From contig JAGONM010000014.1 of assembly GCA_017993055.1 (NCBI GenBank), forward strand, positions 1-64,000: a stretch of DNA of 64,000 nt, in the 5' to 3' direction. Below, one piece after another: positions 1 to 64,000 of this stretch (its first letter is position 1; the number at the start of each line of letters is the position of its first letter). This DNA comes from Armatimonadota bacterium (GTDB lineage Bacteria; Armatimonadota; UBA5829; DTJY01). A program made the position numbers and the translations under genes. The notes below the pieces were generated by a model. The model did no database searches, was not told the origin of the DNA, and saw only the letters and a list, made by a program, of their open reading frames with translations.

Positions 1-1
1 G

Positions 2-97
2 ATCAACCTGGTAAAGGGCAAGATGAGCGTGAGGGCATCGATAAAACAAGCCTGCTGGGACACGTCATTCCTGGAGGCGATCTTTGTGGGGACCTAG
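2..97 (+). CDS. possible C-terminal fragment of an unknown protein (cut by window start)
   Basis: One plus-strand frame is open from the window edge to a TAG at 95-97. It encodes about 31 residues with mixed hydrophobic and charged character, ending in FVGT. A second frame is open further, to a TGA at 181-183, but it would run through the hairpin at 160-196, so the shorter frame is preferred. No family can be recognised from so little sequence, and it may be spurious. Confidence 0.2.
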   Translation: MNLVKGKMSVRASIKQACWDTSFLEAIFVGT

Positions 98-159
98 ATG
101 GCTATCAACAACGTGCGTTCGCCCTGCTTAACCTATCCCTGCATACCATAAGAACAAGA

Positions 160-196
160 GAGCCTGGAGGATCTCGAACGTGATGCCTCCAGGCTC
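160..196 (-). terminator. rho-independent terminator after pstS
   Basis: A perfect 11-bp inverted repeat (GAGCCTGGAGG at 160-170 and its complement at 186-196) encloses a 15-nt loop. Read on the minus strand the stem is followed by a T-rich stretch (TCTTGTTCTTATGG). It lies 25 bp beyond the pstS stop codon and closes the porin-pstS operon. Confidence 0.75.
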
Positions 197-220
197 GAAG
201 TCCTAGTCACCGTGGCCGCA

Positions 221-1063
221 TCAGCGCGCCACGTAGCCCAGCTTCTCCACCATCTTCTGGCCTTCGGGCCCGGTGACGAACTTGAGGTAGTCGGCGACCT
301 CGCCCTTGGGCTGGCCGTTGGTGTAGCAGTAGAGCGGGCGCCAGAGCTTGTACTTGCCGCTCTTGACGGACTCATCGCTTGCTGCTGTGCCGTCAACCGC
401 GATTATCTTCACCTTCTTCTTCGCAACGAACTCCTTGGCAAATGCCAGACCGACGTAGCCGACCGCTCCCTTGTCCCGTGCCACCGACTGGCATATGGCA
501 TTGTTGGAGGGCAGGGTAAGGGTCTCCTGGCGGAACCGCTTGCCCTTGAGCACAGTATCCTGGAAGAACACGTAAGTGCCGGAACTGCTGTCCCTGCCGA
601 TCGCGACGACCTTCATGTTCTCGCCGCCCACGTCTTTCCAGTTGTTGGCGCTGGTGTAGAGCTTCGCGAGGTTGGCCATTGAGATGTTCGTCATCGGATT
701 GGCCGGGTTGACGATGACCGCCACACCGTCCTTGGCAACGGTTGTCGCTTTGAGCGTCACGTTGCGATCACGGCCCTGCGTGATTTCCTTCGGCCTTGCC
801 GCACGGGAGGCGTTCGCGATGTCGCAGGAGCCGTTGATGAGGCCGGCCAGCCCCACTCCGGAGCCGCCTCCCGTGACGGAGATCATTACGTCGTGGTTCT
901 TCTTCATATAGGCCTCTGCCCACGCGGCAGCGAGGGGCAGGACCGTATCGGAGCCTTTGATCTTAATCATTCCGCCGGCCGCCACGACCGGCAGAGCGAA
1001 GCCGGCGGCCACCGCCGCAGCCAGCATGATAACGTATACCTTTTCGAGCATCTTGTTTTTCAT
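221..1063 (-). CDS. pstS: phosphate ABC transporter substrate-binding protein PstS
   Basis: This is a 280-aa periplasmic binding protein that would capture inorganic phosphate for a Pst-type importer. It has a signal peptide of about 30 residues (hydrophobic core IMLAAAVAAGFALPVVAAGG). It then has the PstS-family motifs KGSDTVLPLAAAWAEAY, TGGGSGVGLAGLINGSCDIA and the phosphate-binding GRDSSSGTYVFF. The length matches the short PstS form. The ATG is preceded by GAGGAG at good spacing. It starts 25 bp after the porin stop, so the two genes form an operon ending at the terminator at 160-196. The permease and ATPase genes (pstC, pstA, pstB) are not in this window. Neighbouring phoB/phoR point to induction under phosphate limitation, although no clear Pho box was seen. 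Confidence 0.9.
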   Translation of the reverse strand: MKNKMLEKVYVIMLAAAVAAGFALPVVAAGGMIKIKGSDTVLPLAAAWAEAYMKKNHDVMISVTGGGSGVGLAGLINGSCDIANASRAARPKEITQGRDRNVTLKATTVAKDGVAVIVNPANPMTNISMANLAKLYTSANNWKDVGGENMKVVAIGRDSSSGTYVFFQDTVLKGKRFRQETLTLPSNNAICQSVARDKGAVGYVGLAFAKEFVAKKKVKIIAVDGTAASDESVKSGKYKLWRPLYCYTNGQPKGEVADYLKFVTGPEGQKMVEKLGYVAR

Positions 1064-1088
1064 TGGTTTCTCCTCATTTCCCTCAGGA

Positions 1089-2438
1089 CTAGAAGACGGT
1101 GATCATCTCGACGCGCAACCCGTTGTTGTCTACCGAGTTTCTCTCCTCATCGTTGATTTCATAGAACAGCTTGAGTTTCGTGGCCTCGTCAAGGAAGCGG
1201 ACGAGTCCAAGGTTCCAGGTGCTGAGCGTCCCGAAGGTAGCGTTTAGCGCCCTGTCGTCGAGCACGTCATACTGGGCTACGGCCTGGTAGTCAGGACCGA
1301 GGTTCTTCACGCCGACGACATACCATCCGCTTACCGTGCGGTTCGTTCCTGATGTACCATTGGGCGTAATGGTCGTGTTGGAGTAGTAGGGCTCCTTGCC
1401 GGATACGTACTCGCCCTTGATCGATGCGCCTTCCATGTAGTACTGGAAGTCCAGTCCCAGGCGAGTCTGATCCACCTTCGCGGCGGCCGGCGCGTTCGAG
1501 ACCGCGCGTACCGCTTGAGTTCCCCTGAAGATCGAAGCACCCACGCTGAGGCTCTCAGTGACCGGGTATCGCAACCGCCCGACGATGGTCTTGCCGCCGT
1601 TGTTGTCCTCGAACTTCCCGCCGCTCTCCAGGAACGACTTCCCAGGGTCACCGGACTTGGTCCCCGTGCCGTTGAACACGCCCAGCGCCCAATCCAGCTT
1701 GCTGGTCTCCGTGCTGAACAGAGCGATGCCCTTGTCGCGCTCCCCGGGGAAGAGACCGTTGAACGATGGGTAGCCTGACAGGCTCACCGAGGTGCCCCCA
1801 AACAGCTTCGGGCGCTCCGGTACTTCGCGGGCCGAAGACGAACGCTCGATCACATAGCCAAAGGGCCAGTTCTGCTGTCCGAACCGGACGAAGAACGGCG
1901 CGGGCGTTGCCACGCCCCAGGGGTGGTACTCGAGGTACAGGTCCTTTGTCTCTACCCTGCTCCGGTCATATCCGCATATGTCCAGCTGAACGACGCCGAC
2001 GGTTTTGGAGGTGGGTTGGCCGGTGATCTTGAAGCGGCCCCTGCGTACGTAGAACCTGTTGTCAAGCGTCTTGTTGTCGCCGAGATTGCTCGCACCATCG
2101 ATATTCTGGTAGGACTCGGACCGAGCCTGGACATAGCCGGACACTTTGATCTTCTTCAGCTTGGCAACGTCGGCTACGGTAGTCTGTATGGCTCCTTCAG
2201 GCTCCTCCACCGCATCCTTCAGTTGCTGCACAGTGGATGACAGGCTCTCCGCGTCTTCCTGAGAAGCTGTCGCGGCCGACTGAGCTTCCTGCAGTTTCTC
2301 GAGATGCTTCTGCAGTTCCTCGACTTGCTGCCTGATCTCCGCAATCTGCGCGGCTAGATCATCCTGCGCATGCGCGGCGGTGTTTCCCGCGCAGAGCATG
2401 CCCGCTGTCAGGCACATTGCTACTGCGATCTTTCTCAC
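1089..2438 (-). CDS. phosphate-selective porin (OprP/OprO-like) outer-membrane beta-barrel
   Basis: This protein of about 449 aa is predicted to be an outer-membrane porin that lets phosphate or other anions into the periplasm. After a signal peptide (ending AHAQ) comes a coiled coil of about 65 residues rich in Gln/Glu/Leu (IAEIRQQVEELQKHLEKL), typical of trimeric porins. The barrel contains YVRRGRFKITGQ, FVRFGQQNWPFGY and many alternating strands, and ends in Phe, the usual BAM signal. The start is set at GTG 2436-2438, which has an AAGGAGAG site 9 nt upstream; an upstream in-frame Met would add 17 non-signal residues. It is the first gene of the porin-pstS operon, divergent from phoBR, which supports a phosphate role. 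Substrate choice is inferred from context. Confidence 0.8.
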   Translation of the reverse strand: MRKIAVAMCLTAGMLCAGNTAAHAQDDLAAQIAEIRQQVEELQKHLEKLQEAQSAATASQEDAESLSSTVQQLKDAVEEPEGAIQTTVADVAKLKKIKVSGYVQARSESYQNIDGASNLGDNKTLDNRFYVRRGRFKITGQPTSKTVGVVQLDICGYDRSRVETKDLYLEYHPWGVATPAPFFVRFGQQNWPFGYVIERSSSAREVPERPKLFGGTSVSLSGYPSFNGLFPGERDKGIALFSTETSKLDWALGVFNGTGTKSGDPGKSFLESGGKFEDNNGGKTIVGRLRYPVTESLSVGASIFRGTQAVRAVSNAPAAAKVDQTRLGLDFQYYMEGASIKGEYVSGKEPYYSNTTITPNGTSGTNRTVSGWYVVGVKNLGPDYQAVAQYDVLDDRALNATFGTLSTWNLGLVRFLDEATKLKLFYEINDEERNSVDNNGLRVEMITVF

Positions 2439-2564
2439 GCGTGATCTCTCCTTTCCGTTGTGTGACTTGCCTGCGTTCGACTTCAGCATAACCCGGCCAG
2501 TTTGCAGAATGCTTTCACCGGACTTGTCTGTGCCTTAAAGGTGTCCTGGGGTCCCCGCCGGGTG

Positions 2565-2593
2565 TTGCAGTGCACTCCCATCCCCTGTACAAT
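2565..2593 (+). promoter_or_regulatory. sigma70-type promoter for phoBR
   Basis: TTGCAG (2565-2570), a 17-nt spacer, then TACAAT (2588-2593). Transcription would begin near 2600, leaving a very short leader that just includes the GGAGG ribosome site at 2601-2605. No obvious PhoB direct repeats are visible in the 170-bp divergent region. Confidence 0.45.
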
Positions 2594-2610
2594 GCTCCTT
2601 GGAGGCGTAT

Positions 2611-3288
2611 GTGCCGAAGATACTCATAGTCGAAGACGAAGCCCCTCTGGCCGAGACTATCGCCCTCAATCTCTCCGAGGAGGGATACAAGACCTGCGTC
2701 GCGGCGGACGGGCCGTCCGCCCTGAAGATGATGGAGCAGGAGAAGCCCGATCTCGTGCTGCTTGACATCATGCTTCCCGGTATTGACGGCCTCGAGGTCT
2801 GCCGGCTGATCCGACGCACCTCTGGCATCCCGATCCTGATGTTGACCGCCAAGTCGAGAGAGATAGACAAGGTGGTAGGTCTCGAAGTCGGTGCCGACGA
2901 CTATATCACTAAGCCGTTCGGAATGCTGGAACTGATCGCGAGGATTCGAACCGCCCTTCGGCGCTCGATGCAGGGTGTTCAGCCCTCCAATCTGCTAAGC
3001 GCGCATGGGGTCGAGCTTGACGTCGAACGCCGGCTGGTGACGGTCGAAGGGACAGAGGTGCATCTTCGCCTCAAGGAATTTGAACTGCTCCATGTTCTCC
3101 TCACCGGCCGAGGACGGGTGATGGAGCGCTCGGTCCTCCTTGATCGAGTCTGGGGAGAGGATGAGTACATAGACGCGGGCACGGTAGATGTGCACATTCG
3201 CAGGCTCAGGGAGAAGGTCGAGGAGAACCCCTCCAGGCCCGAACGCATACTTACTGTCCGAGGAGTCGGGTACAAGTTCGCGGAATGA
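2611..3288 (+). CDS. phoB: PhoB-family response regulator (REC-wHTH)
   Basis: This 225-aa OmpR/PhoB-class DNA-binding response regulator would be phosphorylated by the adjacent PhoR-like kinase and would control phosphate-starvation genes. The receiver domain (about residues 1-118) shows the acidic pair in IVEDE, the phospho-acceptor Asp in LVLLDIMLPG, Thr in LMLTAKS and Lys in YITKPF. The C-terminal winged helix ends with the family signature VDVHIRRLREKVE and VRGVGYKF. GTG at 2611 is chosen because GGAGG sits 5 nt upstream; an in-frame TTG at 2599 would place the ribosome site inside the gene. The stop overlaps the phoR start, so the two are translationally coupled. Confidence 0.9.
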   Translation: MPKILIVEDEAPLAETIALNLSEEGYKTCVAADGPSALKMMEQEKPDLVLLDIMLPGIDGLEVCRLIRRTSGIPILMLTAKSREIDKVVGLEVGADDYITKPFGMLELIARIRTALRRSMQGVQPSNLLSAHGVELDVERRLVTVEGTEVHLRLKEFELLHVLLTGRGRVMERSVLLDRVWGEDEYIDAGTVDVHIRRLREKVEENPSRPERILTVRGVGYKFAE

Positions 3289-5081
3289 CCATGAGACCTT
3301 TGCGAAGCATCCGTTGGAGAATCGCGTTCGCCTACCTGCTAGTCCTGGTATCCATCGCGGCGCTGGGAATCTATCTCTCGCAGTGGACAGACAACTGCTA
3401 CGTCTCCTCACTCCGCGGCGCACTGCTCACTGAGTGCCGTTTCGTTGCGAAGCTCGCGTTGCCGTTGATGACTTCCGGGCCCGAGGCCGTCGATCCGCTG
3501 GCCGGAGAGGCGGGCGGGCAGCTTGGACGCCGCGTCACGATCATTGGCGCAGACGGTCGAGTGCTCGGCGACAGCGAGTACGACTACTCCGACATGGAAC
3601 TCCACAACGACCGCCCGGAGGTCCGACAGGCTCTTGCATCCGGCTCCGGCTGGACGATCCGATACAGCGAAACCCTGCATATCAGGATGCTCTACGTGGC
3701 CGCCAGGATTGGCGATGCCGCGCATCCCCTCGGAGTCGCACGGCTTGCCGAAGACCTGTCGCTGGTCGAGGAGGCGCGGGGGATCATCCATCGGGTGTTC
3801 TTCGTCGCGGCCCTGCTTGTGTCTCTGATCGCAGTTCTCGCCTGGGTGATGATCTCTTTCAACGTCTCGAGGCCCATTTCGGCGATGAGCATCGCGGCAC
3901 GGAGATTCGCCCAGGGTGACCTCGATCTGCGACTCGATGCGCCCGCCGAGCCGGGGAATGAGATCGAGGAGTTGGCGGTAACGCTCAACCAGATGGCCGC
4001 TGAGCTCCGGCGCGCAATGGACGAACTTGCCGCCGACAAGGCCAAGCTGCAGACCATTCTCGACAAAGCGGACGACGGGATCGCCGTCGTGGATTCGAAC
4101 GCTCGCGTGCAGATGCTGAACCCCGCGGCTTCCGGTCTTCTCGGCGCGGACATCATGCAGGTTCAGGGCAGGACCGTCATCGAGGCCACACTGAGCCGCG
4201 ACATCTCGGAACTGGTTAGCCGCGTCCTTCGCACCGGTACACCTGCATCGCTCGAGGTTCAGCTCCAGACATCGGAGCAGCCCTATACGAACGTCTTCGT
4301 TGCCCCGTTGGAGAAACCCGACGGTCCTCCGGGAGCCCTGATCGTCATGCACGATCTGACGGCGGTGAGGCGCATAGACTCCGTGCGCAGGGATTTCGTG
4401 GCCAATGTGAGCCATGAACTGCGGACTCCTCTGGCCTCGATCAAGGCTATGGCCGAGACGATAGTCCTCCGAGGAGAGAAGGACGACAAGCTTGCGGGCG
4501 AACTAGCGGAGAAGATCGTGACCGAAGCGGATCGGCTGACCGCCATATCCGAGGATCTCCTCGATCTTGCCACGATAGAATCCGGATGGCGCCCGGTTCG
4601 CAGGGACGAGTTTCGGATCTCAGCGGTCGTCGAAAATGTTCTGTCGGAGTTGATGCCCAAGGCGGAGCAGATGTCTCAGGAACTCTCATCCAACGTTCCG
4701 GACGACCTGGTCATGCGGGGCGATCAGGACGCTGTTCAACAAATCCTCATCAACCTGGTGGACAATGCGATAGTGCACGGGGTGGGTGGGCAGGCGCAAA
4801 CTCACGCGCACAATGGTCGAGTCACGATTTCCGCGTACGTGGAGAGTGGCCGGTTGTCGCTGCAGGTCGCCGACACGGGGATCGGCATCGCACCGGACGA
4901 ACTGCCTCGCATCTTCGAACGGTTCTACCGCGTGGACAAAGCCAGATCTAGGCAGTCCGGGGGAACCGGCCTGGGCCTCTCGATCGTGAAGCACCTCTCC
5001 GAGATGATGGACGGAACCGTCTGCGTAAGCAGCGAGACCGGAAAGGGAAGCACCTTCACGGTCACCCTCCCGCTGAGGTAG
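3285..5081 (+). CDS. phoR: PhoR-like membrane sensor histidine kinase
   Basis: This 598-aa kinase senses an extracytoplasmic or transport-linked cue and phosphorylates the adjacent PhoB. Order of parts: TM1 (residues about 10-32); a periplasmic PAS/CACHE-like domain with the signature ADGRVLGDSEYD followed by RPEVRQAL; TM2 (about 165-188); HAMP; a cytoplasmic PAS domain (TILDKADDGIAVVDSNARV); HisKA with His377 in VSHELRTPLASIKA; and a HATPase domain with the N box (LINLVDNAI), DTGIGI and GTGLGLSIVK. All catalytic motifs are intact. It overlaps phoB by 4 nt (ATGA); a second ATG 6 nt on is an alternative start. The pairing beside pstS and a phosphate porin supports PhoR over other PAS kinases. 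Confidence 0.88.
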   Translation: MTMRPLRSIRWRIAFAYLLVLVSIAALGIYLSQWTDNCYVSSLRGALLTECRFVAKLALPLMTSGPEAVDPLAGEAGGQLGRRVTIIGADGRVLGDSEYDYSDMELHNDRPEVRQALASGSGWTIRYSETLHIRMLYVAARIGDAAHPLGVARLAEDLSLVEEARGIIHRVFFVAALLVSLIAVLAWVMISFNVSRPISAMSIAARRFAQGDLDLRLDAPAEPGNEIEELAVTLNQMAAELRRAMDELAADKAKLQTILDKADDGIAVVDSNARVQMLNPAASGLLGADIMQVQGRTVIEATLSRDISELVSRVLRTGTPASLEVQLQTSEQPYTNVFVAPLEKPDGPPGALIVMHDLTAVRRIDSVRRDFVANVSHELRTPLASIKAMAETIVLRGEKDDKLAGELAEKIVTEADRLTAISEDLLDLATIESGWRPVRRDEFRISAVVENVLSELMPKAEQMSQELSSNVPDDLVMRGDQDAVQQILINLVDNAIVHGVGGQAQTHAHNGRVTISAYVESGRLSLQVADTGIGIAPDELPRIFERFYRVDKARSRQSGGTGLGLSIVKHLSEMMDGTVCVSSETGKGSTFTVTLPLR

Positions 5082-5395
5082 ACGAACGTCCTGCGAGGGC
5101 GGGAGTACTGCCTCTATGGTCCGTTTTCCGCCCGGTCCTGACGGTCGCACTCTCCCGGACGGCCGGCGGATGACAAGAGCGCATGACTACCTGTCCCGGA
5201 CGAGGACTAACCTGTCGGCGCAGATCGCCTTGCCCACGTTACTATTCTCCAGGGAGCTACCCAGATGGAGTTGTTCGCCGAGAGCTAGTCGCACCAACTG
5301 ACGATCAGCAGCACGCGGCAATAGCCAGAGTGACCAGCACTACGTCAAGCGTTTGCATCCGGACACCTCAAGTGTGTTCCTCGAAACCCAGTCGG
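5082..5395. other. 314-bp intergenic region, no gene recognised
   Basis: This region lies between convergent phoR and the DUF4838 gene. Short open frames here lack ribosome sites and family-like sequence. No clear terminator with a T tract was found. Confidence 0.5.
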
Positions 5396-7684
5396 CTACT
5401 TGTCGCGCACCAGCACGAAGCGGTCGGTGTAGATGGCCTTCATAGCGTTGCCGTCGCCGAATGGGGCGACCCAGAGGTACATGCCCTGCCTGAGCGCATG
5501 CGAACCCAGGTAGTAGGTCTTGTACCTCCCCGCATCCGCCTTCGGGCAATATGGAGTGGGTCGCGCAACGAACCCGCTCGCCGGGTCAAATATCCCCACC
5601 TGGAAGCCGCTTCCCGCGTCGCCGGTCTCGCAGCGGATGACGGCGTAACATTTCCACTTGCCCTCCAACTGCTTCGCGACATCGGCGGTGATGCTGAACT
5701 GCGTCGCCCACTGCGTGTGACTCCCGGGCATCCGGGCCGCCGCTCCGTCCGACGCGGCGGAGTCCTGCACCGCCTCTACCCAGCCGTTCTCCTTGCCGAT
5801 GAGCTGCATCGCGTTCTCCTCGATTACGATGCAGTCTTCCTTTGGCAGCGCGCTCAGCTCCTCGGGAGTCGGTGGGATGATGAACAGCGCCTCGAGCCCG
5901 GGAACATAGGACTCGAACGACTGGCCCTCGGTGGCATTCCGGTTCTTGTATCGCCTCGCCAGGTCTACGAACTCCTTGGCCAGCTTCCCCGGATCAGCGG
6001 GGCCGGCAAACGCTACTCCGCCCGATTCCGATGCCTGCTTGTATCCCCAGTAGTTTCTCAGCAGCGCGTGGTCGAGCACCAGCCGCTCGCGGCGCACTCT
6101 TGCGGACAGGACCGGGTCGTTCTTCACCGACTCCTGTGCCTTGGCGAAGAGGCCCAGCGCCTCGTTCATCACCTCTAGCGTCAGGAAACTCAGGTCGCCG
6201 TTGTAGCATCCCAGGTGCATGTTCCGTTTCTCGCAGGAATCGTGGACCAGAGCCAGATACTGCTGAAGATACGATCCTGCTCTGCCGTAGTAGCCGTTCA
6301 TGAACTCCGCCGTGAGCGCCTTCTCGTCCCTCGAAGGGTCCCACATCACGTGGGCGAGCAGCCATACGCGCATCTTGTCGAAGTCGCCGATCGTGCATCC
6401 CGGGTCTCCCTGCTCAAAGATGCCGATGGTGTTGTTGCGGACGAAGAACCGGATGTCCGGCGCCAGTGCCCTCATGTTCGGATGCGGCTGGATGTAGCCG
6501 GCGAAGTCCGTGACGTAGTTCCAGATGTAGAGGTTGGGCGCGATCGCCGCCCAGTTGCGCAGGTCGTCGCGGAACCCGGCGTTGTAGTCGCTGTCCAGCG
6601 GCCTGCCGAAGTTGCACTCGATCGAGCAGAGGCGCACGACGACATTCTTCCTCGGCTTGACGTGGAGCGGCGGCTTGCGGGTGTACTGGTAAGCGAGCGT
6701 CTCGATCAGCATGTCCGGGTACTGCTTCTCGATCTCCTCGGCAATCGCATTGATCCCTCTGATGAGCGAGCCTGAGGGCGATCCCTCCTCGGTGTCGGCG
6801 GCCTTGCACCTGGCGCACTGGCAGTTGCCGCCCCAGTCGTTCTGGCTGATGGATATGATGCCCGCATTCGGGTTCTTACGTATCCATTCCAGGGCTTGGC
6901 GGGTGAGTTCCTTGCGCATCTCCTCATTGCTGAAACAGAGCTGTCCCCAGTCGGCGCTGCGCTTGCCGTTGATCTCGCTGTACCAGTCAGGGTGGGCGGC
7001 GAAATACGTGTTCGGGGGCAGTAGGGCGTACGACGTGTGGCACCAGCCGAGGATCGAGTAGTGTCCGCCGTACTCCTCCGGAATGGCCGAGAAGTGCCCG
7101 TTCAGCTTCAGCTTGGCCGTGAACAGCGGATTGGCGTTCGTGTCCTCATAGTATGCCTCGCGGCAGAGCAGCTTCGGCGTGTAGTTGATGTTCAGTTCCG
7201 GTATGCGTAGAGTCTTCTTCTTGGGGATAGTGCTCTCGGTGCTCGTCCACCACCGGCAGCCGACTGTGTCCTCCAGGAAGGTATACACTGCATAGAGTGT
7301 TCCCCGGGGCCTCCCGCCGGCGAGAATCAGTTTGTTGCCGATAGTTCGGATGATGATGCCGTCGTGACCGAGCGACCTCCAGTCCACATCGGGCAGTAGG
7401 CTCCGGACGCTCTTGGACTGGCCGATCAGAATCTGGCGCGCATGCTTTCTTGCTGCCTGCTCGTTCCTGACAGGGAAGTCCGCGCCGGTTACCCGCTTCA
7501 GGTAGCTCTGCAGTCCGTACGCCGCCGTCTTCTCGGGCGTGATCGCATCCGACGCAACAACGATGCAGTAGTCCGACTCGCCGTCCTCCGCTATAGTCAT
7601 CGCGCAGGCGGACGTCGCGATGCAGACGGCAAGTACAACAAGCAGCGGACTGAATGCCCTCATGAGAGACGGTGTTCGTTCCAT
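5396..7684 (-). CDS. secreted DUF4838 protein with alpha-glucuronidase-like N-terminus
   Basis: This 762-aa exported protein is probably a glycoside hydrolase acting on polysaccharide-derived oligosaccharides. After a signal peptide (core FSPLLVVLAVCIATSACA) there is a GH67/GH20-type N-terminal alpha/beta domain (about 35-165; AAYGLQSYLKRVTGADFPV, then GRPRGTLYAVYTFLEDTVG). Next is the DUF4838 catalytic-barrel-like domain with the Cys cluster GNCQCARCKAADTEEGSPSG and the WNYVTDFAGY and FEQGDPGC segments. A C-terminal beta-rich domain ends the protein. DUF4838 is related by fold to GH20/GH67-type enzymes, but few members are characterised, so the substrate is unknown. ATG 7684 has GGAGG 8 nt upstream. 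A related but divergent architecture recurs at 40245. Confidence 0.75.
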   Translation of the reverse strand: MERTPSLMRAFSPLLVVLAVCIATSACAMTIAEDGESDYCIVVASDAITPEKTAAYGLQSYLKRVTGADFPVRNEQAARKHARQILIGQSKSVRSLLPDVDWRSLGHDGIIIRTIGNKLILAGGRPRGTLYAVYTFLEDTVGCRWWTSTESTIPKKKTLRIPELNINYTPKLLCREAYYEDTNANPLFTAKLKLNGHFSAIPEEYGGHYSILGWCHTSYALLPPNTYFAAHPDWYSEINGKRSADWGQLCFSNEEMRKELTRQALEWIRKNPNAGIISISQNDWGGNCQCARCKAADTEEGSPSGSLIRGINAIAEEIEKQYPDMLIETLAYQYTRKPPLHVKPRKNVVVRLCSIECNFGRPLDSDYNAGFRDDLRNWAAIAPNLYIWNYVTDFAGYIQPHPNMRALAPDIRFFVRNNTIGIFEQGDPGCTIGDFDKMRVWLLAHVMWDPSRDEKALTAEFMNGYYGRAGSYLQQYLALVHDSCEKRNMHLGCYNGDLSFLTLEVMNEALGLFAKAQESVKNDPVLSARVRRERLVLDHALLRNYWGYKQASESGGVAFAGPADPGKLAKEFVDLARRYKNRNATEGQSFESYVPGLEALFIIPPTPEELSALPKEDCIVIEENAMQLIGKENGWVEAVQDSAASDGAAARMPGSHTQWATQFSITADVAKQLEGKWKCYAVIRCETGDAGSGFQVGIFDPASGFVARPTPYCPKADAGRYKTYYLGSHALRQGMYLWVAPFGDGNAMKAIYTDRFVLVRDK

Positions 7685-7705
7685 TCCGATTTCCTCCGAA
7701 TCAGT

Positions 7706-8947
7706 TCAACATCGTCCCGCGCCCGTGAGCGCGTGCATCTCTTCAATGGTGATGAATCCGGCAGCCGAGCGCATCCGGTTGCCCGCCCGGACGAAATCGA
7801 CGATCGCCCGCTGTAGCGACGTCTTGGGAGTGAATCCCGCCAGGTCAACGGATGGATCTCCGAAGGCAAGGTCTCGGCACTGACCGTCCGAGCCGACTAC
7901 CGGCAGCAGGTGGAAGGGCGACTGGAACTTCACGATGTTCGACTCAGCCGGCAGTATCGTCGGAAGGCTCGGATCGAGCAGCCAGGACCAGCAGGTGAAC
8001 GACGTGAAGTTCTTCTCCGGGTATTGGCGGGGGAAGAACTCGAGCGCCTGAGCGTAGGACGCGAGACAGTCGTCCCAGATCAGCGCGCCGCCGCTGTTCC
8101 GTCCGGGGATGTGGACCTCGACCATGTCGTCGCCGGGCGTGATAGTCGGCTTCCAGTCGCTCGTTGAGAGTGTGACGATCTCTCTCCCGGCCAGCGCGCC
8201 GGGCAGGACGGGGTTTCCTCTCACGAAGTCGGTGCCTATCCCGAGTGCCGACTCCCACGGCTCCGGGTCGGTGATGCCGTTCGTGCCGTCAGCCGTGCCA
8301 TCCGCGCGGTAGAGCTTTCCGGCGTCGCACAATGCAATCAGTTCACCCTTCTTGCGATGCCGGTAGACGCGGAACGGCCACGTGTAGTCATTGGTGTTGA
8401 ACACAAGGCGTCCGAGGCGGAACATCATCGCATTGAAGTAGTTGCGCATCCAGCCGAGAAACCGCATGCCGTAAACACCATACCGCTCGCGGTGGTCTAT
8501 CATCTGCGAACCGCACTGTCTCAGGGAATCGAGGGCGATCTGCTCTGATACACCCGTGTCGCGGAAGGCCCGGAGAGCGTGTTCCGTGCCGGAGACCAGG
8601 ACAGCGATGTGGAAGAGGGGGGCGGCCCTACCGAGTGCGGCCACGGGGGCGGGCAGCACATCCTCGCCGAGTCCGCGCATTCCCGGCTGGTGAAAGAGGA
8701 GGAAGTGCCAGAGCCCTGCGAGTGCAGCAAGCGCGGAGCTCTTCCTGATCTCAGCGCAGACCGCCTCGAGGTCCCCCATGCAGTCCGACGGCAGCCCAAA
8801 GACTTCCGCCGAGTTTGTCGGGATCACGCCCATCTCGGCTCCACAGCCGCCGGATGACTGCCACGCCTCGAATGCCTGCCGGTGCGTTCTCCAGGTCTCC
8901 GGGATGGGGGCGACGCCCAGGTCCCTTGCCAGATGTTCGACGTTCAT
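7706..8947 (-). CDS. GNAT-like acyltransferase domain protein (NAT_N/GNAT_C type)
   Basis: This 413-aa soluble protein resembles the two-domain family formerly DUF5596 (an N-terminal helical NAT_N domain followed by a C-terminal GNAT-like domain). Indicative segments are the helical first half with AALAGLWHFLLFH and YGMRFLGWMRNYFNAMMFR, then the beta-rich second half with VEVHIPGRNSGGALIWDDC and the conserved-looking WSWLLDPSLPTILPAESNIV. The reaction and acyl donor are unknown. It ends 21 bp before the DUF4838 start and is probably cotranscribed with it, which would fit a role in handling a product of that hydrolase. No strong ribosome site precedes the ATG. Confidence 0.55.
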   Translation of the reverse strand: MNVEHLARDLGVAPIPETWRTHRQAFEAWQSSGGCGAEMGVIPTNSAEVFGLPSDCMGDLEAVCAEIRKSSALAALAGLWHFLLFHQPGMRGLGEDVLPAPVAALGRAAPLFHIAVLVSGTEHALRAFRDTGVSEQIALDSLRQCGSQMIDHRERYGVYGMRFLGWMRNYFNAMMFRLGRLVFNTNDYTWPFRVYRHRKKGELIALCDAGKLYRADGTADGTNGITDPEPWESALGIGTDFVRGNPVLPGALAGREIVTLSTSDWKPTITPGDDMVEVHIPGRNSGGALIWDDCLASYAQALEFFPRQYPEKNFTSFTCWSWLLDPSLPTILPAESNIVKFQSPFHLLPVVGSDGQCRDLAFGDPSVDLAGFTPKTSLQRAIVDFVRAGNRMRSAAGFITIEEMHALTGAGRC

Positions 8948-9073
8948 GTGACCGGTCCTAGTGGTTCATTCTCCGCAACAGTCGCTGTCTTCGCGCCAGA
9001 CAGTAGCAGTACGGCACGCGGTAGGCTCGAGGAACTCCGCTGGTCATCCCGAGCACAAGCGCGCACACATATC

Positions 9074-11143
9074 TCATTTGGGAATTCCTAACAGGGGAAG
9101 CCGGGTCTCTCCGCCTTCGGGGAGCCTCATGCGAAGCACACCGCCGTTCGCCGTGTGCTCCACATGGACCGACTGCGCCAGCGCTGCCGTCTCCTCCGGT
9201 GAGACCTCCGTGAAGAAGACCGCGATACGGCTCGCAACCTCATCACCCGCCTTGAAACTGCGGGGCTGGTCCGAGAATGAGCCGTAGAGGACGTCCGCGA
9301 AAACCGCCTGCTGGTTATATCCGGAGGCTTGGCAGTAGGCCAGTCCTGACCCGGCTGCCGTTACGATGCCGAGTCGGCCGTCCACATTCGCCCACGACCC
9401 TGGAATGACCATGGTCTCCTGAGCCTTTTCCCAATCGAAGACGGTCTTTCCGTACTGGTGATAGACGCTCCGCTTGCCGCCACTGAGCTTGTCGTTCTCG
9501 ATGCCGAAAGGAATGCCCAGTTCACGCGTGACGGTCACATCGGTAATCGCGGTGACGCGGTCCTGATAGACGACGGTCCTCTCGCCGATCGAGCAAACCT
9601 TGATCGTCTGCCTCAACTGCTCGCCATTCGTGAGGAGCACGCCTGTCGTCTCGAAACCGTTCGCAGTCTCCTTCCAGGAGTGTTCGACGACATCGAGCTT
9701 GTTCTCGCCCCCGGTCTCCATCGAGCCGACGAATCCGTTGAGAATCGGGACGGTGAAGTGCGGATTGCCGAGATGTCCCTCTCCGATCGGGGCGAGCATG
9801 CCCATGACCCGATTCTTCCAGGAGAACGACATGAGCTTGCTCTTCGTCCGGTGCAGAACCACCCCGACCGAGTTGTGCTTCCGCACACCCTCAGTAGGAA
9901 GCGGCCCGGTCCGCCTCGGATTGGAAGGACCGAACAGCTTGTGCGCGAGGAAGCCATAGCTCGTCTGCTCGGCGACGATCGAGTGCCTGGTAAATCCGAG
10001 CTTCGAACCCGGGACGGCCAGGTCGCCGTCCTGCATCTCCTGCCATGTGCGAATCCTCTGCAGGACGATCTTCTCCACATCGGTCGCTGTCGGATCGCGC
10101 ATGAGAGTTCCGAGCGAAGCCATCAGGTTGATGTTCGGCAGGCCGTGCAGCTCCCAGTCCATCCCCTGAGGCCGAGCGCTGTCGCCGCAAGGGAGCAGGA
10201 GCGTCTGAAGCATCGCCCAGGTATCCATCAGATGATGAGTCGCCGCCTGGGGGACCGGCCGATGGACATAGATGTAGTGCATCGCCGCCTGAGTGAGGAA
10301 GTACGAACTGCACTCGACGTAGGATAGGTGGAAGAAACCATGATTCTCGAGCGTGAAATCCGGGTGAAGGTTCGCCCCCGAGACCCACTCCTTGACCGGT
10401 TTGCCGTCTATGATGCTCGTATCCCTCAGGTCTGCGGGCGTCGAGAGAGTGCTCATCATGTACTCGATGGCCTTCTCGTTCCAGACCTGAGCGTGAGGAT
10501 GCTCGGGGAACATGTTGGCCGCGAGCGAAATGCAGATCAGCGTCCAGCCGTTCTCCTCGGCCTTGGTATCGTTCCAGCGACCGAATGGAGGCTTGCTCCC
10601 GAGGAAGCGGTCGGTCTCTGATGCCATCACGCGCTCGACGCCCTGGCGCAAGTCGGGGCTCAGGTCGTCCCAGATGAGCCACGCCCCGAAGCCGAGCGTC
10701 CCCGCCCACATCGCCGACTGCCAGCTGCCTCCCCATCGCTTGCCGTCGGCGCACATCTGCGTTCCGGTCACGTGCGTTGAAATGCAGTAGTAGATCGCCG
10801 CGGTGGTCTTCCGCATATACTTCCGGCGCTCGTCGCCCTTCAAAGCATTCGAGTACTTCAGGAGCGCGCCGCATGTGAGCACCATCTGAGAGATCGCGCG
10901 TATGCCTTCATTGCCGTCGCTGATCGCGTTGCCCCAGTATCCGCCCTCGGGATCCGCCGACCACTCGTGCCATTGTACCTCGGCGTGACGGCAGGCGTCG
11001 AGCATCACGTTCTGGTACGTGGCCATAAGTTCGCGCTCCGACATCGGACGGATGTCATACACATCATTAGCCCGTGCGGATATCGGAAGCAGGAGCAGCA
11101 GAATCAGCATCGCTCGTGTTATCTCCATCCCTGCTGACGTCAC
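9074..11143 (-). CDS. secreted (alpha/alpha)-toroid enzyme-like protein, hypothetical
   Basis: This protein of about 689 aa carries a signal peptide (MLILLLLLPISARA). Helix-rich repeats with aromatic/Trp motifs (SWQSAMWAGTLGFGAWLIW, then GSKPPFGRWNDTKAEENGW) follow. The second half is a beta-sandwich-like region. This helical-toroid plus beta-sandwich layout is typical of polysaccharide lyases and heparinase-like enzymes, but no specific family signature was recognised. GTG 11143 has GGAG 7 nt upstream; ATG 11128 lacks a spaced ribosome site. The reading frame is open further upstream only because it runs into a degT relic at 11147-11230. It follows degT and hisD on the same strand and may share their transcript. 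Confidence 0.6.
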   Translation of the reverse strand: MTSAGMEITRAMLILLLLLPISARANDVYDIRPMSERELMATYQNVMLDACRHAEVQWHEWSADPEGGYWGNAISDGNEGIRAISQMVLTCGALLKYSNALKGDERRKYMRKTTAAIYYCISTHVTGTQMCADGKRWGGSWQSAMWAGTLGFGAWLIWDDLSPDLRQGVERVMASETDRFLGSKPPFGRWNDTKAEENGWTLICISLAANMFPEHPHAQVWNEKAIEYMMSTLSTPADLRDTSIIDGKPVKEWVSGANLHPDFTLENHGFFHLSYVECSSYFLTQAAMHYIYVHRPVPQAATHHLMDTWAMLQTLLLPCGDSARPQGMDWELHGLPNINLMASLGTLMRDPTATDVEKIVLQRIRTWQEMQDGDLAVPGSKLGFTRHSIVAEQTSYGFLAHKLFGPSNPRRTGPLPTEGVRKHNSVGVVLHRTKSKLMSFSWKNRVMGMLAPIGEGHLGNPHFTVPILNGFVGSMETGGENKLDVVEHSWKETANGFETTGVLLTNGEQLRQTIKVCSIGERTVVYQDRVTAITDVTVTRELGIPFGIENDKLSGGKRSVYHQYGKTVFDWEKAQETMVIPGSWANVDGRLGIVTAAGSGLAYCQASGYNQQAVFADVLYGSFSDQPRSFKAGDEVASRIAVFFTEVSPEETAALAQSVHVEHTANGGVLRMRLPEGGETRLPLLGIPK

Positions 11144-11146
11144 AGC

Positions 11147-11230
11147 TTGTCTCCGAACCTTGTCGTCGGTACTGGGTATTCCCTTGACCGCATCCTCGAT
11201 CTCGCGATCGGACGGGGATGCGTCGCTGAG
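11147..11230 (-). pseudogene. relic of a DegT-family aminotransferase 3' end
   Basis: Translated on the minus strand, this stretch reads DREIEDAVKGI...DDKVRRQ. This closely matches the extreme C-terminus of the intact degT gene nearby (DREIEDTVTGI...AEKVRRR). At the nucleotide level, 11184-11211 differs from 12599-12625 at only a few positions. Only about 25 codons remain, wedged between the hisD stop and the start of the toroid gene, so it cannot be functional on its own. It suggests a former second degT copy, or a duplication/deletion scar. Confidence 0.6.
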
Positions 11231-11246
11231 GAACTGCGCCGGCTTC

Positions 11247-12521
11247 TCACGTCTGATCCGAGTACCGCTTAACTCGCACCTTCGCCGTGATTCCGTGTGC
11301 AAGCATGTGCTCCAGCTTGCACTGGCGCTCGGTGACCGCGCCGATCTCGCGGCTGGCCTCCGGGGTCATGCGCTGGTAGGTGCAGGTCTTCAGGAACTTG
11401 CCGACCCATACGCCGCCGGTGTATCTTGCGGCACGGCTCGTCGGGAGAATGTGGTTCGTGCCGATGCACTTGTCGCCGTACGCGACTGTCGTCTCCTCGC
11501 CGATGAAGAGCGACCCGTAGTTGGTAAGGCTCTCAAAGAAGAAGTCCCGATCCTGCACATGAAGCTCCAGGTGCTCGGGCGCATATTCGTCGCTCAAGGC
11601 GACCGCCTCCTCGGGACTCTCGGTGGCATAGACGATGCCGTTGCTTGCCCAGGAGACGGAAGCCACATCAGCAGAGGGGAGCGTCCGAAGCTGCTTCTCG
11701 ACCTCGGCGACCGTCCGGCGTGCGAAGTCCTCGCTCAGAGTGATGAGGCAGATGCCGCTGTTCGGATCGTGCTCCGCCTGCCCGAGGAGGTCGCATGCCA
11801 CGAGCGCCGGATCAGCCGAATCGTCCGCGATCACAAGTATCTCAGTCGGGCCAGCGAGCAGATCGATGCCGCATCGCCCGAAGAGCTGGCGCTTGGCCTC
11901 GGTGACGTACTTGTTGCCCGCGCCGCAGAGTACATCGACCGGCTCCAAGTCGCCTATGCCGAATGCCATCATCGCGAGCGCCGGGACGCCTCCCAGGATG
12001 AAGATTCGGTCCGCGCCGGCCTTCTTGATGGCGTTGATCGTCGCGGGATAGTATCCCTGACCTTTGACCGGCGGCGTGCATGCGACGACGGTCTTGACGC
12101 CCGCAACCTTCGCCGGGATGATGCTCATCTGAGCCGAGCCGAACATCGGGTACCGCCCGCCGGGGATGTAGCTGCCGACCGAGTTGACGGCGATGTGCTT
12201 GTGCCCGAGGATGACTCCCGGCCTGATCTCCGTCTCGAGCGGCTTCATCGTCTCCAGTTGCGCCTGAGCGAATGCGCGAACGTTGGCCTGGCAGTAATCC
12301 GTGTCGGCGATGGCCTGCTCCGAGAGGCGCGATATCGCCTCGGATACCTGACTGTCGTCCAGTTCAAAGCTCTCAGGATTCCAGTCGTCAAACCTGGCGC
12401 TGTACTTCCGAACGGCATCCATCCCGTTCCGCTCCAGATCGATGAGCATCTCCGTTACGACTCGTGTCGTCTCTGGGTCGCTCTCGAAGAGCCGATGCCC
12501 GCCCTGCTTGATAACCTTCAT
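11247..12521 (-). CDS. HisD-family dehydrogenase, HpsN (sulfopropanediol dehydrogenase)-like clade
   Basis: This 424-aa NAD-dependent dehydrogenase belongs to the histidinol dehydrogenase superfamily. It keeps the catalytic EHLELH motif, the Zn-ligand segments LGQAEHDPNS and AYGDKCIGTNHILPT, and a C-terminal His in MLAHGI. The segments VGSYIPGGRYPMFGSAQMS, RYTGGVWVGKFLKTCTYQ and the absence of other his genes resemble HpsN-type enzymes, which oxidise (R)-2,3-dihydroxypropane-1-sulfonate, more than biosynthetic HisD. The assignment is from remembered family motifs; the true substrate is unknown. ATG 12521 is used because GGGAGGTG sits just upstream; GTG 12527 would overlap that site. It lies 36 bp after degT in an apparent operon. 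Confidence 0.7.
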   Translation of the reverse strand: MKVIKQGGHRLFESDPETTRVVTEMLIDLERNGMDAVRKYSARFDDWNPESFELDDSQVSEAISRLSEQAIADTDYCQANVRAFAQAQLETMKPLETEIRPGVILGHKHIAVNSVGSYIPGGRYPMFGSAQMSIIPAKVAGVKTVVACTPPVKGQGYYPATINAIKKAGADRIFILGGVPALAMMAFGIGDLEPVDVLCGAGNKYVTEAKRQLFGRCGIDLLAGPTEILVIADDSADPALVACDLLGQAEHDPNSGICLITLSEDFARRTVAEVEKQLRTLPSADVASVSWASNGIVYATESPEEAVALSDEYAPEHLELHVQDRDFFFESLTNYGSLFIGEETTVAYGDKCIGTNHILPTSRAARYTGGVWVGKFLKTCTYQRMTPEASREIGAVTERQCKLEHMLAHGITAKVRVKRYSDQT

Positions 12522-12557
12522 CCTCACCTCCCATAGGTCCCATCCGTCCCATACGTC

Positions 12558-13814
12558 CTATCTCCGCCGCACCTTCTCCGCCGTGTAGCGAATCCCGGTG
12601 ACCGTATCCTCGATCTCGCGGTCGGTCAGGCGCGGATGCATCGCAATGTTGAACTCCCGATGGTAGAAGAACTTCTCATGGATCGGGCAGAGGTGATCTC
12701 CGTAGCCGAGCTTCTTCAGGCCGTCGAAGTGGTACGTCGGCTGGTAGTGCAGGATGCCCTGGACGCCCTCTTCGCGGTAGAGCACGCGCATGAAATCATC
12801 CCGGCTCGCGCCGATCTCTTCCTCCTCGACGCAGACCGTGTAGAGGTGATAGACGTGATAGCAGTTCGGGTCCTCGTAGACCGGGGTTACACCCCTGATG
12901 CCCTTAAGTCCCTCGGTGATCCTGCGCCCGAACTCGCGACGCTTCTCGTTCAGCATTGAAAGCTTCCTCAACTGCGCTCGCCCGACCGCCGCCTGAATCT
13001 CGTTCATGCGGTAGTTGTTGCCCCACTTGCCGTTGACGTCCACGATGTTGAAGTGCGACGGGACCCAATAGTCGGTCTGGTCCTTCCACGGCTCGAGGTT
13101 CATGCACCTGAGTTTCTCGATCGGATCGACCAGGTCATCGCGGTTGGTCGTGATCATCCCACCCTCACCGCAGGTGGTCATGTTCTTCAGCGAGTGGAAG
13201 CTGAAACAGCCGACGTCGCCGATGCTTCCTGCCTTGCGGCCCTTGTACTCCGCGCCGGGGGTGTGCGCGCAGTCCTCCAGCACGAAGAGATTGTGCTTCC
13301 GCGCGATCTCCATGATCGGGTCCATGTCGCACATCTGGCCGCCGTAGTGGACGACATATATCGCTCTGGTCCGCGGCGTGATCTTGCTCTCGATCTCCTT
13401 CGGGTCGATGTTGAACGTCCGAGGGTCGATATCGGCATAGACCGGCCGCGCACCTTCCTTCAGAACGACGAGCGAAGTGGCGATGAACGTGTTCGGCGTG
13501 ACGATGACCTCATCGCCCGGCCCGATGCCGAACGCCTGAGTGCAGATGTGCATCGCCGTGGTGCAGTTGGATGAGGCGAACGCGTGCTTCGTCCCGCACA
13601 TCGCCGCGAACTCCTTCTGGAATGCGGCGACCTGCGGCCCCATGGTCAGCGTGTCCTGCTGCATCGCCTCCCACGCGGCGTTCTTCTCGTCGTCGTCATA
13701 GATCGAGCCGAAGAAGGCATACGGCACCTTCAGCACGACCCCGTCGTCCATGTGATAACTGCTCGTGATACCTCCCTCGGTATCCGATCCGGTGAACTTC
13801 TCGCTGTCTTCCAT
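12558..13814 (-). CDS. DegT/DnrJ/EryC1/StrS family PLP-dependent aminotransferase
   Basis: This 418-aa fold-type I PLP enzyme of the sugar-aminotransferase family would typically transaminate a keto-sugar nucleotide or a related ketone. Lys210 in FHSLKNMTTCGEGGM is the expected PLP-binding lysine. EDCAHTPGAEYKGRKAGSIGD carries the Asp that contacts the pyridine nitrogen, and MNEIQAAVGRAQL is a family signature. ATG 13814 has GGAGGT 8 nt upstream. The N-terminal 30 or so residues are longer than usual. It heads an operon with the HpsN-like dehydrogenase; an inverted-repeat operator lies in its leader (13831-13845). Without a sugar dehydratase beside it, the substrate cannot be told. Confidence 0.85.
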   Translation of the reverse strand: MEDSEKFTGSDTEGGITSSYHMDDGVVLKVPYAFFGSIYDDDEKNAAWEAMQQDTLTMGPQVAAFQKEFAAMCGTKHAFASSNCTTAMHICTQAFGIGPGDEVIVTPNTFIATSLVVLKEGARPVYADIDPRTFNIDPKEIESKITPRTRAIYVVHYGGQMCDMDPIMEIARKHNLFVLEDCAHTPGAEYKGRKAGSIGDVGCFSFHSLKNMTTCGEGGMITTNRDDLVDPIEKLRCMNLEPWKDQTDYWVPSHFNIVDVNGKWGNNYRMNEIQAAVGRAQLRKLSMLNEKRREFGRRITEGLKGIRGVTPVYEDPNCYHVYHLYTVCVEEEEIGASRDDFMRVLYREEGVQGILHYQPTYHFDGLKKLGYGDHLCPIHEKFFYHREFNIAMHPRLTDREIEDTVTGIRYTAEKVRRR

Positions 13815-13830
13815 TGACTCTGACCTCCGC

Positions 13831-13854
13831 CTCAGTGATACTGAGCCTAGTATA
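13831..13854 (-). promoter_or_regulatory. degT promoter -10 with adjoining inverted-repeat operator
   Basis: On the minus strand TATACT (13849-13854) is a good -10. The perfect inverted repeat CTCAGT-GAT-ACTGAG (13831-13845) lies right at the expected transcription start. The -35 region (TCGCAA at 17-nt spacing) is poor. This layout fits a regulated promoter with a repressor bound over +1. Confidence 0.45.
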
Positions 13855-13912
13855 GCGCAGACCGACGAAGATTGCGATTCGGTGATCCGCGGTCAAGATG
13901 GATTCGAGTCGG

Positions 13913-15466
13913 CTACTCGACGGCGCCGACCAGGGTTACTATCGCTCTCGGGGCGATGTTGATCCTGTTCGCCGGTGTGGCGGCCTTCTTGAGCGACCGG
14001 GTCTTCGAAGTGGTGTAGGTGTCGAAGCAGTCACCCCGCACCTTGAGGCCCTTGATCCTGATCGCCTGCGCTGTGGTCGCGGTGTTGATCGCTACGATAG
14101 CCAGTCGGCCTCTCTCCTTGTCAAGGTAGGCCGAGACCATCAGGCCGGTGGTGGTTTCGAGCGGGGAACGCTCTACATCGTACGATACGTCCAACCGCAC
14201 CATGCCCGGCCTCACGAACCGCGAGAAGTTGCCGAGCGCCCAGAGCAACTTGGAGGGGAGTACGCGCCCGTCGTTCTCGGGCTTCTCTCCTTCGATATAG
14301 ATGAGCCCGTCCTTGTAATCGGCCTGAGAGACCGCCAGCCACCACGACCAGTGTGTCGCGTTAGCGACGGTCAGGTCGTTGTGGATAACCCTGGCCACAT
14401 AGAGCGCCGTGTCCATGCCGAGATCGCGTCCGTGCCCGTGGGTGATCTCGTCGTTCGCTTCCAGTATGCAGAACTCGGTCTGCCAGTATTCGAGTCCGGG
14501 ATCGATCCGCTGCATCTCTTCACGGAGCTGCCTGCGAGTCTCCACCTGCTTCGATATCGGCCAGGTGGTGAAGTAGCTGTGAGCGGATGCGGCATGAGTT
14601 ACCGCGGGCAGGTTGCCGAGGTAATAGGACGATGCGTGATTCCAGAAGGCATCGGCTTGGGCTTCGCGAGGATTCCCTTTCTTCCAGCAGAGGTAGTCAA
14701 TGCGGGCCGCCTCCGGGATCACCACCTCGGATGGCAGCCCCTTATCGTGAAGCCTTTTTGCTATGAGGCGGGTCAACTCATAGATCTCCGCATTCTCGGC
14801 CGGAGTGCCCTCCTGTTTGTTGCTGTCCCAGATGTACTGAGGCTCGTTCACCGGGCTGATGAAGTCGAAGTTCAGCCCCCTCTCGTGGAAGTGCTCGGCA
14901 ATGGCGACCAGGAAATCGGCGAAAGCGGGCACGGAACCGTCGCGAATGTTGAGGGTCCATCGCCTGTCACTGGAGTGTGCTATGCCGTTGATCGTGTAAT
15001 GAACGGGAGGAGAGCAACTGAACGCCAGCAGGAACGGAACGCCTCGCTCGCGCGCGGCCTCTAGGAAGTACTGCTGACCCTTCTGCTTTGTCCAGTCGTA
15101 CGTCCCGTCCGCGTTCAGGAAGCACTCCGCCCGATGCCACGGTGTGTGGATGCGGCTCGCGTCTCCCTGCTCGGCGCTCCCGGCCCCGACGTAGAAACGC
15201 CACATCGAGAGTGCGATGCCCTTTGGGTTTCCCCTGGCGTCGGTCTCGTTGCTGAAGAGCAGGTCCGCGATCTGCTCGCGCTTCTCGATCGGCCAGTTCT
15301 CGCCGACGAACTGACAGGTCCACGCATCGGACGCCCCGAAGCTGTGAATGACCTGCTTCTCATCGCGCAGGTTGATCTTGATACCTGTTGTTCCTGCCCC
15401 GACGCGAGTTGCAGCCGCCCATGCCATGAGTATTCCAAATACAGTCGCTAGTGACCTGATATCCAA
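13913..15466 (-). CDS. secreted GH30-family glycosidase
   Basis: This 517-aa exported glycoside hydrolase has a signal peptide, an (alpha/beta)8 barrel and a C-terminal beta-sandwich, as in GH30 (for example endo-beta-1,6-galactanases and glucuronoxylanases). Glu208 in FISPVNEPQY fits the acid/base residue, and Glu331 in YWQTEFCIL the nucleophile. HSFGASDAW near the N-terminus and RFYVGAGSAEQGD are also GH30-like. Retaining hydrolysis of a beta-linked glycan is expected; the exact linkage is unknown. The start is a TTG at 15464-15466 with GGAGG 5 nt upstream. It is divergent from the large hydrolase-like gene at 15588, and the two may share control of one substrate. Confidence 0.82.
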   Translation of the reverse strand: MDIRSLATVFGILMAWAAATRVGAGTTGIKINLRDEKQVIHSFGASDAWTCQFVGENWPIEKREQIADLLFSNETDARGNPKGIALSMWRFYVGAGSAEQGDASRIHTPWHRAECFLNADGTYDWTKQKGQQYFLEAARERGVPFLLAFSCSPPVHYTINGIAHSSDRRWTLNIRDGSVPAFADFLVAIAEHFHERGLNFDFISPVNEPQYIWDSNKQEGTPAENAEIYELTRLIAKRLHDKGLPSEVVIPEAARIDYLCWKKGNPREAQADAFWNHASSYYLGNLPAVTHAASAHSYFTTWPISKQVETRRQLREEMQRIDPGLEYWQTEFCILEANDEITHGHGRDLGMDTALYVARVIHNDLTVANATHWSWWLAVSQADYKDGLIYIEGEKPENDGRVLPSKLLWALGNFSRFVRPGMVRLDVSYDVERSPLETTTGLMVSAYLDKERGRLAIVAINTATTAQAIRIKGLKVRGDCFDTYTTSKTRSLKKAATPANRINIAPRAIVTLVGAVE

Positions 15467-15587
15467 TCGCGCCTCCGCACCATAATGATTCTCCGCGACC
15501 CGTAGCCAATCCTGTTTGCCGGAGCCGCTACGCAGGATAGCCGGCGTTCGAAGTGGAATCGAGTTCTATCCGGAGGTCAACGAGTCC

Positions 15588-18500
15588 ATGATCATCTGCT
15601 GTCCCATAGTTCTGGCGATACTCGCCTCGTTTTCTGTGCCCGACGGTGTTTCTCCGAACGAGTCGAATGCGCGTGAATCGGCTGGAAGCATCCGTTTGGA
15701 GACCGATGACGACCTCTCCCTGACGCTTAACCGTTCCGACGGCACTCTTCGCTCGGTCTCTATCGGTGGACGCGAGTTTCGGGCCGATTCCTCCCCGATC
15801 CGCTTCGAGGAGGTCATAGAGGACCGAAACGCGCCCGACCTGCTGGAGGTTGGGCCGGCATTCTGGAACACGCCGGCTGACTGCTACGAGGAGTCGGCGA
15901 ACGGACATCCCGGCTCGTGGATGCGCGTCTCGGGAGTGAGCGACGCGCGCCCGAAGGCCCGGGTCGAGATCAACCAGAAGACGCCCGAGCCGCTCGTGCT
16001 CTCCGGTTGGTGCCAGGCCCGTGTCGAGGGCGAGGCCTTCGGATGGTTCAACAGGCACCTCGCGTTGAACGCGAACGCGGTCTATACGGACGGCAGCCGT
16101 ATGCCAGAGGTCTCCGCGTACTTCGGCCAGTACGACCACGGTCCGCAGTTCAGCAGGCGCGTGATCTGCCCCGACAGGCCGGTAGAGAGCCTCGACCTCG
16201 ACCTCTCTGTCCCCGGCGGCAAGTGCATGGCCTGGTACCGCGGCGTGAGATTGCAGCGTGCGAGCTATCAGGTGTCGTCGCCGTCTGATGCGGTCAGGCG
16301 CGTGGATAATTCCGTCCATCAGGAGTTTGTTATCGAAGAGGCATCCCTTCGAGGGATGGTCACCTACCGGCCGATGCAGGAGTGCGTCGAGATCACCTGC
16401 TCCTTCGAGAGCATGGAATGCGGAGACCGCGCGGTAAGCGCCTGGCTCTCTATCCCGCTCGATGCAGTCGGCGGCGTCTGGCACGACGACGTCCGCACGA
16501 GCAGGAAGATCGAGGAGGGTGGGATCTACCGGAGCGGCGCCTGGTACGGGGCGGGGCGGGATGGCTGGAACAGCCGCTACCCGTTTGCCTGCGTCGAAAC
16601 CAAGACCGGCGAATGCCTCGCGATCGGCACGTCGGTCGCCGAGCCGCGCGTCTTCCAGACCGAGTACGACGCCGCGCGCCGCGAGCTGCGAATCCGCTTC
16701 GACCTCGGGCTGAGCCCCGACGCAGGCCGCTGGGCGAACCGAAGCTCGTTCACCGCATACCTGTTCGCCTGCTCAGACGGATTCCGGGGTGCGGCGGAGA
16801 AGTACTACCGGGTGTTCGAGTGGGCTTTCCGCAATCGTGTCGAGAAGCAGGGCACGTGGCTCGCATTCATGACTCCTGCCGCGATCCCGGAGCACGAGGA
16901 TTTCCACTTCCAATTCCTGGAATCGGTCGGCCACATGGGCTGGGACGAGCGTGCTGAGATGTATTCGTTTCGGTACGCCGAGCCGTGGATACACCACCAG
17001 GAGTTTCCGGCGCACCTCCTCGCGCCTGAGGTTCACGGGCCGGCCGATCCGCAGACATCTGTCAGCCTGGCGAAGCGCATCGCGATCCAGGACGATCGGT
17101 CGCTTCCGCTCGACATGCGCAGGCGGTATCCAGCTTACCTGGGCAGCTCCATCGAGGACCGGTGGGGCAACCCGCAGGGATACTTCTTCCGGAGCCCTAC
17201 CGGCGGTCGGAACGAGAACATGATGATCGTGAACCCGAATGATCTCCTTCCCCCGCCCGCCGGATCGCAGTACTCCTCGGGCGGTTGGGACCGCGAGATC
17301 GTGCGCCAGACCATGACGGTAAGTCGGCAGTGGCACCTCCCCGGTTGGACCTTCGCGAGGGTCTCGGAGCACCCTTTCATCGAAGTGGACCAGGAGCATA
17401 AGCGCTCCGGTGGGCAGTCTGTGCGTCTCGATCCCGTCCAGGGCAAGTCCTACTACGAGCAGTATCTCCGCGGCATCAGTCAGATCGTCCGGTACGTCGG
17501 CTCAGCGGAACCCCTCTCGTTCAGCTACAGCTTCCGAGGTGAGAGCGTTCCGGCCGACGGGACCGGGTTCGCCTGGAGTGTCACTCTCTGGTACGATGAC
17601 GGCACCAGCGCTGGGGTCTCCTTTCCGGTTGCCGCCCCGGGCTCTTCCTGGCAGACGCGAGTACACGATGTTCCGACCGCCCGAGCGCCTAGGTACGTCT
17701 CCGTCTCTCTGCAGACCCCGACCTGGACCCCCGATTCCACCGTGCTCTGGATAGATGATGTCAGCCTGCGCGCCGGGGGTCGCGAGCTGCTGGCGAACGG
17801 TGGTTTCGAGGAGGCGAAACTGCTGCCTTGTCGGCTCGATGGAGTCTACCTCGACACGATGGAATGCTACCTCGCGAACCTGAACTACCGGCGCGCCCAC
17901 TGGGCCTATGCGGACGAGCCGCCGACTTTCGACTGCGGGCGCATGCCGGCGCTCCATCAGGTCTACTCTCACGTGACGTACGCCCGGCGGATGGCCGACT
18001 GGATGCATTCGACCGGCAGGCTCGTCTTCGGCAACTGCACGCCCGCCACCCCCTTCGCCGCGCCCTATCTGGACGTGATGGGCACGGAACTATTCTGGAA
18101 GCAGGGCGGTGCATGGACTCCCTGGCCCGATGCCGAGTTCAACTTCGCGCGGTTCATGAGCCGGGGGAAGCCGTACTGCGTGCTTCAATACTCAGATCTG
18201 ACTGCGGACGAGCAGGCGAGATACGTCAAGCGGTGTCTCTTCTATGGAGTTCTCCCGTCGAACCAGGCCGCGCCTTCGGGAGGTTGGTACTGGGCCGATC
18301 CGATCGTAGTTGACAGGCACCGGCCGGTCTTCAAGAAGTACCTCCCGATTATCATCGCCATCGCGGAGGCCGGGTGGCAGCCGGTAACCCTCGCTCGAAC
18401 GAGCGACCCGGACGTCTGGATCGAGCGGTTCGGCGGCGGCGAAGCTTTCTACCTGACGGTCTTCAACTCTTCCGGGGAGCGCAGGACCGCGACAATCACT

Positions 18501-18647
18501 CTCGATCCGCGGTCGGGAGCGGGCCCGGGTGCGCCGGTTGAGGATGTCCTTGGCGGGCGGACCTTGCGTGCGCCCGCATTCGAGGTCGAACTTGGACCGG
18601 AGGACGTCGCCGTCTTCCGAGTAGAGCGATCCGGCGGTCGGCCATGA
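15588..18647 (+). CDS. large secreted glycoside-hydrolase-like protein, unassigned family
   Basis: This protein of about 1019 aa starts with a hydrophobic export signal (IICCPIVLAILASF). N-terminal beta-sandwich material includes LALNANAVYTDGSRMPE and YRGVRLQRA, carbohydrate-binding-like in style. A central region has barrel features (DGVYLDTMECY; VFGNCTPATPFAAPYLDVMG). The C-terminal small beta domain resembles those ending many amylase-type enzymes (FYLTVFNSSGERRTATITL). The Asp-bearing LDGVYLDTME segment could be catalytic, but no named family is secure. ATG 15588 is preferred over an earlier ATG because of CGGAGG at 15571 and because it gives a signal peptide. Its stop overlaps the start of the downstream membrane protein (ATGA), so the two products are likely made together. 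Confidence 0.6.
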   Translation: MIICCPIVLAILASFSVPDGVSPNESNARESAGSIRLETDDDLSLTLNRSDGTLRSVSIGGREFRADSSPIRFEEVIEDRNAPDLLEVGPAFWNTPADCYEESANGHPGSWMRVSGVSDARPKARVEINQKTPEPLVLSGWCQARVEGEAFGWFNRHLALNANAVYTDGSRMPEVSAYFGQYDHGPQFSRRVICPDRPVESLDLDLSVPGGKCMAWYRGVRLQRASYQVSSPSDAVRRVDNSVHQEFVIEEASLRGMVTYRPMQECVEITCSFESMECGDRAVSAWLSIPLDAVGGVWHDDVRTSRKIEEGGIYRSGAWYGAGRDGWNSRYPFACVETKTGECLAIGTSVAEPRVFQTEYDAARRELRIRFDLGLSPDAGRWANRSSFTAYLFACSDGFRGAAEKYYRVFEWAFRNRVEKQGTWLAFMTPAAIPEHEDFHFQFLESVGHMGWDERAEMYSFRYAEPWIHHQEFPAHLLAPEVHGPADPQTSVSLAKRIAIQDDRSLPLDMRRRYPAYLGSSIEDRWGNPQGYFFRSPTGGRNENMMIVNPNDLLPPPAGSQYSSGGWDREIVRQTMTVSRQWHLPGWTFARVSEHPFIEVDQEHKRSGGQSVRLDPVQGKSYYEQYLRGISQIVRYVGSAEPLSFSYSFRGESVPADGTGFAWSVTLWYDDGTSAGVSFPVAAPGSSWQTRVHDVPTARAPRYVSVSLQTPTWTPDSTVLWIDDVSLRAGGRELLANGGFEEAKLLPCRLDGVYLDTMECYLANLNYRRAHWAYADEPPTFDCGRMPALHQVYSHVTYARRMADWMHSTGRLVFGNCTPATPFAAPYLDVMGTELFWKQGGAWTPWPDAEFNFARFMSRGKPYCVLQYSDLTADEQARYVKRCLFYGVLPSNQAAPSGGWYWADPIVVDRHRPVFKKYLPIIIAIAEAGWQPVTLARTSDPDVWIERFGGGEAFYLTVFNSSGERRTATITLDPRSGAGPGAPVEDVLGGRTLRAPAFEVELGPEDVAVFRVERSGGRP

Positions 18648-20584
18648 AGGGTGTCGGGTTGCCGCCGGAGCGCTTCCGATGGTGGGTCTTCCTGCTCGGC
18701 GGCGCGCTCATCCCCGTCAACAGCCTCTGGATCGCCCGCGCCGAGGCGATGGACTACTCCGGCTTCCCGACGTGCGCTTCCCTGTTCTACAACGTCATCT
18801 TCAGCCTGATGGCGCTCATGCTCATAAACGCCCTGGTGAGGCGTTTCCTGCCGAGTGCCGCGCTCTGCCGCCGGGAGCTCCTGGTGGTCTACGGCATGGT
18901 CGCCACCGGTTCGAGCCTGGTCGGCCACGACTGCATGCAGATGGTCGTCCCGACGATCCCTCACGCCGCCTACTTCGCCACGCCCGAGAACCGCATGGCC
19001 GAGACGATCATGCCCCACCTGCCCAGGTGGCTCACCATCAACGACCTCAGCGATTCGGTCAGGAGCTTCGAACAGGGGCACTCCACGTTGTACGACTGGG
19101 AGAACATCCGCATCTGGCTGGTGCCGATCGGCGCGTGGTCGCTCTTCCTGGTCTCGGTCATCACCGCCATGCTCTCGATCGTCATCCTCCTGCGCAGGCA
19201 CTGGGTCGAGAACGAGCGCCTGAGTTACCCGATCGCGCAGATACCGATCATCATCACCGAGGGCGGCGGATCGAACGCGCTCTTCCGCAGCCGCCTATTC
19301 TGGACAGGCTTCGTGATCGCCGCCTCGATTGACCTGCTGAACGGCCTCGCGCAGTTCTACCCGACCCTGCCGAGCGTCAACGTGAAGATGACGAATATCA
19401 GCCCCTGGTTCAGCGCGTACGCCCCATGGCGTGCGATGGGCTGGACCGTCGTCTCGTTCTATCCGTTCGTGATCGGCCTCAGCTTCTTTATGCCGACGAA
19501 CATGGCCTTCTCGAGCTGGTTCTTCTTCTTCTTCCGCAAGGCCCAGCAGGTCTCGGCGTCGGCGTTCGGCTACCAGGGGGCGGACGTCTGGTATCCGTAC
19601 CTGAAGGAGCAGTCCTTCGGCGCGCTGATCGCCCTATTCGCCGCGAGCCTCTGGTTCGGGCGCGGATACCTGCAAGCGGTTTGGAGATCGGCCGTCACCG
19701 GGGAGGGAAGCACCCACGACGGCGGCGTCAGCTACCGTGGCGCGCTGATCGCCCTCGGGCTCGCGCTCGTCGTCATGACCGCGTTCCTGAACCTGGCCGG
19801 GATGGCGCTCTGGCTCGCAGTCGCCTATGTCCTTCTCTACGTCATGTTCTGCGGCGCGTTCACCCGAATACGCGCCGAACTCGGTCCGCCCGCCCACGAA
19901 CTCGGCACGGTAGGTCCGAGCCACATGCTCGTGCTCGCGCTGGGGACTTCGTTCCTCGGCCCGCAGAACCTCACGATCTTCTCACTGCTCTGGTTCCAGA
20001 ACCGGATGCACCGCGGGCTTCTGATGCCCCAGCAGGCCGAGTGCCTGAAGGCCGCCGGCGAGAGCGGGTTGCGCATCCGAACCATGGTCGCCGCGCTCGC
20101 CGCCGCCGGGGTGATCGGCGTGCTCTCGGCGTTCTGGGCGATCATGCACCTCGCCTACGGGCGTCACTACGCAGCCGCGCACCATCCCGGCGCTCCCGGG
20201 TCTGGGTTCTCCCGCGAGGCCTACACCCAGCTGTCCAACTGGCTCGCCAATCCGGTTGGTGCGAACTACATGAGCATCCTCGGCATCGCGGTCGGCGCCG
20301 CTTTTGCCCTCTTTCTCGCGAAGCTCGCCGTCACATACCACGGCTTCCCGTTCCACCTGGCGGGATACGCGCTCGGGATGGCATTCGGCACGGATTACAT
20401 CTGGCTGCCGATCATGATAAGCTGGCTCATAAAGGTGCTTATCCTGCGATACGCGGGCCTGCGAGGCTACCGGGCGGCGATCCCGTTCTTCGTCGGCCTC
20501 GTGCTCGGCGAGTTCGCGGTAGGCGGCATGTGGAGTTTCGTGCGTGGCATCATGGGCGTGCAGACATATACGTTCTTCTACTAG
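18644..20584 (+). CDS. polytopic membrane protein (DUF6785/DUF6784-like)
   Basis: This 646-aa integral membrane protein has a dozen or more hydrophobic segments (for example WWVFLLGGALIPVNSLWIA, AWSLFLVSVITAMLSIVIL, GALIALGLALVVMTAFLNL). The conserved-looking loop ENERLSYPIAQIPI and the ending GMWSFVRGIMGVQTY match my memory of the DUF6785-type proteins, which are remotely transporter-like. Function is unknown. The 4-nt overlap with the secreted hydrolase-like gene suggests it serves the same pathway, perhaps uptake of released sugars or envelope handling. yjbQ follows 15 bp later. Confidence 0.6.
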   Translation: MKGVGLPPERFRWWVFLLGGALIPVNSLWIARAEAMDYSGFPTCASLFYNVIFSLMALMLINALVRRFLPSAALCRRELLVVYGMVATGSSLVGHDCMQMVVPTIPHAAYFATPENRMAETIMPHLPRWLTINDLSDSVRSFEQGHSTLYDWENIRIWLVPIGAWSLFLVSVITAMLSIVILLRRHWVENERLSYPIAQIPIIITEGGGSNALFRSRLFWTGFVIAASIDLLNGLAQFYPTLPSVNVKMTNISPWFSAYAPWRAMGWTVVSFYPFVIGLSFFMPTNMAFSSWFFFFFRKAQQVSASAFGYQGADVWYPYLKEQSFGALIALFAASLWFGRGYLQAVWRSAVTGEGSTHDGGVSYRGALIALGLALVVMTAFLNLAGMALWLAVAYVLLYVMFCGAFTRIRAELGPPAHELGTVGPSHMLVLALGTSFLGPQNLTIFSLLWFQNRMHRGLLMPQQAECLKAAGESGLRIRTMVAALAAAGVIGVLSAFWAIMHLAYGRHYAAAHHPGAPGSGFSREAYTQLSNWLANPVGANYMSILGIAVGAAFALFLAKLAVTYHGFPFHLAGYALGMAFGTDYIWLPIMISWLIKVLILRYAGLRGYRAAIPFFVGLVLGEFAVGGMWSFVRGIMGVQTYTFFY

Positions 20585-20599
20585 GAAAGGAGCAGACCT

Positions 20600-21016
20600 A
20601 TGGTTCATCAGGAGGAAATCAGCATCCGCACCCAGGAGCACCACGAGATCCACGATCTCACGAACAGGGTGCTCGAGGTCGTGCGGAAGTCCGGCGTGCA
20701 GACCGGCATCGCAAACGTCTTCAACGTGGGCAGCACGGCGGCGCTCGGCGCGATCGAGTTGGAGCCCGGCCTTGCGCAGGACTTCCCGGCCCTGCTGGAG
20801 CGCCTGATCCCGGCTGGACAAGACTACGCGCACGAGGAGACCTGGCACGACGGCAACGGCCACTCGCACCTCCAGGCGACACTCATGGGTCCCTCGCTCA
20901 CGATCCCCGTCGCGGACGGCAAGCCCGTGCTCGGCGCCTGGCAGCAGGTCTTCCTCATCGAGTGCGACGTGAAGCCCCGGCGCCGCTCGGTGCTCGTGAC
21001 GGTGATGGGCGAATAG
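20600..21016 (+). CDS. yjbQ: YjbQ family protein (UPF0047)
   Basis: This 138-aa cytoplasmic protein spans a complete YjbQ domain. Family hallmarks are NVFNVGSTAALGAIELEPG, the His-containing EETWHDGNGHSHLQATLMG and the strand LTIPVADGKPVLGAWQQVF. Some members show weak thiamine-phosphate synthase activity, but the physiological role is unsettled. AAGGAG stands 11 nt before the ATG. It lies 15 bp after the membrane protein gene and is the last gene of that operon. Confidence 0.88.
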   Translation: MVHQEEISIRTQEHHEIHDLTNRVLEVVRKSGVQTGIANVFNVGSTAALGAIELEPGLAQDFPALLERLIPAGQDYAHEETWHDGNGHSHLQATLMGPSLTIPVADGKPVLGAWQQVFLIECDVKPRRRSVLVTVMGE

Positions 21017-21128
21017 GACGCGGGGTATGCGCCGAAGTCGTCTATGCCCGACCTTTGGGGGGGTAGCGCCCCGAAACTTCCGTCCTATGGGACTATTGTC
21101 GCCGTGCCGCCTCTGCTGTAGAATAATA

Positions 21129-21146
21129 TTGCACTATGTTGCAATG
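21129..21146. repeat. AT-rich inverted repeat in the yjbQ-CoADR gap
   Basis: ATTGCA-CTATGT-TGCAAT is a perfect 6-bp inverted repeat in a locally AT-rich patch between convergent genes. GATCG...CGATC follows a few bases later. It might be a protein-binding site; no adjacent promoter is evident. The rest of 21017-21387 holds no recognisable gene. Confidence 0.3.
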
Positions 21147-21187
21147 GGATCGTTTGGGTGCGATCTCCTGTGAGCGTGGTGATTGCG

Positions 21188-21223
21188 GAAACAGCCCGTC
21201 AAACTGCCCTGGCGGGCTGTTTC
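21188..21223. terminator. bidirectional hairpin terminator between convergent operons
   Basis: GAAACAGCCCG (21188-21198) pairs perfectly with CGGGCTGTTTC (21213-21223) around a 14-nt loop. Both strands end the stem in GGGCTGTTTC, so it can serve the yjbQ operon and the CoA-disulfide reductase operon. Confidence 0.6.
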
Positions 21224-21387
21224 TCCGTGTGGTTCGCACCTGCCCCTCTCGCACCGCCGATCCTCCATGACCGGTCTTGGGGTTACAGGGCTCCCTCCTC
21301 GCGCGGTCACGCGAACTGGTCGAGGCGCGAACTCAGTCGCCACACAGCGGGCCTCTGAGTGCTGTCGAGCACGATTGTTGCTGTCGT

Positions 21388-23862
21388 TTAGATAAACAAA
21401 TTCACGTTCCCCGCCTCCGCCCTGTCAAGGTACATCGCCACTCCGCCCTCCTCGACGCCCTCGATCAGTTCCTCGCGCTTGATGCCCATCAGGTCCATGG
21501 ACATCGTGCACGCCACGAGCCGCACTCCCGACTTCCGGGCCGACTCGATGAACTCCGGAAGCGAGGGCACGTTCTTCTTTCGCATGATGCCCTTGATCAT
21601 CGAGAGCCCCATCCCGCCCATGTTCATCTTCGAGAGCGACAGCTTGTCCGCGCCCCTCGGCATCATCCAGCCGAACATTTTCTCGATGACGTTCTTGCTC
21701 ACGCGCGCGCCCTCGGGCTTGCGGAGGATGTTCAGCCCCCAGAAGGTGAAGAACATCGTGACCTCACTGCCCATCGCCGCCGCTCCGTTTGCGATTACGA
21801 ACGCCGCCACCGCCTTGTCGAAGTCGCTGCTGAACACGACGATCGTCTTGTGCTTCGATGGAGTGTGAGCGGGAGCGTGCTCCGGCCTCGGCGCGCCCTT
21901 CGCGATCAACGCCCGGTAGCGGCCGTTCTCTGATGTCAGCTCGACCAGCGTGTTCCCGGTGCTGTGGCACCACGGGCCGATGTCGGAAGCGAACCCGGAG
22001 TCGGTCGAGATCACTTCTATCGCCTCGCCCTGTGCGATCTCCTTGAGTTCCTCCGCGGTGCGCATGATCGGCCCCGGGCACTGGAGGGCGGTCGCGTCAA
22101 CCGTCTTCACGGGCGTAACCCCTGCGGAAACGGCGGCCGCGGATACCTCGTCGGTCGTGCCAGAGTCGTCCGTAACCTCCTTCCTGTCCGGCGCGGAGGG
22201 CGCGTCCAGATGGCCGGTTGCCATCCGGTAGGTCTTGAACCCCCCGGTTAGGTTGCGGCACGCGAACCCCTTCTGTCTCAGTATCCTGCACGCCAGGTAT
22301 CCGCGCAGGCCGACCTGGCAGAAGACCAGAATCTCCTTGCCGCGCGGAAGCTCGCCGATGCGCTCCCGAAGTTCCTGAAGCGGGATGGCGACTGAGCCGG
22401 GAATGGTCCCCGCCGCGACCTCGGGGGCCGTGCGGACGTCCAGCATGATCTGCGAGTCGGACGGATCGAGGAAGTCCTCGGTGTGGCAGAGCGCGACGTC
22501 TCCCCTTAGCGCGTTCGATGCGACGAACCCGGCGTAGTTGACCGGGTCCTTAGCCGAGCCGTAGGGTGGGGCGTACGACAGCTCGAGTTCCTCGAGGTCG
22601 TAGACGGTCATGCCCGCCCGGATGGCGGTCGCCAGCACGTCAATCCGCTTGTCCACCCCGTTCGCGCCGACTGCCTGCGCGCCGAGTATCCGGCCCTCGC
22701 CGGGATCGAACAGGAGCTTGAGGCTCATCTGGGTCGCCCCGGGGTAGTACGAAGCATGGCTTGCTGGGTGGATGTATATCTTCTCGTATGGGATTCCGTC
22801 CCGTTTCAGGCACTTCTCGTTCAGTCCGGTCATCCCGACCGCGAGGTCGAACACTTTGCATATCCCTGTGCCTTGCGTCCTGTTGTAGGAGCTGCTCCGC
22901 CCCAGCGCGTTGTCCGCCGCTATTCGCCCCTGTCGGTTTGCCGGTCCCGCCAGCGGTATGTGAGCCGTCCCGCCGCCGACGAACTCCGTCACCTCGACGG
23001 CATCACCGACCGCGAACACGTCCGGATCGCTCGTCCGCATATGCTCGTCCACGACGATGCCGCCTCGATCGCCGATCTTCAGCCCCGCATCCCGAGCGAG
23101 TGAGACGTCGGGCCGAACGCCGATCGCCATCAAGACCAGCCCGCACTCCAGCGCCTCTCCGGTGCTCAGGTGCGCGGTCAGGGTGTCTCCCGAGTCTTCA
23201 AAGCTCGTGACCGAAGTGTCGAGCCGGAGGTCCACCCCGTTCCGCAGAATCTCCTGGTGCACGGGGTTGGCCATCTCCGGATCAACCGCCCCCATCACGC
23301 ACGAGGCGAGTTCCACGAGGGTGACCTCCATGTCGCGGTGCCGAAGCGCCTCCGCGATCTCCAGGCCGATGTACCCACCGCCGATCACCAGCGCTCGTCC
23401 CGAAGTGTCGGATTCAAGGAGCGCGACGATCTCGTCCATGTCCTGCATGGACCGCAGGGTGCGCACTCGCGGGTCCTCGCTGCCGGGAATGGGCGGGCGT
23501 ATCGGCTCCGCGCCGGGGCTCAGGATCAGCCTGTCGTACCGGATCGCCTGCTCCTCGCCCGACTCCACGTTTCGGGCGATGACCTCCTTCCGCTCGCGGT
23601 CAATGCGGACGGCCTCGGTCCTGGTGCGGACATCCAGGCGCAGGTTCGCGTAGAGGGTCTGGGGAGTCTGCACCAGCAGTCTGTTGCGGTCGCTGATCGT
23701 TCCGCCGATGTGGTAGGGAAGTCCGCAGTTCGCGAAGGAGACGTACTCTCCGCGCTCCAGCACGATGATCTCGGCTTCCTCGGAGAGCCGCCTTGCGCGC
23801 GCGGCCGCGGACGCCCCTCCGGCGACGCCTCCGGCTATGACGATTCTGGTCTTCTCGGACAT
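21388..23862 (-). CDS. CoA-disulfide reductase / rhodanese / TusA / DsrE2 fusion protein
   Basis: This 824-aa cytoplasmic sulfur-handling protein fuses four modules. Residues 1-450 are an FAD/NAD(P)-dependent CoA-disulfide reductase (GGVAGGASAAARARR, with redox Cys46 in SFANCGLPYHIGG). Residues about 460-545 are a rhodanese with active Cys in VFCQVGLRGY. Residues about 585-650 are a TusA-like sulfur carrier with ALQCPGPIM. The last 160 or so residues are a DsrE2-like domain (VVFSSDFDKAVAAFVIANG, and VACTMSMDLMGIK with its conserved Cys). Related fusions are known and are thought to reduce CoA- or polysulfides and pass sulfane sulfur between domains. ATG has GGAGGAG upstream. It lies 15 bp after the arsR stop, so it is probably controlled by that regulator. 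Confidence 0.9.
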   Translation of the reverse strand: MSEKTRIVIAGGVAGGASAAARARRLSEEAEIIVLERGEYVSFANCGLPYHIGGTISDRNRLLVQTPQTLYANLRLDVRTRTEAVRIDRERKEVIARNVESGEEQAIRYDRLILSPGAEPIRPPIPGSEDPRVRTLRSMQDMDEIVALLESDTSGRALVIGGGYIGLEIAEALRHRDMEVTLVELASCVMGAVDPEMANPVHQEILRNGVDLRLDTSVTSFEDSGDTLTAHLSTGEALECGLVLMAIGVRPDVSLARDAGLKIGDRGGIVVDEHMRTSDPDVFAVGDAVEVTEFVGGGTAHIPLAGPANRQGRIAADNALGRSSSYNRTQGTGICKVFDLAVGMTGLNEKCLKRDGIPYEKIYIHPASHASYYPGATQMSLKLLFDPGEGRILGAQAVGANGVDKRIDVLATAIRAGMTVYDLEELELSYAPPYGSAKDPVNYAGFVASNALRGDVALCHTEDFLDPSDSQIMLDVRTAPEVAAGTIPGSVAIPLQELRERIGELPRGKEILVFCQVGLRGYLACRILRQKGFACRNLTGGFKTYRMATGHLDAPSAPDRKEVTDDSGTTDEVSAAAVSAGVTPVKTVDATALQCPGPIMRTAEELKEIAQGEAIEVISTDSGFASDIGPWCHSTGNTLVELTSENGRYRALIAKGAPRPEHAPAHTPSKHKTIVVFSSDFDKAVAAFVIANGAAAMGSEVTMFFTFWGLNILRKPEGARVSKNVIEKMFGWMMPRGADKLSLSKMNMGGMGLSMIKGIMRKKNVPSLPEFIESARKSGVRLVACTMSMDLMGIKREELIEGVEEGGVAMYLDRAEAGNVNLFI

Positions 23863-23877
23863 GTGATCTCCTCCGGG

Positions 23878-24180
23878 TTATCTCGGGCAGTTCTTGCGGA
23901 TGCACTCCATCAGGGAAGGCAGCCGCGGTGAAGTGATTGCGTAATAGACGGTTCTACCGGCGCGCCTGCTGGTGAGCAGTCCGGCGGTCTGCATGAGCCG
24001 CAGGTGCTCGCATATCTGGTTCGGCTTCACTTCGCACAGATCGGCGATCTCGTGGACGGCCAGTTCATTCTGCATCAGCAGGTCCACGATCCTCAGGCGG
24101 ACCGGATGAGCCATGATCCTGAGGCACGCCGCCGCCTCGCAGAGTGCCTCTGTCGAAAGGGACTGCCGTTTTTCTGTCAT
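23878..24180 (-). CDS. ArsR-family transcriptional repressor
   Basis: This 100-aa winged-helix regulator has the ArsR fold: LRIMAHPVRLRIVDLLMQNE, then the recognition-helix region VKPNQICEHLRLMQTAGLL and the beta-wing RAGRTVYYAIT. Six Cys (14, 19, 49, 57, 93, 98) give it thiol-rich sensing potential. Because it leads the operon with the CoA-disulfide reductase/rhodanese fusion, sensing of persulfide, polysulfide or a thiophilic metal is plausible, but inferred. ATG 24180 has a GAGG site 8 nt upstream; the frame stays open well beyond but is antisense to the aldolase gene there. An inverted repeat over its own promoter suggests autoregulation. Confidence 0.88.
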   Translation of the reverse strand: MTEKRQSLSTEALCEAAACLRIMAHPVRLRIVDLLMQNELAVHEIADLCEVKPNQICEHLRLMQTAGLLTSRRAGRTVYYAITSPRLPSLMECIRKNCPR

Positions 24181-24203
24181 ATCGAAACCTCGTAACGTCA
24201 CGA

Positions 24204-24239
24204 TGTATCGAGTATACAAGCCCGGCTTACGTTTGTCAA
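24204..24239 (-). promoter_or_regulatory. arsR-CoADR promoter with overlapping operator
   Basis: On the minus strand TTGACA (24234-24239), 17 nt, TATACT (24211-24216) is a near-perfect sigma70 promoter. The inverted repeat TGTAT-CGAGT-ATACA (24204-24218) overlaps the -10 and the start site, a typical place for an ArsR repressor. Confidence 0.7.
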
Positions 24240-24306
24240 CCGCACAAGGAGAAAACGGCCCCCGTGCCCAAAGTAACAGAAACAATGAATGGAGTGTGGT
24301 TCTTCT

Positions 24307-25080
24307 ATGCGTACCAGCCGTGTATTGGACAAGCTTCGCGCCGGTGAGGTGGCGAGCGTCTTCAAACTCAACCTGGAGACCGCGCGCGCGGTCGAGATAG
24401 CCGCTCTCGCGGGGTATGACGCCATATGGGCCGATATGGAGCACACTGCGAGCGACTGGTCGCTCGTCGAGGCGCAGATATACGCCGGCAAGGCGCACAA
24501 CTGCGACACGATGGTGCGCGTCGCTCGCGGCGGTTACAGCGACTACGTCAGGCCGCTCGAGATGGACGCGGCAGGCATCATGGTGCCGCACATAATGAGC
24601 CTCGAAGACGCGAAGAATGTCGTTCGAATGACGCGCTTCCATCCGATCGGCCGCAGGCCGGTTGACGGCGGAAACGCGGACGGCGAGTACTGCGGTTGCG
24701 ACTTCCAGGAGTATCTGAGGTTTGCGAACGGCAACCGCTTCCTCGCGGTGCAGATAGAGGATCCCGAGCCGCTCGACGACCTCGAAGAGATCGCGCAGTT
24801 GGACGGAATTGACATCATCTTCTTCGGCCCGGCCGACTTCAGCCAGGGGATCGGCGCCCCCGGCGATTTCAGCCATCCGCTCTTGATCGAGACCCGCAGG
24901 CGGGTGGCTGACGTGTGTCGGAAGTACGGCAAGTTCGCCGGTACGACTTCCAGCGCCCAGAACATCCAGGAGTGGGTTGACATGGGGTACCGGTTCTTGT
25001 CGCTCGGCGCCGACGTTCTCGCCCTGCGGCCGTACTGTGACGAGTTGATGAAGGTGATCAGGGGCCTCAAGGTTCCGTAG
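24307..25080 (+). CDS. HpcH/HpaI-family class II aldolase
   Basis: This 257-aa metal-dependent aldolase of the HpcH/HpaI/CitE superfamily would reversibly cleave a 2-keto-3-deoxy or 4-hydroxy-2-oxo acid to pyruvate or a related product. Motifs are IWADMEHTASDW (catalytic base region), MVRVARGG (substrate Arg), AAGIMVPHIMSLEDA, the metal ligands Glu in LAVQIEDPEPLDDL and Asp in FFGPADFSQ. ATG 24307 is the family-like start (MRTSRVLDKLRAGE); ATG 24289, 6 codons upstream, is an alternative. It is divergent from arsR and 14 bp ahead of the ThuA-like gene, so they are likely cotranscribed. The cognate sugar acid is unknown. Confidence 0.8.
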   Translation: MRTSRVLDKLRAGEVASVFKLNLETARAVEIAALAGYDAIWADMEHTASDWSLVEAQIYAGKAHNCDTMVRVARGGYSDYVRPLEMDAAGIMVPHIMSLEDAKNVVRMTRFHPIGRRPVDGGNADGEYCGCDFQEYLRFANGNRFLAVQIEDPEPLDDLEEIAQLDGIDIIFFGPADFSQGIGAPGDFSHPLLIETRRRVADVCRKYGKFAGTTSSAQNIQEWVDMGYRFLSLGADVLALRPYCDELMKVIRGLKVP

Positions 25081-25094
25081 CGCGGGAGGCATTC

Positions 25095-25718
25095 ATGAAT
25101 CCGATCAAGACTCTGGTGTTCAGCGGCGGCATCATCCACGACGGGCAGGGCTGCGGCGACGAGATCGAGAGAATCCTCCGCGCGGACAGTCGCTTCGATG
25201 TGACCCGCGTGCATGAGGACCTGTCGGTCCTCGAATCCGGGCTCGATGCGTATGATGTGATCGTGCTCTACTACACTCGCGGCGAACTGAGCGATGGACA
25301 GCGCGACGGCCTGCTTAGATACGTTGCTTCGGGGAAGGGATTCGTCGGCGTCCATTCCGCAACGGCGTCGTTCCGCGACTGCGCGGAGTTCCACGCGATG
25401 CTCGGAGGCATCTTCACCACGCACCCGAAGCCGCGAATGTACCAGTGCAGCGTCGCCGACCCCGAGAACCCGATCACTCATGGCATCGAGGAGTTCTTTG
25501 TCGAGGACGAGCAGTACATCCTCGACTACGATCCGCGCGTGACCGTCCTAGCGTCGGCGCTCTACCGCGGGAAGGCCGAGCCGGTCGCTTGGACGAAGGC
25601 CTGGGGGCAGGGCAGGGTCTACTACCTCGCCCTCGGCCACACGCCCGAGTGCTGTCGGCACGCGCAGTTCGCCCCGCTTCTGATCAACGGGTCGGTCTGG
25701 GCAGCGGGAGATAGCTGA
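25095..25718 (+). CDS. ThuA-like domain protein
   Basis: This 207-aa cytoplasmic protein has a class I glutamine amidotransferase-like fold of the ThuA type. Family features include VLYYTRGELSDGQRDGLLRYV, the motif GKGFVGVHSATASF, GGIFTTHPKPRMY and the ending GRVYYLALGHTPE. ThuA proteins are linked to disaccharide or keto-sugar use; the exact reaction of most is unclear. GGGAGG precedes the ATG. It is the second gene after the HpcH/HpaI aldolase and ends at a hairpin shared with the convergent gene. Confidence 0.82.
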   Translation: MNPIKTLVFSGGIIHDGQGCGDEIERILRADSRFDVTRVHEDLSVLESGLDAYDVIVLYYTRGELSDGQRDGLLRYVASGKGFVGVHSATASFRDCAEFHAMLGGIFTTHPKPRMYQCSVADPENPITHGIEEFFVEDEQYILDYDPRVTVLASALYRGKAEPVAWTKAWGQGRVYYLALGHTPECCRHAQFAPLLINGSVWAAGDS

Positions 25719-25724
25719 GGCTTG

Positions 25725-25753
25725 TTCGGGCGGGAGTTGAACTCCTGCCCGAA
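25725..25753. terminator. terminator hairpin between convergent thuA-like and DUF4139-like genes
   Basis: A 13-bp stem (25725-25737 with 25741-25753, one G-T pair) has a 3-nt loop. It sits 6 bp after one stop codon and 13 bp after the convergent one. The plus side continues to a short CTTTCT tract. Confidence 0.65.
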
Positions 25754-25766
25754 CTGCGGGGCCTTT

Positions 25767-27431
25767 CTAGTACCGCACGTAGGTGTAGTAGGAGTAGTCC
25801 AGCACCTTCTCTTCACCGGGCTTCAGCGCGACATCCCACTTGACCACGGAGGTAGGGTTGACCGCGCGGATCGCGACACCCATCTTCTCGGTCTTTCCTC
25901 CCAGGGTGGTGGATGTGACCTCGCCGATTATAGTCTTCTTCACATGCACCGTGACGGCCTTCGACTTGAAGCTCTTCAGAGTGAGCTTCCCCTCCGACGT
26001 TACCTTGGTGAAGCTGTGCCCATTAATGTTGATCGCGTCGTTCTGGCGCTCGGTTTCGAGTTCGCTCTTCTTGCCTCGGATGTCCGTGGCAACCGTGAGC
26101 TTGAGGTCGTTCTCGCCGCCTTTGGGAGTGTACGCGAGAGTGTCCTGCGCGAGCGGCTGTCCCTGAGACATCGCCATGCCCGGCGCGGTCGTCCACGGGT
26201 ACTTCGACGTGTTGGTCAGCGTCAGCATGTGCCAGACTTGGTCCTCAGCCGGGGGCGTTCCCGAGTTGCGGTTGGAGTCTACGTATCCGTCCGTCCTGAC
26301 TCCCGACGTATCGTTTACAGTCCACTTGTAGACGTGCTTGAACGGCACTTCGGCCGAGAACACGGTGTAGTACGCTCTTTCGCCCTTCTTGAGCGACACG
26401 TCCTGCATCTTGTAGAGGAAGAGGTCCTCCTCCTGAGCGCCGGGAGTCTCGCTCGTACTCGAATAGCCGAAGTCCGGCGCGCTCTCCGGACCCCCACCGG
26501 CATAGCCGTAATCGGCGCGGTTGTACATAACCGATTGGGTCATGACCGTGCCGTACCCGCCGGCGGGCGACTGCGGCCTTCCAAGGCGGTCAATGAACTC
26601 GGAGATGGACTGAGTCAGCGCGAGCGGCGACACGACATCGGAGTAGAGGAAGTTGGGGAATCCCACGACGAAGAACACCTCCGCGCCCTCGACGTCCTCG
26701 GCATCGTTCACGAGCAAGCCCTGCATCGTGATGCGCGCGCTTGTGTCATTGAGCAGTTCGACGAGGTATGCAGGCGACCACGATATGCCCTTCTGAAGAT
26801 AGCCGATGGTGATCGGCGCGCTCTCCTTCGCCCCTGAGATCTTGAACCTCAGCCGCTTGACCTTGTCTTTGACCACGCGGTCCGCGTTGGCCTTGCCCGC
26901 AAACTCCACGAGTGAGATCGACGCTTTCGAGACCGCGACCGTGCCGTTGGCGGTCTCGACCAGCACGAGGTCGGACGCGGGGCGAGGAACCGTCGAGACC
27001 ACATTGAAGGGCATCGGCTGGCCGGGAGAGGAATCCGTATCCACGGGGACCGCAAGGAGCTTGCCCTCGATCACGCGCTCTCCGTACGTGATCTTGACCT
27101 GCTTCCCGACGTTGGCTTCGAGCATATCCGCGACCGTCCTGGCGGGAACGGTGTGGGATGAGTCCTCCCTCAGGGCGAGCAGACGCTCGATGCTCACTCC
27201 CACCTTCGGGGACCCGACCCAGAAGGTCCCGAGTGCGGCCGGCGGGATGTAGTCCCAGAATGCCCAGCCTTCCCTGAGAGTAGCCGTGCCTTCCCTGATG
27301 AAGAAGCCGGTCCCGTTCTTGAACGCCGCGACGGAAGTCGTCCTCGCCTTGAGTGAATCGGTGTCTTGCGCCGCCGCAGGCATCGCCGCCAGAACCGCAA
27401 ACAGAATCGTCCCTGTGATCAACCTGTGCAT
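25767..27431 (-). CDS. secreted DUF4139-like protein
   Basis: This 554-aa exported protein starts with a signal peptide (ITGTILFAVLAAMPAAAQ). It has beta-rich regions, with a DUF4139-like segment around APITIGYLQKGISWSPAYLVE and a late strand-rich domain (LTLKSFKSKAVTVHVKKTIIGEV; VKWDVALKPGEEKVLDYSY). DUF4139 proteins are of unknown function and often outer-surface or periplasmic. ATG 27431 is chosen because GGGAGG lies 7 nt upstream; a TTG six codons earlier overlaps that site. About 100 nt upstream on the same strand ends a structured leader with its own promoter and terminator, so expression may be set by read-through. Confidence 0.6.
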   Translation of the reverse strand: MHRLITGTILFAVLAAMPAAAQDTDSLKARTTSVAAFKNGTGFFIREGTATLREGWAFWDYIPPAALGTFWVGSPKVGVSIERLLALREDSSHTVPARTVADMLEANVGKQVKITYGERVIEGKLLAVPVDTDSSPGQPMPFNVVSTVPRPASDLVLVETANGTVAVSKASISLVEFAGKANADRVVKDKVKRLRFKISGAKESAPITIGYLQKGISWSPAYLVELLNDTSARITMQGLLVNDAEDVEGAEVFFVVGFPNFLYSDVVSPLALTQSISEFIDRLGRPQSPAGGYGTVMTQSVMYNRADYGYAGGGPESAPDFGYSSTSETPGAQEEDLFLYKMQDVSLKKGERAYYTVFSAEVPFKHVYKWTVNDTSGVRTDGYVDSNRNSGTPPAEDQVWHMLTLTNTSKYPWTTAPGMAMSQGQPLAQDTLAYTPKGGENDLKLTVATDIRGKKSELETERQNDAININGHSFTKVTSEGKLTLKSFKSKAVTVHVKKTIIGEVTSTTLGGKTEKMGVAIRAVNPTSVVKWDVALKPGEEKVLDYSYYTYVRY

Positions 27432-27541
27432 CGTCCTGCCTCCCTTCAATTCGTCTCGCAGTCGTTTTGGTCAATACAGGCAGTTAGACGCAGTCGTCGC
27501 GAAGAACCTTCACTCAGTCCACGAAGTGTACAAACTAAGAA

Positions 27542-27563
27542 GGGGTCCGCTCACGCGGACCCC
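27542..27563 (-). terminator. rho-independent terminator of the structured leader
   Basis: GGGGTCCGC-TCAC-GCGGACCCC is a perfect 9-bp stem with a 4-nt loop. On the minus strand it is followed by TTCTTAGTTTG. It lies about 110 nt upstream of the DUF4139-like start codon. Confidence 0.7.
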
Positions 27564-27618
27564 GCACTGAATAAGGTGAACTGCCTCGAGGGCTCGTTCA
27601 TGACCCGAAGGCTAAAAC

Positions 27619-27654
27619 CTAGCCCCCAGCGTCACCTCTTTGACTATTTTCCAT
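27619..27654 (-). CDS. possible 11-codon leader peptide
   Basis: ATG 27654 is 10 nt after an AGGAGG core and reads MENSQRGDAGG before a TAG. A second frame begins at GTG 27662 and reads ATWKIVKEVTLGARF to a TAG at 27612-27614, but its start overlaps the ribosome site. Either could be a leader peptide; neither matches a family with confidence. Confidence 0.25.
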   Translation of the reverse strand: MENSQRGDAGG

Positions 27655-27717
27655 GTAGCCACCACCTCCTTATAGGATCGCCAATGGCGTTCGCTCCGCA
27701 CTGCGGAACGTACATCC

Positions 27718-27746
27718 AGTGTAACAGAACACGCCTGACCTGTCAA
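27718..27746 (-). promoter_or_regulatory. strong sigma70 promoter of the structured leader
   Basis: On the minus strand: TTGACA (27741-27746), a 17-nt spacer, TACACT (27718-27723). Transcription should start near 27711. Confidence 0.7.
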
Positions 27747-27800
27747 AGGAATCCTGCGGCGGCAAGCGCTCTCTGCAAGAAAACAGGTATTTTTGCCTGC

Positions 27801-27829
27801 TTGACCGACAGGCCCTTCCGTGGTAACCT
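27801..27829 (+). promoter_or_regulatory. possible promoter for the lysine-rich mini-protein
   Basis: TTGACC (27801-27806), 17 nt, TAACCT (27824-27829). The -10 is weak. It is the best candidate in the region and would give a leader of about 125 nt. Confidence 0.3.
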
Positions 27830-27962
27830 ATGATTAACCGCAAGGCCGCTTCATTATTCAAGAAGAAGCTGAGTAGTTGGCTAGATTTTAGAACGCGTCG
27901 GTATGGGGATTATGCGAAGCGAGTTCGATCAAGCGGCAGTCCGCCGGAAAGGAGCCGGGAGA

Positions 27963-28103
27963 ATGGCACATTCCAGAGACCGCGGAAACGACGGAAAGAA
28001 GAAGCGGAAGAAGAAAGACAAGCAGAGACTGGACATCCACGACGGCTTGCTTCACAGCCGAGTGCAGGCGCAGCCGGGCAAGTCCGCTCCGCACGACGGG
28101 TAA
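27963..28103 (+). CDS. small lysine-rich basic protein
   Basis: This 46-aa frame starts at ATG 27963 with AAGGAG 8 nt upstream. It encodes a strongly basic N-terminal half (GKKKRKKKDKQR) followed by a neutral tail ending in PHDG. Earlier in-frame starts exist but lack ribosome sites. The composition suggests nucleic-acid or ribosome binding, or low complexity without function. No family was recognised. A hairpin follows the stop. Confidence 0.45.
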   Translation: MAHSRDRGNDGKKKRKKKDKQRLDIHDGLLHSRVQAQPGKSAPHDG

Positions 28104-28113
28104 CCGGTTCTTT

Positions 28114-28152
28114 GGGGAGGACCCTCTCGCCCGGACGGAGAGCGCCCTCCCT
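28114..28152. terminator. nested hairpin between convergent genes
   Basis: GGGGAGG pairs with CCTCCC across an inner CTCTC...GAGAG stem. It lies between the mini-protein stop and the stop of the large convergent gene at 28158. There is no strong T tract, so termination efficiency is uncertain. Confidence 0.35.
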
Positions 28153-28157
28153 CATGT

Positions 28158-31100
28158 TCACTCTACCGCATTCGTATCCGGTTGTTCGCGTTTATCGGCT
28201 GCCGGGTCTGTCGGTTTCTCTACGCTTGCCCCCGGTGCTTGCCTCATCTCATGGTTTATCAGGTCAATGACGAACTTGTTCTCCCCGCCCGTCACCATCT
28301 TCACGACTGAGAGCGTCCGCGCCTCGTCGTATACCCATCCGATCGGCGCTGCTGATATGTCCTTCAAGAGATTGATTGCCTTCCCGTTCAGTTCGAATGA
28401 CTCCGGGCGATAGACGCCGCTGACCACGGCGTAGATCGTTGCTCCCACAGCATAGTTGAACTCGGACCTGATCCAGTCCATCGAGTAGTTCATTTTCAGG
28501 CTCTGTGCGGGGAGCGTCAACGTGAGCATCTGGGACTGGCGGTCGAGCACCTTCTGCGTCGCCGGCTCCGTGTCCATGCCCAACTCGCGCATGAGGTTTC
28601 GGGCGATAAGGCGCGGGTTGATATCCCAGTGGTACTGCTCCTTGCCGAGGATCGGGCTGAAGGCGTCCGGGTACATGCCGGCGTTCTGGGGGTATTCCTT
28701 CTTTGTGTACTGCTGCTGCTGGACCGCGCAATGGAGGATTCCCCGCGCGATCTGCTTCCAGGGCATTGAGCTATCGTGTTCCGCGAGCTTGTCGAGCGCG
28801 TAGCCGTATTCGAGACCGCACCATTGTACGATCACCCCGAACCACGGCTGCTTGTCGTACCATGTCGAGCCGAAGACCGGGATCGTTCCGTAGCGCATGA
28901 TCGGTTGGTCGGCCGCGCTCCAGAGGTAGACGAACGGCAGGCCCGACTTCGCCCAGTAGACTGCCCGGTCGAGATACCGCTTCTCGTCGGTGATTCGGTA
29001 GCCGTTCAGATACGCGGTCACGAGGTGCGCCGATGCCAGGATATCCGGCACGTGCAGAGGAAGCTCCCAGGTCTGCGCGCCCTCGGGTCGGGCCGTAGTA
29101 TCGAGAAATGCGAGTCCCTTGAGGCCGGCGTCACGGGCAGTCGCGTCTCCGGTGATGAGCGCGTGTTCCAGGAGTTCCTTTGACCGCAGTGCGGTCAGGC
29201 CGGACGAAGTGTCTCCGGGTGTCCCGAAGACCTCGTGCTCCTTGTCCGGCGTGTAAGCCCATGACCCGTCCTCGCGCTGGCTCTTGATCAGCGACTCTGC
29301 GTGCGCAAACGCCCTCGTCAGCGCCGCCGGCACGTCACCCGCATACAGCGCCGTGCTTAGAGGCAGGTCTGCCCTGACGGCTTCGATTGCCGGATTCACA
29401 ACCGCTGCGATCTCCTCGCTCTTCTTTGCGTCATACGTTCGGTTGTTGCGCGCGTACAGGTAGTTCGCGATCATAGCGTCGAAGCTCACCGGGCCGGTGA
29501 TGGTGTGGTTCCATCCCGCTTTATCCTTGATCCACGCGGTACCGAGGAACGCCTCCTCGCTCAGGTTCATCATCTCGTACGGCTTGAGACCTGTCTCGGG
29601 CGGCTCCGGGACGCCGTGTCGCGCAACCCACTCGCCGACCGCGTCGAGGATCGTCGCAGATTCCGACCGCACGCCCAGCGTAGCCTCCAGACGAAGCGAG
29701 TTCCCGGCCTCCAGTCTGAACGGCCTGTCCGCGACGACTCTGTTCTCCGGCGTGTAGTCCGGCACCGACGGCGCGAAGATTCCCATCAGATGGTTCTCCT
29801 GCCCGTCGAGGAAGTTCGGCGAGGCGAAGACCGATGCGGGACGGTCCGTTCCCGCCGCCCACTTCTGGAGCGGGTCCCACTCGAGCGTGACCAGCGTGCT
29901 TCCATTCCGGATGGCCATCAGCGGGATTGTGACCTTGTTCGGGTGCGGGACGGTCCGGAGGTTGTCCGGCGGATGGACGAACTCAGTTCCGGACGACTGC
30001 TCGGTCAACAGGTATTCGAGGCCGGGAAACAGTCCCTCGTCTTTTCTCGCGCCGAACCCGCCGTCTCCTGCGCAGACCATCGGCCCGGAGAAGTGGCCGA
30101 TGTCCAGCGGCTTGTCGGTCTTGACGGAGTGCGAGATCGAGACGTTCGGCCGATCGGGCTCCATCTTGAAGACCCATTCGAACGAACACGAGGAGTTGCC
30201 GACCTTCTTTCTCAAGTTAAGCGTGACGGAATCAGCATCGTTGTGGGACTCAATCGGACGCAGGACCTGCTCCTCCCCCTCGCCGGTAACCAGCCTGCCG
30301 AAGGAACCGGATGCTACCTGCTCCCACCCGTCGCCCTTGGGGATGTTTGCGGTCCACGCCGCGAACGCGTCGCCCGACCTCAGGAAGAGTATCCGAAGTT
30401 TCGGGTTCTGCAGGACTCTCAGGCCATCACCGAAGACGCGCGTGCTTACACTGTCTCCAGGCGGTCCCGGGTCAGTGGTGGGTGTAACGAGTGCTACCGA
30501 TCTGACAGCGCTCGGGCCTCCACCGTCCTTCGTGCTCAGCACGGCCCCCACGTACAGGATGCCCTTACTCTCGTCGGGAGCGAGAGCGCATTCGATGACT
30601 TTCCTCTCTCCCGAGAGCAGCTTGCCGATCGGCTGTGCCGAAATCTTCTTCATTAGAGGATAGCCGAGGTAGATCGGCGTCCCGTCGTCGTTCGCCGCGC
30701 TCTGAGCGAACTCGACCGTCGCGCCGTCCGACACGCTCAAGTCTCCTTCGCCGACGTTTCTGATCACCGCGCGGAGAGTCGCCGGTCTGTCCCTGTAGAT
30801 CAGGGCGCTCGTCGGCCCGAAGGACTCGATCTCGAGCGAAGGGGCAAACGCGTAGACTCCGAGTTCTGCAGCGCCGTGAGAGGTACTAACCCGTACTGAA
30901 TGAGCCCCGTCGGCGTTGAAGTCGAACCTTGCAGCAGCTAGTTTGTCCTCTGCCAGGGGTACGGTCAGAGACTCCCCGAGCGTCGCACCTGATTCGGCGA
31001 GTGGGAACACTGAAGCGGTGCCGTCGTTCTTGGACTTGACCAGCACGAGGCCGCTGGACACCGGCGCCAGGTCCTTGTCGAGAACGTTCTCGGACAGCCG

Positions 31101-31625
31101 CACGATCTGAGGAGTTCCCCAGTTCGCCCAGTCGTAGTTTGTGTTTTGCTTGCCCCTGCTGACCAGCGCGACCCTGATCTTCTTCCCGGCCCGAGAAGTC
31201 AGATCCGACGCGCCTTCCCTCCATCCGGGGTCTCGGACGTCCGTCTCGAACTCCTTCCTGCCGTTGATCCTCAACTCGAAAACCACTCCGTCGTACGGAT
31301 GCTCCGAATCGTTCGCCGGGATCCCGTCGGTCAGCCCGACGCCGCACACCAGAACCAGCTTCTCGCCGGACTTCAGCTTCGGCAGCGTGACCTCGTACTC
31401 CGCGACCGCATCGCCCGCTCCGGTAGGGTGAAGGAAGACGGACTTTCTCTCGATCCCGCCCGACTTTGCCTTCTTGGCGCCTGGTGACATCGCGTTCGAG
31501 ATCTTTGCCTCCGGGTAACGTTCGAAGAAATCGTAGACTACCGTCGCGCCTCCCGCGAATGCGGCCGAGGCGACGGTTGCCGCGCAGAACGCCGCTGTCA
31601 GCAGATGGGTTGTGTACTTGATCAT
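28158..31625 (-). CDS. very large secreted protein with CARDB-like and alpha-toroid regions
   Basis: This protein of about 1155 aa starts MIKYTTHLLTAAF with a clear signal peptide ending AAFAGG. The N-terminal third looks like a carbohydrate-binding beta-sandwich (GEKLVLVCGVGLTDGIP; FELRINGRKEFETDV). It is followed by a CARDB-like adhesion module (PATLRAVIRNVGEGDLSV). The C-terminal third is helical with squalene-cyclase/toroid-like repeats (SLIKSQREDGSWAYTP; LKGLAFLDTT). This suggests an exported glycan-active enzyme or binding protein; no family was secured. ATG 31625 has GAGGAG 8 nt upstream. The frame stays open far upstream, but that part is only antisense to trpB2. It lies downstream of trpB2 beyond a terminator. 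Confidence 0.6.
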   Translation of the reverse strand: MIKYTTHLLTAAFCAATVASAAFAGGATVVYDFFERYPEAKISNAMSPGAKKAKSGGIERKSVFLHPTGAGDAVAEYEVTLPKLKSGEKLVLVCGVGLTDGIPANDSEHPYDGVVFELRINGRKEFETDVRDPGWREGASDLTSRAGKKIRVALVSRGKQNTNYDWANWGTPQIVRLSENVLDKDLAPVSSGLVLVKSKNDGTASVFPLAESGATLGESLTVPLAEDKLAAARFDFNADGAHSVRVSTSHGAAELGVYAFAPSLEIESFGPTSALIYRDRPATLRAVIRNVGEGDLSVSDGATVEFAQSAANDDGTPIYLGYPLMKKISAQPIGKLLSGERKVIECALAPDESKGILYVGAVLSTKDGGGPSAVRSVALVTPTTDPGPPGDSVSTRVFGDGLRVLQNPKLRILFLRSGDAFAAWTANIPKGDGWEQVASGSFGRLVTGEGEEQVLRPIESHNDADSVTLNLRKKVGNSSCSFEWVFKMEPDRPNVSISHSVKTDKPLDIGHFSGPMVCAGDGGFGARKDEGLFPGLEYLLTEQSSGTEFVHPPDNLRTVPHPNKVTIPLMAIRNGSTLVTLEWDPLQKWAAGTDRPASVFASPNFLDGQENHLMGIFAPSVPDYTPENRVVADRPFRLEAGNSLRLEATLGVRSESATILDAVGEWVARHGVPEPPETGLKPYEMMNLSEEAFLGTAWIKDKAGWNHTITGPVSFDAMIANYLYARNNRTYDAKKSEEIAAVVNPAIEAVRADLPLSTALYAGDVPAALTRAFAHAESLIKSQREDGSWAYTPDKEHEVFGTPGDTSSGLTALRSKELLEHALITGDATARDAGLKGLAFLDTTARPEGAQTWELPLHVPDILASAHLVTAYLNGYRITDEKRYLDRAVYWAKSGLPFVYLWSAADQPIMRYGTIPVFGSTWYDKQPWFGVIVQWCGLEYGYALDKLAEHDSSMPWKQIARGILHCAVQQQQYTKKEYPQNAGMYPDAFSPILGKEQYHWDINPRLIARNLMRELGMDTEPATQKVLDRQSQMLTLTLPAQSLKMNYSMDWIRSEFNYAVGATIYAVVSGVYRPESFELNGKAINLLKDISAAPIGWVYDEARTLSVVKMVTGGENKFVIDLINHEMRQAPGASVEKPTDPAADKREQPDTNAVE

Positions 31626-31692
31626 CTTTTCTCCTCGGATAGAGCTTCCTGAAGGTTCATACGTTGGGAGGGCCGGTTTCGGCACAAGTTGC

Positions 31693-31721
31693 AAGAGGGG
31701 AAGATGCGCCATCTCCCCCTC
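31693..31721 (-). terminator. rho-independent terminator after trpB2
   Basis: 13-nt arms (31693-31705 and 31709-31721, one mismatch) close a CGC loop. On the minus strand they are followed by TTGCAACTTG. It lies 36 bp after the trpB2 stop and separates it from the large secreted-protein gene. Confidence 0.65.
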
Positions 31722-31756
31722 TCGTTCCTCATGTTCGGTTGTTCCGTGTCGAGACC

Positions 31757-33058
31757 CTACACGTCTATCAGTTTTCCACTGAAGTAGGAGTCGTACGCGG
31801 CCAGATCGAGCAACCCGTGTCCGCTGAGGTTGAAGAGGATCACCTTCTCCTTCCCCTCTTCCTTCGCGCGCATCGCCTCGTCGAGCACGGCCTTTACCGC
31901 ATGTGAGCTCTCCGGCGCCGGGATGATGCCCTCTGTGCGGGCGAAGCCTACTGCCGCCTCGAAGACCGGAGTCTGCGGGTAGGCGACGCCTTCGATGAAG
32001 CCCTTGTCCACGAGCAGGCTGACCAACGGGGCCATTCCGTGGTAGCGCAGTCCGCCTGCGTGAATGCCCGGCGGCATGAAGTTGTGGCCGAGTGTGTGCA
32101 TCTTCAGCAGAGGAGTCATCTCTGCAGTGTCGCCGAAGTCGTACTTGTACGGGCCTGTGGTGATCGTCGGGCACGCGCTGGGCTCGACTGCCACGAAGCG
32201 AATGTTCTTTCCTGCGAACTTGTCCGGCATGAAGGGGAACGCCAGGCCGGCGAAGTTGCTTCCGCCGCCGACGCATCCGATCACTACATCCGGATAGGCA
32301 TTCGCCATCGCCATCTGCTTGATGGCTTCCTGGCCGATCACGGTCTGGTGCAGCATGACGTGGTTCAGCACGCTGCCCAGGGAGTACTTGACCTTGGGGT
32401 CGGAGATCGCGTCTTCTATGGCCTCACTGATGGCGATTCCCAGGCTGCCGGGGCAGTCGGGGTCCTCTGCGAGCACCTTGCGTCCGTAAGATGTGTGCTC
32501 GCTCGGGCTCGGATAGATTGTCGCGCCGTAGACGTTCATCATGAACTTGCGGTACGGCTTCTGGTTGTAGCTGACCTTCACCATGTAGACGGTGCAGTCG
32601 AGATCGAAGAACTTGCAGGCCATAGAGAGTGCGGTGCCCCACTGGCCGGCGCCCGTCTCGGTCGCGATACGGTTGACGCCTTCCTGCTTGTTGTAGTACG
32701 CCTGGGCTACCGCGGTGTTTCCCTTGTGGCTGCCGACGGGGCTTGCCCCTTCCCACTTGTAGAAAATCTTCGCGGGCGTCTCCAGGGCCTTCTCCCACTT
32801 GGTAGCTCTGTACAGTGGGGTGGGCCGCCAGATGCTCAGGATGTCGAGCACCGGATCCGGGATCGGTATCCACCGGTCCGTGCTGACCTCCTGCATGATA
32901 ACGCCCATCGGGAAGATCGGCGCCAGGTCGTCGGGGCCTGCTGGCTGCTTCGTCCCGGGATGCAGCGGTGGAGGAGGCGGCGAATCGAGATCCGCGGCCA
33001 CGTTGTACCACTGCCTCGGGAGGTCCTTCGGGCTTAGAAGAAACTGGCGGTCATCCAT
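31757..33058 (-). CDS. trpB: tryptophan synthase beta chain, TrpB2 type
   Basis: This 433-aa PLP enzyme would join indole and serine to form tryptophan. It belongs to the TrpB2 subgroup: long N-terminus with [19 protein letters not shown] Lys in [29 protein letters not shown], the phosphate-cup motif [15 protein letters not shown] (here [12 protein letters not shown]) and the TrpB2-like [12 protein letters not shown]. TrpB2 enzymes often act without a TrpA partner, in indole salvage; no other trp gene is nearby. ATG 33058 has AAAGGAGG 10 nt upstream; an upstream in-frame Met would run through the promoter. It has its own promoter at 33144-33172. Confidence 0.9.
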
Positions 33059-33143
33059 TCTGAGGTTTCCTCCTTTGATGTGGGAATGCCCGCGCACAAC
33101 AACCTGCGGTTCGTCGCAGCAGCGGCCGGGCGAAACACGGTCC

Positions 33144-33172
33144 ATATTATACCCGTTCTGCGCATAAGTCAA
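33144..33172 (-). promoter_or_regulatory. trpB2 promoter
   Basis: On the minus strand: TTGACT (33167-33172), 17 nt, TAATAT (33144-33149); TATAAT 2 nt closer (33146-33151) is an alternative. The leader is about 80 nt. Confidence 0.55.
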
Positions 33173-33217
33173 CACTCAGTCCGGCGACTATCCGGTGAAG
33201 GCGCTGCCGGAGGTCGT

Positions 33218-33246
33218 TTGACAAGCGGAGGGTACGCTTCTATACT
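33218..33246 (+). promoter_or_regulatory. ggt promoter
   Basis: TTGACA (33218-33223), 17 nt, TATACT (33241-33246): a near-consensus sigma70 promoter with a 36-nt leader before the ggt ATG. It is back to back with the trpB2 promoter. Confidence 0.75.
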
Positions 33247-33288
33247 TCACATAGTCGGGACTGCACGCCACGAATTGGAGTGTATATC

Positions 33289-34884
33289 ATGGCGATTTCA
33301 TTGAACGATGTCCGCGCATCGCGAGGAATGGTCACTTCGGACAACCCTCTTGCCTCACGGGTTGGACTCGATATCATGCGCGCCGGAGGCAACGCAGTGG
33401 ACATGGCGGTCGCGACCGCGCTGGCCCTGTGCGTTGTGAAACCTTCGTCGAACGGCATCGGCGGCTATGGCGGTACGATGGTCATCTGCATGGCCGGCAC
33501 GGGCGAGGTAGCCAGTATTGACTACAACACCCGCGCTCCGATGGCCGCTTCCGAGGATATGTTCGAGCCGGTACTCCCCGCGGAGAATACCAACGTCGGC
33601 GGGTTCGGTGGCGTGGAGGACCGCAGGAATATGTTCGGGCCGCTCGCGGTCTCGGTGCCGGGCACGGTGGCCGGACTCTCACTCGCAGCGCAGAGGTTCG
33701 GCCGCCTGGGCTGGTCCAATCTCGTTCAGCCTGCCGTGAATCTCGCCGCAGACGGATTCACTGTCTGGCCGGGACTGAGCGCCAACATCAAGGGCCTGAT
33801 TGACAACGCGGATCCCGAGTCTGCGGCGGCGTTTCTGCCGGACGGTCTGATCCCCGCAGACGGCGAGACGCTCCGCCTGCCGGACCTGGCGAACCTGCTG
33901 AAGGCCCTCGCGGACGATCCCGCTTCCTTCTACCGGGGCAAGCCCGCCCGCATGATAGCCGAGAGAGTCCGCGCGATGGGCGGTATACTCACTGAGGAGG
34001 ACATGGCGCGGTTCGCGGTCGAGGTATCGGAGCCGCTCTCGCTCGACTATCGGGGGCACAGGGTCTACGCCTGCACAGGAGTTGCCGGAAGCCCGACTGC
34101 TCTCCAGGTGATGGCCGTGATGCAGATGCTTCACCCCGATCCTTGCTCGCCCGAAGATCCGGCGTACTGGGGAGACCTTGCAGACACGCTGGTGCTCTCT
34201 TGGCATGATCGTCTGTCACTTCTGGGAGACGTTCCCGGCCTCGGCGATCTGATCGCTCGCCTGATGTCGCCTGAATACGCGGAGACTCTCGCGTCCAGGG
34301 TGCGCGCAGGGGGCATCGCTCGGACTCAGGAAGGCTTTGACTCGACGAAGTGCACCGTCCACGTGAACGCGTGCGATGCCGACCGGAATATGGTGTCGCT
34401 GACTCAGACTCACGGTGGAGGATACGGTTCCAGAGTGGTGGTGCCCGGTCTTGGCATCGTCCTCGGGCACGGCATGTCTCGATTCAATCCCGCCGCTGGG
34501 CATCCGAACTCGCCCGGGCCGTGGAAACAGCCTCTTCACAACATGACTCCGATGATCATCACCAGGGACGGCCGACCGGTAGCCTCGATCGGGCTTCCGG
34601 GTGGGCGGACGATCCCGAGTCTGCTTCCGCAGTTCGTTGCGGATATCGTGGATTGGGGGATGACGGCGGCGGGGCAACTGAGTTTCCCGAGGATTCACAC
34701 ACAGGGCGGCCCGATCCAGCACACCGTTGACCTGCCGGAATCGGCGAAGTCGGCGATGGCGGATCGAGGGCATGAGCTGGTGCAGGTGGAGGCGATCGGC
34801 GGGATAGCGTCGAGCATCGTGATCGAGGACGGTGCAATCTGCGGCGCCTCGCTGGGCGGTGAGAACGCGGCGCTGGGTGCATAA
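33289..34884 (+). CDS. ggt: gamma-glutamyltransferase family Ntn-hydrolase
   Basis: This 531-aa proenzyme of the GGT family would transfer or hydrolyse gamma-glutamyl groups, for example from glutathione. N-terminal hallmark: ASRGMVTSDNPLASRVGLDIMRAGGNAVDMA. The autocleavage nucleophile is Thr356 in STKCTVHVNACDADRNMVSL, where most GGTs read TTH; the second Thr is Val here. Other family motifs are LTQTHGGGYGSRV, PLHNMTPMI and IGLPGGRTI. No signal peptide is visible, so it is probably cytoplasmic, unlike classical GGT, and it may belong to the GGT-like/cephalosporin-acylase branch. ATG 33289 has TTGGAG 8 nt upstream; GTG 33280 overlaps that site. It has its own promoter and converges with the DMT pair. 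Confidence 0.85.
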   Translation: MAISLNDVRASRGMVTSDNPLASRVGLDIMRAGGNAVDMAVATALALCVVKPSSNGIGGYGGTMVICMAGTGEVASIDYNTRAPMAASEDMFEPVLPAENTNVGGFGGVEDRRNMFGPLAVSVPGTVAGLSLAAQRFGRLGWSNLVQPAVNLAADGFTVWPGLSANIKGLIDNADPESAAAFLPDGLIPADGETLRLPDLANLLKALADDPASFYRGKPARMIAERVRAMGGILTEEDMARFAVEVSEPLSLDYRGHRVYACTGVAGSPTALQVMAVMQMLHPDPCSPEDPAYWGDLADTLVLSWHDRLSLLGDVPGLGDLIARLMSPEYAETLASRVRAGGIARTQEGFDSTKCTVHVNACDADRNMVSLTQTHGGGYGSRVVVPGLGIVLGHGMSRFNPAAGHPNSPGPWKQPLHNMTPMIITRDGRPVASIGLPGGRTIPSLLPQFVADIVDWGMTAAGQLSFPRIHTQGGPIQHTVDLPESAKSAMADRGHELVQVEAIGGIASSIVIEDGAICGASLGGENAALGA

Positions 34885-34926
34885 CGCCTCACCTTGATGA
34901 GCGACGGCGCAGCCCCTCCTGTGTGA

Positions 34927-35334
34927 TCAGTAGATCAGCCACAGCGCGGCCAGCGACAGCCCGATCCCGATCTTCTGACTCGTAGAGAGCCGTTCCCTCC
35001 ACGCTGCGATGGAGAAGACCGCCGTCAGCAACAGGTTTCCCAGGCTGCGAACCGGGAATACCACGATCCCGCTCATCCCCTGAAGGGCCAGCAGGAAGAA
35101 CACCATGCTGATCGCGCCCGCCGTGCCCATCATCAGGCCGACGCGCCTGTCGTCGCCGCTCTGCTCCTGCCGCCTGACTCCGAGGATCACGATGCCGAGC
35201 AGGGCCGGTGTGCCGTAGAACGCCAGCATGTAGACGTCGCGGTACGGGGCCAGATTCCACTGGATCAGCGCCTTGTTCAGGATGTTCAGCACCCCGGTTA
35301 GAACGAATGCGACCATCAGCAGTAGGAAGCTCAT
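34927..35334 (-). CDS. half-size DMT/EamA-type transporter subunit B
   Basis: This 135-aa membrane protein has four to five hydrophobic helices (MSFLLLMVAFVLTGVLNIL, MLAFYGTPALLGIVILG, GAISMVFFLLALQGMSG, IGIGLSLAALWLIY). That is half of a ten-helix EamA transporter. The motif VFPVRSLGNLLLTAVFSIAAWRE matches the end of an EamA repeat. It overlaps the upstream partner by 4 nt, so a hetero-dimer is likely. The substrate is unknown. Confidence 0.65.
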   Translation of the reverse strand: MSFLLLMVAFVLTGVLNILNKALIQWNLAPYRDVYMLAFYGTPALLGIVILGVRRQEQSGDDRRVGLMMGTAGAISMVFFLLALQGMSGIVVFPVRSLGNLLLTAVFSIAAWRERLSTSQKIGIGLSLAALWLIY

Positions 35335-35762
35335 GGTCTCTCGCCCTCCGCGTTCGTTTCGTGTCTCCCGAAGAGGACGAGCGCAACCACTATAAGAAGA
35401 AGCCCGACTGTCTGTCTGGGGCTCGGGTACTCATGCCACGCGAAGATCGAGGCCAGCACGGGAAACCCGATGGAGAGGCTGATGACCGTCCAGGATGCCG
35501 AGAGTTGCCCATACCTCATGTGGTAAAAGAAGGAGAGCGTTGCGAAGAACACCATGAACCCGCCGAATACGCCCATCGCGAGCGCGAGGGGATGGTACGG
35601 CAGCTTCCCCTTGATCAGGATGTACGCGAGCATCGTCGCCGTGGAACCTATGTAGACCCACACATTGACCGCGTCGAGGTTGCAGCCTCGCCGCACCGCC
35701 AGCTTGTACGAAGCGGCGAAAAGCGTGTTGAACACGACTGTGAGAACCAGGAATATCACCAT
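35331..35762 (-). CDS. half-size DMT/EamA-type transporter subunit A
   Basis: This 143-aa membrane protein is paired with the next gene. Helices include MVIFLVLTVVFNTLFAASY, VYIGSTATMLAYILI, ALAMGVFGGFMVFFATLSF and VGLLLIVVALVLF. The loop ASWTVISLSIGFPVLASIFAWHEYPSPRQ fits the EamA repeat end. ATG 35762 is used because upstream in-frame codons are polar and overlap the non-coding spacer. The ribosome site is weak. Confidence 0.65.
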   Translation of the reverse strand: MVIFLVLTVVFNTLFAASYKLAVRRGCNLDAVNVWVYIGSTATMLAYILIKGKLPYHPLALAMGVFGGFMVFFATLSFFYHMRYGQLSASWTVISLSIGFPVLASIFAWHEYPSPRQTVGLLLIVVALVLFGRHETNAEGERP

Positions 35763-35865
35763 GTCGCTTGGGTGTACATTCCGCACGGGCCGCCCGTGAA
35801 CCTTCCGTGCTTGGCAGGAACGGGAGCGGTATGGGATAGGGAACCTCTGCGAACTGAAAAGCGTC

Positions 35866-35894
35866 TTTACAAACAAATCGGCTTGTGGTACAAT
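35866..35894 (+). promoter_or_regulatory. tRNA-Glu promoter
   Basis: TTTACA (35866-35871), 17 nt, TACAAT (35889-35894), about 32 bp before the mature tRNA. Confidence 0.65.
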
Positions 35895-35925
35895 ACGGCT
35901 GTCCCTAGTGGACATAAGTTCACAC

Positions 35926-36002
35926 GGCCCGTTCGTCTAGTGGTCAAGGATACCTGGTTCTCAGCCAGGGGATCAGGGGTTCGAATCCCCTACGGGCTAC
36001 CA
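35926..36002 (+). tRNA. tRNA-Glu(CUC)
   Basis: A cloverleaf is readable. The acceptor stem GGCCCGT pairs with ACGGGCT (G-U at 1-72). The D arm contains TCTAGTGGTCAAGGA. The anticodon loop TTCTCAG has anticodon CTC (codon GAG). The T arm is AGGGGTTCGAATCCCCT. The discriminator is A and the CCA is encoded (36000-36002). It is a single-gene unit with its own promoter and terminator. Confidence 0.95.
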
Positions 36003-36008
36003 AGTATG

Positions 36009-36045
36009 AGAGGCGGCTTTTCACTGAGGAAAGTCGCCTCTTTTT
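36009..36045 (+). terminator. rho-independent terminator of tRNA-Glu
   Basis: A 14-bp stem (AGAGGCG-GCTTTTC with GGAAAGT-CGCCTCT, two G-U pairs) and a 5-nt loop ACTGA are followed by a TTTT run. Confidence 0.9.
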
Positions 36046-36189
36046 GCATACAATGAGCCGGGTGTGGCAGGACTATGGGAAGTGTATTCGGAGTCTGAGG
36101 GTAAGTGACAGCGAATACGAACTACAGGATACTTCGGTCCGACGCCTGTCTCTATCTCCGGCATTTGCATCACAGAAAGGCCTCGTTCC

Positions 36190-38121
36190 ATGGAAAAACT
36201 AATTCCCTTCCTTCCCATCTTCCTCCTGACTGTCGTGCATGTACCTTTCGCGCAGGCCGACGGGAAGGTGTTGGTCGACGTCGCCGAAGTGCAGGCCGAG
36301 TTCGCGATGCCCATCTACCGCAACCCTGCGCAGGCCGAACTCACTGTGGTCATCCCCAAGGCGATGGCCGACCTGCGAGCCGCTTCGGTCTCCGTGGTCT
36401 CTGCCGACGAGAAGGAGGTCTGGAACGGGAACTTCCGGCTCTCGACCGGCCGCAACTCCTGTATCCTGAAGAATATCGGCGCCCTTCCTCCGGGACGCTA
36501 CATGGCCACCGTCACGGTCGGGCAGACCTCGATGAAGCGCATGCTCCGCATTGAGCGCATCCCCGCCGTGTCGCCGCCCGATGGGCCCATCCGCCTTCGC
36601 AAGATCTTCTTCACACCCGACGACTGGCTCTTCGAGTCGTTCCGCAATCTCGAGGTCCGCTATTCCGAACCCAAGTTCACCGAGGCCTACCGTTCCACCC
36701 GGCCCGAGGTGCTGCGCGTCAACGCCTCCTCCATTGGTCGCGCCGTCGATGGCACCTATGTGATTCAGGGAATCGAGCACCCCTACCGCCGCGGCTACCT
36801 CTACTCCAACAACCCCATCCCCTTCACGGTGCAGAGTCCGTCCCCCGAGGGTCCTTATGTGCCTGTCGCCACGGCGCCTGAGACCGAACCTCAGAAGGAT
36901 GTATTCAAGAGTCTGCCCGTCATCGGCTCGGCGCACGCACGCCGGCTGTACGAGATGTATGACCCCGCCCGTCACGGCACGTACACCCTGCGGGATATCG
37001 GCCTTATCCAGAACCTCGACCCCTTCGACTTCGGCTGCGTGAAGGCCGGCTCCCGCACCTACTGGGTTGTGGCCGATACCTCGTCGGGCGACTCCGTCTT
37101 CCTCCGCAACACGCCGCTGTTCCGCGACGTCCCGCTCTACACCAGCGACAGCTTCGACGACGGCTTCTCCACCAACGACAACTTCGGGAACACGTGGTTC
37201 TCCAACGACGGCAAGACGCTGTTCCTGGCTCGAGGCCAGACGGTTCGCCGATTCGCGCCCTACGACGTGCCCTACGACCTGCTGCCCAACAGCAGCCGCA
37301 TCCTTACCATCTACAGCACTACGGACGGCGCCGACTGGCGATACGTCCATTCCATCTCCGCGGGCGGTCCGGCCGACAACCCGTTCTCGCAGCAGTATGG
37401 CGGCGAGATCCGGTTCATGCCCGAGGCCGGGCTGTATCTCGCATTCATCAACGCCTACGACAGCGAGAGCCAGCAGGTCTATCTCGACCTCAAGTACAGC
37501 CGCGACGGCATCAACTTCCACAACTTCTCCGACCCCAAACCGTTCGCGAAGTCGACGAATCCCTTCGACTGGTACTTCGGCGAGCTGTATCCCAACCAGG
37601 AGATCGTTCAGGACGGCGGACGCTACTATCAGATCATCTCGGGCACCGCGTTGCCGCACTATTACGCCGAACCCCTGTTCCGCCACAACGCGGCGAGTGA
37701 GATTACGGCCGACGACTTCAAGTCCATCTTCGGCAAACGCCGCTTCGCCGAGAGCCTCCCGTACTTCAAGTCGATGGGCGGCTGGGAAGGTCTGGCCAAG
37801 CACAGTCGCGAGAGCTACTTCGCCGTGGGCGTGATGTCTTACCGTGCCGACGGCTGGTTCGGCGTCCGTGCCGACTGGCGCAAGGGGAGCTTCGTCACCC
37901 GTCCCATCAAGGGAGGCGGCGCGCTCTTCGTCAACGCCTGTGTCGCCGCGAACGGTCTGCTCCGCATAGAGCTGCTGGATGCGAAAGGCCGTGTGCTCGA
38001 CACCGCCACCGTTCGGGGAGACAGCATCAAGGCCCCCGTATTTGCGATGCCCGAGGGCGATTTCCGCCTCCGCGTCACTATGCGCCGTGCCGACCTCTAC
38101 ACGATGTACATCGAACCGTGA
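36190..38121 (+). CDS. secreted beta-propeller-like (sialidase/GH43-fold) protein, possibly transferred
   Basis: This 643-aa exported protein has a signal peptide (LIPFLPIFLLTVVHVPFAQA), an N-terminal beta domain, then repeats typical of glycan-active propellers: NTWFSNDGKTLFLARG, an Asp-box-like TDGADWRYVHSI, KYSRDGINFHNFSD and a C-terminal beta domain ending in RRADLYTMYIEP. A glycosidase or glycan-binding role is likely but no family was secured. Codon use differs from neighbours: Arg is almost all CGN with hardly any AGG, Ile is nearly all ATC/ATT, and third positions are strongly C. As a result, the opposite strand is also open across the whole gene. GAAAGG lies 9 nt before the ATG. It follows tRNA-Glu directly and is followed by 628 bp without genes, consistent with horizontal acquisition. 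Confidence 0.65.
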   Translation: MEKLIPFLPIFLLTVVHVPFAQADGKVLVDVAEVQAEFAMPIYRNPAQAELTVVIPKAMADLRAASVSVVSADEKEVWNGNFRLSTGRNSCILKNIGALPPGRYMATVTVGQTSMKRMLRIERIPAVSPPDGPIRLRKIFFTPDDWLFESFRNLEVRYSEPKFTEAYRSTRPEVLRVNASSIGRAVDGTYVIQGIEHPYRRGYLYSNNPIPFTVQSPSPEGPYVPVATAPETEPQKDVFKSLPVIGSAHARRLYEMYDPARHGTYTLRDIGLIQNLDPFDFGCVKAGSRTYWVVADTSSGDSVFLRNTPLFRDVPLYTSDSFDDGFSTNDNFGNTWFSNDGKTLFLARGQTVRRFAPYDVPYDLLPNSSRILTIYSTTDGADWRYVHSISAGGPADNPFSQQYGGEIRFMPEAGLYLAFINAYDSESQQVYLDLKYSRDGINFHNFSDPKPFAKSTNPFDWYFGELYPNQEIVQDGGRYYQIISGTALPHYYAEPLFRHNAASEITADDFKSIFGKRRFAESLPYFKSMGGWEGLAKHSRESYFAVGVMSYRADGWFGVRADWRKGSFVTRPIKGGGALFVNACVAANGLLRIELLDAKGRVLDTATVRGDSIKAPVFAMPEGDFRLRVTMRRADLYTMYIEP

Positions 38122-38749
38122 GCTGTTGACCGGCAAGAACCATCCGAGCTGGCGAACTGTTTGGAAAACAATGCAACTGCCTGGCTTCTGGTGAGATAGA
38201 TGGCCGGTGCGGCAGTCAATTCCGTCCGGATAGTAAGGATGTGATGTCCGTTTTGTGGGAACTGTCGCGCAACACTGACCCTTCTGAGGACATGATCATC
38301 CTCCAGCCTTGGCCCAATCCGCGAGCGGGCACTGCCCTCCCAAATGCGCGGCAGCGTTCGCCTCGAGAAGTGAAGAGCAGCTTGTGTGTTCTGCGCGTCA
38401 GCCTTGGCGTAGAGAACCCGGGCAACACGTAACACAACTCATCTCTAGCAGAGTGCGCAGGCCATTTGAAACCGCATCTCCGATGTCAGCCCAGGCACTA
38501 GCTGCAGGCAATCACGTGACCGGGCTGCCACACAGAAGTATTCGAGTTCCGACACCACCATCGAGGCAATAGAGCATCAGTTCGATTCTGCCTGTTCTTC
38601 CTTGGTCTACCATCCGCTCTCTTGCACTTTGGATCTACGCCGGTTTCTGCCTCCGGACAAAGGAACACCGCGTCTCGGCGCTCAATACTCATACTGGCCG
38701 CGCGTCGCGACCACCAGCTAGACGCACGCTTCGCCGGCGGAGAACGGAC
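38122..38749. other. 628-bp gene-free region
   Basis: No family-like reading frame with a ribosome site was found on either strand. The sequence is less C-rich at codon-like positions than its flanks. It could be decayed coding sequence left by an insertion next to the transferred-looking gene, or a long leader of the symporter gene. Confidence 0.4.
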
Positions 38750-39988
38750 GTGAAGTTGACTCGGAACATCATCATCGGGCTCGTGCTCGGTATTCTTGTC
38801 GGCGTGCTTTCGAACGCCTTCCTGCCGGTTATATTCCCAAAGCTGGATACATACCTGCTGAAGCCTGTGGGAAGCATCTTCCTGAACCTCATCAAGATGC
38901 TCGTAGTGCCCATCGTTTTTGTCTCCATCGTGGTCGGGACGATGGGGATAAGCGACCCCAGGAAGCTCGGCCGCATCGGCGCGAAGACTATCGGTTTCTT
39001 TCTGGTCACGACGGTGATCGCGGTCTCGCTTGCGATGACGCTTGCCTTCATCGTGAAGCCCGGCGGGGAAGGAGCGCTCCGCATCGCCGGAACATCCGCG
39101 TTCAAGGCCGCCGAGCCTCCATCGGTCATTGACACGATAGTCAATATCATCCCCGCCAATCCCGTAGCCGCCCTCGTTGAGGGCAATATGCTTCAGATCA
39201 TCGCGTTTGCGATCTTCATCGGTCTCGCGCTTGCGATGCTCGGCGAGAGAACGAGGGCGCTTGCGAGCCTGTTCGAGCAGGCCAATGACGTGATGGTGCA
39301 TCTCGTCCATGTCATCATGTTGACCGCACCCTACGGGGCGTTTGCGCTGATCGCTTCCGCGGTCGGATCACAGGGCCGAGACGTGCTCGCCTCTCTTGCG
39401 ATGTACTTCCTGGTCGTGCTGGGTGCGCTCATACTCCATTGCGCAGTTACGTATAGCCTGGCAGTCGGGTTGCTGGGCAGGATGAACCCTCTGGCCTTCT
39501 TCAGGGGGTTCTCACCCGCAATGGCCGTGGCGTTCAGTACGTCGTCCAGCAGCGGCACTCTACCGGTCTCGATGCAGACTGCTCAGGAGAACCTCGGCGT
39601 GTCCAGGGAAGTGAGCAGCTTCGTGCAGCCTCTCGGGGCGACGGTGAACATGGACGGCACAGCGATAATGCAGGGTGTAGCCACCGTCTTCATCGCGCAG
39701 ATCACGGGTACGGACCTGTCGCTCGCGGAGATCGTGATGGTGGTCGTGACTGCAACGCTCGCCAGCATCGGCACTGCGGGCGTTCCTGGCGTGGGACTGA
39801 TCATGCTGGCGATGGTGCTCGAGCAGGTCGGTCTGCCGCTCGAACCGATAGGGCTGATACTGTCTGTGGACCGACTGCTCGACATGACCAGGACCGCAGT
39901 CAACATAACCGGGGATGCGGTGTGCGCTGTGTTCGTCAGCCGCTCGGAGGCCGATCGTGCTGTTGCGGGGCAGCGATCTGAGGCATGA
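38750..39988 (+). CDS. dicarboxylate/amino acid:cation symporter (SDF family)
   Basis: This 412-aa inner-membrane secondary transporter belongs to the DAACS family (GltP/DctA type). It would import glutamate, aspartate or C4-dicarboxylates with Na+ or H+. Family hallmarks are KMLVVPIVFVSIVVG, the serine-rich reentrant loop STSSSSGTLPVSM, the NMDGTAIMQGV motif, and DRLLDMTRTAVNITGDA, which contains the substrate-binding Asp and Asn. The length is normal. The start is GTG at 38750 with GGAG 7 nt upstream. Its stop overlaps the start of the tiny exported peptide gene by 4 nt. Confidence 0.9.
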   Translation: MKLTRNIIIGLVLGILVGVLSNAFLPVIFPKLDTYLLKPVGSIFLNLIKMLVVPIVFVSIVVGTMGISDPRKLGRIGAKTIGFFLVTTVIAVSLAMTLAFIVKPGGEGALRIAGTSAFKAAEPPSVIDTIVNIIPANPVAALVEGNMLQIIAFAIFIGLALAMLGERTRALASLFEQANDVMVHLVHVIMLTAPYGAFALIASAVGSQGRDVLASLAMYFLVVLGALILHCAVTYSLAVGLLGRMNPLAFFRGFSPAMAVAFSTSSSSGTLPVSMQTAQENLGVSREVSSFVQPLGATVNMDGTAIMQGVATVFIAQITGTDLSLAEIVMVVVTATLASIGTAGVPGVGLIMLAMVLEQVGLPLEPIGLILSVDRLLDMTRTAVNITGDAVCAVFVSRSEADRAVAGQRSEA

Positions 39989-40170
39989 CCATGCGCAGAA
40001 TGACGTGCATCGCGCTTTCGATTCTGGTACTGCTGATCTACGCGTCCGTCGGCGGGACGGAGAACTGCTATCGGGAGTGCTGCTACATGAAGAATACTCC
40101 TTACGGAGAGCGGGACAACCAGGTCTACTACCTTCAGACCAACTGCAGGGACTCATCCATCCGGGACTGA
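39985..40170 (+). CDS. small Cys-rich exported peptide
   Basis: The 61-aa product starts with a signal-peptide-like N-terminus (MTCIALSILVLLIYASVGG). A short polar mature part follows with CYRECCY and a later Cys (QTNCRDSSIRD), so four Cys could form two disulfides. It overlaps the symporter stop (ATGA), which argues for real translation. A second Met two codons in is an alternative start. No homologue was recognised. Confidence 0.5.
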   Translation: MTMRRMTCIALSILVLLIYASVGGTENCYRECCYMKNTPYGERDNQVYYLQTNCRDSSIRD

Positions 40171-40244
40171 AACGGAACGCGCGGCATGGCCCTCGCTGAG
40201 ATCGGGGTATACGCCAGGTGATTGAGACCAGGAGGGACTTCCAG

Positions 40245-43208
40245 GTGAAGACACGGATTGCATCGATAGTGCTCGCGCTCGGACTGCTCGCGGGAGCGGT
40301 CCGTTCGGCGGTCGTCATAGAGACGGTGCCCGGCGCGTCCTCACTCGAACGGCTGTCGGCGATGGAGGTCCAGAGGTACGTATACCTCCGCACCGGCGAT
40401 CTGCCGGTGGTCGCGAGGTCTGCCGACGACTCGCATCGTATAGTCGTCGCCAGACAGGACCGGGCGGTCGCCGCGCGGAGCGGGATCAAGGCTCTTGGGC
40501 CTGAGCAGTACGAGATCAAGACCACGGGAAAGACCTGGTGGATCGTCGGCGGCGATGACATCGGGACGTTGTACGGCGCCTACCGGTTCGCCGAGAAACT
40601 CGGAGTCAGGTTCTACCTCCACGGCGACGTGATCCCCGACGACCGGCTCAAGTCGCTTCCGACGATCAATGAGGACGGAAGGCCGCTCTTCTCGATTCGG
40701 GGTATCCAGCCGTTTCACGATTTCCCCGAGGGTCCGGACTGGTGGAACACCGACGATTACCTCGCCTACATCGCGCAACTTCCCAAGATGCGCATGAACT
40801 TCATCGGCCTCCACTGTTATCCCGAGGGAGGCGCGGGCCCTGAGCCGTCGGTGTGGATCGGCCTTGCGGATGATGCAGATGGTCGCGGGCGCGTCCGATT
40901 CAGCTACCCCTCCCATTGGGCGAATACCAAGCGGCAGGGCGCATGGGGATATGCCGCGATGTCCACGAGCGATTTCACCGGCGGCGCATCCCTCCTCTTC
41001 CCGGGTGATGACTACGGCCCGGATGTCATGGGCGACGCGCTTCCTCGTCCGGCGACTCCCGAGCAGTCGAACGCAGTTTTCGACCGGACCGCCGAGATGC
41101 TGCGCACGGCCTTTTCGACCGCTCGCGCGCTCGGTGTGAAGACCTGTGTCGGCACGGAGACCCCCTTGGCAATCCCGGGCACGGTGAGGGAACGGCTGAA
41201 GGAACAGGGCAGGGACCCCGCCGATCCGGCAGTCGTCCGAGAGGTATACCGGGTAATGTTTCAGCGCATCGCGCGCGCCTGTCCGGTGGACTACTACTGG
41301 CTCTGGACTCCCGAGCAGTGGACTTGGGCCGGGAATACCGAGGAAGATCTGCGGGCGACGATGGGCGACATCCGCGCGGCGCTCTCCGCGCTCGACTCGC
41401 TGGGGAATCCGTGTGTCCTCGCCACCTGCGGATGGGTGCTCGGCCCGTCTCAGGACAGAACCGCGCTCGATGCCGTCCTGCCGAAGGGCTCGCCGATGAG
41501 CTGCATCAACCGCTCCGTCGGTCATGCGCCGGTTGATCCGAGTTTCGCCGGCATAGAGGGCAGGCCGAAGTGGGCGATCCCGTGGATGGAGAACGACCCG
41601 GCCCTCGCCTCGCCTCAGCCCTGGGTCGGGCGCATGAGGTACGACGCGGCTGACGCCCTCCGGCTCGGCTGCACCGGCCTGCTTGGGATTCATTGGCGAA
41701 CGAAGGCGATGGCTCAGAATGTTTCCGCCCTCGCCGATGCGGCTTGGGACCAGTCGTGGGCGTCCGATGACTTCGCTCGCGCGCTTCGTGAGATAGACGA
41801 GCAGCGTGACGGTCCAATCGGCGGCAGCGTGGTCACCTACCCGGCTCCCGTCGAGAACACCGATGACGATCCGGTATACCAGTCGGTGCGTTACGATGTT
41901 GACGGCTACAGGCTGAAGGTGCCGAACGGTACATACGCCGTCACCCTGAAGTTCAACGAGCCGCACTACAATGATCCCGGCAAGCGCGTGTTCGGCGTCA
42001 AACTGCAGGGGCAAATCGTTATTGACCGGCTTGATATGGTGGCCGAGTGGGGCCGGAACGTCGCGCACGATTTCACCTATCCCGATATCCGTGTCGCTGA
42101 CGGCAGGCTGAACGTTGACTTCATCCGGCTGTTCGAACTGCCCTGCATCGCGGGAATCGTGATCGAAGGTCGCACCGATAGCGGCGCGCTTCTCTCGCGA
42201 AAGATCAACTGCGGCGGACCGAAGTACCGTGATTACGAAGCGGATAACGTGCCGTCGTCGCTCGATCTCGACCGTCGGGGCATGCCGGTCGAGGATTTCT
42301 ATCTCGACTTTGCGCGTGCGAGCTTCGGTGCGAACGTCGCCGGGCGCATCGGCCGCATACTCGCCGAGGTTGACGGTCGGGGGATGCCGGAGGCGACGGG
42401 ATGGATCGGCGGACCGGGCGCAGTCCAAGTCAACGGCACGTCCTGGGACGAGGAGAGAAAGCGCTACGCCTTTGTGGACGATATGGCCGCGCTTCGGCCC
42501 AGCGTGCGCGGGGCTGGGAATCTCGAGCGGTTCGACTACTGGCTGAACACCTACCGGTGCGCGGCGGCCATGGCTGAGCTGGGATGTCTGCGCGGGAAGT
42601 TGGATGCCATTGCCGCCGCCGTCAACGCCGAGCAGGATTCAGCTAAGCGGAAGGCTGCGGCAGAGAAAGCGCTTGATGTGCGAATCCGCATGGCTCGGCG
42701 CTGGGAACGCATGATGACTTACCAACTAGCTGCAGTGGACACGCCCGGCGAGATGGGCACGGTCGCGAACCTCGAGCAGCACAGCCGTGGGACGCTCAAG
42801 TTCCTGACCGCGCATGACGAACTCCTCGCCCAGGCGCTCGGATCAGCCCTTCCTGGGGAAGTCGAGCCCTCGAAGGTCTACACCGGCCCGGCGCGAATCA
42901 TCGTCCCTACGGTTCGCACCCAGGTGAGCAGGGGCGAGTCCCTGCGGCTCAGAGTGATCATTCTCGACAAGAATCTGCCGAGGACCGTGTCGCTGCACTG
43001 GCGTCCGTTGGGGAGCGGCGACTTACGAAAAGTGGACTTGCGTGATATCGGCCGCGCCACCTATGAGGCTCAACTGCCGCCCGCTGATGGCTCGTTCGAG
43101 TACTACGTCACCGCCGAAACAGCGGAAGGCCGCACCCTTGGTTGGCCGGCCTCCGCCCCGAGGACCTGTCAGACCGTCGTAGTCTGGGATATGCCCCGGG
43201 GATTCTGA
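40245..43208 (+). CDS. secreted alpha-glucuronidase-like protein with malectin domain
   Basis: This exported protein of about 987 aa has a signal peptide (IASIVLALGLLAGAVRSA). A GH67/GH20-type N-terminal domain follows (LSAMEVQRYVYLRTGDLPVV; GDDIGTLYGAYRFAEKLGVR). Next is a barrel-like domain (YYWLWTPEQWTWAGN; MSCINRSVGHAPVD). A malectin-type carbohydrate-binding domain (YRLKVPNGTYAVTLKFNEPHY; GKRVFGVKLQGQIV) follows. Part of the barrel's helical domain resumes after it, and a beta domain ends the protein. It probably acts on uronic-acid-containing or other plant or algal glycans. GTG 40245 has GGAGG 9 nt upstream; an earlier GTG at 40218 lacks one. Confidence 0.65.
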   Translation: MKTRIASIVLALGLLAGAVRSAVVIETVPGASSLERLSAMEVQRYVYLRTGDLPVVARSADDSHRIVVARQDRAVAARSGIKALGPEQYEIKTTGKTWWIVGGDDIGTLYGAYRFAEKLGVRFYLHGDVIPDDRLKSLPTINEDGRPLFSIRGIQPFHDFPEGPDWWNTDDYLAYIAQLPKMRMNFIGLHCYPEGGAGPEPSVWIGLADDADGRGRVRFSYPSHWANTKRQGAWGYAAMSTSDFTGGASLLFPGDDYGPDVMGDALPRPATPEQSNAVFDRTAEMLRTAFSTARALGVKTCVGTETPLAIPGTVRERLKEQGRDPADPAVVREVYRVMFQRIARACPVDYYWLWTPEQWTWAGNTEEDLRATMGDIRAALSALDSLGNPCVLATCGWVLGPSQDRTALDAVLPKGSPMSCINRSVGHAPVDPSFAGIEGRPKWAIPWMENDPALASPQPWVGRMRYDAADALRLGCTGLLGIHWRTKAMAQNVSALADAAWDQSWASDDFARALREIDEQRDGPIGGSVVTYPAPVENTDDDPVYQSVRYDVDGYRLKVPNGTYAVTLKFNEPHYNDPGKRVFGVKLQGQIVIDRLDMVAEWGRNVAHDFTYPDIRVADGRLNVDFIRLFELPCIAGIVIEGRTDSGALLSRKINCGGPKYRDYEADNVPSSLDLDRRGMPVEDFYLDFARASFGANVAGRIGRILAEVDGRGMPEATGWIGGPGAVQVNGTSWDEERKRYAFVDDMAALRPSVRGAGNLERFDYWLNTYRCAAAMAELGCLRGKLDAIAAAVNAEQDSAKRKAAAEKALDVRIRMARRWERMMTYQLAAVDTPGEMGTVANLEQHSRGTLKFLTAHDELLAQALGSALPGEVEPSKVYTGPARIIVPTVRTQVSRGESLRLRVIILDKNLPRTVSLHWRPLGSGDLRKVDLRDIGRATYEAQLPPADGSFEYYVTAETAEGRTLGWPASAPRTCQTVVVWDMPRGF

Positions 43209-43214
43209 GCCGGC

Positions 43215-44699
43215 TCAGCGGCGCTTCATCCTTCTGCGTCTGCTCAGGCCCAGCGCGCCCTTCGGCACGTGTCTGTCCGGCAGGGCATGAGCGAGGATCA
43301 CCGCCTGCGCCACGCTCGGCAGCGACCTGTCTCGATGCATGTCCGCGTTCTGAATCCTGTCGAGAGTCGTCGCGGGCGCGGCGTAGTCGAAATCCTCGAC
43401 CTCGCGCCGCTCAATGGGAGCGCCGAGAGTCTTCTCGATATCCCGCACGATCCCCGAGTCGTCGCGGGTGATGAGAGTCATGGCGTCGCCGTCGCGCTCA
43501 GCCCTTCCCGTGCGTCCGATCCGATGGATGTAAGTGTCCGGCGTGTCTGGGATGTCGTAGTTGATGACGTGGGAAATTCCCTCGACGTCCAGGCCTCTCG
43601 CGGCGATGTCCGTCGCGACGAGAATCTGGCACTTGCCGGAGCGGAAATCGTCGAGCGCGGCCTGCCGCTGGCCCTGCGACTTGTTCGAGTGCAGCGCCGA
43701 TGTCTTGTACCCGGCCCGCTTGATCTGCTGGGCGACTCGGTCGGCGCGGTGCTTGGTGCGCGTGAAGACGAGCACGGAGTTCGTGTCGGTCTCGTCGAGC
43801 AGCCTGAGGATCAGCGAGGTCTTGAGGTGCTGAGGACAAGGGTAGAGGACGTGCGCTACCGTGTTGGGCGGCGCCTCTATGCCGATTGCCACTCGCTTCG
43901 GGTCGCAAAGCGTGTCTTTGGCGAGCATCATCAACTCGTCTGCGAATGTGGCTGAGAAGAGCATGCTGTGCCGCTGCCTGGGCAGATAGGACAGAATGCG
44001 TCTGATCGAGGGTAGGAATCCCATGTCTAGCATCCTGTCCGCCTCGTCGAGCACTAGTTTCTCCACGCCGGCGAAATCGGTGTTGCGGCGCTCGATGTGA
44101 TCGAGCAGCCGGCCTGGACACGCCACGATCACATCAGCGCCCGTGCGGAGCGCGCGCTCCTGGGGTGCGAATCCGACTCCACCGTAGACGGTGGCGGTTC
44201 TGATCTTCGTGAACTTGCCCAACAGCTTGAACGAATCGCTGATCTGCTCGGCCAGTTCTCTCGTCGGTGTGATAACCAATGCCCTGGTGCAGGGCTTGCT
44301 GACCGGGTTGCTCAGCAGATGGTGAAGTATCGGAAGCACGAACGCGGCTGTCTTGCCGGTTCCGGTCTGAGCCGTGCCGATGAGGTCCCTGCCGCTCATG
44401 CCTAGCGGGATCGTGGCAGTCTGGACCGGGGTGGGGGTCTCGAATCCGGCCGCGCGGATGGCGCGCTCGAGCCTTGCGTCGAGTCCGAAATCGCCGAATG
44501 ACGGCGTGCCGACTGGTTCACGATGTTCTGTATTGGAGGTGGAATCCTGCTTGCGTCGGGGGCCGCGCCTGTTCCGACAATCGGAACATCGCACGGGCGG
44601 GTTGAAGCCGCGCCGTTCGAAGTCCGCCTGGGATTCTGCGCTGAATGTGAACTCCTGCGCGCAGTCACGGCAGACACATACTCTGTCCTCGTAACTCAA
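43215..44699 (-). CDS. DEAD-box RNA helicase with N-terminal zinc ribbon
   Basis: This 494-aa ATP-dependent RNA helicase has RhlE-like domains. It has an unusual N-terminal zinc-ribbon (CVCRDCAQEFTF and RCSDCRNRR). The core shows the Q motif, AQTGTGKTAAF (Walker A), PTRELAEQ, VLDEADRMLDMGF (DEAD), FSAT and HRIGRTGRAERDG. Roles in ribosome assembly or cold-stress RNA unwinding are typical. The start is a TTG at 44697-44699 with CAGGAG 9 nt upstream. It converges with the malectin gene, 6 bp away. Confidence 0.92.
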   Translation of the reverse strand: MSYEDRVCVCRDCAQEFTFSAESQADFERRGFNPPVRCSDCRNRRGPRRKQDSTSNTEHREPVGTPSFGDFGLDARLERAIRAAGFETPTPVQTATIPLGMSGRDLIGTAQTGTGKTAAFVLPILHHLLSNPVSKPCTRALVITPTRELAEQISDSFKLLGKFTKIRTATVYGGVGFAPQERALRTGADVIVACPGRLLDHIERRNTDFAGVEKLVLDEADRMLDMGFLPSIRRILSYLPRQRHSMLFSATFADELMMLAKDTLCDPKRVAIGIEAPPNTVAHVLYPCPQHLKTSLILRLLDETDTNSVLVFTRTKHRADRVAQQIKRAGYKTSALHSNKSQGQRQAALDDFRSGKCQILVATDIAARGLDVEGISHVINYDIPDTPDTYIHRIGRTGRAERDGDAMTLITRDDSGIVRDIEKTLGAPIERREVEDFDYAAPATTLDRIQNADMHRDRSLPSVAQAVILAHALPDRHVPKGALGLSRRRRMKRR

Positions 44700-44719
44700 A
44701 TGAATGCACTCCTGGTTGG

Positions 44720-44748
44720 TCTATAGTCTATTGTCTCCGAGGCTTGAA
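44720..44748 (-). promoter_or_regulatory. possible helicase promoter
   Basis: On the minus strand: TTCAAG (44743-44748), 17 nt, TATAGA (44720-44725). It is 21 bp upstream of the TTG start and weak at the -35. Confidence 0.35.
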
Positions 44749-44856
44749 GCGAGTGAGCCAGCCGGTCCGAAGACATCCGTGAACAACCAGGTCAGTGCCA
44801 AAGCAACGCAGCAACGCTGATACTATACCACATCCCGACAGGTATTACCAGCGCCA

Positions 44857-46842
44857 CTATCTGTCTCCCGCTCTGTCGATCGGCTGGAAGCCGAGCTTGA
44901 TAGCTGGTGAGTCCTTCCTGAGCCGGAAATCGTACTTCACCGCATTGACGAAAAGCGGATCGGCGACGATTGAGTGGACATCCAGCGCGCGAGCATGCCA
45001 GGCATCGAGTCCGCCAGGAAACTCGACCGGCCCTGATGCGTTCCAGTACACGTTCTTGTCAAACTTGTAGGAGTCGCCCGTCAAGTTGCCACCAAGTAGC
45101 GGACCATCACCGCTCCAGTACACGATATTGTTCTCAAACGTGAACTGCAGGTGCTCCTCTGGCCGAGACCTCTGGAGCTGCTGCTCCTTCGCAAAGGCGA
45201 AGATATTGTTCCGGACGACGTTCTCCTTGCCGTAGTGCTGGTGGAATCCGCCGGTCTTCGTGTTGTAGACGATGTTGTTCTCCGCCAGGATGCCGCTGCT
45301 TCCCTCGTCGAAGTAGATGCCCCAGCCGCCGTAGTGATACGACTGTGCGTCGTGGATCAGGTTGCCCCGCAGAACGGTCCCGGGTGACGGCCCGAGCGTG
45401 TAGATTCCGCCCATGTCGCTCAGAAGCCCCCTCCCAATGTCGTGGATGTGGTTGTACTCGATGATGTTCTCGACCGCGGGGCTGTACGCATACCCCCATC
45501 GCCAGCCGACCGAGATACCCGTGTAGTAGAGATCGTGGATGTGGTTGCGGGAGATCGTGTTGTGCCCGCTGCCTCCGACCCAGATACCGACTGCCGAGTG
45601 ATGAGTGATTCCGCCGTCGTGGATGTGGTTCTTAGAGATGAGGTTTCGCTCGGTCCGGATGTTATCCGGCGCTTCGTTGAGCGGCTCGCCGATCTTGATC
45701 CCGCCGGCGCCCATGTCGTAGATATGGTTGCCGACGATCCGGTTGTCCTGGCACCCGTGGTGGAAGCTGATGCCGTATGTGCCGCACCTCGAGACCTCGC
45801 AGCCCTCGATGGCGCAGTGCCTGGCGCCCTTGGCCGTGATCGCTCCCGGCACCGGATATGCCGCCTGGACCGGCACGATCCCCTCTTTGGGCAGCGTCCA
45901 TCCGCAGTGCATGAACGTCAGCCCCTTGAGCGTGAGGCGTTCCACATACGTGCTGTTCTCAGGGTCACCGTCAATACTTACAAGCTGCTCTAGGTACGGT
46001 GCCACAACCTCCGCCGTGTTGCGCCTCTCGTCGTCCATTGGGAAGTACTGCAGCATCCCGGTCGAGCGGTCGAGATAGAACTTGCCGAGTTCGTACAGGT
46101 CTTCGCCCACGTTCTCGATGTAGAATCGCATGTCCGAACTCCACGCTCCGAACTTCCAGTTGTTCGAGCCGCTCAGCTTCACGATATGCTTCTCGGGATC
46201 GAGGCCGGCCACTCGGAACCTCGGATCATCCCACGCGTTGAAGACCACGACTTCGACGTCGCTGAGGTTCTTCCAGAAGTAGAACTGGCCTTCCTTGTAG
46301 ACGAACTGGTCGCGCACGCCATCGCCCAGGGACTGCGTGATATTGTGGAAGCTGGCGGACGGCAGTCTCGGTCTGGAGCGCCGCTCTCCGTTGACGTAGA
46401 GGTCGCGGAAGTACCACTTGCCTGCCTTGACATCGGGGATTTGCGTCTCCCAGACTCCACCTTCCCCGCGCGTGAACCCGGTGATCATCCTCCCGCCGCT
46501 GATGATCGGCTTCTCGCCGGGATATGCTTCGTAGGTCGTGCAGGAATCCCGGGCCGTGAATATCAGTGGTTCATCGAGGAAGTACGTGCCCGCGCGGATC
46601 AGTACCGTCCGGGTCCTCTGAGATGTTGGCAGCGCCCTGACGGCTGCTTGCGCTCTCGTGAGGGACGCGAACGGCCCGTCGGTCTGCATCTCGTTGGGCG
46701 AATCCAGCGTCCCGCTCCAGGAGTCGTTGCCTGCGGGGGACACGTAGAGATCGGCGTTTGGCATACAGGTTGCCTCCCTTGGCCCGCAGACGAGCAGAGC
46801 CAGTGCAAGAGTCATCAGTGTTGAACGGCAGGTCTTGATCAT
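44857..46842 (-). CDS. secreted right-handed parallel beta-helix protein
   Basis: This 661-aa exported protein has a signal peptide (LALALLVCGPREATC), then DLYVSPAGNDSWSGT (a DUF1565/pectate-lyase-superfamily N-cap). Many beta-helix coils follow with N-H-I-H type repeats (RIVGNHIYDMGAGGIKIGE; NTISRNHIHDLYYTGISVG; IIEYNHIHDIGRG). This fold is used by polysaccharide lyases, isomerases and hydrolases; catalytic residues cannot be assigned. The C-terminal segment (WNASGPVEFPGGLDAWHARG-like) resembles caps of similar secreted enzymes. A weak GAGG site precedes the ATG. Confidence 0.8.
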   Translation of the reverse strand: MIKTCRSTLMTLALALLVCGPREATCMPNADLYVSPAGNDSWSGTLDSPNEMQTDGPFASLTRAQAAVRALPTSQRTRTVLIRAGTYFLDEPLIFTARDSCTTYEAYPGEKPIISGGRMITGFTRGEGGVWETQIPDVKAGKWYFRDLYVNGERRSRPRLPSASFHNITQSLGDGVRDQFVYKEGQFYFWKNLSDVEVVVFNAWDDPRFRVAGLDPEKHIVKLSGSNNWKFGAWSSDMRFYIENVGEDLYELGKFYLDRSTGMLQYFPMDDERRNTAEVVAPYLEQLVSIDGDPENSTYVERLTLKGLTFMHCGWTLPKEGIVPVQAAYPVPGAITAKGARHCAIEGCEVSRCGTYGISFHHGCQDNRIVGNHIYDMGAGGIKIGEPLNEAPDNIRTERNLISKNHIHDGGITHHSAVGIWVGGSGHNTISRNHIHDLYYTGISVGWRWGYAYSPAVENIIEYNHIHDIGRGLLSDMGGIYTLGPSPGTVLRGNLIHDAQSYHYGGWGIYFDEGSSGILAENNIVYNTKTGGFHQHYGKENVVRNNIFAFAKEQQLQRSRPEEHLQFTFENNIVYWSGDGPLLGGNLTGDSYKFDKNVYWNASGPVEFPGGLDAWHARALDVHSIVADPLFVNAVKYDFRLRKDSPAIKLGFQPIDRAGDR

Positions 46843-46886
46843 CTCGGCGGCCTCGGATTTCGATGTACCATCGTATTCACTGGCCG

Positions 46887-46915
46887 ATTATCGCACAGCT
46901 GCGCTTCCGAGGCAA
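46887..46915 (-). promoter_or_regulatory. possible promoter of the beta-helix gene
   Basis: On the minus strand: TTGCCT (46910-46915), 17 nt, GATAAT (46887-46892), giving a leader of about 38 nt. Confidence 0.4.
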
Positions 46916-46924
46916 GCCGTCGGC

Positions 46925-46953
46925 TTGACAGCGACTAAGAGAGGTGCTAACAT
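46925..46953 (+). promoter_or_regulatory. promoter at the head of the exopolysaccharide locus
   Basis: TTGACA (46925-46930), 17 nt, TAACAT (46948-46953). It would drive the epimerase gene with a leader of about 68 nt and is divergent from the beta-helix gene. Confidence 0.55.
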
Positions 46954-47027
46954 TTGGCGTTTCTTGTGAACCGGCTCGGAGACCGTCTCCGTGCCGTGAG
47001 CTGGAAGGATGCCAGGACTCTTAGTCT

Positions 47028-47960
47028 ATGAGTGTATACCTCGTTACCGGCGGGGCGGGCTTCATCGGTTCGCACCTGGTGGACCACTTGGTCGGCCAGG
47101 GAGAGGAGGTCCGCGTTCTCGACGATTTCTCCACCGGGAACCTCGATAACATACGCCGTAACATGGGCGTGATCGGGCTGACGGAAGGAAGCGTCGCGGA
47201 CCTGAATACGGTGCGCAAGGCCACGGATGGCGTTGACTACGTTCTGCATCACGCCGCCATAGCCTCTGTCATCAGCTCGATAGAGGATCCCGCCTCAACC
47301 CACGATGCAACCCTTACAGGGACCCTGAATGTTCTCATTGCAGCCAGGGATGCGGGTGTTCGGAGAGTTATCCTGGCTTCGTCATCGGCGGTCTACGGTG
47401 ATCTGCCCGGCCTGCCGAAGACCGAGGAAATGCCGACCGAGTGCCTCTCGCCGTACGCGCTAAGTAAACTCGCCGGCGAGGAATACTGCCGCATGTTCGC
47501 GAATCTGTATAGCCTGGAGACGGTTGCGCTCCGGTACTTTAATGTCTTCGGACCTAGGCAGGACCCGGAATCGCAGTATGCCGCCGTCATACCGAAGTTC
47601 CTCACGCGGATGCTGGCCGGCAAGCCGCCGACGATATTCGGCGACGGTCTGCAGTCACGGGATTTCACGTACGTCTCGAACAACGTTGCGGCGAACATGC
47701 TGGCCTGCCATACACCGGATATCGCCGGCCAGGTGTTCAACATCGCGTGCGGGGAGAGCTACAATCTGCTCGATCTGGTCGCCGGGCTGAACGAGGTGCT
47801 CGGCACGAGCATCGAACCGGTTTTCGAGCCGTCTCGCGCGGGGGAAGTGAAGCATTCCGCCGCGGGGATCGAGAAGGCTCGCGGTACGCTCGGATTCGCG
47901 CCGTCCGTGGGGTTTCGAGAAGGACTTGCGCGTCTCGCGGCCTGGTTCAAGGAGCAGTAG
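47028..47960 (+). CDS. NAD-dependent UDP-sugar 4-epimerase (GalE/WbpP-like)
   Basis: This 310-aa extended short-chain dehydrogenase likely interconverts UDP-glucose/galactose or their N-acetyl forms as precursors for the downstream polymer. Features are TGGAGFIGSHLVDHL (NAD binding), LHHAAIASVISSIEDP, the catalytic Ser-Ser/Tyr-Lys set ASSSAVYGD and SPYALSKLAGEEY, and RYFNVFGPRQDP. It is the first gene of the exopolysaccharide region. Confidence 0.85.
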   Translation: MSVYLVTGGAGFIGSHLVDHLVGQGEEVRVLDDFSTGNLDNIRRNMGVIGLTEGSVADLNTVRKATDGVDYVLHHAAIASVISSIEDPASTHDATLTGTLNVLIAARDAGVRRVILASSSAVYGDLPGLPKTEEMPTECLSPYALSKLAGEEYCRMFANLYSLETVALRYFNVFGPRQDPESQYAAVIPKFLTRMLAGKPPTIFGDGLQSRDFTYVSNNVAANMLACHTPDIAGQVFNIACGESYNLLDLVAGLNEVLGTSIEPVFEPSRAGEVKHSAAGIEKARGTLGFAPSVGFREGLARLAAWFKEQ

Positions 47961-48184
47961 GGCACGGGGCGCCGCAGGAACTAAGGAGCGGTGCATTGCG
48001 TAGATTATCCGGGACATCCGATCGGAAACTCCGAGCAGGACTCCAGACGGCGCCGTTCCGCGCCATAATGTCTGTTGAGAATGCCGGTACTATTACCGGG
48101 ACGCGCTCGCCGTGCTTTGGCAGGTTCGGTGCGCTCGTTCTCGCGATTCGGCCAAACGTTTCCTCTTCCGGAGGGAGTTAAGCA
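47961..48184. other. 224-bp leader before the Wza-like gene
   Basis: No gene is seen. It contains the palindrome CCGGTA-CTAT-TACCGG at 48084-48099, which could be an operator or hairpin. It ends with the ribosome site GGAGGGAG before the export gene. Confidence 0.4.
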
Positions 48185-49102
48185 ATGAGACTCATAGCAC
48201 TCGCCTTTGTCATATCCCTGCTGCTGTCGTACGCTGCGGTGATGCCCGCCGACGCGCAGACGGTCTCGGCGCAGTACCGCATCCAGACCGAGGACGTACT
48301 GCGTCTGAGCGTCTGGGGAGAGCCGAACCTCACAGGCGAGCACATGGTGGATCCCGAGGGGAACATCAACATCGCCCTGATCGGCCAGATGCACGTCGAG
48401 GGGCTTACTCCCGCCGAACTCATCGAGCAGATTCGCAGAGGGCTCGACATGTACCTTGTTGAGCCCAGGATACAACTTACCATATCGCAGTTCCGAAAGC
48501 CCAAGGTGCATGTCCTGGGTGAGGTCAACAGGCCGGGCCAGTTCGAGTTCAAGTACGGCGACCGGGTGATGGAAGCCGTCGCCCAGGGAGGGAGCTTCCG
48601 CGAAACCGCCAATCTTCGCGGAGCCATTCTCACTCGCAGGGACATGAACGAGTCCGTTCCACTGGATCTGCACAGGCTGTTTATCCAGGGCGATATGTCC
48701 GTCAATATGGAACTGATGGACGGCGACACGATCTTCATCCCCGAGGACACCCAGAACAGGGTATTCGTCCTAGGCGAGGTGCTTCAACCCGGCCAGGTCA
48801 AACTCAAAGAGAACATGACCGCAATGGATGCGATATCTATCGCGCGAGGACCGACCGACAGAGGCGTGCTCAAGGGCACCGTTGTGATCCGGGGAGGCGC
48901 CGACGGGTCCAGACCGGCGGAACGCATCAAGCTCGACCTCGGCAATTTCATGTCGAAGGCTGACCTGACGCAGAATATCAAGCTCGAACCCGGCGACGTG
49001 GTCTACGTTCCGGAGACCGCGAAGCCGGACTGGTCAAAGATATCCCAGGTCGTTTCGGCCGTGTTCAATACCAGCTATCTGCTTAGAATCCTGGGCCTGT
49101 AG
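48185..49102 (+). CDS. polysaccharide export protein (Wza-like, SLBB domains)
   Basis: This 305-aa periplasmic/outer-membrane export protein has a signal peptide (ALAFVISLLLSYAAV) without an obvious lipobox Cys. It has the Poly_export domain (YRIQTEDVLRLSVWGEPNLTG; DPEGNINIALIGQMHVEGLT) and two SLBB domains (KVHVLGEVNRPGQFEFKYGD; VFVLGEVLQPGQVKLKENMT). It should form the outer channel working with the adjacent Wzc-like protein. GGAGGGAG lies 8 nt before the ATG. Confidence 0.9.
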   Translation: MRLIALAFVISLLLSYAAVMPADAQTVSAQYRIQTEDVLRLSVWGEPNLTGEHMVDPEGNINIALIGQMHVEGLTPAELIEQIRRGLDMYLVEPRIQLTISQFRKPKVHVLGEVNRPGQFEFKYGDRVMEAVAQGGSFRETANLRGAILTRRDMNESVPLDLHRLFIQGDMSVNMELMDGDTIFIPEDTQNRVFVLGEVLQPGQVKLKENMTAMDAISIARGPTDRGVLKGTVVIRGGADGSRPAERIKLDLGNFMSKADLTQNIKLEPGDVVYVPETAKPDWSKISQVVSAVFNTSYLLRILGL

Positions 49103-49138
49103 TGGGCAGTGCGTCCCGGTATCGAGGAGGACACTCTA

Positions 49139-51298
49139 TTGGAACTCTGGCAATACTATCGAATCCTACGGAAGCGCAAGTGGATGATCATCATCGGCAG
49201 CCTCATTTGCGTCGGGATCGTCTTCGGCGTAACCTACCTGGGTCCCCAGCAGTTCGAGGCCTGGACGACAGTCATGGAGCGGCTTCCGGGCGAGGACAAG
49301 GTCAACATATACACTGCTCCGTTCATGATGCAGGTTGATCCCAAACTGCGTCTGTCCAACCTCGGCCAGCTTGTGAAGAGCCAGACGGTCATGCAGCGGT
49401 CCTACGAGACCCTGCTGCGCCTCGGGGTGATCAGCGACCCGGTGAAGATCATGGGCACAGTCGAGGTCACGCCGGTTCTGGATACGATGCTTCTCCGAAT
49501 AAAGGTGAAGTCCGACACCCAGGCCGAAGCCATGACGACCGCGGACGTCATAACTGTCGAGTTCGTCAAGTTCTACAACGAGATGAACTACGGCGGCGCG
49601 ACACGCACCAAGGAGTTCATTCAGCGCGAACTGCCCAAGGTCGAGAAGCGGCTCACCGAAGCCCGCGAGGCGATTCGCAAGTATAAGGAGGAATCCGGGG
49701 CCGTCATGCTGCCGCGCCAGACCGACATCCTCATCCAGAGGCTGTCTCAACTCGAGATTCAGCTCTCGCAGGTGCAGGTACAGGCGGAGCAGGCCCGCGG
49801 CCGAATGGTCAGCCTGGAGCGCAAGCTCGCAGACGAAAAGCAGTTCCCGAGCATACGCGATGCGCAGTCCACGGTCGCCAGCAACCCGATATGGAACTCT
49901 CTCGAAGTTGAGCTCTCCAAGCAGGAGATAGAGCTGCAGAAGATGCTGCGCGACCGCAAGCCGGAACATCCCGACGTGCGGGCTCTTATGCAGGCCATAG
50001 CTGAAACCAAGCGAAGGCTTGCGGAGGCTGGCAAGATGGCCCTCAGCGCTACGGTAACTTCGACCAACCCGGTGTACGACAATCTGCTCACGAACTACGT
50101 GTCCGCTGCCGCCGATTTCTCCGCAGCCGATGCCGCTCGTGCCGCCGCGCAGGCAGAGATTAGCGTTGTCGAGCCGCTTCTCAATGAACTGCCTGTAGAG
50201 GAAGCGCGACTGGCTCAGCTGACTCTTGACGAAGATGCTGCTAAGAGCACCTATACCCTGCTGCGCCAGAAACTCGACGAGGCTGCAATCAGGGAGCAGG
50301 AGGCCGAGAACGTCAGCTCGATACAGGTCGTGGACCAGGCCCAGTCAGGCCCTGCAGACCCGCGCAAGAGGATGAAGTTGATCCTCGCTCTGCTGCTCAG
50401 CCCGGTGCTCTGTTCCGGCATAGCCTTCCTGCTGAACTATCTTGACAACACGATCAAGACGCCCGCCGAGGCCGAGGCCTTGCTGGAGCTTCCGGTCTTT
50501 GCCGTCGTTCCGACCGCGAAGTCGCATTCCCTCTCCGATGAGAAGCATCTCCCAGCCGTGATCGGCGCGTCCTATCAGATGCTCTCCACCAACTTGTGGA
50601 TCAGTCATTCGGAGACGATGGAGGGCAACGGACTGCTCGTCGCCAGCGCGGAGCCCGACACCGGACGCTCGACCACTGCCGCCAACGTCGCCATATCGCT
50701 CGCGAGAGACGGTGCCAGGGTCATCCTGGTGGACAGCGACCTGAGGCAGCCCACCCAGCACACGTTCTTCGGCGTCAGCAACGAAAAGGGCCTCAGCAAC
50801 GTCCTGGCCGGCCAACTGCCGCTCAGGGATGCGCTCCAGCCGACCTCGGTGACCGATCTTCTGATCGTCCCTTCCGGGCCGGTGCCGGGCAATCCCGTTC
50901 GTCTCTTCAGGTCTCGCGAAATGGCGAAGTTCGTGAGCGAGATCAACGAGTTGGCGGATTTCGTCATCTTCGACAGTCCTTCCGCTGCTGCGTTTGCCGA
51001 TGCGACTCTGCTCGCGGTGCTGGTCAAGAACGTGCTCATAGTCCACGCCGCCGGTACCGTGCCTAGAGGCGCCGAGGTGGAACTCCGGGGAAGGCTGGAG
51101 CAGGTCGGCGCGAACATGCTGGGCGCGGTGCTCAACATGGCGCGGCCGGAGGACAGTCACGGGTACTACCACTTCAAGATGGGCTACGAGGACGTCATGT
51201 CCGAGCGGAGGCGCCTCGAGGCCGCTGGCGTCCGCGCCGCCGCGAAGTCGGAAGCCGCTGACCGTGACGCCGACACTACTGACGACACCGAAGCCTGA
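49139..51298 (+). CDS. Wzc-like co-polymerase with BY-kinase domain (Walker A Lys to Arg)
   Basis: This inner-membrane protein of about 719 aa has an N-terminal Wzz region (TM1 MIIIGSLICVGIVFGV; long coiled coil about residues 150-390), TM2 (LILALLLSPVLCSGIAFLL), and a cytoplasmic BY-kinase-like domain. In that domain Walker A' is VILVDSDLRQPTQH and Walker B is FVIFDSPSA. The Walker A reads EPDTGRSTTAAN, where the invariant GK[ST] Lys is Arg (codon 50666-50668). The C-terminus has a few Tyr (GYYHFKMGYEDV) that could be phosphorylated. It normally sets chain length and gates export. The start is a TTG at 49139 with GAGGAGG 8 nt upstream; GTG 49109 lacks a site. Confidence 0.85.
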   Translation: MELWQYYRILRKRKWMIIIGSLICVGIVFGVTYLGPQQFEAWTTVMERLPGEDKVNIYTAPFMMQVDPKLRLSNLGQLVKSQTVMQRSYETLLRLGVISDPVKIMGTVEVTPVLDTMLLRIKVKSDTQAEAMTTADVITVEFVKFYNEMNYGGATRTKEFIQRELPKVEKRLTEAREAIRKYKEESGAVMLPRQTDILIQRLSQLEIQLSQVQVQAEQARGRMVSLERKLADEKQFPSIRDAQSTVASNPIWNSLEVELSKQEIELQKMLRDRKPEHPDVRALMQAIAETKRRLAEAGKMALSATVTSTNPVYDNLLTNYVSAAADFSAADAARAAAQAEISVVEPLLNELPVEEARLAQLTLDEDAAKSTYTLLRQKLDEAAIREQEAENVSSIQVVDQAQSGPADPRKRMKLILALLLSPVLCSGIAFLLNYLDNTIKTPAEAEALLELPVFAVVPTAKSHSLSDEKHLPAVIGASYQMLSTNLWISHSETMEGNGLLVASAEPDTGRSTTAANVAISLARDGARVILVDSDLRQPTQHTFFGVSNEKGLSNVLAGQLPLRDALQPTSVTDLLIVPSGPVPGNPVRLFRSREMAKFVSEINELADFVIFDSPSAAAFADATLLAVLVKNVLIVHAAGTVPRGAEVELRGRLEQVGANMLGAVLNMARPEDSHGYYHFKMGYEDVMSERRRLEAAGVRAAAKSEAADRDADTTDDTEA

Positions 51299-51310
51299 TT
51301 GGAGCAGTGC

Positions 51311-52009
51311 ATGAGTGCGGCATCGGATGAACAGACCCATCGTTCCGGCCTGGAAGGCGAGGGTCGCCTCGAATCTGAGGCGGCCCCGCCTGTTCCTCAC
51401 ATGAGTGCGTGGCAGACTGCGGTCAAGCGGCTGGCGGACTTTCTGTTCTCTCTCACTGCCGTCATCGTGCTTGCGCCGCTCGGATTGATCGTCGCCGCGG
51501 CGGTAAAGCTTGACTCGAAGGGGCCGGTCTTCTTCAAGCAGCTTCGCGTAGGCAGGAACGGCGGCCTGTTCACCATCTACAAGTTCCGCTCGATGCATGA
51601 GAACGCGGATCAGATGAAACAGCAACTAGAGGAACTGAACGAGGCCGAGGGTCCCGTTTTCAAGATCAAGCGGGATCCCAGGATCACCAGGGTCGGCGCC
51701 TTCATCCGCCGGACCAGTCTCGACGAGCTTCCGCAGTTTCTCAACGTCCTGAAAGGCGACATGAGCCTCGTGGGGCCCCGCCCGGCGCTCCCGAAGGAAG
51801 TGGACAAATACACCGACTACCAGCGCGGCCGGCTCGCCGTCGTGCCGGGGCTGACGTGTCTCTGGCAGATCCAGGGACGAAGCAGCCTCTCCTTCGAGCG
51901 CTGGGTGGAACTCGATCTGGAGTACATTAGCCGCCAGTCGCTCTGGCTTGATCTCGTGATCATCCTCAAGACGATACCGGCGGTGCTGAAGGGGACCGGC
52001 GCCTACTAG
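51311..52009 (+). CDS. undecaprenyl-phosphate sugar-1-phosphate transferase (WcaJ/PglC-type)
   Basis: This 232-aa monotopic/one-helix phosphoglycosyl transferase starts the lipid-linked repeat unit. It has one hydrophobic segment (FLFSLTAVIVLAPLGLIVAA) followed by family motifs: KLDSKGPVFFKQLRVGRNG, TIYKFRSM, RRTSLDELPQFLNVLKGDMS, LVGPRPALP, and PGLTCLWQIQGRS. The Asp-Glu pair in LDELPQ is catalytic in this family. It lacks the large N-terminal domain of WbaP. ATG 51311 has GGAG upstream and lies 12 bp after the Wzc-like stop. Confidence 0.92.
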   Translation: MSAASDEQTHRSGLEGEGRLESEAAPPVPHMSAWQTAVKRLADFLFSLTAVIVLAPLGLIVAAAVKLDSKGPVFFKQLRVGRNGGLFTIYKFRSMHENADQMKQQLEELNEAEGPVFKIKRDPRITRVGAFIRRTSLDELPQFLNVLKGDMSLVGPRPALPKEVDKYTDYQRGRLAVVPGLTCLWQIQGRSSLSFERWVELDLEYISRQSLWLDLVIILKTIPAVLKGTGAY

Positions 52010-52071
52010 CCTTGCTCGGCGGCTGCCGGCAGGACACGGCCTGACGGACGAACCCGATGGAGCTTTCCGAT

Positions 52072-52977
52072 ATGACCAACAACGAGACAACGACCGCACC
52101 GAGCGCTTCGCGGAACGGCAATACGATCCTCGAACTTCGCAAGCTTGACCTGGTGTTTGCCGCAATCCTGCTGATCGTCTTCGGTTGGCTGTACATGCCG
52201 GTTTTCAAGTGGTGGTACGGCGTGTGGATGGCAAAGGAGAGCAACTACTCTCACGGCATACTCATCCCGCTGATCTTCGCATTCGTCGTATGGCTCAAAA
52301 GGAGGGCCATCGCCGCCGTGCCGATACGACCGTGCGCGTGGGGCTACGCGATTGTGATACCGGCGCTCTTCCTCGTCATGTTCTCCGCGATGGCGAACTC
52401 CGCGAGCATAAGGGGAATGCTCTTCCCGATACTCCTCGGCGGCTTTGTGCTCGTACTCCTCGGCAAGGCGATGCTGAAGGAACTCGCGTTTCCTATACTC
52501 TACCTCTATTTCATGGCCGTTCTGCCCGGGAACCTCCTGGGGCCGGCCTCCTTCCGGATTCAGATGTGGTCCACGACTGGAGCGGCGACGATCCTGAATC
52601 TGATCGGCATCGATGCCGTGCAGGCGGGACAGGTGCTCACCCTGCCGAACGGGGTGGAAGCGCGTGTTGCGGAGGCCTGCAGCGGCTTCCGCCTGCTGAT
52701 ATCCCTTTTCGCGTTCTCCGTGCTCTTTGCGTACCTGAAGGAGGGCCCTTGGTGGGGGTTGATCTTGCTCGTGGCGATCACCCTCCCGCTGAGCGTCTTT
52801 GCCAATGCCATCCGCATAACCATGGTCTGTCTCGTCGGCCAGTGGAGAGGGGCCGAGGCGATGCACGCCTTCCATGACTGGTCGGGCTACATCGTCCTGC
52901 TTCTCGTGCTCATGTGCCTGCCGTTCCTTGCGAGGTTGTTCAGATGTCGAGATTTCAAGCCCATGCTATTCTCCTGA
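52072..52977 (+). CDS. exosortase (EpsH-type transpeptidase)
   Basis: This membrane enzyme of about 301 aa with eight or so helices would cleave C-terminal sorting tags, often PEP-CTERM, and anchor proteins during polysaccharide-linked export. The catalytic triad is visible: Cys in AEACSGFRLLISL (codon 52678-52680), Arg in ANAIRI (52813-52815) and His in AFHDWSGY (52873-52875). The N-terminal NYSHGILIPLI segment is also family-like. ATG 52072 has GGAG 9 nt upstream; ATG 52057 is an alternative start. It overlaps the EpsI gene by 34 nt. Confidence 0.9.
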   Translation: MTNNETTTAPSASRNGNTILELRKLDLVFAAILLIVFGWLYMPVFKWWYGVWMAKESNYSHGILIPLIFAFVVWLKRRAIAAVPIRPCAWGYAIVIPALFLVMFSAMANSASIRGMLFPILLGGFVLVLLGKAMLKELAFPILYLYFMAVLPGNLLGPASFRIQMWSTTGAATILNLIGIDAVQAGQVLTLPNGVEARVAEACSGFRLLISLFAFSVLFAYLKEGPWWGLILLVAITLPLSVFANAIRITMVCLVGQWRGAEAMHAFHDWSGYIVLLLVLMCLPFLARLFRCRDFKPMLFS

Positions 52978-53603
52978 TAGTCCTGTGTTCGCTGGCTCTC
53001 GGTTTCACTTGGTCGGTCGCGCCGAGCGATAGGAACCGCGTTACCACCGATTTCGCTCGAATCCCGCTGGAGTTCGGCCACTGGGTGATCTACGACGATA
53101 CCGGCTTCGACGAGGAGACCAAGCGTCTCCTGCCGTCCAGCAGCCTTATGTACCGGTGGTACGAGCACGACGAGGCCGATGTGAAGGTCGGGCTGGCCAT
53201 CGTCTACGGGGTGGACCTCGGGAACTTCCACCAGCCTGAGATATGCCTCGAAGGCCAGGGTTGGCGCGGGCAGACGAGGCGCATGGTCAAGATTCGCGAC
53301 GAGGAGTCCGGCAAGACCTTCGACGCCATGAGCATGGTCATGGAGCACTCCGCGCAGGGTCGAGTGGCATGGCTCTACTGGTTCATGTCCGAGGGCGCCA
53401 CCTCTACCTCGCTCGGCAACTACAAGACGCGGGTGATGGTAAACCGGCTGATGCTGAAGCAGGTTCGGCCGTCCGCCATGATCCGGATCTCCGCGCCCGT
53501 GACGAGCACCGACGAGGAGTCCGAGTCGCATCTCGTTGATTTCGCCCAGTCGGTCCTGCCGTATCTGAAGAAGGAGTTCTACGCCGGCGCCGCGAGCGAG
53601 TAG
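52944..53603 (+). CDS. EpsI-domain exosortase-associated protein
   Basis: This 219-aa protein of the EpsI/DUF3485 family regularly accompanies exosortases and is sometimes fused to them. It has one N-terminal helix (AILLIVLCSLALGFTWSV) and then the EpsI domain with the signature FHQPEICLEGQGW and PLEFGHWVIYDD. Its function is unknown, but it is thought to act with the exosortase in polymer secretion. ATG 52944 has GAGG 8 nt upstream. Confidence 0.88.
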   Translation: MSRFQAHAILLIVLCSLALGFTWSVAPSDRNRVTTDFARIPLEFGHWVIYDDTGFDEETKRLLPSSSLMYRWYEHDEADVKVGLAIVYGVDLGNFHQPEICLEGQGWRGQTRRMVKIRDEESGKTFDAMSMVMEHSAQGRVAWLYWFMSEGATSTSLGNYKTRVMVNRLMLKQVRPSAMIRISAPVTSTDEESESHLVDFAQSVLPYLKKEFYAGAASE

Positions 53604-53649
53604 CTGCGGGTCTTTCCGATGCCGTCTCCAGCGTCTTGGTGCGCTTTCT

Positions 53650-55122
53650 ATGCTCGATCAACTCAAGAAACTTGTCGGACATTCCGCGGTATACGGCTTC
53701 GGGGTGATGAGTCTGAAGATTTCTCCGCTGATTCTCACCCCATTGTTCTTGCACAGGTTCTCCCGATCTCAGTATGGCACGATGGAGGTGCTGAACACAT
53801 TTTCCGCCAATCTGCAGGTCGTAATGATGCTCGGCATCGGTTCGGTGCTCATAAAAGTGTACATGAACGATTGCCGGGATCAGCGGGAAAAGCGGGAACT
53901 AATGAGTTCCGTGCTGGGGTTCGCCGTGGCGCTCGGCATAGCGCTGGTGATCGTTTCCTACTTTGCCAGGGGTTTCCTCGCATCACTGCTCATCAGCAGC
54001 TCGACTCAGGGCATTCTGGTCCTCCTCACAGCCGTATCCTGCGCTTTCATCTTCGTTGACCGGCTGGCGGTGCTGGCCATCAGGGCAAAGCAGTGGCCCG
54101 GATGGTATCTGGTCATCAACTTCGCCCACGTGATCGCCGTAGTCGGTCTGAACCTGTATCTGGTTGGGTATCTCAGGTGGGGGGTATACGGTACTCAGCT
54201 TGCGGCTGTTCTGGTCGCGGCGTTTACGGTCGCCATGGGGCTGATTCTGATTCGAAGCGATCTCGGCTTGCAGTTCTCGTGGCCTAGACTGCGCTACGTG
54301 CTGACGCTGTCTCTGCCTCTCATCCCGGTATCTCTGGCCCCTTGGGTTTTGAACTCATCCGACAGATACTTTCTGACAGCTATGCACGGTCTCGATGCCA
54401 CGGGCATATACGGCGTTGGATACAAGTTCGGGCAGATGACAACCACAATGATCGTTCAGGCGTTCCAACTGGCTTGGAGTCCGCTCTTCTTCGCTAACGC
54501 AAACACACCCACCGGCCCGCAGTTCTGTGCAAGCGTACTCAAGTACTACCTCACATGTCTGATCGCGATGGCGTTGGCAGTGTCCGTCTTTGCGCCCGAA
54601 CTGCTGAGAGTCATGGGTAAGCAGCAGTTCTGGAGCGCCGCCGCCTACGTGCCTTGGATCGCGCTGGCCTACGTGCTGTATGGACTGCACTTCTTCACCG
54701 TGCCGCTCTTCATCCAGGCCAACAGGGGGGCTGCCCTCAGCGTGCTTATGATCGTCATAGCTGGGCTGAATCTCGCGCTCAACTTTGTGCTGATCAAGTA
54801 CTATGCAACTGATGGGGCCGTGGCGGCCACCGTGATCTGTTTTGCGCTGCTCGCGGTCTACAGCGTCGTCTACGCGAATCGGGCGTATGCGGTCCCTTAT
54901 CCTGTAGCGGATATACTGAAGGCCGCGGCGGTATCGCTCGCGATATTCTTCGTGTACCGGACATTCCTGGCCCATTCCTGGTCCACTCTGCTGCTCAAGA
55001 GTACGTCGGCAGCTCTGTTTCCCGTGGCACTCTACGCGGCAGGGTACTTCAACGACAAGGAGAAGAGCATCCTGCGTCGGATTCCCGGCAAGGTTGCAGG
55101 AATAATACGCTCGTCTCGATAG
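53650..55122 (+). CDS. Wzx-like polysaccharide flippase
   Basis: This 490-aa MATE/MVF-superfamily membrane protein has 12 to 14 helices and would flip lipid-linked repeat units to the periplasm. It opens with LKKLVGHSAVYGFGVMSLKI and contains WVLNSSDRYFLTAMHGLDATGIYGVGYKF, the typical flippase motif in the middle, and late helices such as LMIVIAGLNLALNFVLI. It is the expected neighbour of an initiating transferase and a Wzy. The ribosome site is weak. Confidence 0.88.
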   Translation: MLDQLKKLVGHSAVYGFGVMSLKISPLILTPLFLHRFSRSQYGTMEVLNTFSANLQVVMMLGIGSVLIKVYMNDCRDQREKRELMSSVLGFAVALGIALVIVSYFARGFLASLLISSSTQGILVLLTAVSCAFIFVDRLAVLAIRAKQWPGWYLVINFAHVIAVVGLNLYLVGYLRWGVYGTQLAAVLVAAFTVAMGLILIRSDLGLQFSWPRLRYVLTLSLPLIPVSLAPWVLNSSDRYFLTAMHGLDATGIYGVGYKFGQMTTTMIVQAFQLAWSPLFFANANTPTGPQFCASVLKYYLTCLIAMALAVSVFAPELLRVMGKQQFWSAAAYVPWIALAYVLYGLHFFTVPLFIQANRGAALSVLMIVIAGLNLALNFVLIKYYATDGAVAATVICFALLAVYSVVYANRAYAVPYPVADILKAAAVSLAIFFVYRTFLAHSWSTLLLKSTSAALFPVALYAAGYFNDKEKSILRRIPGKVAGIIRSSR

Positions 55123-55142
55123 TCGCGCAATAAGGCGGATTC

Positions 55143-56030
55143 ATGATCGCGAACACAAACACGGACACTGATGTTGACACCGCGCTCAGGCGTTTCTTGG
55201 ATCTGCGCGAGGAGGAGTACAGAAGCCTCTCGACGTCACTCGCCCGCGAGGAACTCGAAGTCTTTGACTCGTACTACCCGAAGTCGCTCTATCTGCCGCC
55301 CTCAGGTGCGAGTGGTGATCGCTTCCGTCTGCGCTTTGCCAGGGGGTATCTGCGCTACATCGCATCCGAACTGATCCGGGATCGGGATCGAAAGCCCTAT
55401 GTCTTTGATGCCGGTAGTGGCCTTGGTACAGAGAGCCTGCTCTTCGCCACTCTGGGCGCGCGCGTTTTCAGCGTTGACCTGAAGAGGGAAAGACGCAAAG
55501 TTGCCGAGAAGCGTCGAACATTCTACGAACAGGCGCTTGACATCCAGCTTGACATAGAGTTCCGAACGGATTCGGTATTCAACATTCCCCGCGAACCGCA
55601 GTTCGATTACGTATGGAGCAACCAGTCCATATCCCATATTGATCCGGCAGAGGACTTCGTCGAGATGGCCCGGGACGTGTTGCTTCCCGGGGGCCAACTC
55701 GTTGTCTCAGATTCCAACGGCAATCTTCTGGGCAGGCTCGCCCTGCTGCGACGACGAGGGCTGAAGGTGCACAAGACGTTCAAGATGGGTGATACTGGGG
55801 AGGAAGTCCCATACGCGGACGAGCGGACTTTCAGCTTCGGACAGATTCAGGAGTTGCTCAGGAAAAGCGGCCTGGATGTCGTCCATGCCGAGTGCATGGG
55901 GTTTCTCAGAGGCAGAACCGGAGAATGGGTGTTCCGGCATCTCGTTCAGCGGCTTGACAGGATGCCGGTACTCGCCACGAATCTTGGTCGGCTCTACGTG
56001 GTCGCCGGCCGCAAGCCGTCAGAGTCGTGA
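55143..56030 (+). CDS. class I SAM-dependent methyltransferase
   Basis: This 295-aa soluble methyltransferase would methylate a sugar or lipid carrier during polymer synthesis. Motif I is YVFDAGSGLGTESLLFATLG, then acidic Asp in RVFSVDLKRERR, motif IV FDYVWSNQSISHIDP, and VLLPGGQLVVSDSNG. The last third is a beta/alpha cap. AAGGCGG precedes the ATG. Acceptor unknown. Confidence 0.82.
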   Translation: MIANTNTDTDVDTALRRFLDLREEEYRSLSTSLAREELEVFDSYYPKSLYLPPSGASGDRFRLRFARGYLRYIASELIRDRDRKPYVFDAGSGLGTESLLFATLGARVFSVDLKRERRKVAEKRRTFYEQALDIQLDIEFRTDSVFNIPREPQFDYVWSNQSISHIDPAEDFVEMARDVLLPGGQLVVSDSNGNLLGRLALLRRRGLKVHKTFKMGDTGEEVPYADERTFSFGQIQELLRKSGLDVVHAECMGFLRGRTGEWVFRHLVQRLDRMPVLATNLGRLYVVAGRKPSES

Positions 56031-56060
56031 ATCTGTTTCGTCTATCGTGAGGTAGATTTC

Positions 56061-57767
56061 ATGCTGCTTTCGAGGAGCCTGAAGAAGAAAATACGCGAAA
56101 TGGCGAGCAGACGAATCTGGGCGCCTGCCGCCTCGGTCCTCGTCCGTATAGGCGGATCGCCGCTCGCGCAGAGTATCGCCCGGCTGAGGGTGACGCGAGT
56201 CCTTGCGGCCGCGATCTCCTTCACATTGCAGGTGATAGTGTTCGGCGCGTGGCGCCTTCTGAAGCGGGCCTGGCGATGGGTCCGCGGCATAGTCAAGAAG
56301 TACGAGATCACTGGATGGGTGCTTACGGTCATCGCCTCGGCGGGTCTGGCCGGTGTGCTGTTCATGCAACCCGTCTACCTCAAACTGCTTCTCGGCGCGA
56401 TCGGGCTCCTGGCATACGCGCTGATCACGTTCAGCCGGCCGCTCGTGGGTCTTCTGATCTGGCTCATCACATCGCTCGTCGTCGGCAACTTCTTCCAGAT
56501 CAAGTTCATGCCGGGCACTCCCGTCGTCACCGCCGACCGGCTCTTCATGATGGTGATGCTGGCCGCTATGCTCGCGGAGGCCAAGCGTTCCCAGGAATTT
56601 CCGAAGCTGACTCTTCTCCACCTTGCGATGTTCCTGTTCATCGGCACCATGCTGCTCGCCACATTTGCGTCCCAGAAGCCGAGGCAGGCGGCCCAGAGCG
56701 TCATGGACAGCTATCTCATGCCGATACTCGTCTACCTTTTCGCCCGCCGGTGGGTGAGCAACAGGAATGACCTGCGTCTCGTCTTCGTGAGTGTGATCCT
56801 GGTCGGAGTCTATCTGGCGGGATTCGGCATCCCGGAGTACCTGACACATAAGAACCTCTTCCGCATATACGGGACCGCGTGGCAGGAACTGGAGCTCGGC
56901 GCGGTCCGGGTCCAGGGGCCTGCCAGATCGCCCCAGGAGTTCGGGATGGTGGTCGCCGCCGCCTGGTTCCTGGCCGTGATTCGGGCGGCTGATCCTGTCT
57001 GGAAGCAGAGGCGCGTCCTCTACTGGATACTCGCGGTGATGATGGGGTTTGCCATGCTCTATACCCTCAGGCGCAGCATCTACGTAGGCTGGGTGCTCGG
57101 CACCGCCGTCCTGCTGTTCGGAAGCCGTGACTTCCGCCGGATAATGGCCCCGGTGATCGTCTTCGGCGCGATAGCGGTCGCCGCTTTCTGGGGGCCCATC
57201 ACCTCCCACCCTATCGTCAAGGGTCGTGTCACATCCGTAACCGAGATGTACGGCCGCGCGATCGTGTATACGACCTCGGTTCAGATCATAAAGGAAAACC
57301 CGCTGTTCGGAATAGGTGTGCAGAACTATGGCGAAAGAGCACGCGAGTACCTTCGTCCTTACGGCGATATCATGCCTCACCACGGCGCCAGGCTTACGTC
57401 TCCGCACAACTCATACCTGAAGATAGCCGTCGAGGGAGGCGCGCTCGCATTTGTGCCGTTTGTCGCGATGCTGGTCGGAATGCTGGCCTATTCGGTTACG
57501 GCCTATCGCCGCGCGCCGCCGGGCGTTCTCGGGAAGGGCTTCGTGCTGGCCTTCTGGGCGCTTGCCGCCGGTCACCTGTCTCAGGCCCTTACAACCGACG
57601 CATTCTTCTTCTGTCCGTACCTGAGCGCGCTGTACTTCCTTATGTTCGGCTGCATCGCCGGTGCGTACCTGAGACCCGAACCGGCGGCGGAAGTCGCCCT
57701 TGATGCCGCAGGCGGGGCTGCCGGCCGATTCCCGCGCAAGGCACGCCCGGCGCCGGTCCGGAACTAG
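56061..57767 (+). CDS. O-antigen ligase/polymerase family (Wzy-like) membrane protein
   Basis: This 568-aa membrane protein has about 12 helices and a Wzy_C/ligase signature in a periplasmic loop (ENPLFGIGVQNYG; SPHNSYLKIAVEGG). It would polymerise repeat units or join them to an acceptor. The N-terminal 80 residues are basic and possibly amphipathic. A GAGG site lies 10 nt before the ATG. Confidence 0.82.
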   Translation: MLLSRSLKKKIREMASRRIWAPAASVLVRIGGSPLAQSIARLRVTRVLAAAISFTLQVIVFGAWRLLKRAWRWVRGIVKKYEITGWVLTVIASAGLAGVLFMQPVYLKLLLGAIGLLAYALITFSRPLVGLLIWLITSLVVGNFFQIKFMPGTPVVTADRLFMMVMLAAMLAEAKRSQEFPKLTLLHLAMFLFIGTMLLATFASQKPRQAAQSVMDSYLMPILVYLFARRWVSNRNDLRLVFVSVILVGVYLAGFGIPEYLTHKNLFRIYGTAWQELELGAVRVQGPARSPQEFGMVVAAAWFLAVIRAADPVWKQRRVLYWILAVMMGFAMLYTLRRSIYVGWVLGTAVLLFGSRDFRRIMAPVIVFGAIAVAAFWGPITSHPIVKGRVTSVTEMYGRAIVYTTSVQIIKENPLFGIGVQNYGERAREYLRPYGDIMPHHGARLTSPHNSYLKIAVEGGALAFVPFVAMLVGMLAYSVTAYRRAPPGVLGKGFVLAFWALAAGHLSQALTTDAFFFCPYLSALYFLMFGCIAGAYLRPEPAAEVALDAAGGAAGRFPRKARPAPVRN

Positions 57768-57815
57768 AGCTCGGGCGACCCGCGAAGCTCCGATCGCACA
57801 CGGAGGAAGCGCATA

Positions 57816-58994
57816 GTGAACTGTGATTCGATCTCCGCGACCGGACGAATGCCGAAGGTCTGCTTCGTAAGTTGTTCGTTGCGGATGCGCGGTCTGCTGC
57901 ACCGGGTACCCGATACGCCCACCGGCGGGGCGGAGTTCCAGCAGGTCATCATGGCTCGCGCCCTCGCAGCCGCCGGAACGCCTGTCGAGTTCCTTCTGCT
58001 GTCCGAAGACGGCTTCGACGCTGAGGTGACCGACGACGGAATACCGGTAAATCTCGGCATCAGATCGCCTGTCGGGAACAGGTTTTTGCGGACGGCAAAG
58101 GCGCTGTTCAGTGTCCTGCATTCCGTCCGCAGAGTACGCGCCGACGTCTACTATGTCCGGGGAGCGTGCGCGGAAGCAGGCTACACGGGCCTCGCGTCCA
58201 GGCTCTGTCGCAAGGTGTTCGTATTCGGTGTTGCTCATAACCGGGATCTCGACGGCGGTCACGCGTCAGGCATGAACGCTCTCAACCGGTGGCTCTATAA
58301 CGCGGCGATCAGGGGCGCGTCGGCTGTGTTCGTCCAGACTGAGGAGCAGATGCGCCTTCTGCACAGCCGTTACGGGCGGGAAGGCATCCTCATCCGGAAC
58401 ATGTGTCCGATTGATCGCGCGCCGGATGACGGCATGGAACGCGACACCATCCTCTGGGTGGGCCGGTTCAGGCCGGTCAAGCGTCCTGAATGGGTGGTCG
58501 AGCTGGCATCGCGCATCCCGGACCGGCGGTTCGAGATGATCGGCGGGTTCAACGAAGCAGACCGCCCGCTCTGGCAGAGGGTCGTTGACGGCGCCGACGG
58601 GCTCGGCAATTTGAGACTTGCGGGGCAGGTCTCGGCGGGCGAAACGGAGTCTTACTACCGGCGAGCCATGATGCTCGTGCTTACCTCGGAAGCGGAGGGA
58701 TTCCCGAACGTCTTCCTGGAAGCGTGCAGAGCCGGGATACCGACGGTCACCACCTTTGACCCCGATGGCCTGATAGCCGCTCGGGGCCTTGGGTATCACT
58801 GTGGCGATATCGAGGAACTGATCGCCAGGGTCAGGGAACTCGCCGAGGACGAACAGACGCGCCGGGAGATGGGCAGGCGCGCCTTCGAATACGTGAGGGA
58901 TAATCATTCTACTGAGGCGGTCGCCGCGCGGCTGATCGAGACGTTCGGCCGCCTGGCCGCCGACAGGTCGCGCGTATCATCAGGCAGGAAATGA
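57816..58994 (+). CDS. GT4-type glycosyltransferase (paralogue A)
   Basis: This 392-aa GT-B retaining glycosyltransferase adds one sugar to the growing lipid-linked unit. It has the N-terminal Rossmann motif TPTGGAEFQQVIMARAL, then NRDLDGGHASGMNALNR, ILWVGRFRPVKRPEWVVEL, and the donor-binding SEAEGFPNVFLEACRAGIP. The start is GTG 57816 with GGAGG 9 nt upstream. It is clearly related to the next gene (shared GGAE.QQ and DPDGLI motifs), so a tandem duplication is likely. The next gene overlaps by 4 nt. Confidence 0.88.
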   Translation: MNCDSISATGRMPKVCFVSCSLRMRGLLHRVPDTPTGGAEFQQVIMARALAAAGTPVEFLLLSEDGFDAEVTDDGIPVNLGIRSPVGNRFLRTAKALFSVLHSVRRVRADVYYVRGACAEAGYTGLASRLCRKVFVFGVAHNRDLDGGHASGMNALNRWLYNAAIRGASAVFVQTEEQMRLLHSRYGREGILIRNMCPIDRAPDDGMERDTILWVGRFRPVKRPEWVVELASRIPDRRFEMIGGFNEADRPLWQRVVDGADGLGNLRLAGQVSAGETESYYRRAMMLVLTSEAEGFPNVFLEACRAGIPTVTTFDPDGLIAARGLGYHCGDIEELIARVRELAEDEQTRREMGRRAFEYVRDNHSTEAVAARLIETFGRLAADRSRVSSGRK

Positions 58995-60130
58995 ACAACG
59001 AGTTCGCGGACAGAAGATACCGGGTCTGCCTCATCTCCACCTCTCCCATCCTGAGCAAGCTGCTGCTCGGGATGAAGCCTGATTTCATGGGAGGGGCCGA
59101 AGTCCAGCAGACCCTGATCGTGGAGATGCTGAAAGACATCGGATGCGAGGTATCAGCGCTTGTGCACGACTTCGGCCAGCAGGATGAGGTCGTTACTCCT
59201 GAAGGACTCAGGCTGATCAAGGCCTACCGTCCGGGCGGCAAGTGGAAGTGGCTGTTGAAACCCTGGAAATATCCCATGTGGCTGGCGATCAAGCGTGCCG
59301 ATGCCAATCTCTACTATCAACGAGCCACCGGGACCATGACAGGGGTTCTGGCGATGCTGTGCAGGCGGTTCGGGCGTCCGTTCGTCCACGCCACTTCGAT
59401 AGACCTCGATCTCGACGGCACCAAAGAGAGTCGCCTCAACCCGATGAAGCGCATGGTCTACAGGCATGGTATTCGGCACGCGGAAATGATAGTCGTCCAG
59501 ACCGATCAGCAGAACAGCGATCTGAAGCGGCGCTTCGGGCGAGAGGGGTTCATCATCAGGAACACCTTCTCGATTCCGGAGCACGAGCCTTCGCCCGGTC
59601 GAAGCGCCGTCCTCTGGGTCGGCAGTTTCCGGGATCACAAGCATCCTGAGATGTTCCTGCAAGTTGCTCGGCGGCTTCCCGACGTGCAGTTCCTGATGGT
59701 CGGAGGGGCGTATCACTCTCACCCGCAGCTCTTCGATGGCATCATGAAGCAGTCTGAGAGCGTGCCGAACATCGAGCTGACCGGTCTGGTGCCCTACGAC
59801 GAAGTCGGGACGCACTTCGACAGGGCGGCGCTGTTCGTCTGCACGTCCGAGATGGAAGGCTTCCCGAACACTTTCCTGCAGTCCTGGAGCCGCGGCATCC
59901 CGGTCATATCCACCGTGGATCCCGACGGCCTGATTCAGCGGTACGACCTCGGCAGGTTCTGTGAGTCGCTCGACGATGTCGTCGAGGCCGTACGGCATCT
60001 GTCCTCGGATTCGCAGGCGCGCGACGACATAGGCTCCCGCGCGCGGGAGTACGTCAGGCTGAACCACCATCCGGACGCAGTGAAGGCCCGCTATCGTGAA
60101 CTGATCGAAACGGCTATGGGGCAGAGATGA
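58991..60130 (+). CDS. GT4-type glycosyltransferase (paralogue B)
   Basis: This 379-aa GT-B enzyme has FMGGAEVQQTLIVEMLKDIG near the start, LWVGSFRDHKHPEMFLQVA, SEMEGFPNTFLQSWSRGIP and VDPDGLIQRYDLG. It overlaps both neighbours by 4 nt, so the three glycosyltransferases are translationally coupled. Donor and acceptor are unknown. Confidence 0.88.
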   Translation: MNNEFADRRYRVCLISTSPILSKLLLGMKPDFMGGAEVQQTLIVEMLKDIGCEVSALVHDFGQQDEVVTPEGLRLIKAYRPGGKWKWLLKPWKYPMWLAIKRADANLYYQRATGTMTGVLAMLCRRFGRPFVHATSIDLDLDGTKESRLNPMKRMVYRHGIRHAEMIVVQTDQQNSDLKRRFGREGFIIRNTFSIPEHEPSPGRSAVLWVGSFRDHKHPEMFLQVARRLPDVQFLMVGGAYHSHPQLFDGIMKQSESVPNIELTGLVPYDEVGTHFDRAALFVCTSEMEGFPNTFLQSWSRGIPVISTVDPDGLIQRYDLGRFCESLDDVVEAVRHLSSDSQARDDIGSRAREYVRLNHHPDAVKARYRELIETAMGQR

Positions 60131-61272
60131 ACCGCGAGCAGGCAAACCGAATCACGGTCGCTCATCTGATCGGGCGTCTCAATATAGGCGGCGCGGAGGA
60201 GCAGTTGGTCTCTCTCGCGCCGGAGTTCGACGCTGGGCGCTTTCGAGTAATCGTGTGCGTTCTTCAGCCCGGGGGAACCTTGGAGAATCGCCTCGAAGCC
60301 GCCGATGTTAAGTACCATTCGTTCGGTTTTCGCCTTCGCAGCGCTCCTCTGGCGGTCTTGCGGATATGCTCCTTCTTGAAGCGGGAGAGGGTAGACGTAC
60401 TCCACATGCATATGTATCATGCCGCGCTGTACGGGCGGATCGCGGGGCTCTTGGCCAGGGTGCCGGTGATGATCACGACGGACCATGGCAAGGGGATGTG
60501 GAAGAAGCCGTGGCAGGTTGCTTTCGAGCGATACATGGTGAGGCACACGGCCCTGCGGATCGGCGTCTCTCAAGACGTAGCAGATATCATCCGCAACCGC
60601 GAGCGTGTCCCCGACGATAAACTGATAGTCGTTCGTAACGGTGTGAACGCAGAGCGTTTCCGCGCAGGCGAGGCGGAACGAGCATCGGTACGGACCGAAC
60701 TCGGGGTCACAGAACATACGTTTCTGGTCGGCACACTTGCGCGTCTCGTCGAACCGAAGGCGCTCCACGTGATGATCGAAGCCGTCTCGATTGCGTCGAA
60801 GGACGTGCCGGGCATCCGCCTCCTGATCGTTGGTGACGGGCCGCTTCGCGCGGAACTCGACAAGTGTGCCTCCGACCTCGGCGTCCGTGACGGGGTGATC
60901 TTCACTGGCGCGAGGAGCGACGTCCCGGGATTGCTCGCCGCGATGGATGTGTTCGCGCTTTCCTCGATCCGCGAGGGTCTGCCGATATCACTGCTCGAGG
61001 CGATGGCGGCCGGCAAACCGATCGTCGCTACGAGGGTGGGGGGCATTCCCGATGTGATCGCCGACCGCGAAGACGGCCTGCTGGTCGAGCCGGACGCACC
61101 GCAGGCATTCGCCGATGCGATATGTGACCTGGCTGCCGATGCCGATCTGGCGTCCCGGCTCGGGCAACGCGCGGCGGAGAAGGCGGAGTCGGATTACTCA
61201 GTCAAGGCCACCGCCCGAAAGCTGGAAGAGATATATGCGCGGTTGTCCGCGGGTCAGTCCGCCGCCGGATAG
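60127..61272 (+). CDS. GT4-type glycosyltransferase
   Basis: This 381-aa GT-B enzyme is more typical of GT4: LIGRLNIGGAEEQLVSLA, HMHMYHAALYGRIAGLLA, VPDDKLIVVRNGVNAERF, GTLARLVEPKALHVMIEAV, and the donor motif SIREGLPISLLEAMAAGKPIV (Glu pair). It is less like the two upstream paralogues than they are like each other. Confidence 0.9.
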   Translation: MNREQANRITVAHLIGRLNIGGAEEQLVSLAPEFDAGRFRVIVCVLQPGGTLENRLEAADVKYHSFGFRLRSAPLAVLRICSFLKRERVDVLHMHMYHAALYGRIAGLLARVPVMITTDHGKGMWKKPWQVAFERYMVRHTALRIGVSQDVADIIRNRERVPDDKLIVVRNGVNAERFRAGEAERASVRTELGVTEHTFLVGTLARLVEPKALHVMIEAVSIASKDVPGIRLLIVGDGPLRAELDKCASDLGVRDGVIFTGARSDVPGLLAAMDVFALSSIREGLPISLLEAMAAGKPIVATRVGGIPDVIADREDGLLVEPDAPQAFADAICDLAADADLASRLGQRAAEKAESDYSVKATARKLEEIYARLSAGQSAAG

Positions 61273-61277
61273 ACTAT

Positions 61278-62483
61278 ATGAGCAATAAACCCTACAGCGT
61301 CCCCGTCCTGATGTACCACACGGTCGGCCCGGAAATTGGCGGATGGCCATGGCCCTGGCTTACGACTCCCATCGAGGTCTTCGAGGATCAGGTCGTGGCG
61401 ATGGCTCGGGAGGGTTACATTTCCATCGGACTTGGAGACTTGTATGCGTACATGAAGGAGGGCAGGAGACTGCCCGGGAGAGCGGTCGTCCTGACCTTCG
61501 ATGACGGCTACCTTGATAACTATGTCTACGCCTATCCGATCCTCAAGAAGCACGGGTACAAGGGCACGGTCTTCGTCTCCACGGATTTCGTAGACCCTTC
61601 GCCGAAGCCTCGGAACACCTTGGACGATGTGTGGGCTGGCAGGGCCGCCCGATCCGATCTGCCCGGGCCCGGCTTTCTATCATGGGCCGAGATGCGGCGG
61701 ATGGAGTCCGAAGGCGTGATGGAGGTTCAGTCGCATACCTGTACGCACACTTGGTGTTTCAACGGGCCTCGCATCATCGATTTCCACTCGCCCGAAAGCG
61801 CCGAGAGGTATCCGTGGCTTATGTGGAATGCGCGTCCCGACCTGAAGCCTCGCTATCTCTCTGAAGATCAGAGCTCGCTCGTACCTTTTGGGACGCCTAT
61901 CTACGAGCACGGCAGGGCTCTCTCCGGGCCTCAGTATCTTCCCGACCACGAGCTTGCGGCCCATCTTGTCGAGGCAGTCGTCGGGGAGGATTTCTTCCTG
62001 CGTGCCGAGTGGAGGAACGAACTGCTGGAGATCGCACGATCATTTCGGGAAGAGCACGGGGATAGGGGGCGGATGGAGTCGGGCAGTGAGTATCTCAAGC
62101 GCGCCCGATGCGAGCTCTGTGAGAGTAAGCGCCTGCTGGAGGAGAATCTCGGCCATGAAGTGAGATTCCTCTGCTGGCCGGGAGGCGGCCGGAGTCCAGA
62201 GGTCGAGCGTCTCGCGCTGGAGGTCGGCTACGCAGCTAGCACGAAGTCCGGTAGTTCCACAGGCCGAACGCCGAACGCGCCCGGAGCCGATCCGGCGTGG
62301 ATCAACCGGATCGGATGCCAGGACGCCTGGCATTTCCGCGGTCGCAAGATCGCCTATACGGACGGCGAGTACCTGTTGTCTCGGTTGCGGGTCTTTCAGG
62401 GAGACAAGATGCATCTCTGGCCGCTGCGATTTCGCAAGATCGGCTGGCTGATCGGATACTATCTCTTGGGGAGGCGTCCGTGA
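61278..62483 (+). CDS. polysaccharide deacetylase family protein (CE4/NodB)
   Basis: This 401-aa protein contains a NodB homology domain. Motif 1 is VVLTFDDGYLDN and motif 2 is QSHTCTHTW (Zn-binding Asp-His-His set); YKGTVFVSTDFV and CWPGGGRSPEVE are also typical. It may remove N-acetyl groups from the nascent polymer. A 100-residue insertion after motif 2 is unusual. No signal peptide is seen, so action on lipid-linked precursors in the cytoplasm is possible. Confidence 0.82.
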   Translation: MSNKPYSVPVLMYHTVGPEIGGWPWPWLTTPIEVFEDQVVAMAREGYISIGLGDLYAYMKEGRRLPGRAVVLTFDDGYLDNYVYAYPILKKHGYKGTVFVSTDFVDPSPKPRNTLDDVWAGRAARSDLPGPGFLSWAEMRRMESEGVMEVQSHTCTHTWCFNGPRIIDFHSPESAERYPWLMWNARPDLKPRYLSEDQSSLVPFGTPIYEHGRALSGPQYLPDHELAAHLVEAVVGEDFFLRAEWRNELLEIARSFREEHGDRGRMESGSEYLKRARCELCESKRLLEENLGHEVRFLCWPGGGRSPEVERLALEVGYAASTKSGSSTGRTPNAPGADPAWINRIGCQDAWHFRGRKIAYTDGEYLLSRLRVFQGDKMHLWPLRFRKIGWLIGYYLLGRRP

Positions 62484-63838
62484 ATCCCTTCATGTTGCGC
62501 TCCGTCATCTATCCGGCATACAGGTTCGCGAAGCGTGATCGCGTGATGGGCTTCGTGTCCGAGTTGGCGCGAACGGAACGGTTGGGCCGCGCTGAGGTTC
62601 TCGAGTACCAGTGGTTCAAGCTGACCAGGTTGCTGGAACATGCCTGCTCCACGGTACCCTATTACTCGGAGGCCCTCCAGAGTGCGGGAATCACGCCTGC
62701 GGACATTCGGTCGCCCGATGATATGCGTCGGCTGCCCGTGCTGACCAAGGATATCATCCGCGCTGATCTGGAGCGTCTTGTCAGCACGGCAGTCCCCAGG
62801 GAGCGTATACGCAAGGACAGTACTGGCGGATCTACGGGTGAACCGACGTGGTATTATGTGGACGACAACTCGAGCCAGGCCAGGCAGGCAATCGTTCTGC
62901 GGGGAAATGGATGGTGCGGGGCGCGCATGGGCGACAGGTCGGCGACCCTGTGGGGCGCGGCGTTTGACCTGACTCCACACAAGAAGCTCAAGGGCCGGCT
63001 GAAGTCCGCCATCATGAACACGCTGTTCCTCTGCTCCTACAACCTGAACAGCGAAACGATGGCGGAGTACGCTCGAGCCCTGCAGAAGTTCCGGCCGAAG
63101 CTGCTGACCTCGTACCCGACGCCTCTCGTGACATTCGCCGAGTTCCTGCGGAACAATCCCGAGTACTCGGTTCGCCCCGGTGCGATCATCGCGTCTAGCG
63201 AGACCATGTTCGACGAACAGCGCGAGATCATCGAGCAGACATACGGATGCAGGGTGTTCAATCGCTACGGCTCAAGGGAGTTCGGCAATATTGCCCACGA
63301 GTGCAATGCGCATGGGGGACTGCATGTCAACGTGGAGCGCTTCTTTGTTGAGTATCTCAAAGAAGACGGCACACCCGCTAGACCTGGCGAGACCGGCGAG
63401 ATGCTCATCACCGATCTGGACAACTTCGGCATGCCTTTCATCCGATACAGGATCGACGATCTAGCGGTTCCGTCCGACAGGGAGTGTTCCTGCGGGCGCG
63501 GTCTGCCGATGATAGAAAAGGTCGAGGGTCGCGTGTTCGATGTCATCGTCACGCGGTCAGGGTCGCGTTTCCCGGGCACCTTCTGGACGCTGCTGTCTAG
63601 GGCGGTCCCGGGTATATCGAAGTTTCAGATCTGGCAGGCAGAGCCCTCGGGGATCGTGTTCAGGATCGTTCCGAACGCGGAGTTCAAGGAAGAATACCTA
63701 GAGAAACTGGCGGAGATCATCGCCGAGCAAACCGGAGGTGATCTCCAAGTCGAGTTCGACGTAGTGGACTCGATCCCACTCACGCGGGCGGGCAAGCATC
63801 GTTTCATCATCTCTGAGATAGGCAGATCCGGGGAATAG
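62480..63838 (+). CDS. PaaK/CapK-like adenylate-forming ligase
   Basis: This 452-aa protein of the phenylacetate-CoA ligase-like ANL family is common in capsule clusters. It carries STGGSTGEPTWYY (P-loop), SSETMFDEQREII, FNRYGSREFGNIAHEC (a Cys-rich metal site with CSCGRG) and MPFIRYRIDDLA. It may activate an acyl or amino-acid substituent for the polymer. GTG 62480 overlaps the previous stop (GTGA) and has GGGGAGG 5 nt upstream; longer in-frame extensions lie inside the previous gene. Confidence 0.85.
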   Translation: MNPFMLRSVIYPAYRFAKRDRVMGFVSELARTERLGRAEVLEYQWFKLTRLLEHACSTVPYYSEALQSAGITPADIRSPDDMRRLPVLTKDIIRADLERLVSTAVPRERIRKDSTGGSTGEPTWYYVDDNSSQARQAIVLRGNGWCGARMGDRSATLWGAAFDLTPHKKLKGRLKSAIMNTLFLCSYNLNSETMAEYARALQKFRPKLLTSYPTPLVTFAEFLRNNPEYSVRPGAIIASSETMFDEQREIIEQTYGCRVFNRYGSREFGNIAHECNAHGGLHVNVERFFVEYLKEDGTPARPGETGEMLITDLDNFGMPFIRYRIDDLAVPSDRECSCGRGLPMIEKVEGRVFDVIVTRSGSRFPGTFWTLLSRAVPGISKFQIWQAEPSGIVFRIVPNAEFKEEYLEKLAEIIAEQTGGDLQVEFDVVDSIPLTRAGKHRFIISEIGRSGE

Positions 63839-63855
63839 CAGGACACCCGAGCATC

Positions 63856-64000
63856 ATGACTGAGACCGCGCAGCGGATATGCCTTCTCACGGAGGAGCTT
63901 CATCCCCCGTTCGATGAAGGCTACAAGAACTTCACGTACCACCTGTTTCGCGAGTCGGCCGCGAGGCACGAAGTGCTCCGTCTTGGATCTGGCGATCCGG
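63856..64000 (+). CDS. start of another exopolysaccharide-locus protein, probably a glycosyltransferase (partial)
   Basis: ATG 63856 begins a frame open to the window end, about 48 residues (RICLLTEELHPPFDEGYKNF, then HLFRESAARHEVLRLG). The opening strand plus a gapped loop (PPFDEGYKN) fits the N-terminus of a GT4-type enzyme. It is 17 bp after the previous gene. Its identity is tentative because it is cut. Confidence 0.55.
   Translation, partial: MTETAQRICLLTEELHPPFDEGYKNFTYHLFRESAARHEVLRLGSGDP

Follow-up and report, generated by a model that had tools for sequence, protein, structure and literature searches.

The window, by which we mean the whole 64,000-nt stretch of DNA analysed (contig JAGONM010000014.1 of an Armatimonadota bacterium), carries on its minus strand a predicted RNA gene in which a sigma70-type promoter, a Shine–Dalgarno (SD) sequence, an 11-codon ORF and an intrinsic terminator lie close together (Table 1). 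An earlier sequence-only reading of this DNA had named a near-consensus promoter, a ribosome site, a mini-frame and a GC-rich terminator here, and all four proved to be real. Promoter-like sites numbered two in the region, where 0.2 would be expected, and the transcript start at about 27711 is predicted from the promoter. Folding of 27711–27533 gave −75.9 kcal/mol (z = −3.1), and none of 200 shuffles folded as well; this result, together with the phylum-wide conservation described below, bears out the earlier claim of a structured RNA. In most families only about 8 nt separate the predicted start from the SD. Within the SD, GGAGGTGGTG is invariant in an alignment of 24 sequences, and the canonical anti-SD, GGATCACCTCCTTT, is present in 26 of 61 Armatimonadota genomes; the 3′ end of 16S rRNA was not found in the window's own draft genome and was seen in relatives only.

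Table 1. Parts of the predicted RNA gene, in window coordinates
Feature	Position	Strand	Basis or remark
Sigma70-type promoter TTGACA-17-TACACT, TG extension	27718..27746	-	10/12 consensus matches
Whole RNA (predicted start ~27711, end past terminator)	27533..27711	-	Fold and homologues
5′ hairpin, extra sequence in the window copy between promoter and SD	27692..27710	-	Fold
SD AAGGAGGTG, 9 nt complementary to anti-SD	27663..27671	-	
Mini-ORF MENSQRGDAGG*, 11 codons plus TAG (ATG at 27654, TAG 27621-27619)	27619..27654	-	
Internal SD-like site GAGGTGA	27632..27638	-	
Closing helix P1, 5′ strand (ORF codons −6 to −1)	27621..27638	-	Fold; covariation in relatives
Closing helix P1, 3′ strand	27573..27594	-	Fold
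Module 5′ strand UUUUA	27613..27617	-	Invariant alignment columns
Module 3′ strand CAUGAA	27597..27602	-	Alignment; module duplicated in family f8
Alternative stop-codon hairpin GGCUA / UAGCC	27610..27624	-	Excludes module and part of P1; forced-fold energies
Intrinsic terminator, 9-bp stem with 8 G-C pairs	27542..27563	-	

A gene of 554 aa, codirectional with the RNA, begins (ATG at 27431) about 100 nt past the terminator, much as the sequence-only reading had placed it; the DUF4139 label which that reading attached to the gene reached a sub-threshold match only (E = 0.056; score 13.6 bits, cut-off 31.8). Upstream of the RNA, positions 28158-31646 encode a protein of ~1160 aa with no Pfam or NCBIfam match. 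The sole Rfam match of the window is a tRNA gene at 35926-35999.

Distribution and gene neighbourhood in the Armatimonadota

A BLASTN comparison of the window's own genome with 60 relatives (61 genomes in all) showed that a block of the form AAGGAGGTGGTG...ATG...AGTCAACGAGGTGA...GGCTAG recurs in other families of the class and of the phylum; since the block is kept across the phylum, the elements seen in the window are more than a chance assembly. A pattern scan of 84,980 genomes returned 25 matches, and the RNA is present in 21 of these. All informatively titled genomes among the 21 are Armatimonadota, and one is titled Chthonomonas calidirosea. The other four matches (L031, L047, L051 and L054), outside the Armatimonadota, lack the rest of the RNA and were discarded as chance.

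Three covariance models were used. The model built from 24 sequences (R1) found the RNA as a single copy in each of 66 of the 291 Armatimonadota genomes; R2, built from those 66 copies, found 91, one genome having two copies; and R3, built from ten distant sequences only, of families f16 and f34, matched 100 of the 397 genomes, every one of them from the Armatimonadota, and recovered the window locus at E = 8e-4. Taken as a union, the R2 and R3 lists place the RNA in at least 127 of the 291 Armatimonadota genomes and in 17 of 45 families, at essentially one copy per genome, and among the 106 outgroup genomes the covariance models matched none. Many Armatimonadota families have no match, which may reflect loss or limited search sensitivity. 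Two genomes of the window's own family (G002 and G004) matched none of the models, and recent loss is possible there. The sole two-copy genome carries a diverged second copy (L177, G077:C1:1066578-1066732) encoding the peptide LTNDRIQGGGEV.

The genes that accompany the RNA differ between families. Downstream of it lie greA-lysS in f1 and f3 (the name lysS rests on sequence only) and mraZ-rsmH in f11, while a ferrochelatase gene in f8 and a lipoprotein-like gene in f27 are convergent with it; overall, 27 of 66 loci have a convergent ORF as the nearest one downstream, and in others the downstream gene is hundreds of nucleotides away. Directly upstream, 62 of 86 copies have a promoter that agrees with the consensus at 10 or more of 12 positions, compared with 0.8% of random segments, and a terminator-like site was found under a strict rule in 66 of 86. 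The changing neighbours and the 27 convergent loci argue for an independent RNA gene and not for a leader of the DUF4139-like gene, and these sequence comparisons show the RNA as a gene with its own predicted promoter and, usually, its own predicted terminator. The sequence-only reading had offered an attenuator or riboswitch or, alternatively, a stand-alone sRNA, and it is the stand-alone branch that the differing neighbours favour; of the conservation that it sought upstream of DUF4139-like genes, the hairpins and mini-frame are indeed kept in relatives, whereas the DUF4139-like context is not. The position of greA, upstream of the RNA in f16 (L198-L227) and downstream in f1/f3 (the L092-L157 neighbourhoods), suggests that greA on either side in distant families marks an ancestral neighbourhood, and a functional link between the RNA and greA is possible.

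Searched with Rfam 15, neither the window nor 20 homologous loci from most families gave a match at the RNA that reached the gathering score, the best sub-threshold match having E = 2.2, and no description of this RNA was found in the literature and databases searched. Short ORFs are common in free bacterial sRNAs (PMC5521070), and free RNAs with short ORFs are known; the novelty lies in the RNA family itself, which appears to be new. On the evidence searched, an undescribed RNA family spans much of a phylum, and because the lineage includes the assembly titled C. calidirosea, a cultured species, the RNA should be testable.

The mini-ORF, helix P1 and the UUUUA/CAUGA module

An SD followed by an ORF of 10–14 codons is present in all 86 copies parsed, with ATG as start codon in 79 and TTG in seven. 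When the peptides are aligned at the stop, most copies read S-(Q/L)-(R/Q)-G-(D/G/E)-x-x-(G/S)-stop, and the main mini-frame of the sequence-only reading (M...SQRGD..G*) is both right and conserved. Distant variants include MDYSLRGDEQG, MSSHSLRRDLAG, MDHSLQGGGEG-like peptides and MDDHSRGGCGG, with ...QGGRGF in f16; the variable positions are 2-3 and −3 to −1, and the peptides have no signal or hydrophobic stretch. Codons vary while the frame is kept, serine being encoded by AGT or TCT and arginine by CGA, CGG or AGA, and TAG, TAA and TGA interchange as stop. The mean excess BLOSUM score of codon substitutions was +0.67 in frame 0, while the two other frames scored −0.15 and +0.04, but shuffling letters within nucleotide columns gave the same score as observed, so that the test shows frame-specific column constraint and not selection on residue identity as such. 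From these sequence patterns, the mini-ORF is very probably translated. Other coding possibilities were considered and rejected: the alternative frame (ATWKIVKEVTLGARF), likened earlier to a RiPP precursor, ranges from 3 to 39 aa in relatives and is conserved in neither length nor sequence; inspection of the sequences for programmed frameshifting or readthrough at the stop revealed no conserved downstream frame; and a second ORF beginning at the conserved AUGAA is cut short by stops or altered in relatives.

RNAalifold, applied within families, independently arrived at a pairing between the ORF's second half and the strand just past the module, which forms helix P1 around a UUUUA...CAUGA internal loop; in the f27/f1 set, alternative hairpins were preferred over P1. 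Covariation among homologues, the check that the sequence-only reading had proposed, was found for P1 and the module in f16/f34, f17 and f11/f30. For f16/f34, an alignment of 30 sequences that had been fitted to the structure gave 57 double-change cells, compared with 15.9 ± 3.2 in shuffled alignments (0/500 shuffles) and at most 21 with slid partners, and an unfitted alignment of ten sequences gave 20 compared with 7.7 ± 2.1. Corresponding values were 23 against 9.6 for f17 and 10 against 4.2 for f11/f30 (0/500 shuffles in each case). Duplex z-scores of P1 against mononucleotide shuffles are moderate (median −1.9), and the case for P1 therefore rests on covariation. The module strands are among the invariant columns of the 24-sequence alignment, and the inner helix of the module covaries in f16 and f17. 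In f8 loci (L148, L157 and others) the module occurs twice in one RNA, interleaved, the second copy having its strands swapped, and this duplication suggests a putative binding site. Use of the module elsewhere as a protein site was considered and rejected: 21 genomes had the pattern, and 20 matches are this RNA, the remaining one (L235) being without ORF and SD. In f7, f15 and f20 the SD, the ORF and, by eye, P1-like pairing are kept and the module is absent; this reduced form is seen at L183 (f7), L187 (f20) and L193 (f15), with peptides ending ...RGDCGS, RGDCGG and RGGCGG, respectively.

Two further features centre on the stop codon. In 13 of the 15 families parsed, all but f25 and f2, the 8-nt stretch with the strongest SD-like character is positioned alike in most copies, with its end 9-10 nt ahead of the stop; in f25 the internal site is no stronger than its synonymous controls. 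In f16 the stop now lies within the UUUUAG of the module, and the internal SD has shifted along with it, so that the register is kept. The amino acids account for part of the signal, since an average of 22% of synonymous recodings reach the strength of the internal SD. Judged by the usual spacing of SD and start codon, a distance of 9-10 nt could let the SD retain a ribosome whose A site is occupied by the stop codon. In addition, a hairpin can form between codon −1 plus the stop codon and the UAGCC of the module (GGCUA/UAGCC; parts of f11 and f25 have GGUUA/UAACC instead), with at least 62 of 72 cases paired at every one of its five positions. The two competing folds are nearly equal in the window (−75.9 versus −75.8 kcal/mol), and forced-pair folding of 59 copies gave a median difference of 2.1 kcal/mol. 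Overall, sequence comparison shows that the RNA gene is ancient, that its ORF is under selection and that its fold is conserved.

Proposed mechanism, alternatives and known systems

We hypothesize that this phylum-wide RNA of ~180 nt carries its ORF within its fold, that the ribosome switches the fold and that the RNA acts in trans, a reading on which we place about as much weight for as against. With the 11-codon frame forming half of the main helix, a translating ribosome would have to unfold the RNA, opening P1; held near the stop by the internal SD, it would keep P1 and the module broken and the module strands apart, and once it had gone, P1 and the module could form. Display of the module would in this way report translation or termination activity, and the RNA would act in trans, the likeliest route being a partner that binds the module. 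The peptide may contribute too. The switch and the action in trans are what we infer, and not what the comparison itself shows. More speculatively, and with more doubt than belief on our part, the RNA could represent a new housekeeping-like class of bacterial RNA, a stand-alone sensor of translation termination in which a dedicated ORF of ~11 codons, with its second SD, parks the ribosome near the stop codon, and the parked ribosome in turn builds up or takes apart a module that binds a protein or ligand and acts in trans.

Other explanations place the function in different parts of the RNA. The peptide might itself be the product, the RNA being a very short mRNA for a functional peptide of 10–14 residues (...S-Q/L-R-G-D/G-x-x-G) and the helix merely tuning its translation; a residue pattern kept in the 15 families parsed despite codon changes, behind a very strong SD and promoter, speaks for this, but the module and the 3′ strand of P1, which lie past the stop, are conserved by sequence or covariation, positions 2-3 and −3 to −1 of the peptide vary and it has no signal or hydrophobic stretch, so that we regard this explanation as rather unlikely. 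We consider it unlikely, too, that the RNA is a ribosome decoy, whose extended SD, internal SD and short ORF would trap 30S or 70S particles and so buffer or shut down translation: such a trap would be well served by 9 nt of pairing with the anti-SD and by a further SD placed 9-10 nt ahead of the stop, but taken by itself it does not account for a module that is conserved and, in f8, duplicated.

Two remaining explanations dispense with either the ORF or the independence of the gene. That the RNA is purely noncoding, its frame a by-product of helix constraint, is in keeping with the pairing that constrains codons −6 to −1 and with a column-shuffle null equal to the observed score; we nevertheless hold it to be highly improbable in view of 86 in-frame ORFs out of 86 with a correctly placed SD, the interchange of three stop codons and, in f16, a stop that moved together with the internal SD. 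Most improbable in our estimation is a cis-acting attenuator or riboswitch of the downstream gene (DUF4139-like in the window): a codirectional gene does follow at ~100 nt in the window, as do greA-lysS or mraZ-rsmH in some families, but which gene lies downstream depends on the family, 27 of 66 loci have it in convergent orientation, elsewhere it lies hundreds of nucleotides off, and no conserved terminator/antiterminator alternative was seen.

The fold-switching RNA that we favour shares features with several known systems. Like dual-function sRNAs of the SgrS-SgrT and SR1-SR1P kind, it is a stand-alone sRNA gene with a short ORF, here predicted to be translated; it differs from them in that the ORF is one strand of a conserved closing helix, an internal SD stands at a fixed distance from the stop and the gene is single-copy across the phylum. 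With leader-peptide attenuators (the trp, tna and erm kind) it has in common a strong SD, a short ORF and mutually exclusive hairpins at the stop codon, but it has its own terminator, convergent neighbours and no conserved codirectional gene directly downstream. The terminator in the window folds apart from P1 and the module, and by eye no conserved partner for its arms was seen. As in tmRNA, a short ORF lies inside a structured RNA, but in this case an SD and a start codon belong to the ORF itself, and RF00023 (tmRNA, including the tRNA-like domain) has no match in the window. In being a single-copy structured RNA of ~180 nt it resembles 6S RNA, from which it differs in having an ORF; RF00013 (6S RNA) likewise has no match in the window. 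Identity with either RNA was rejected, as both genes are present elsewhere in the genome, a separate 6S RNA at G000:C5:18998-19183 (79 bits with RF00013) and a separate, normal tmRNA on G000:C42. In prfB-type internal Shine–Dalgarno elements, an SD-like sequence acts on the ribosome near a stop codon. The RNA described here also has an SD-like sequence near its stop codon, but with a spacing of 9-10 nt and with no conserved frameshift product. If the switch reading is true, a stand-alone RNA would sense the progress of the ribosome on its own tiny ORF, and would sit between attenuators, dual-function sRNAs and tmRNA.
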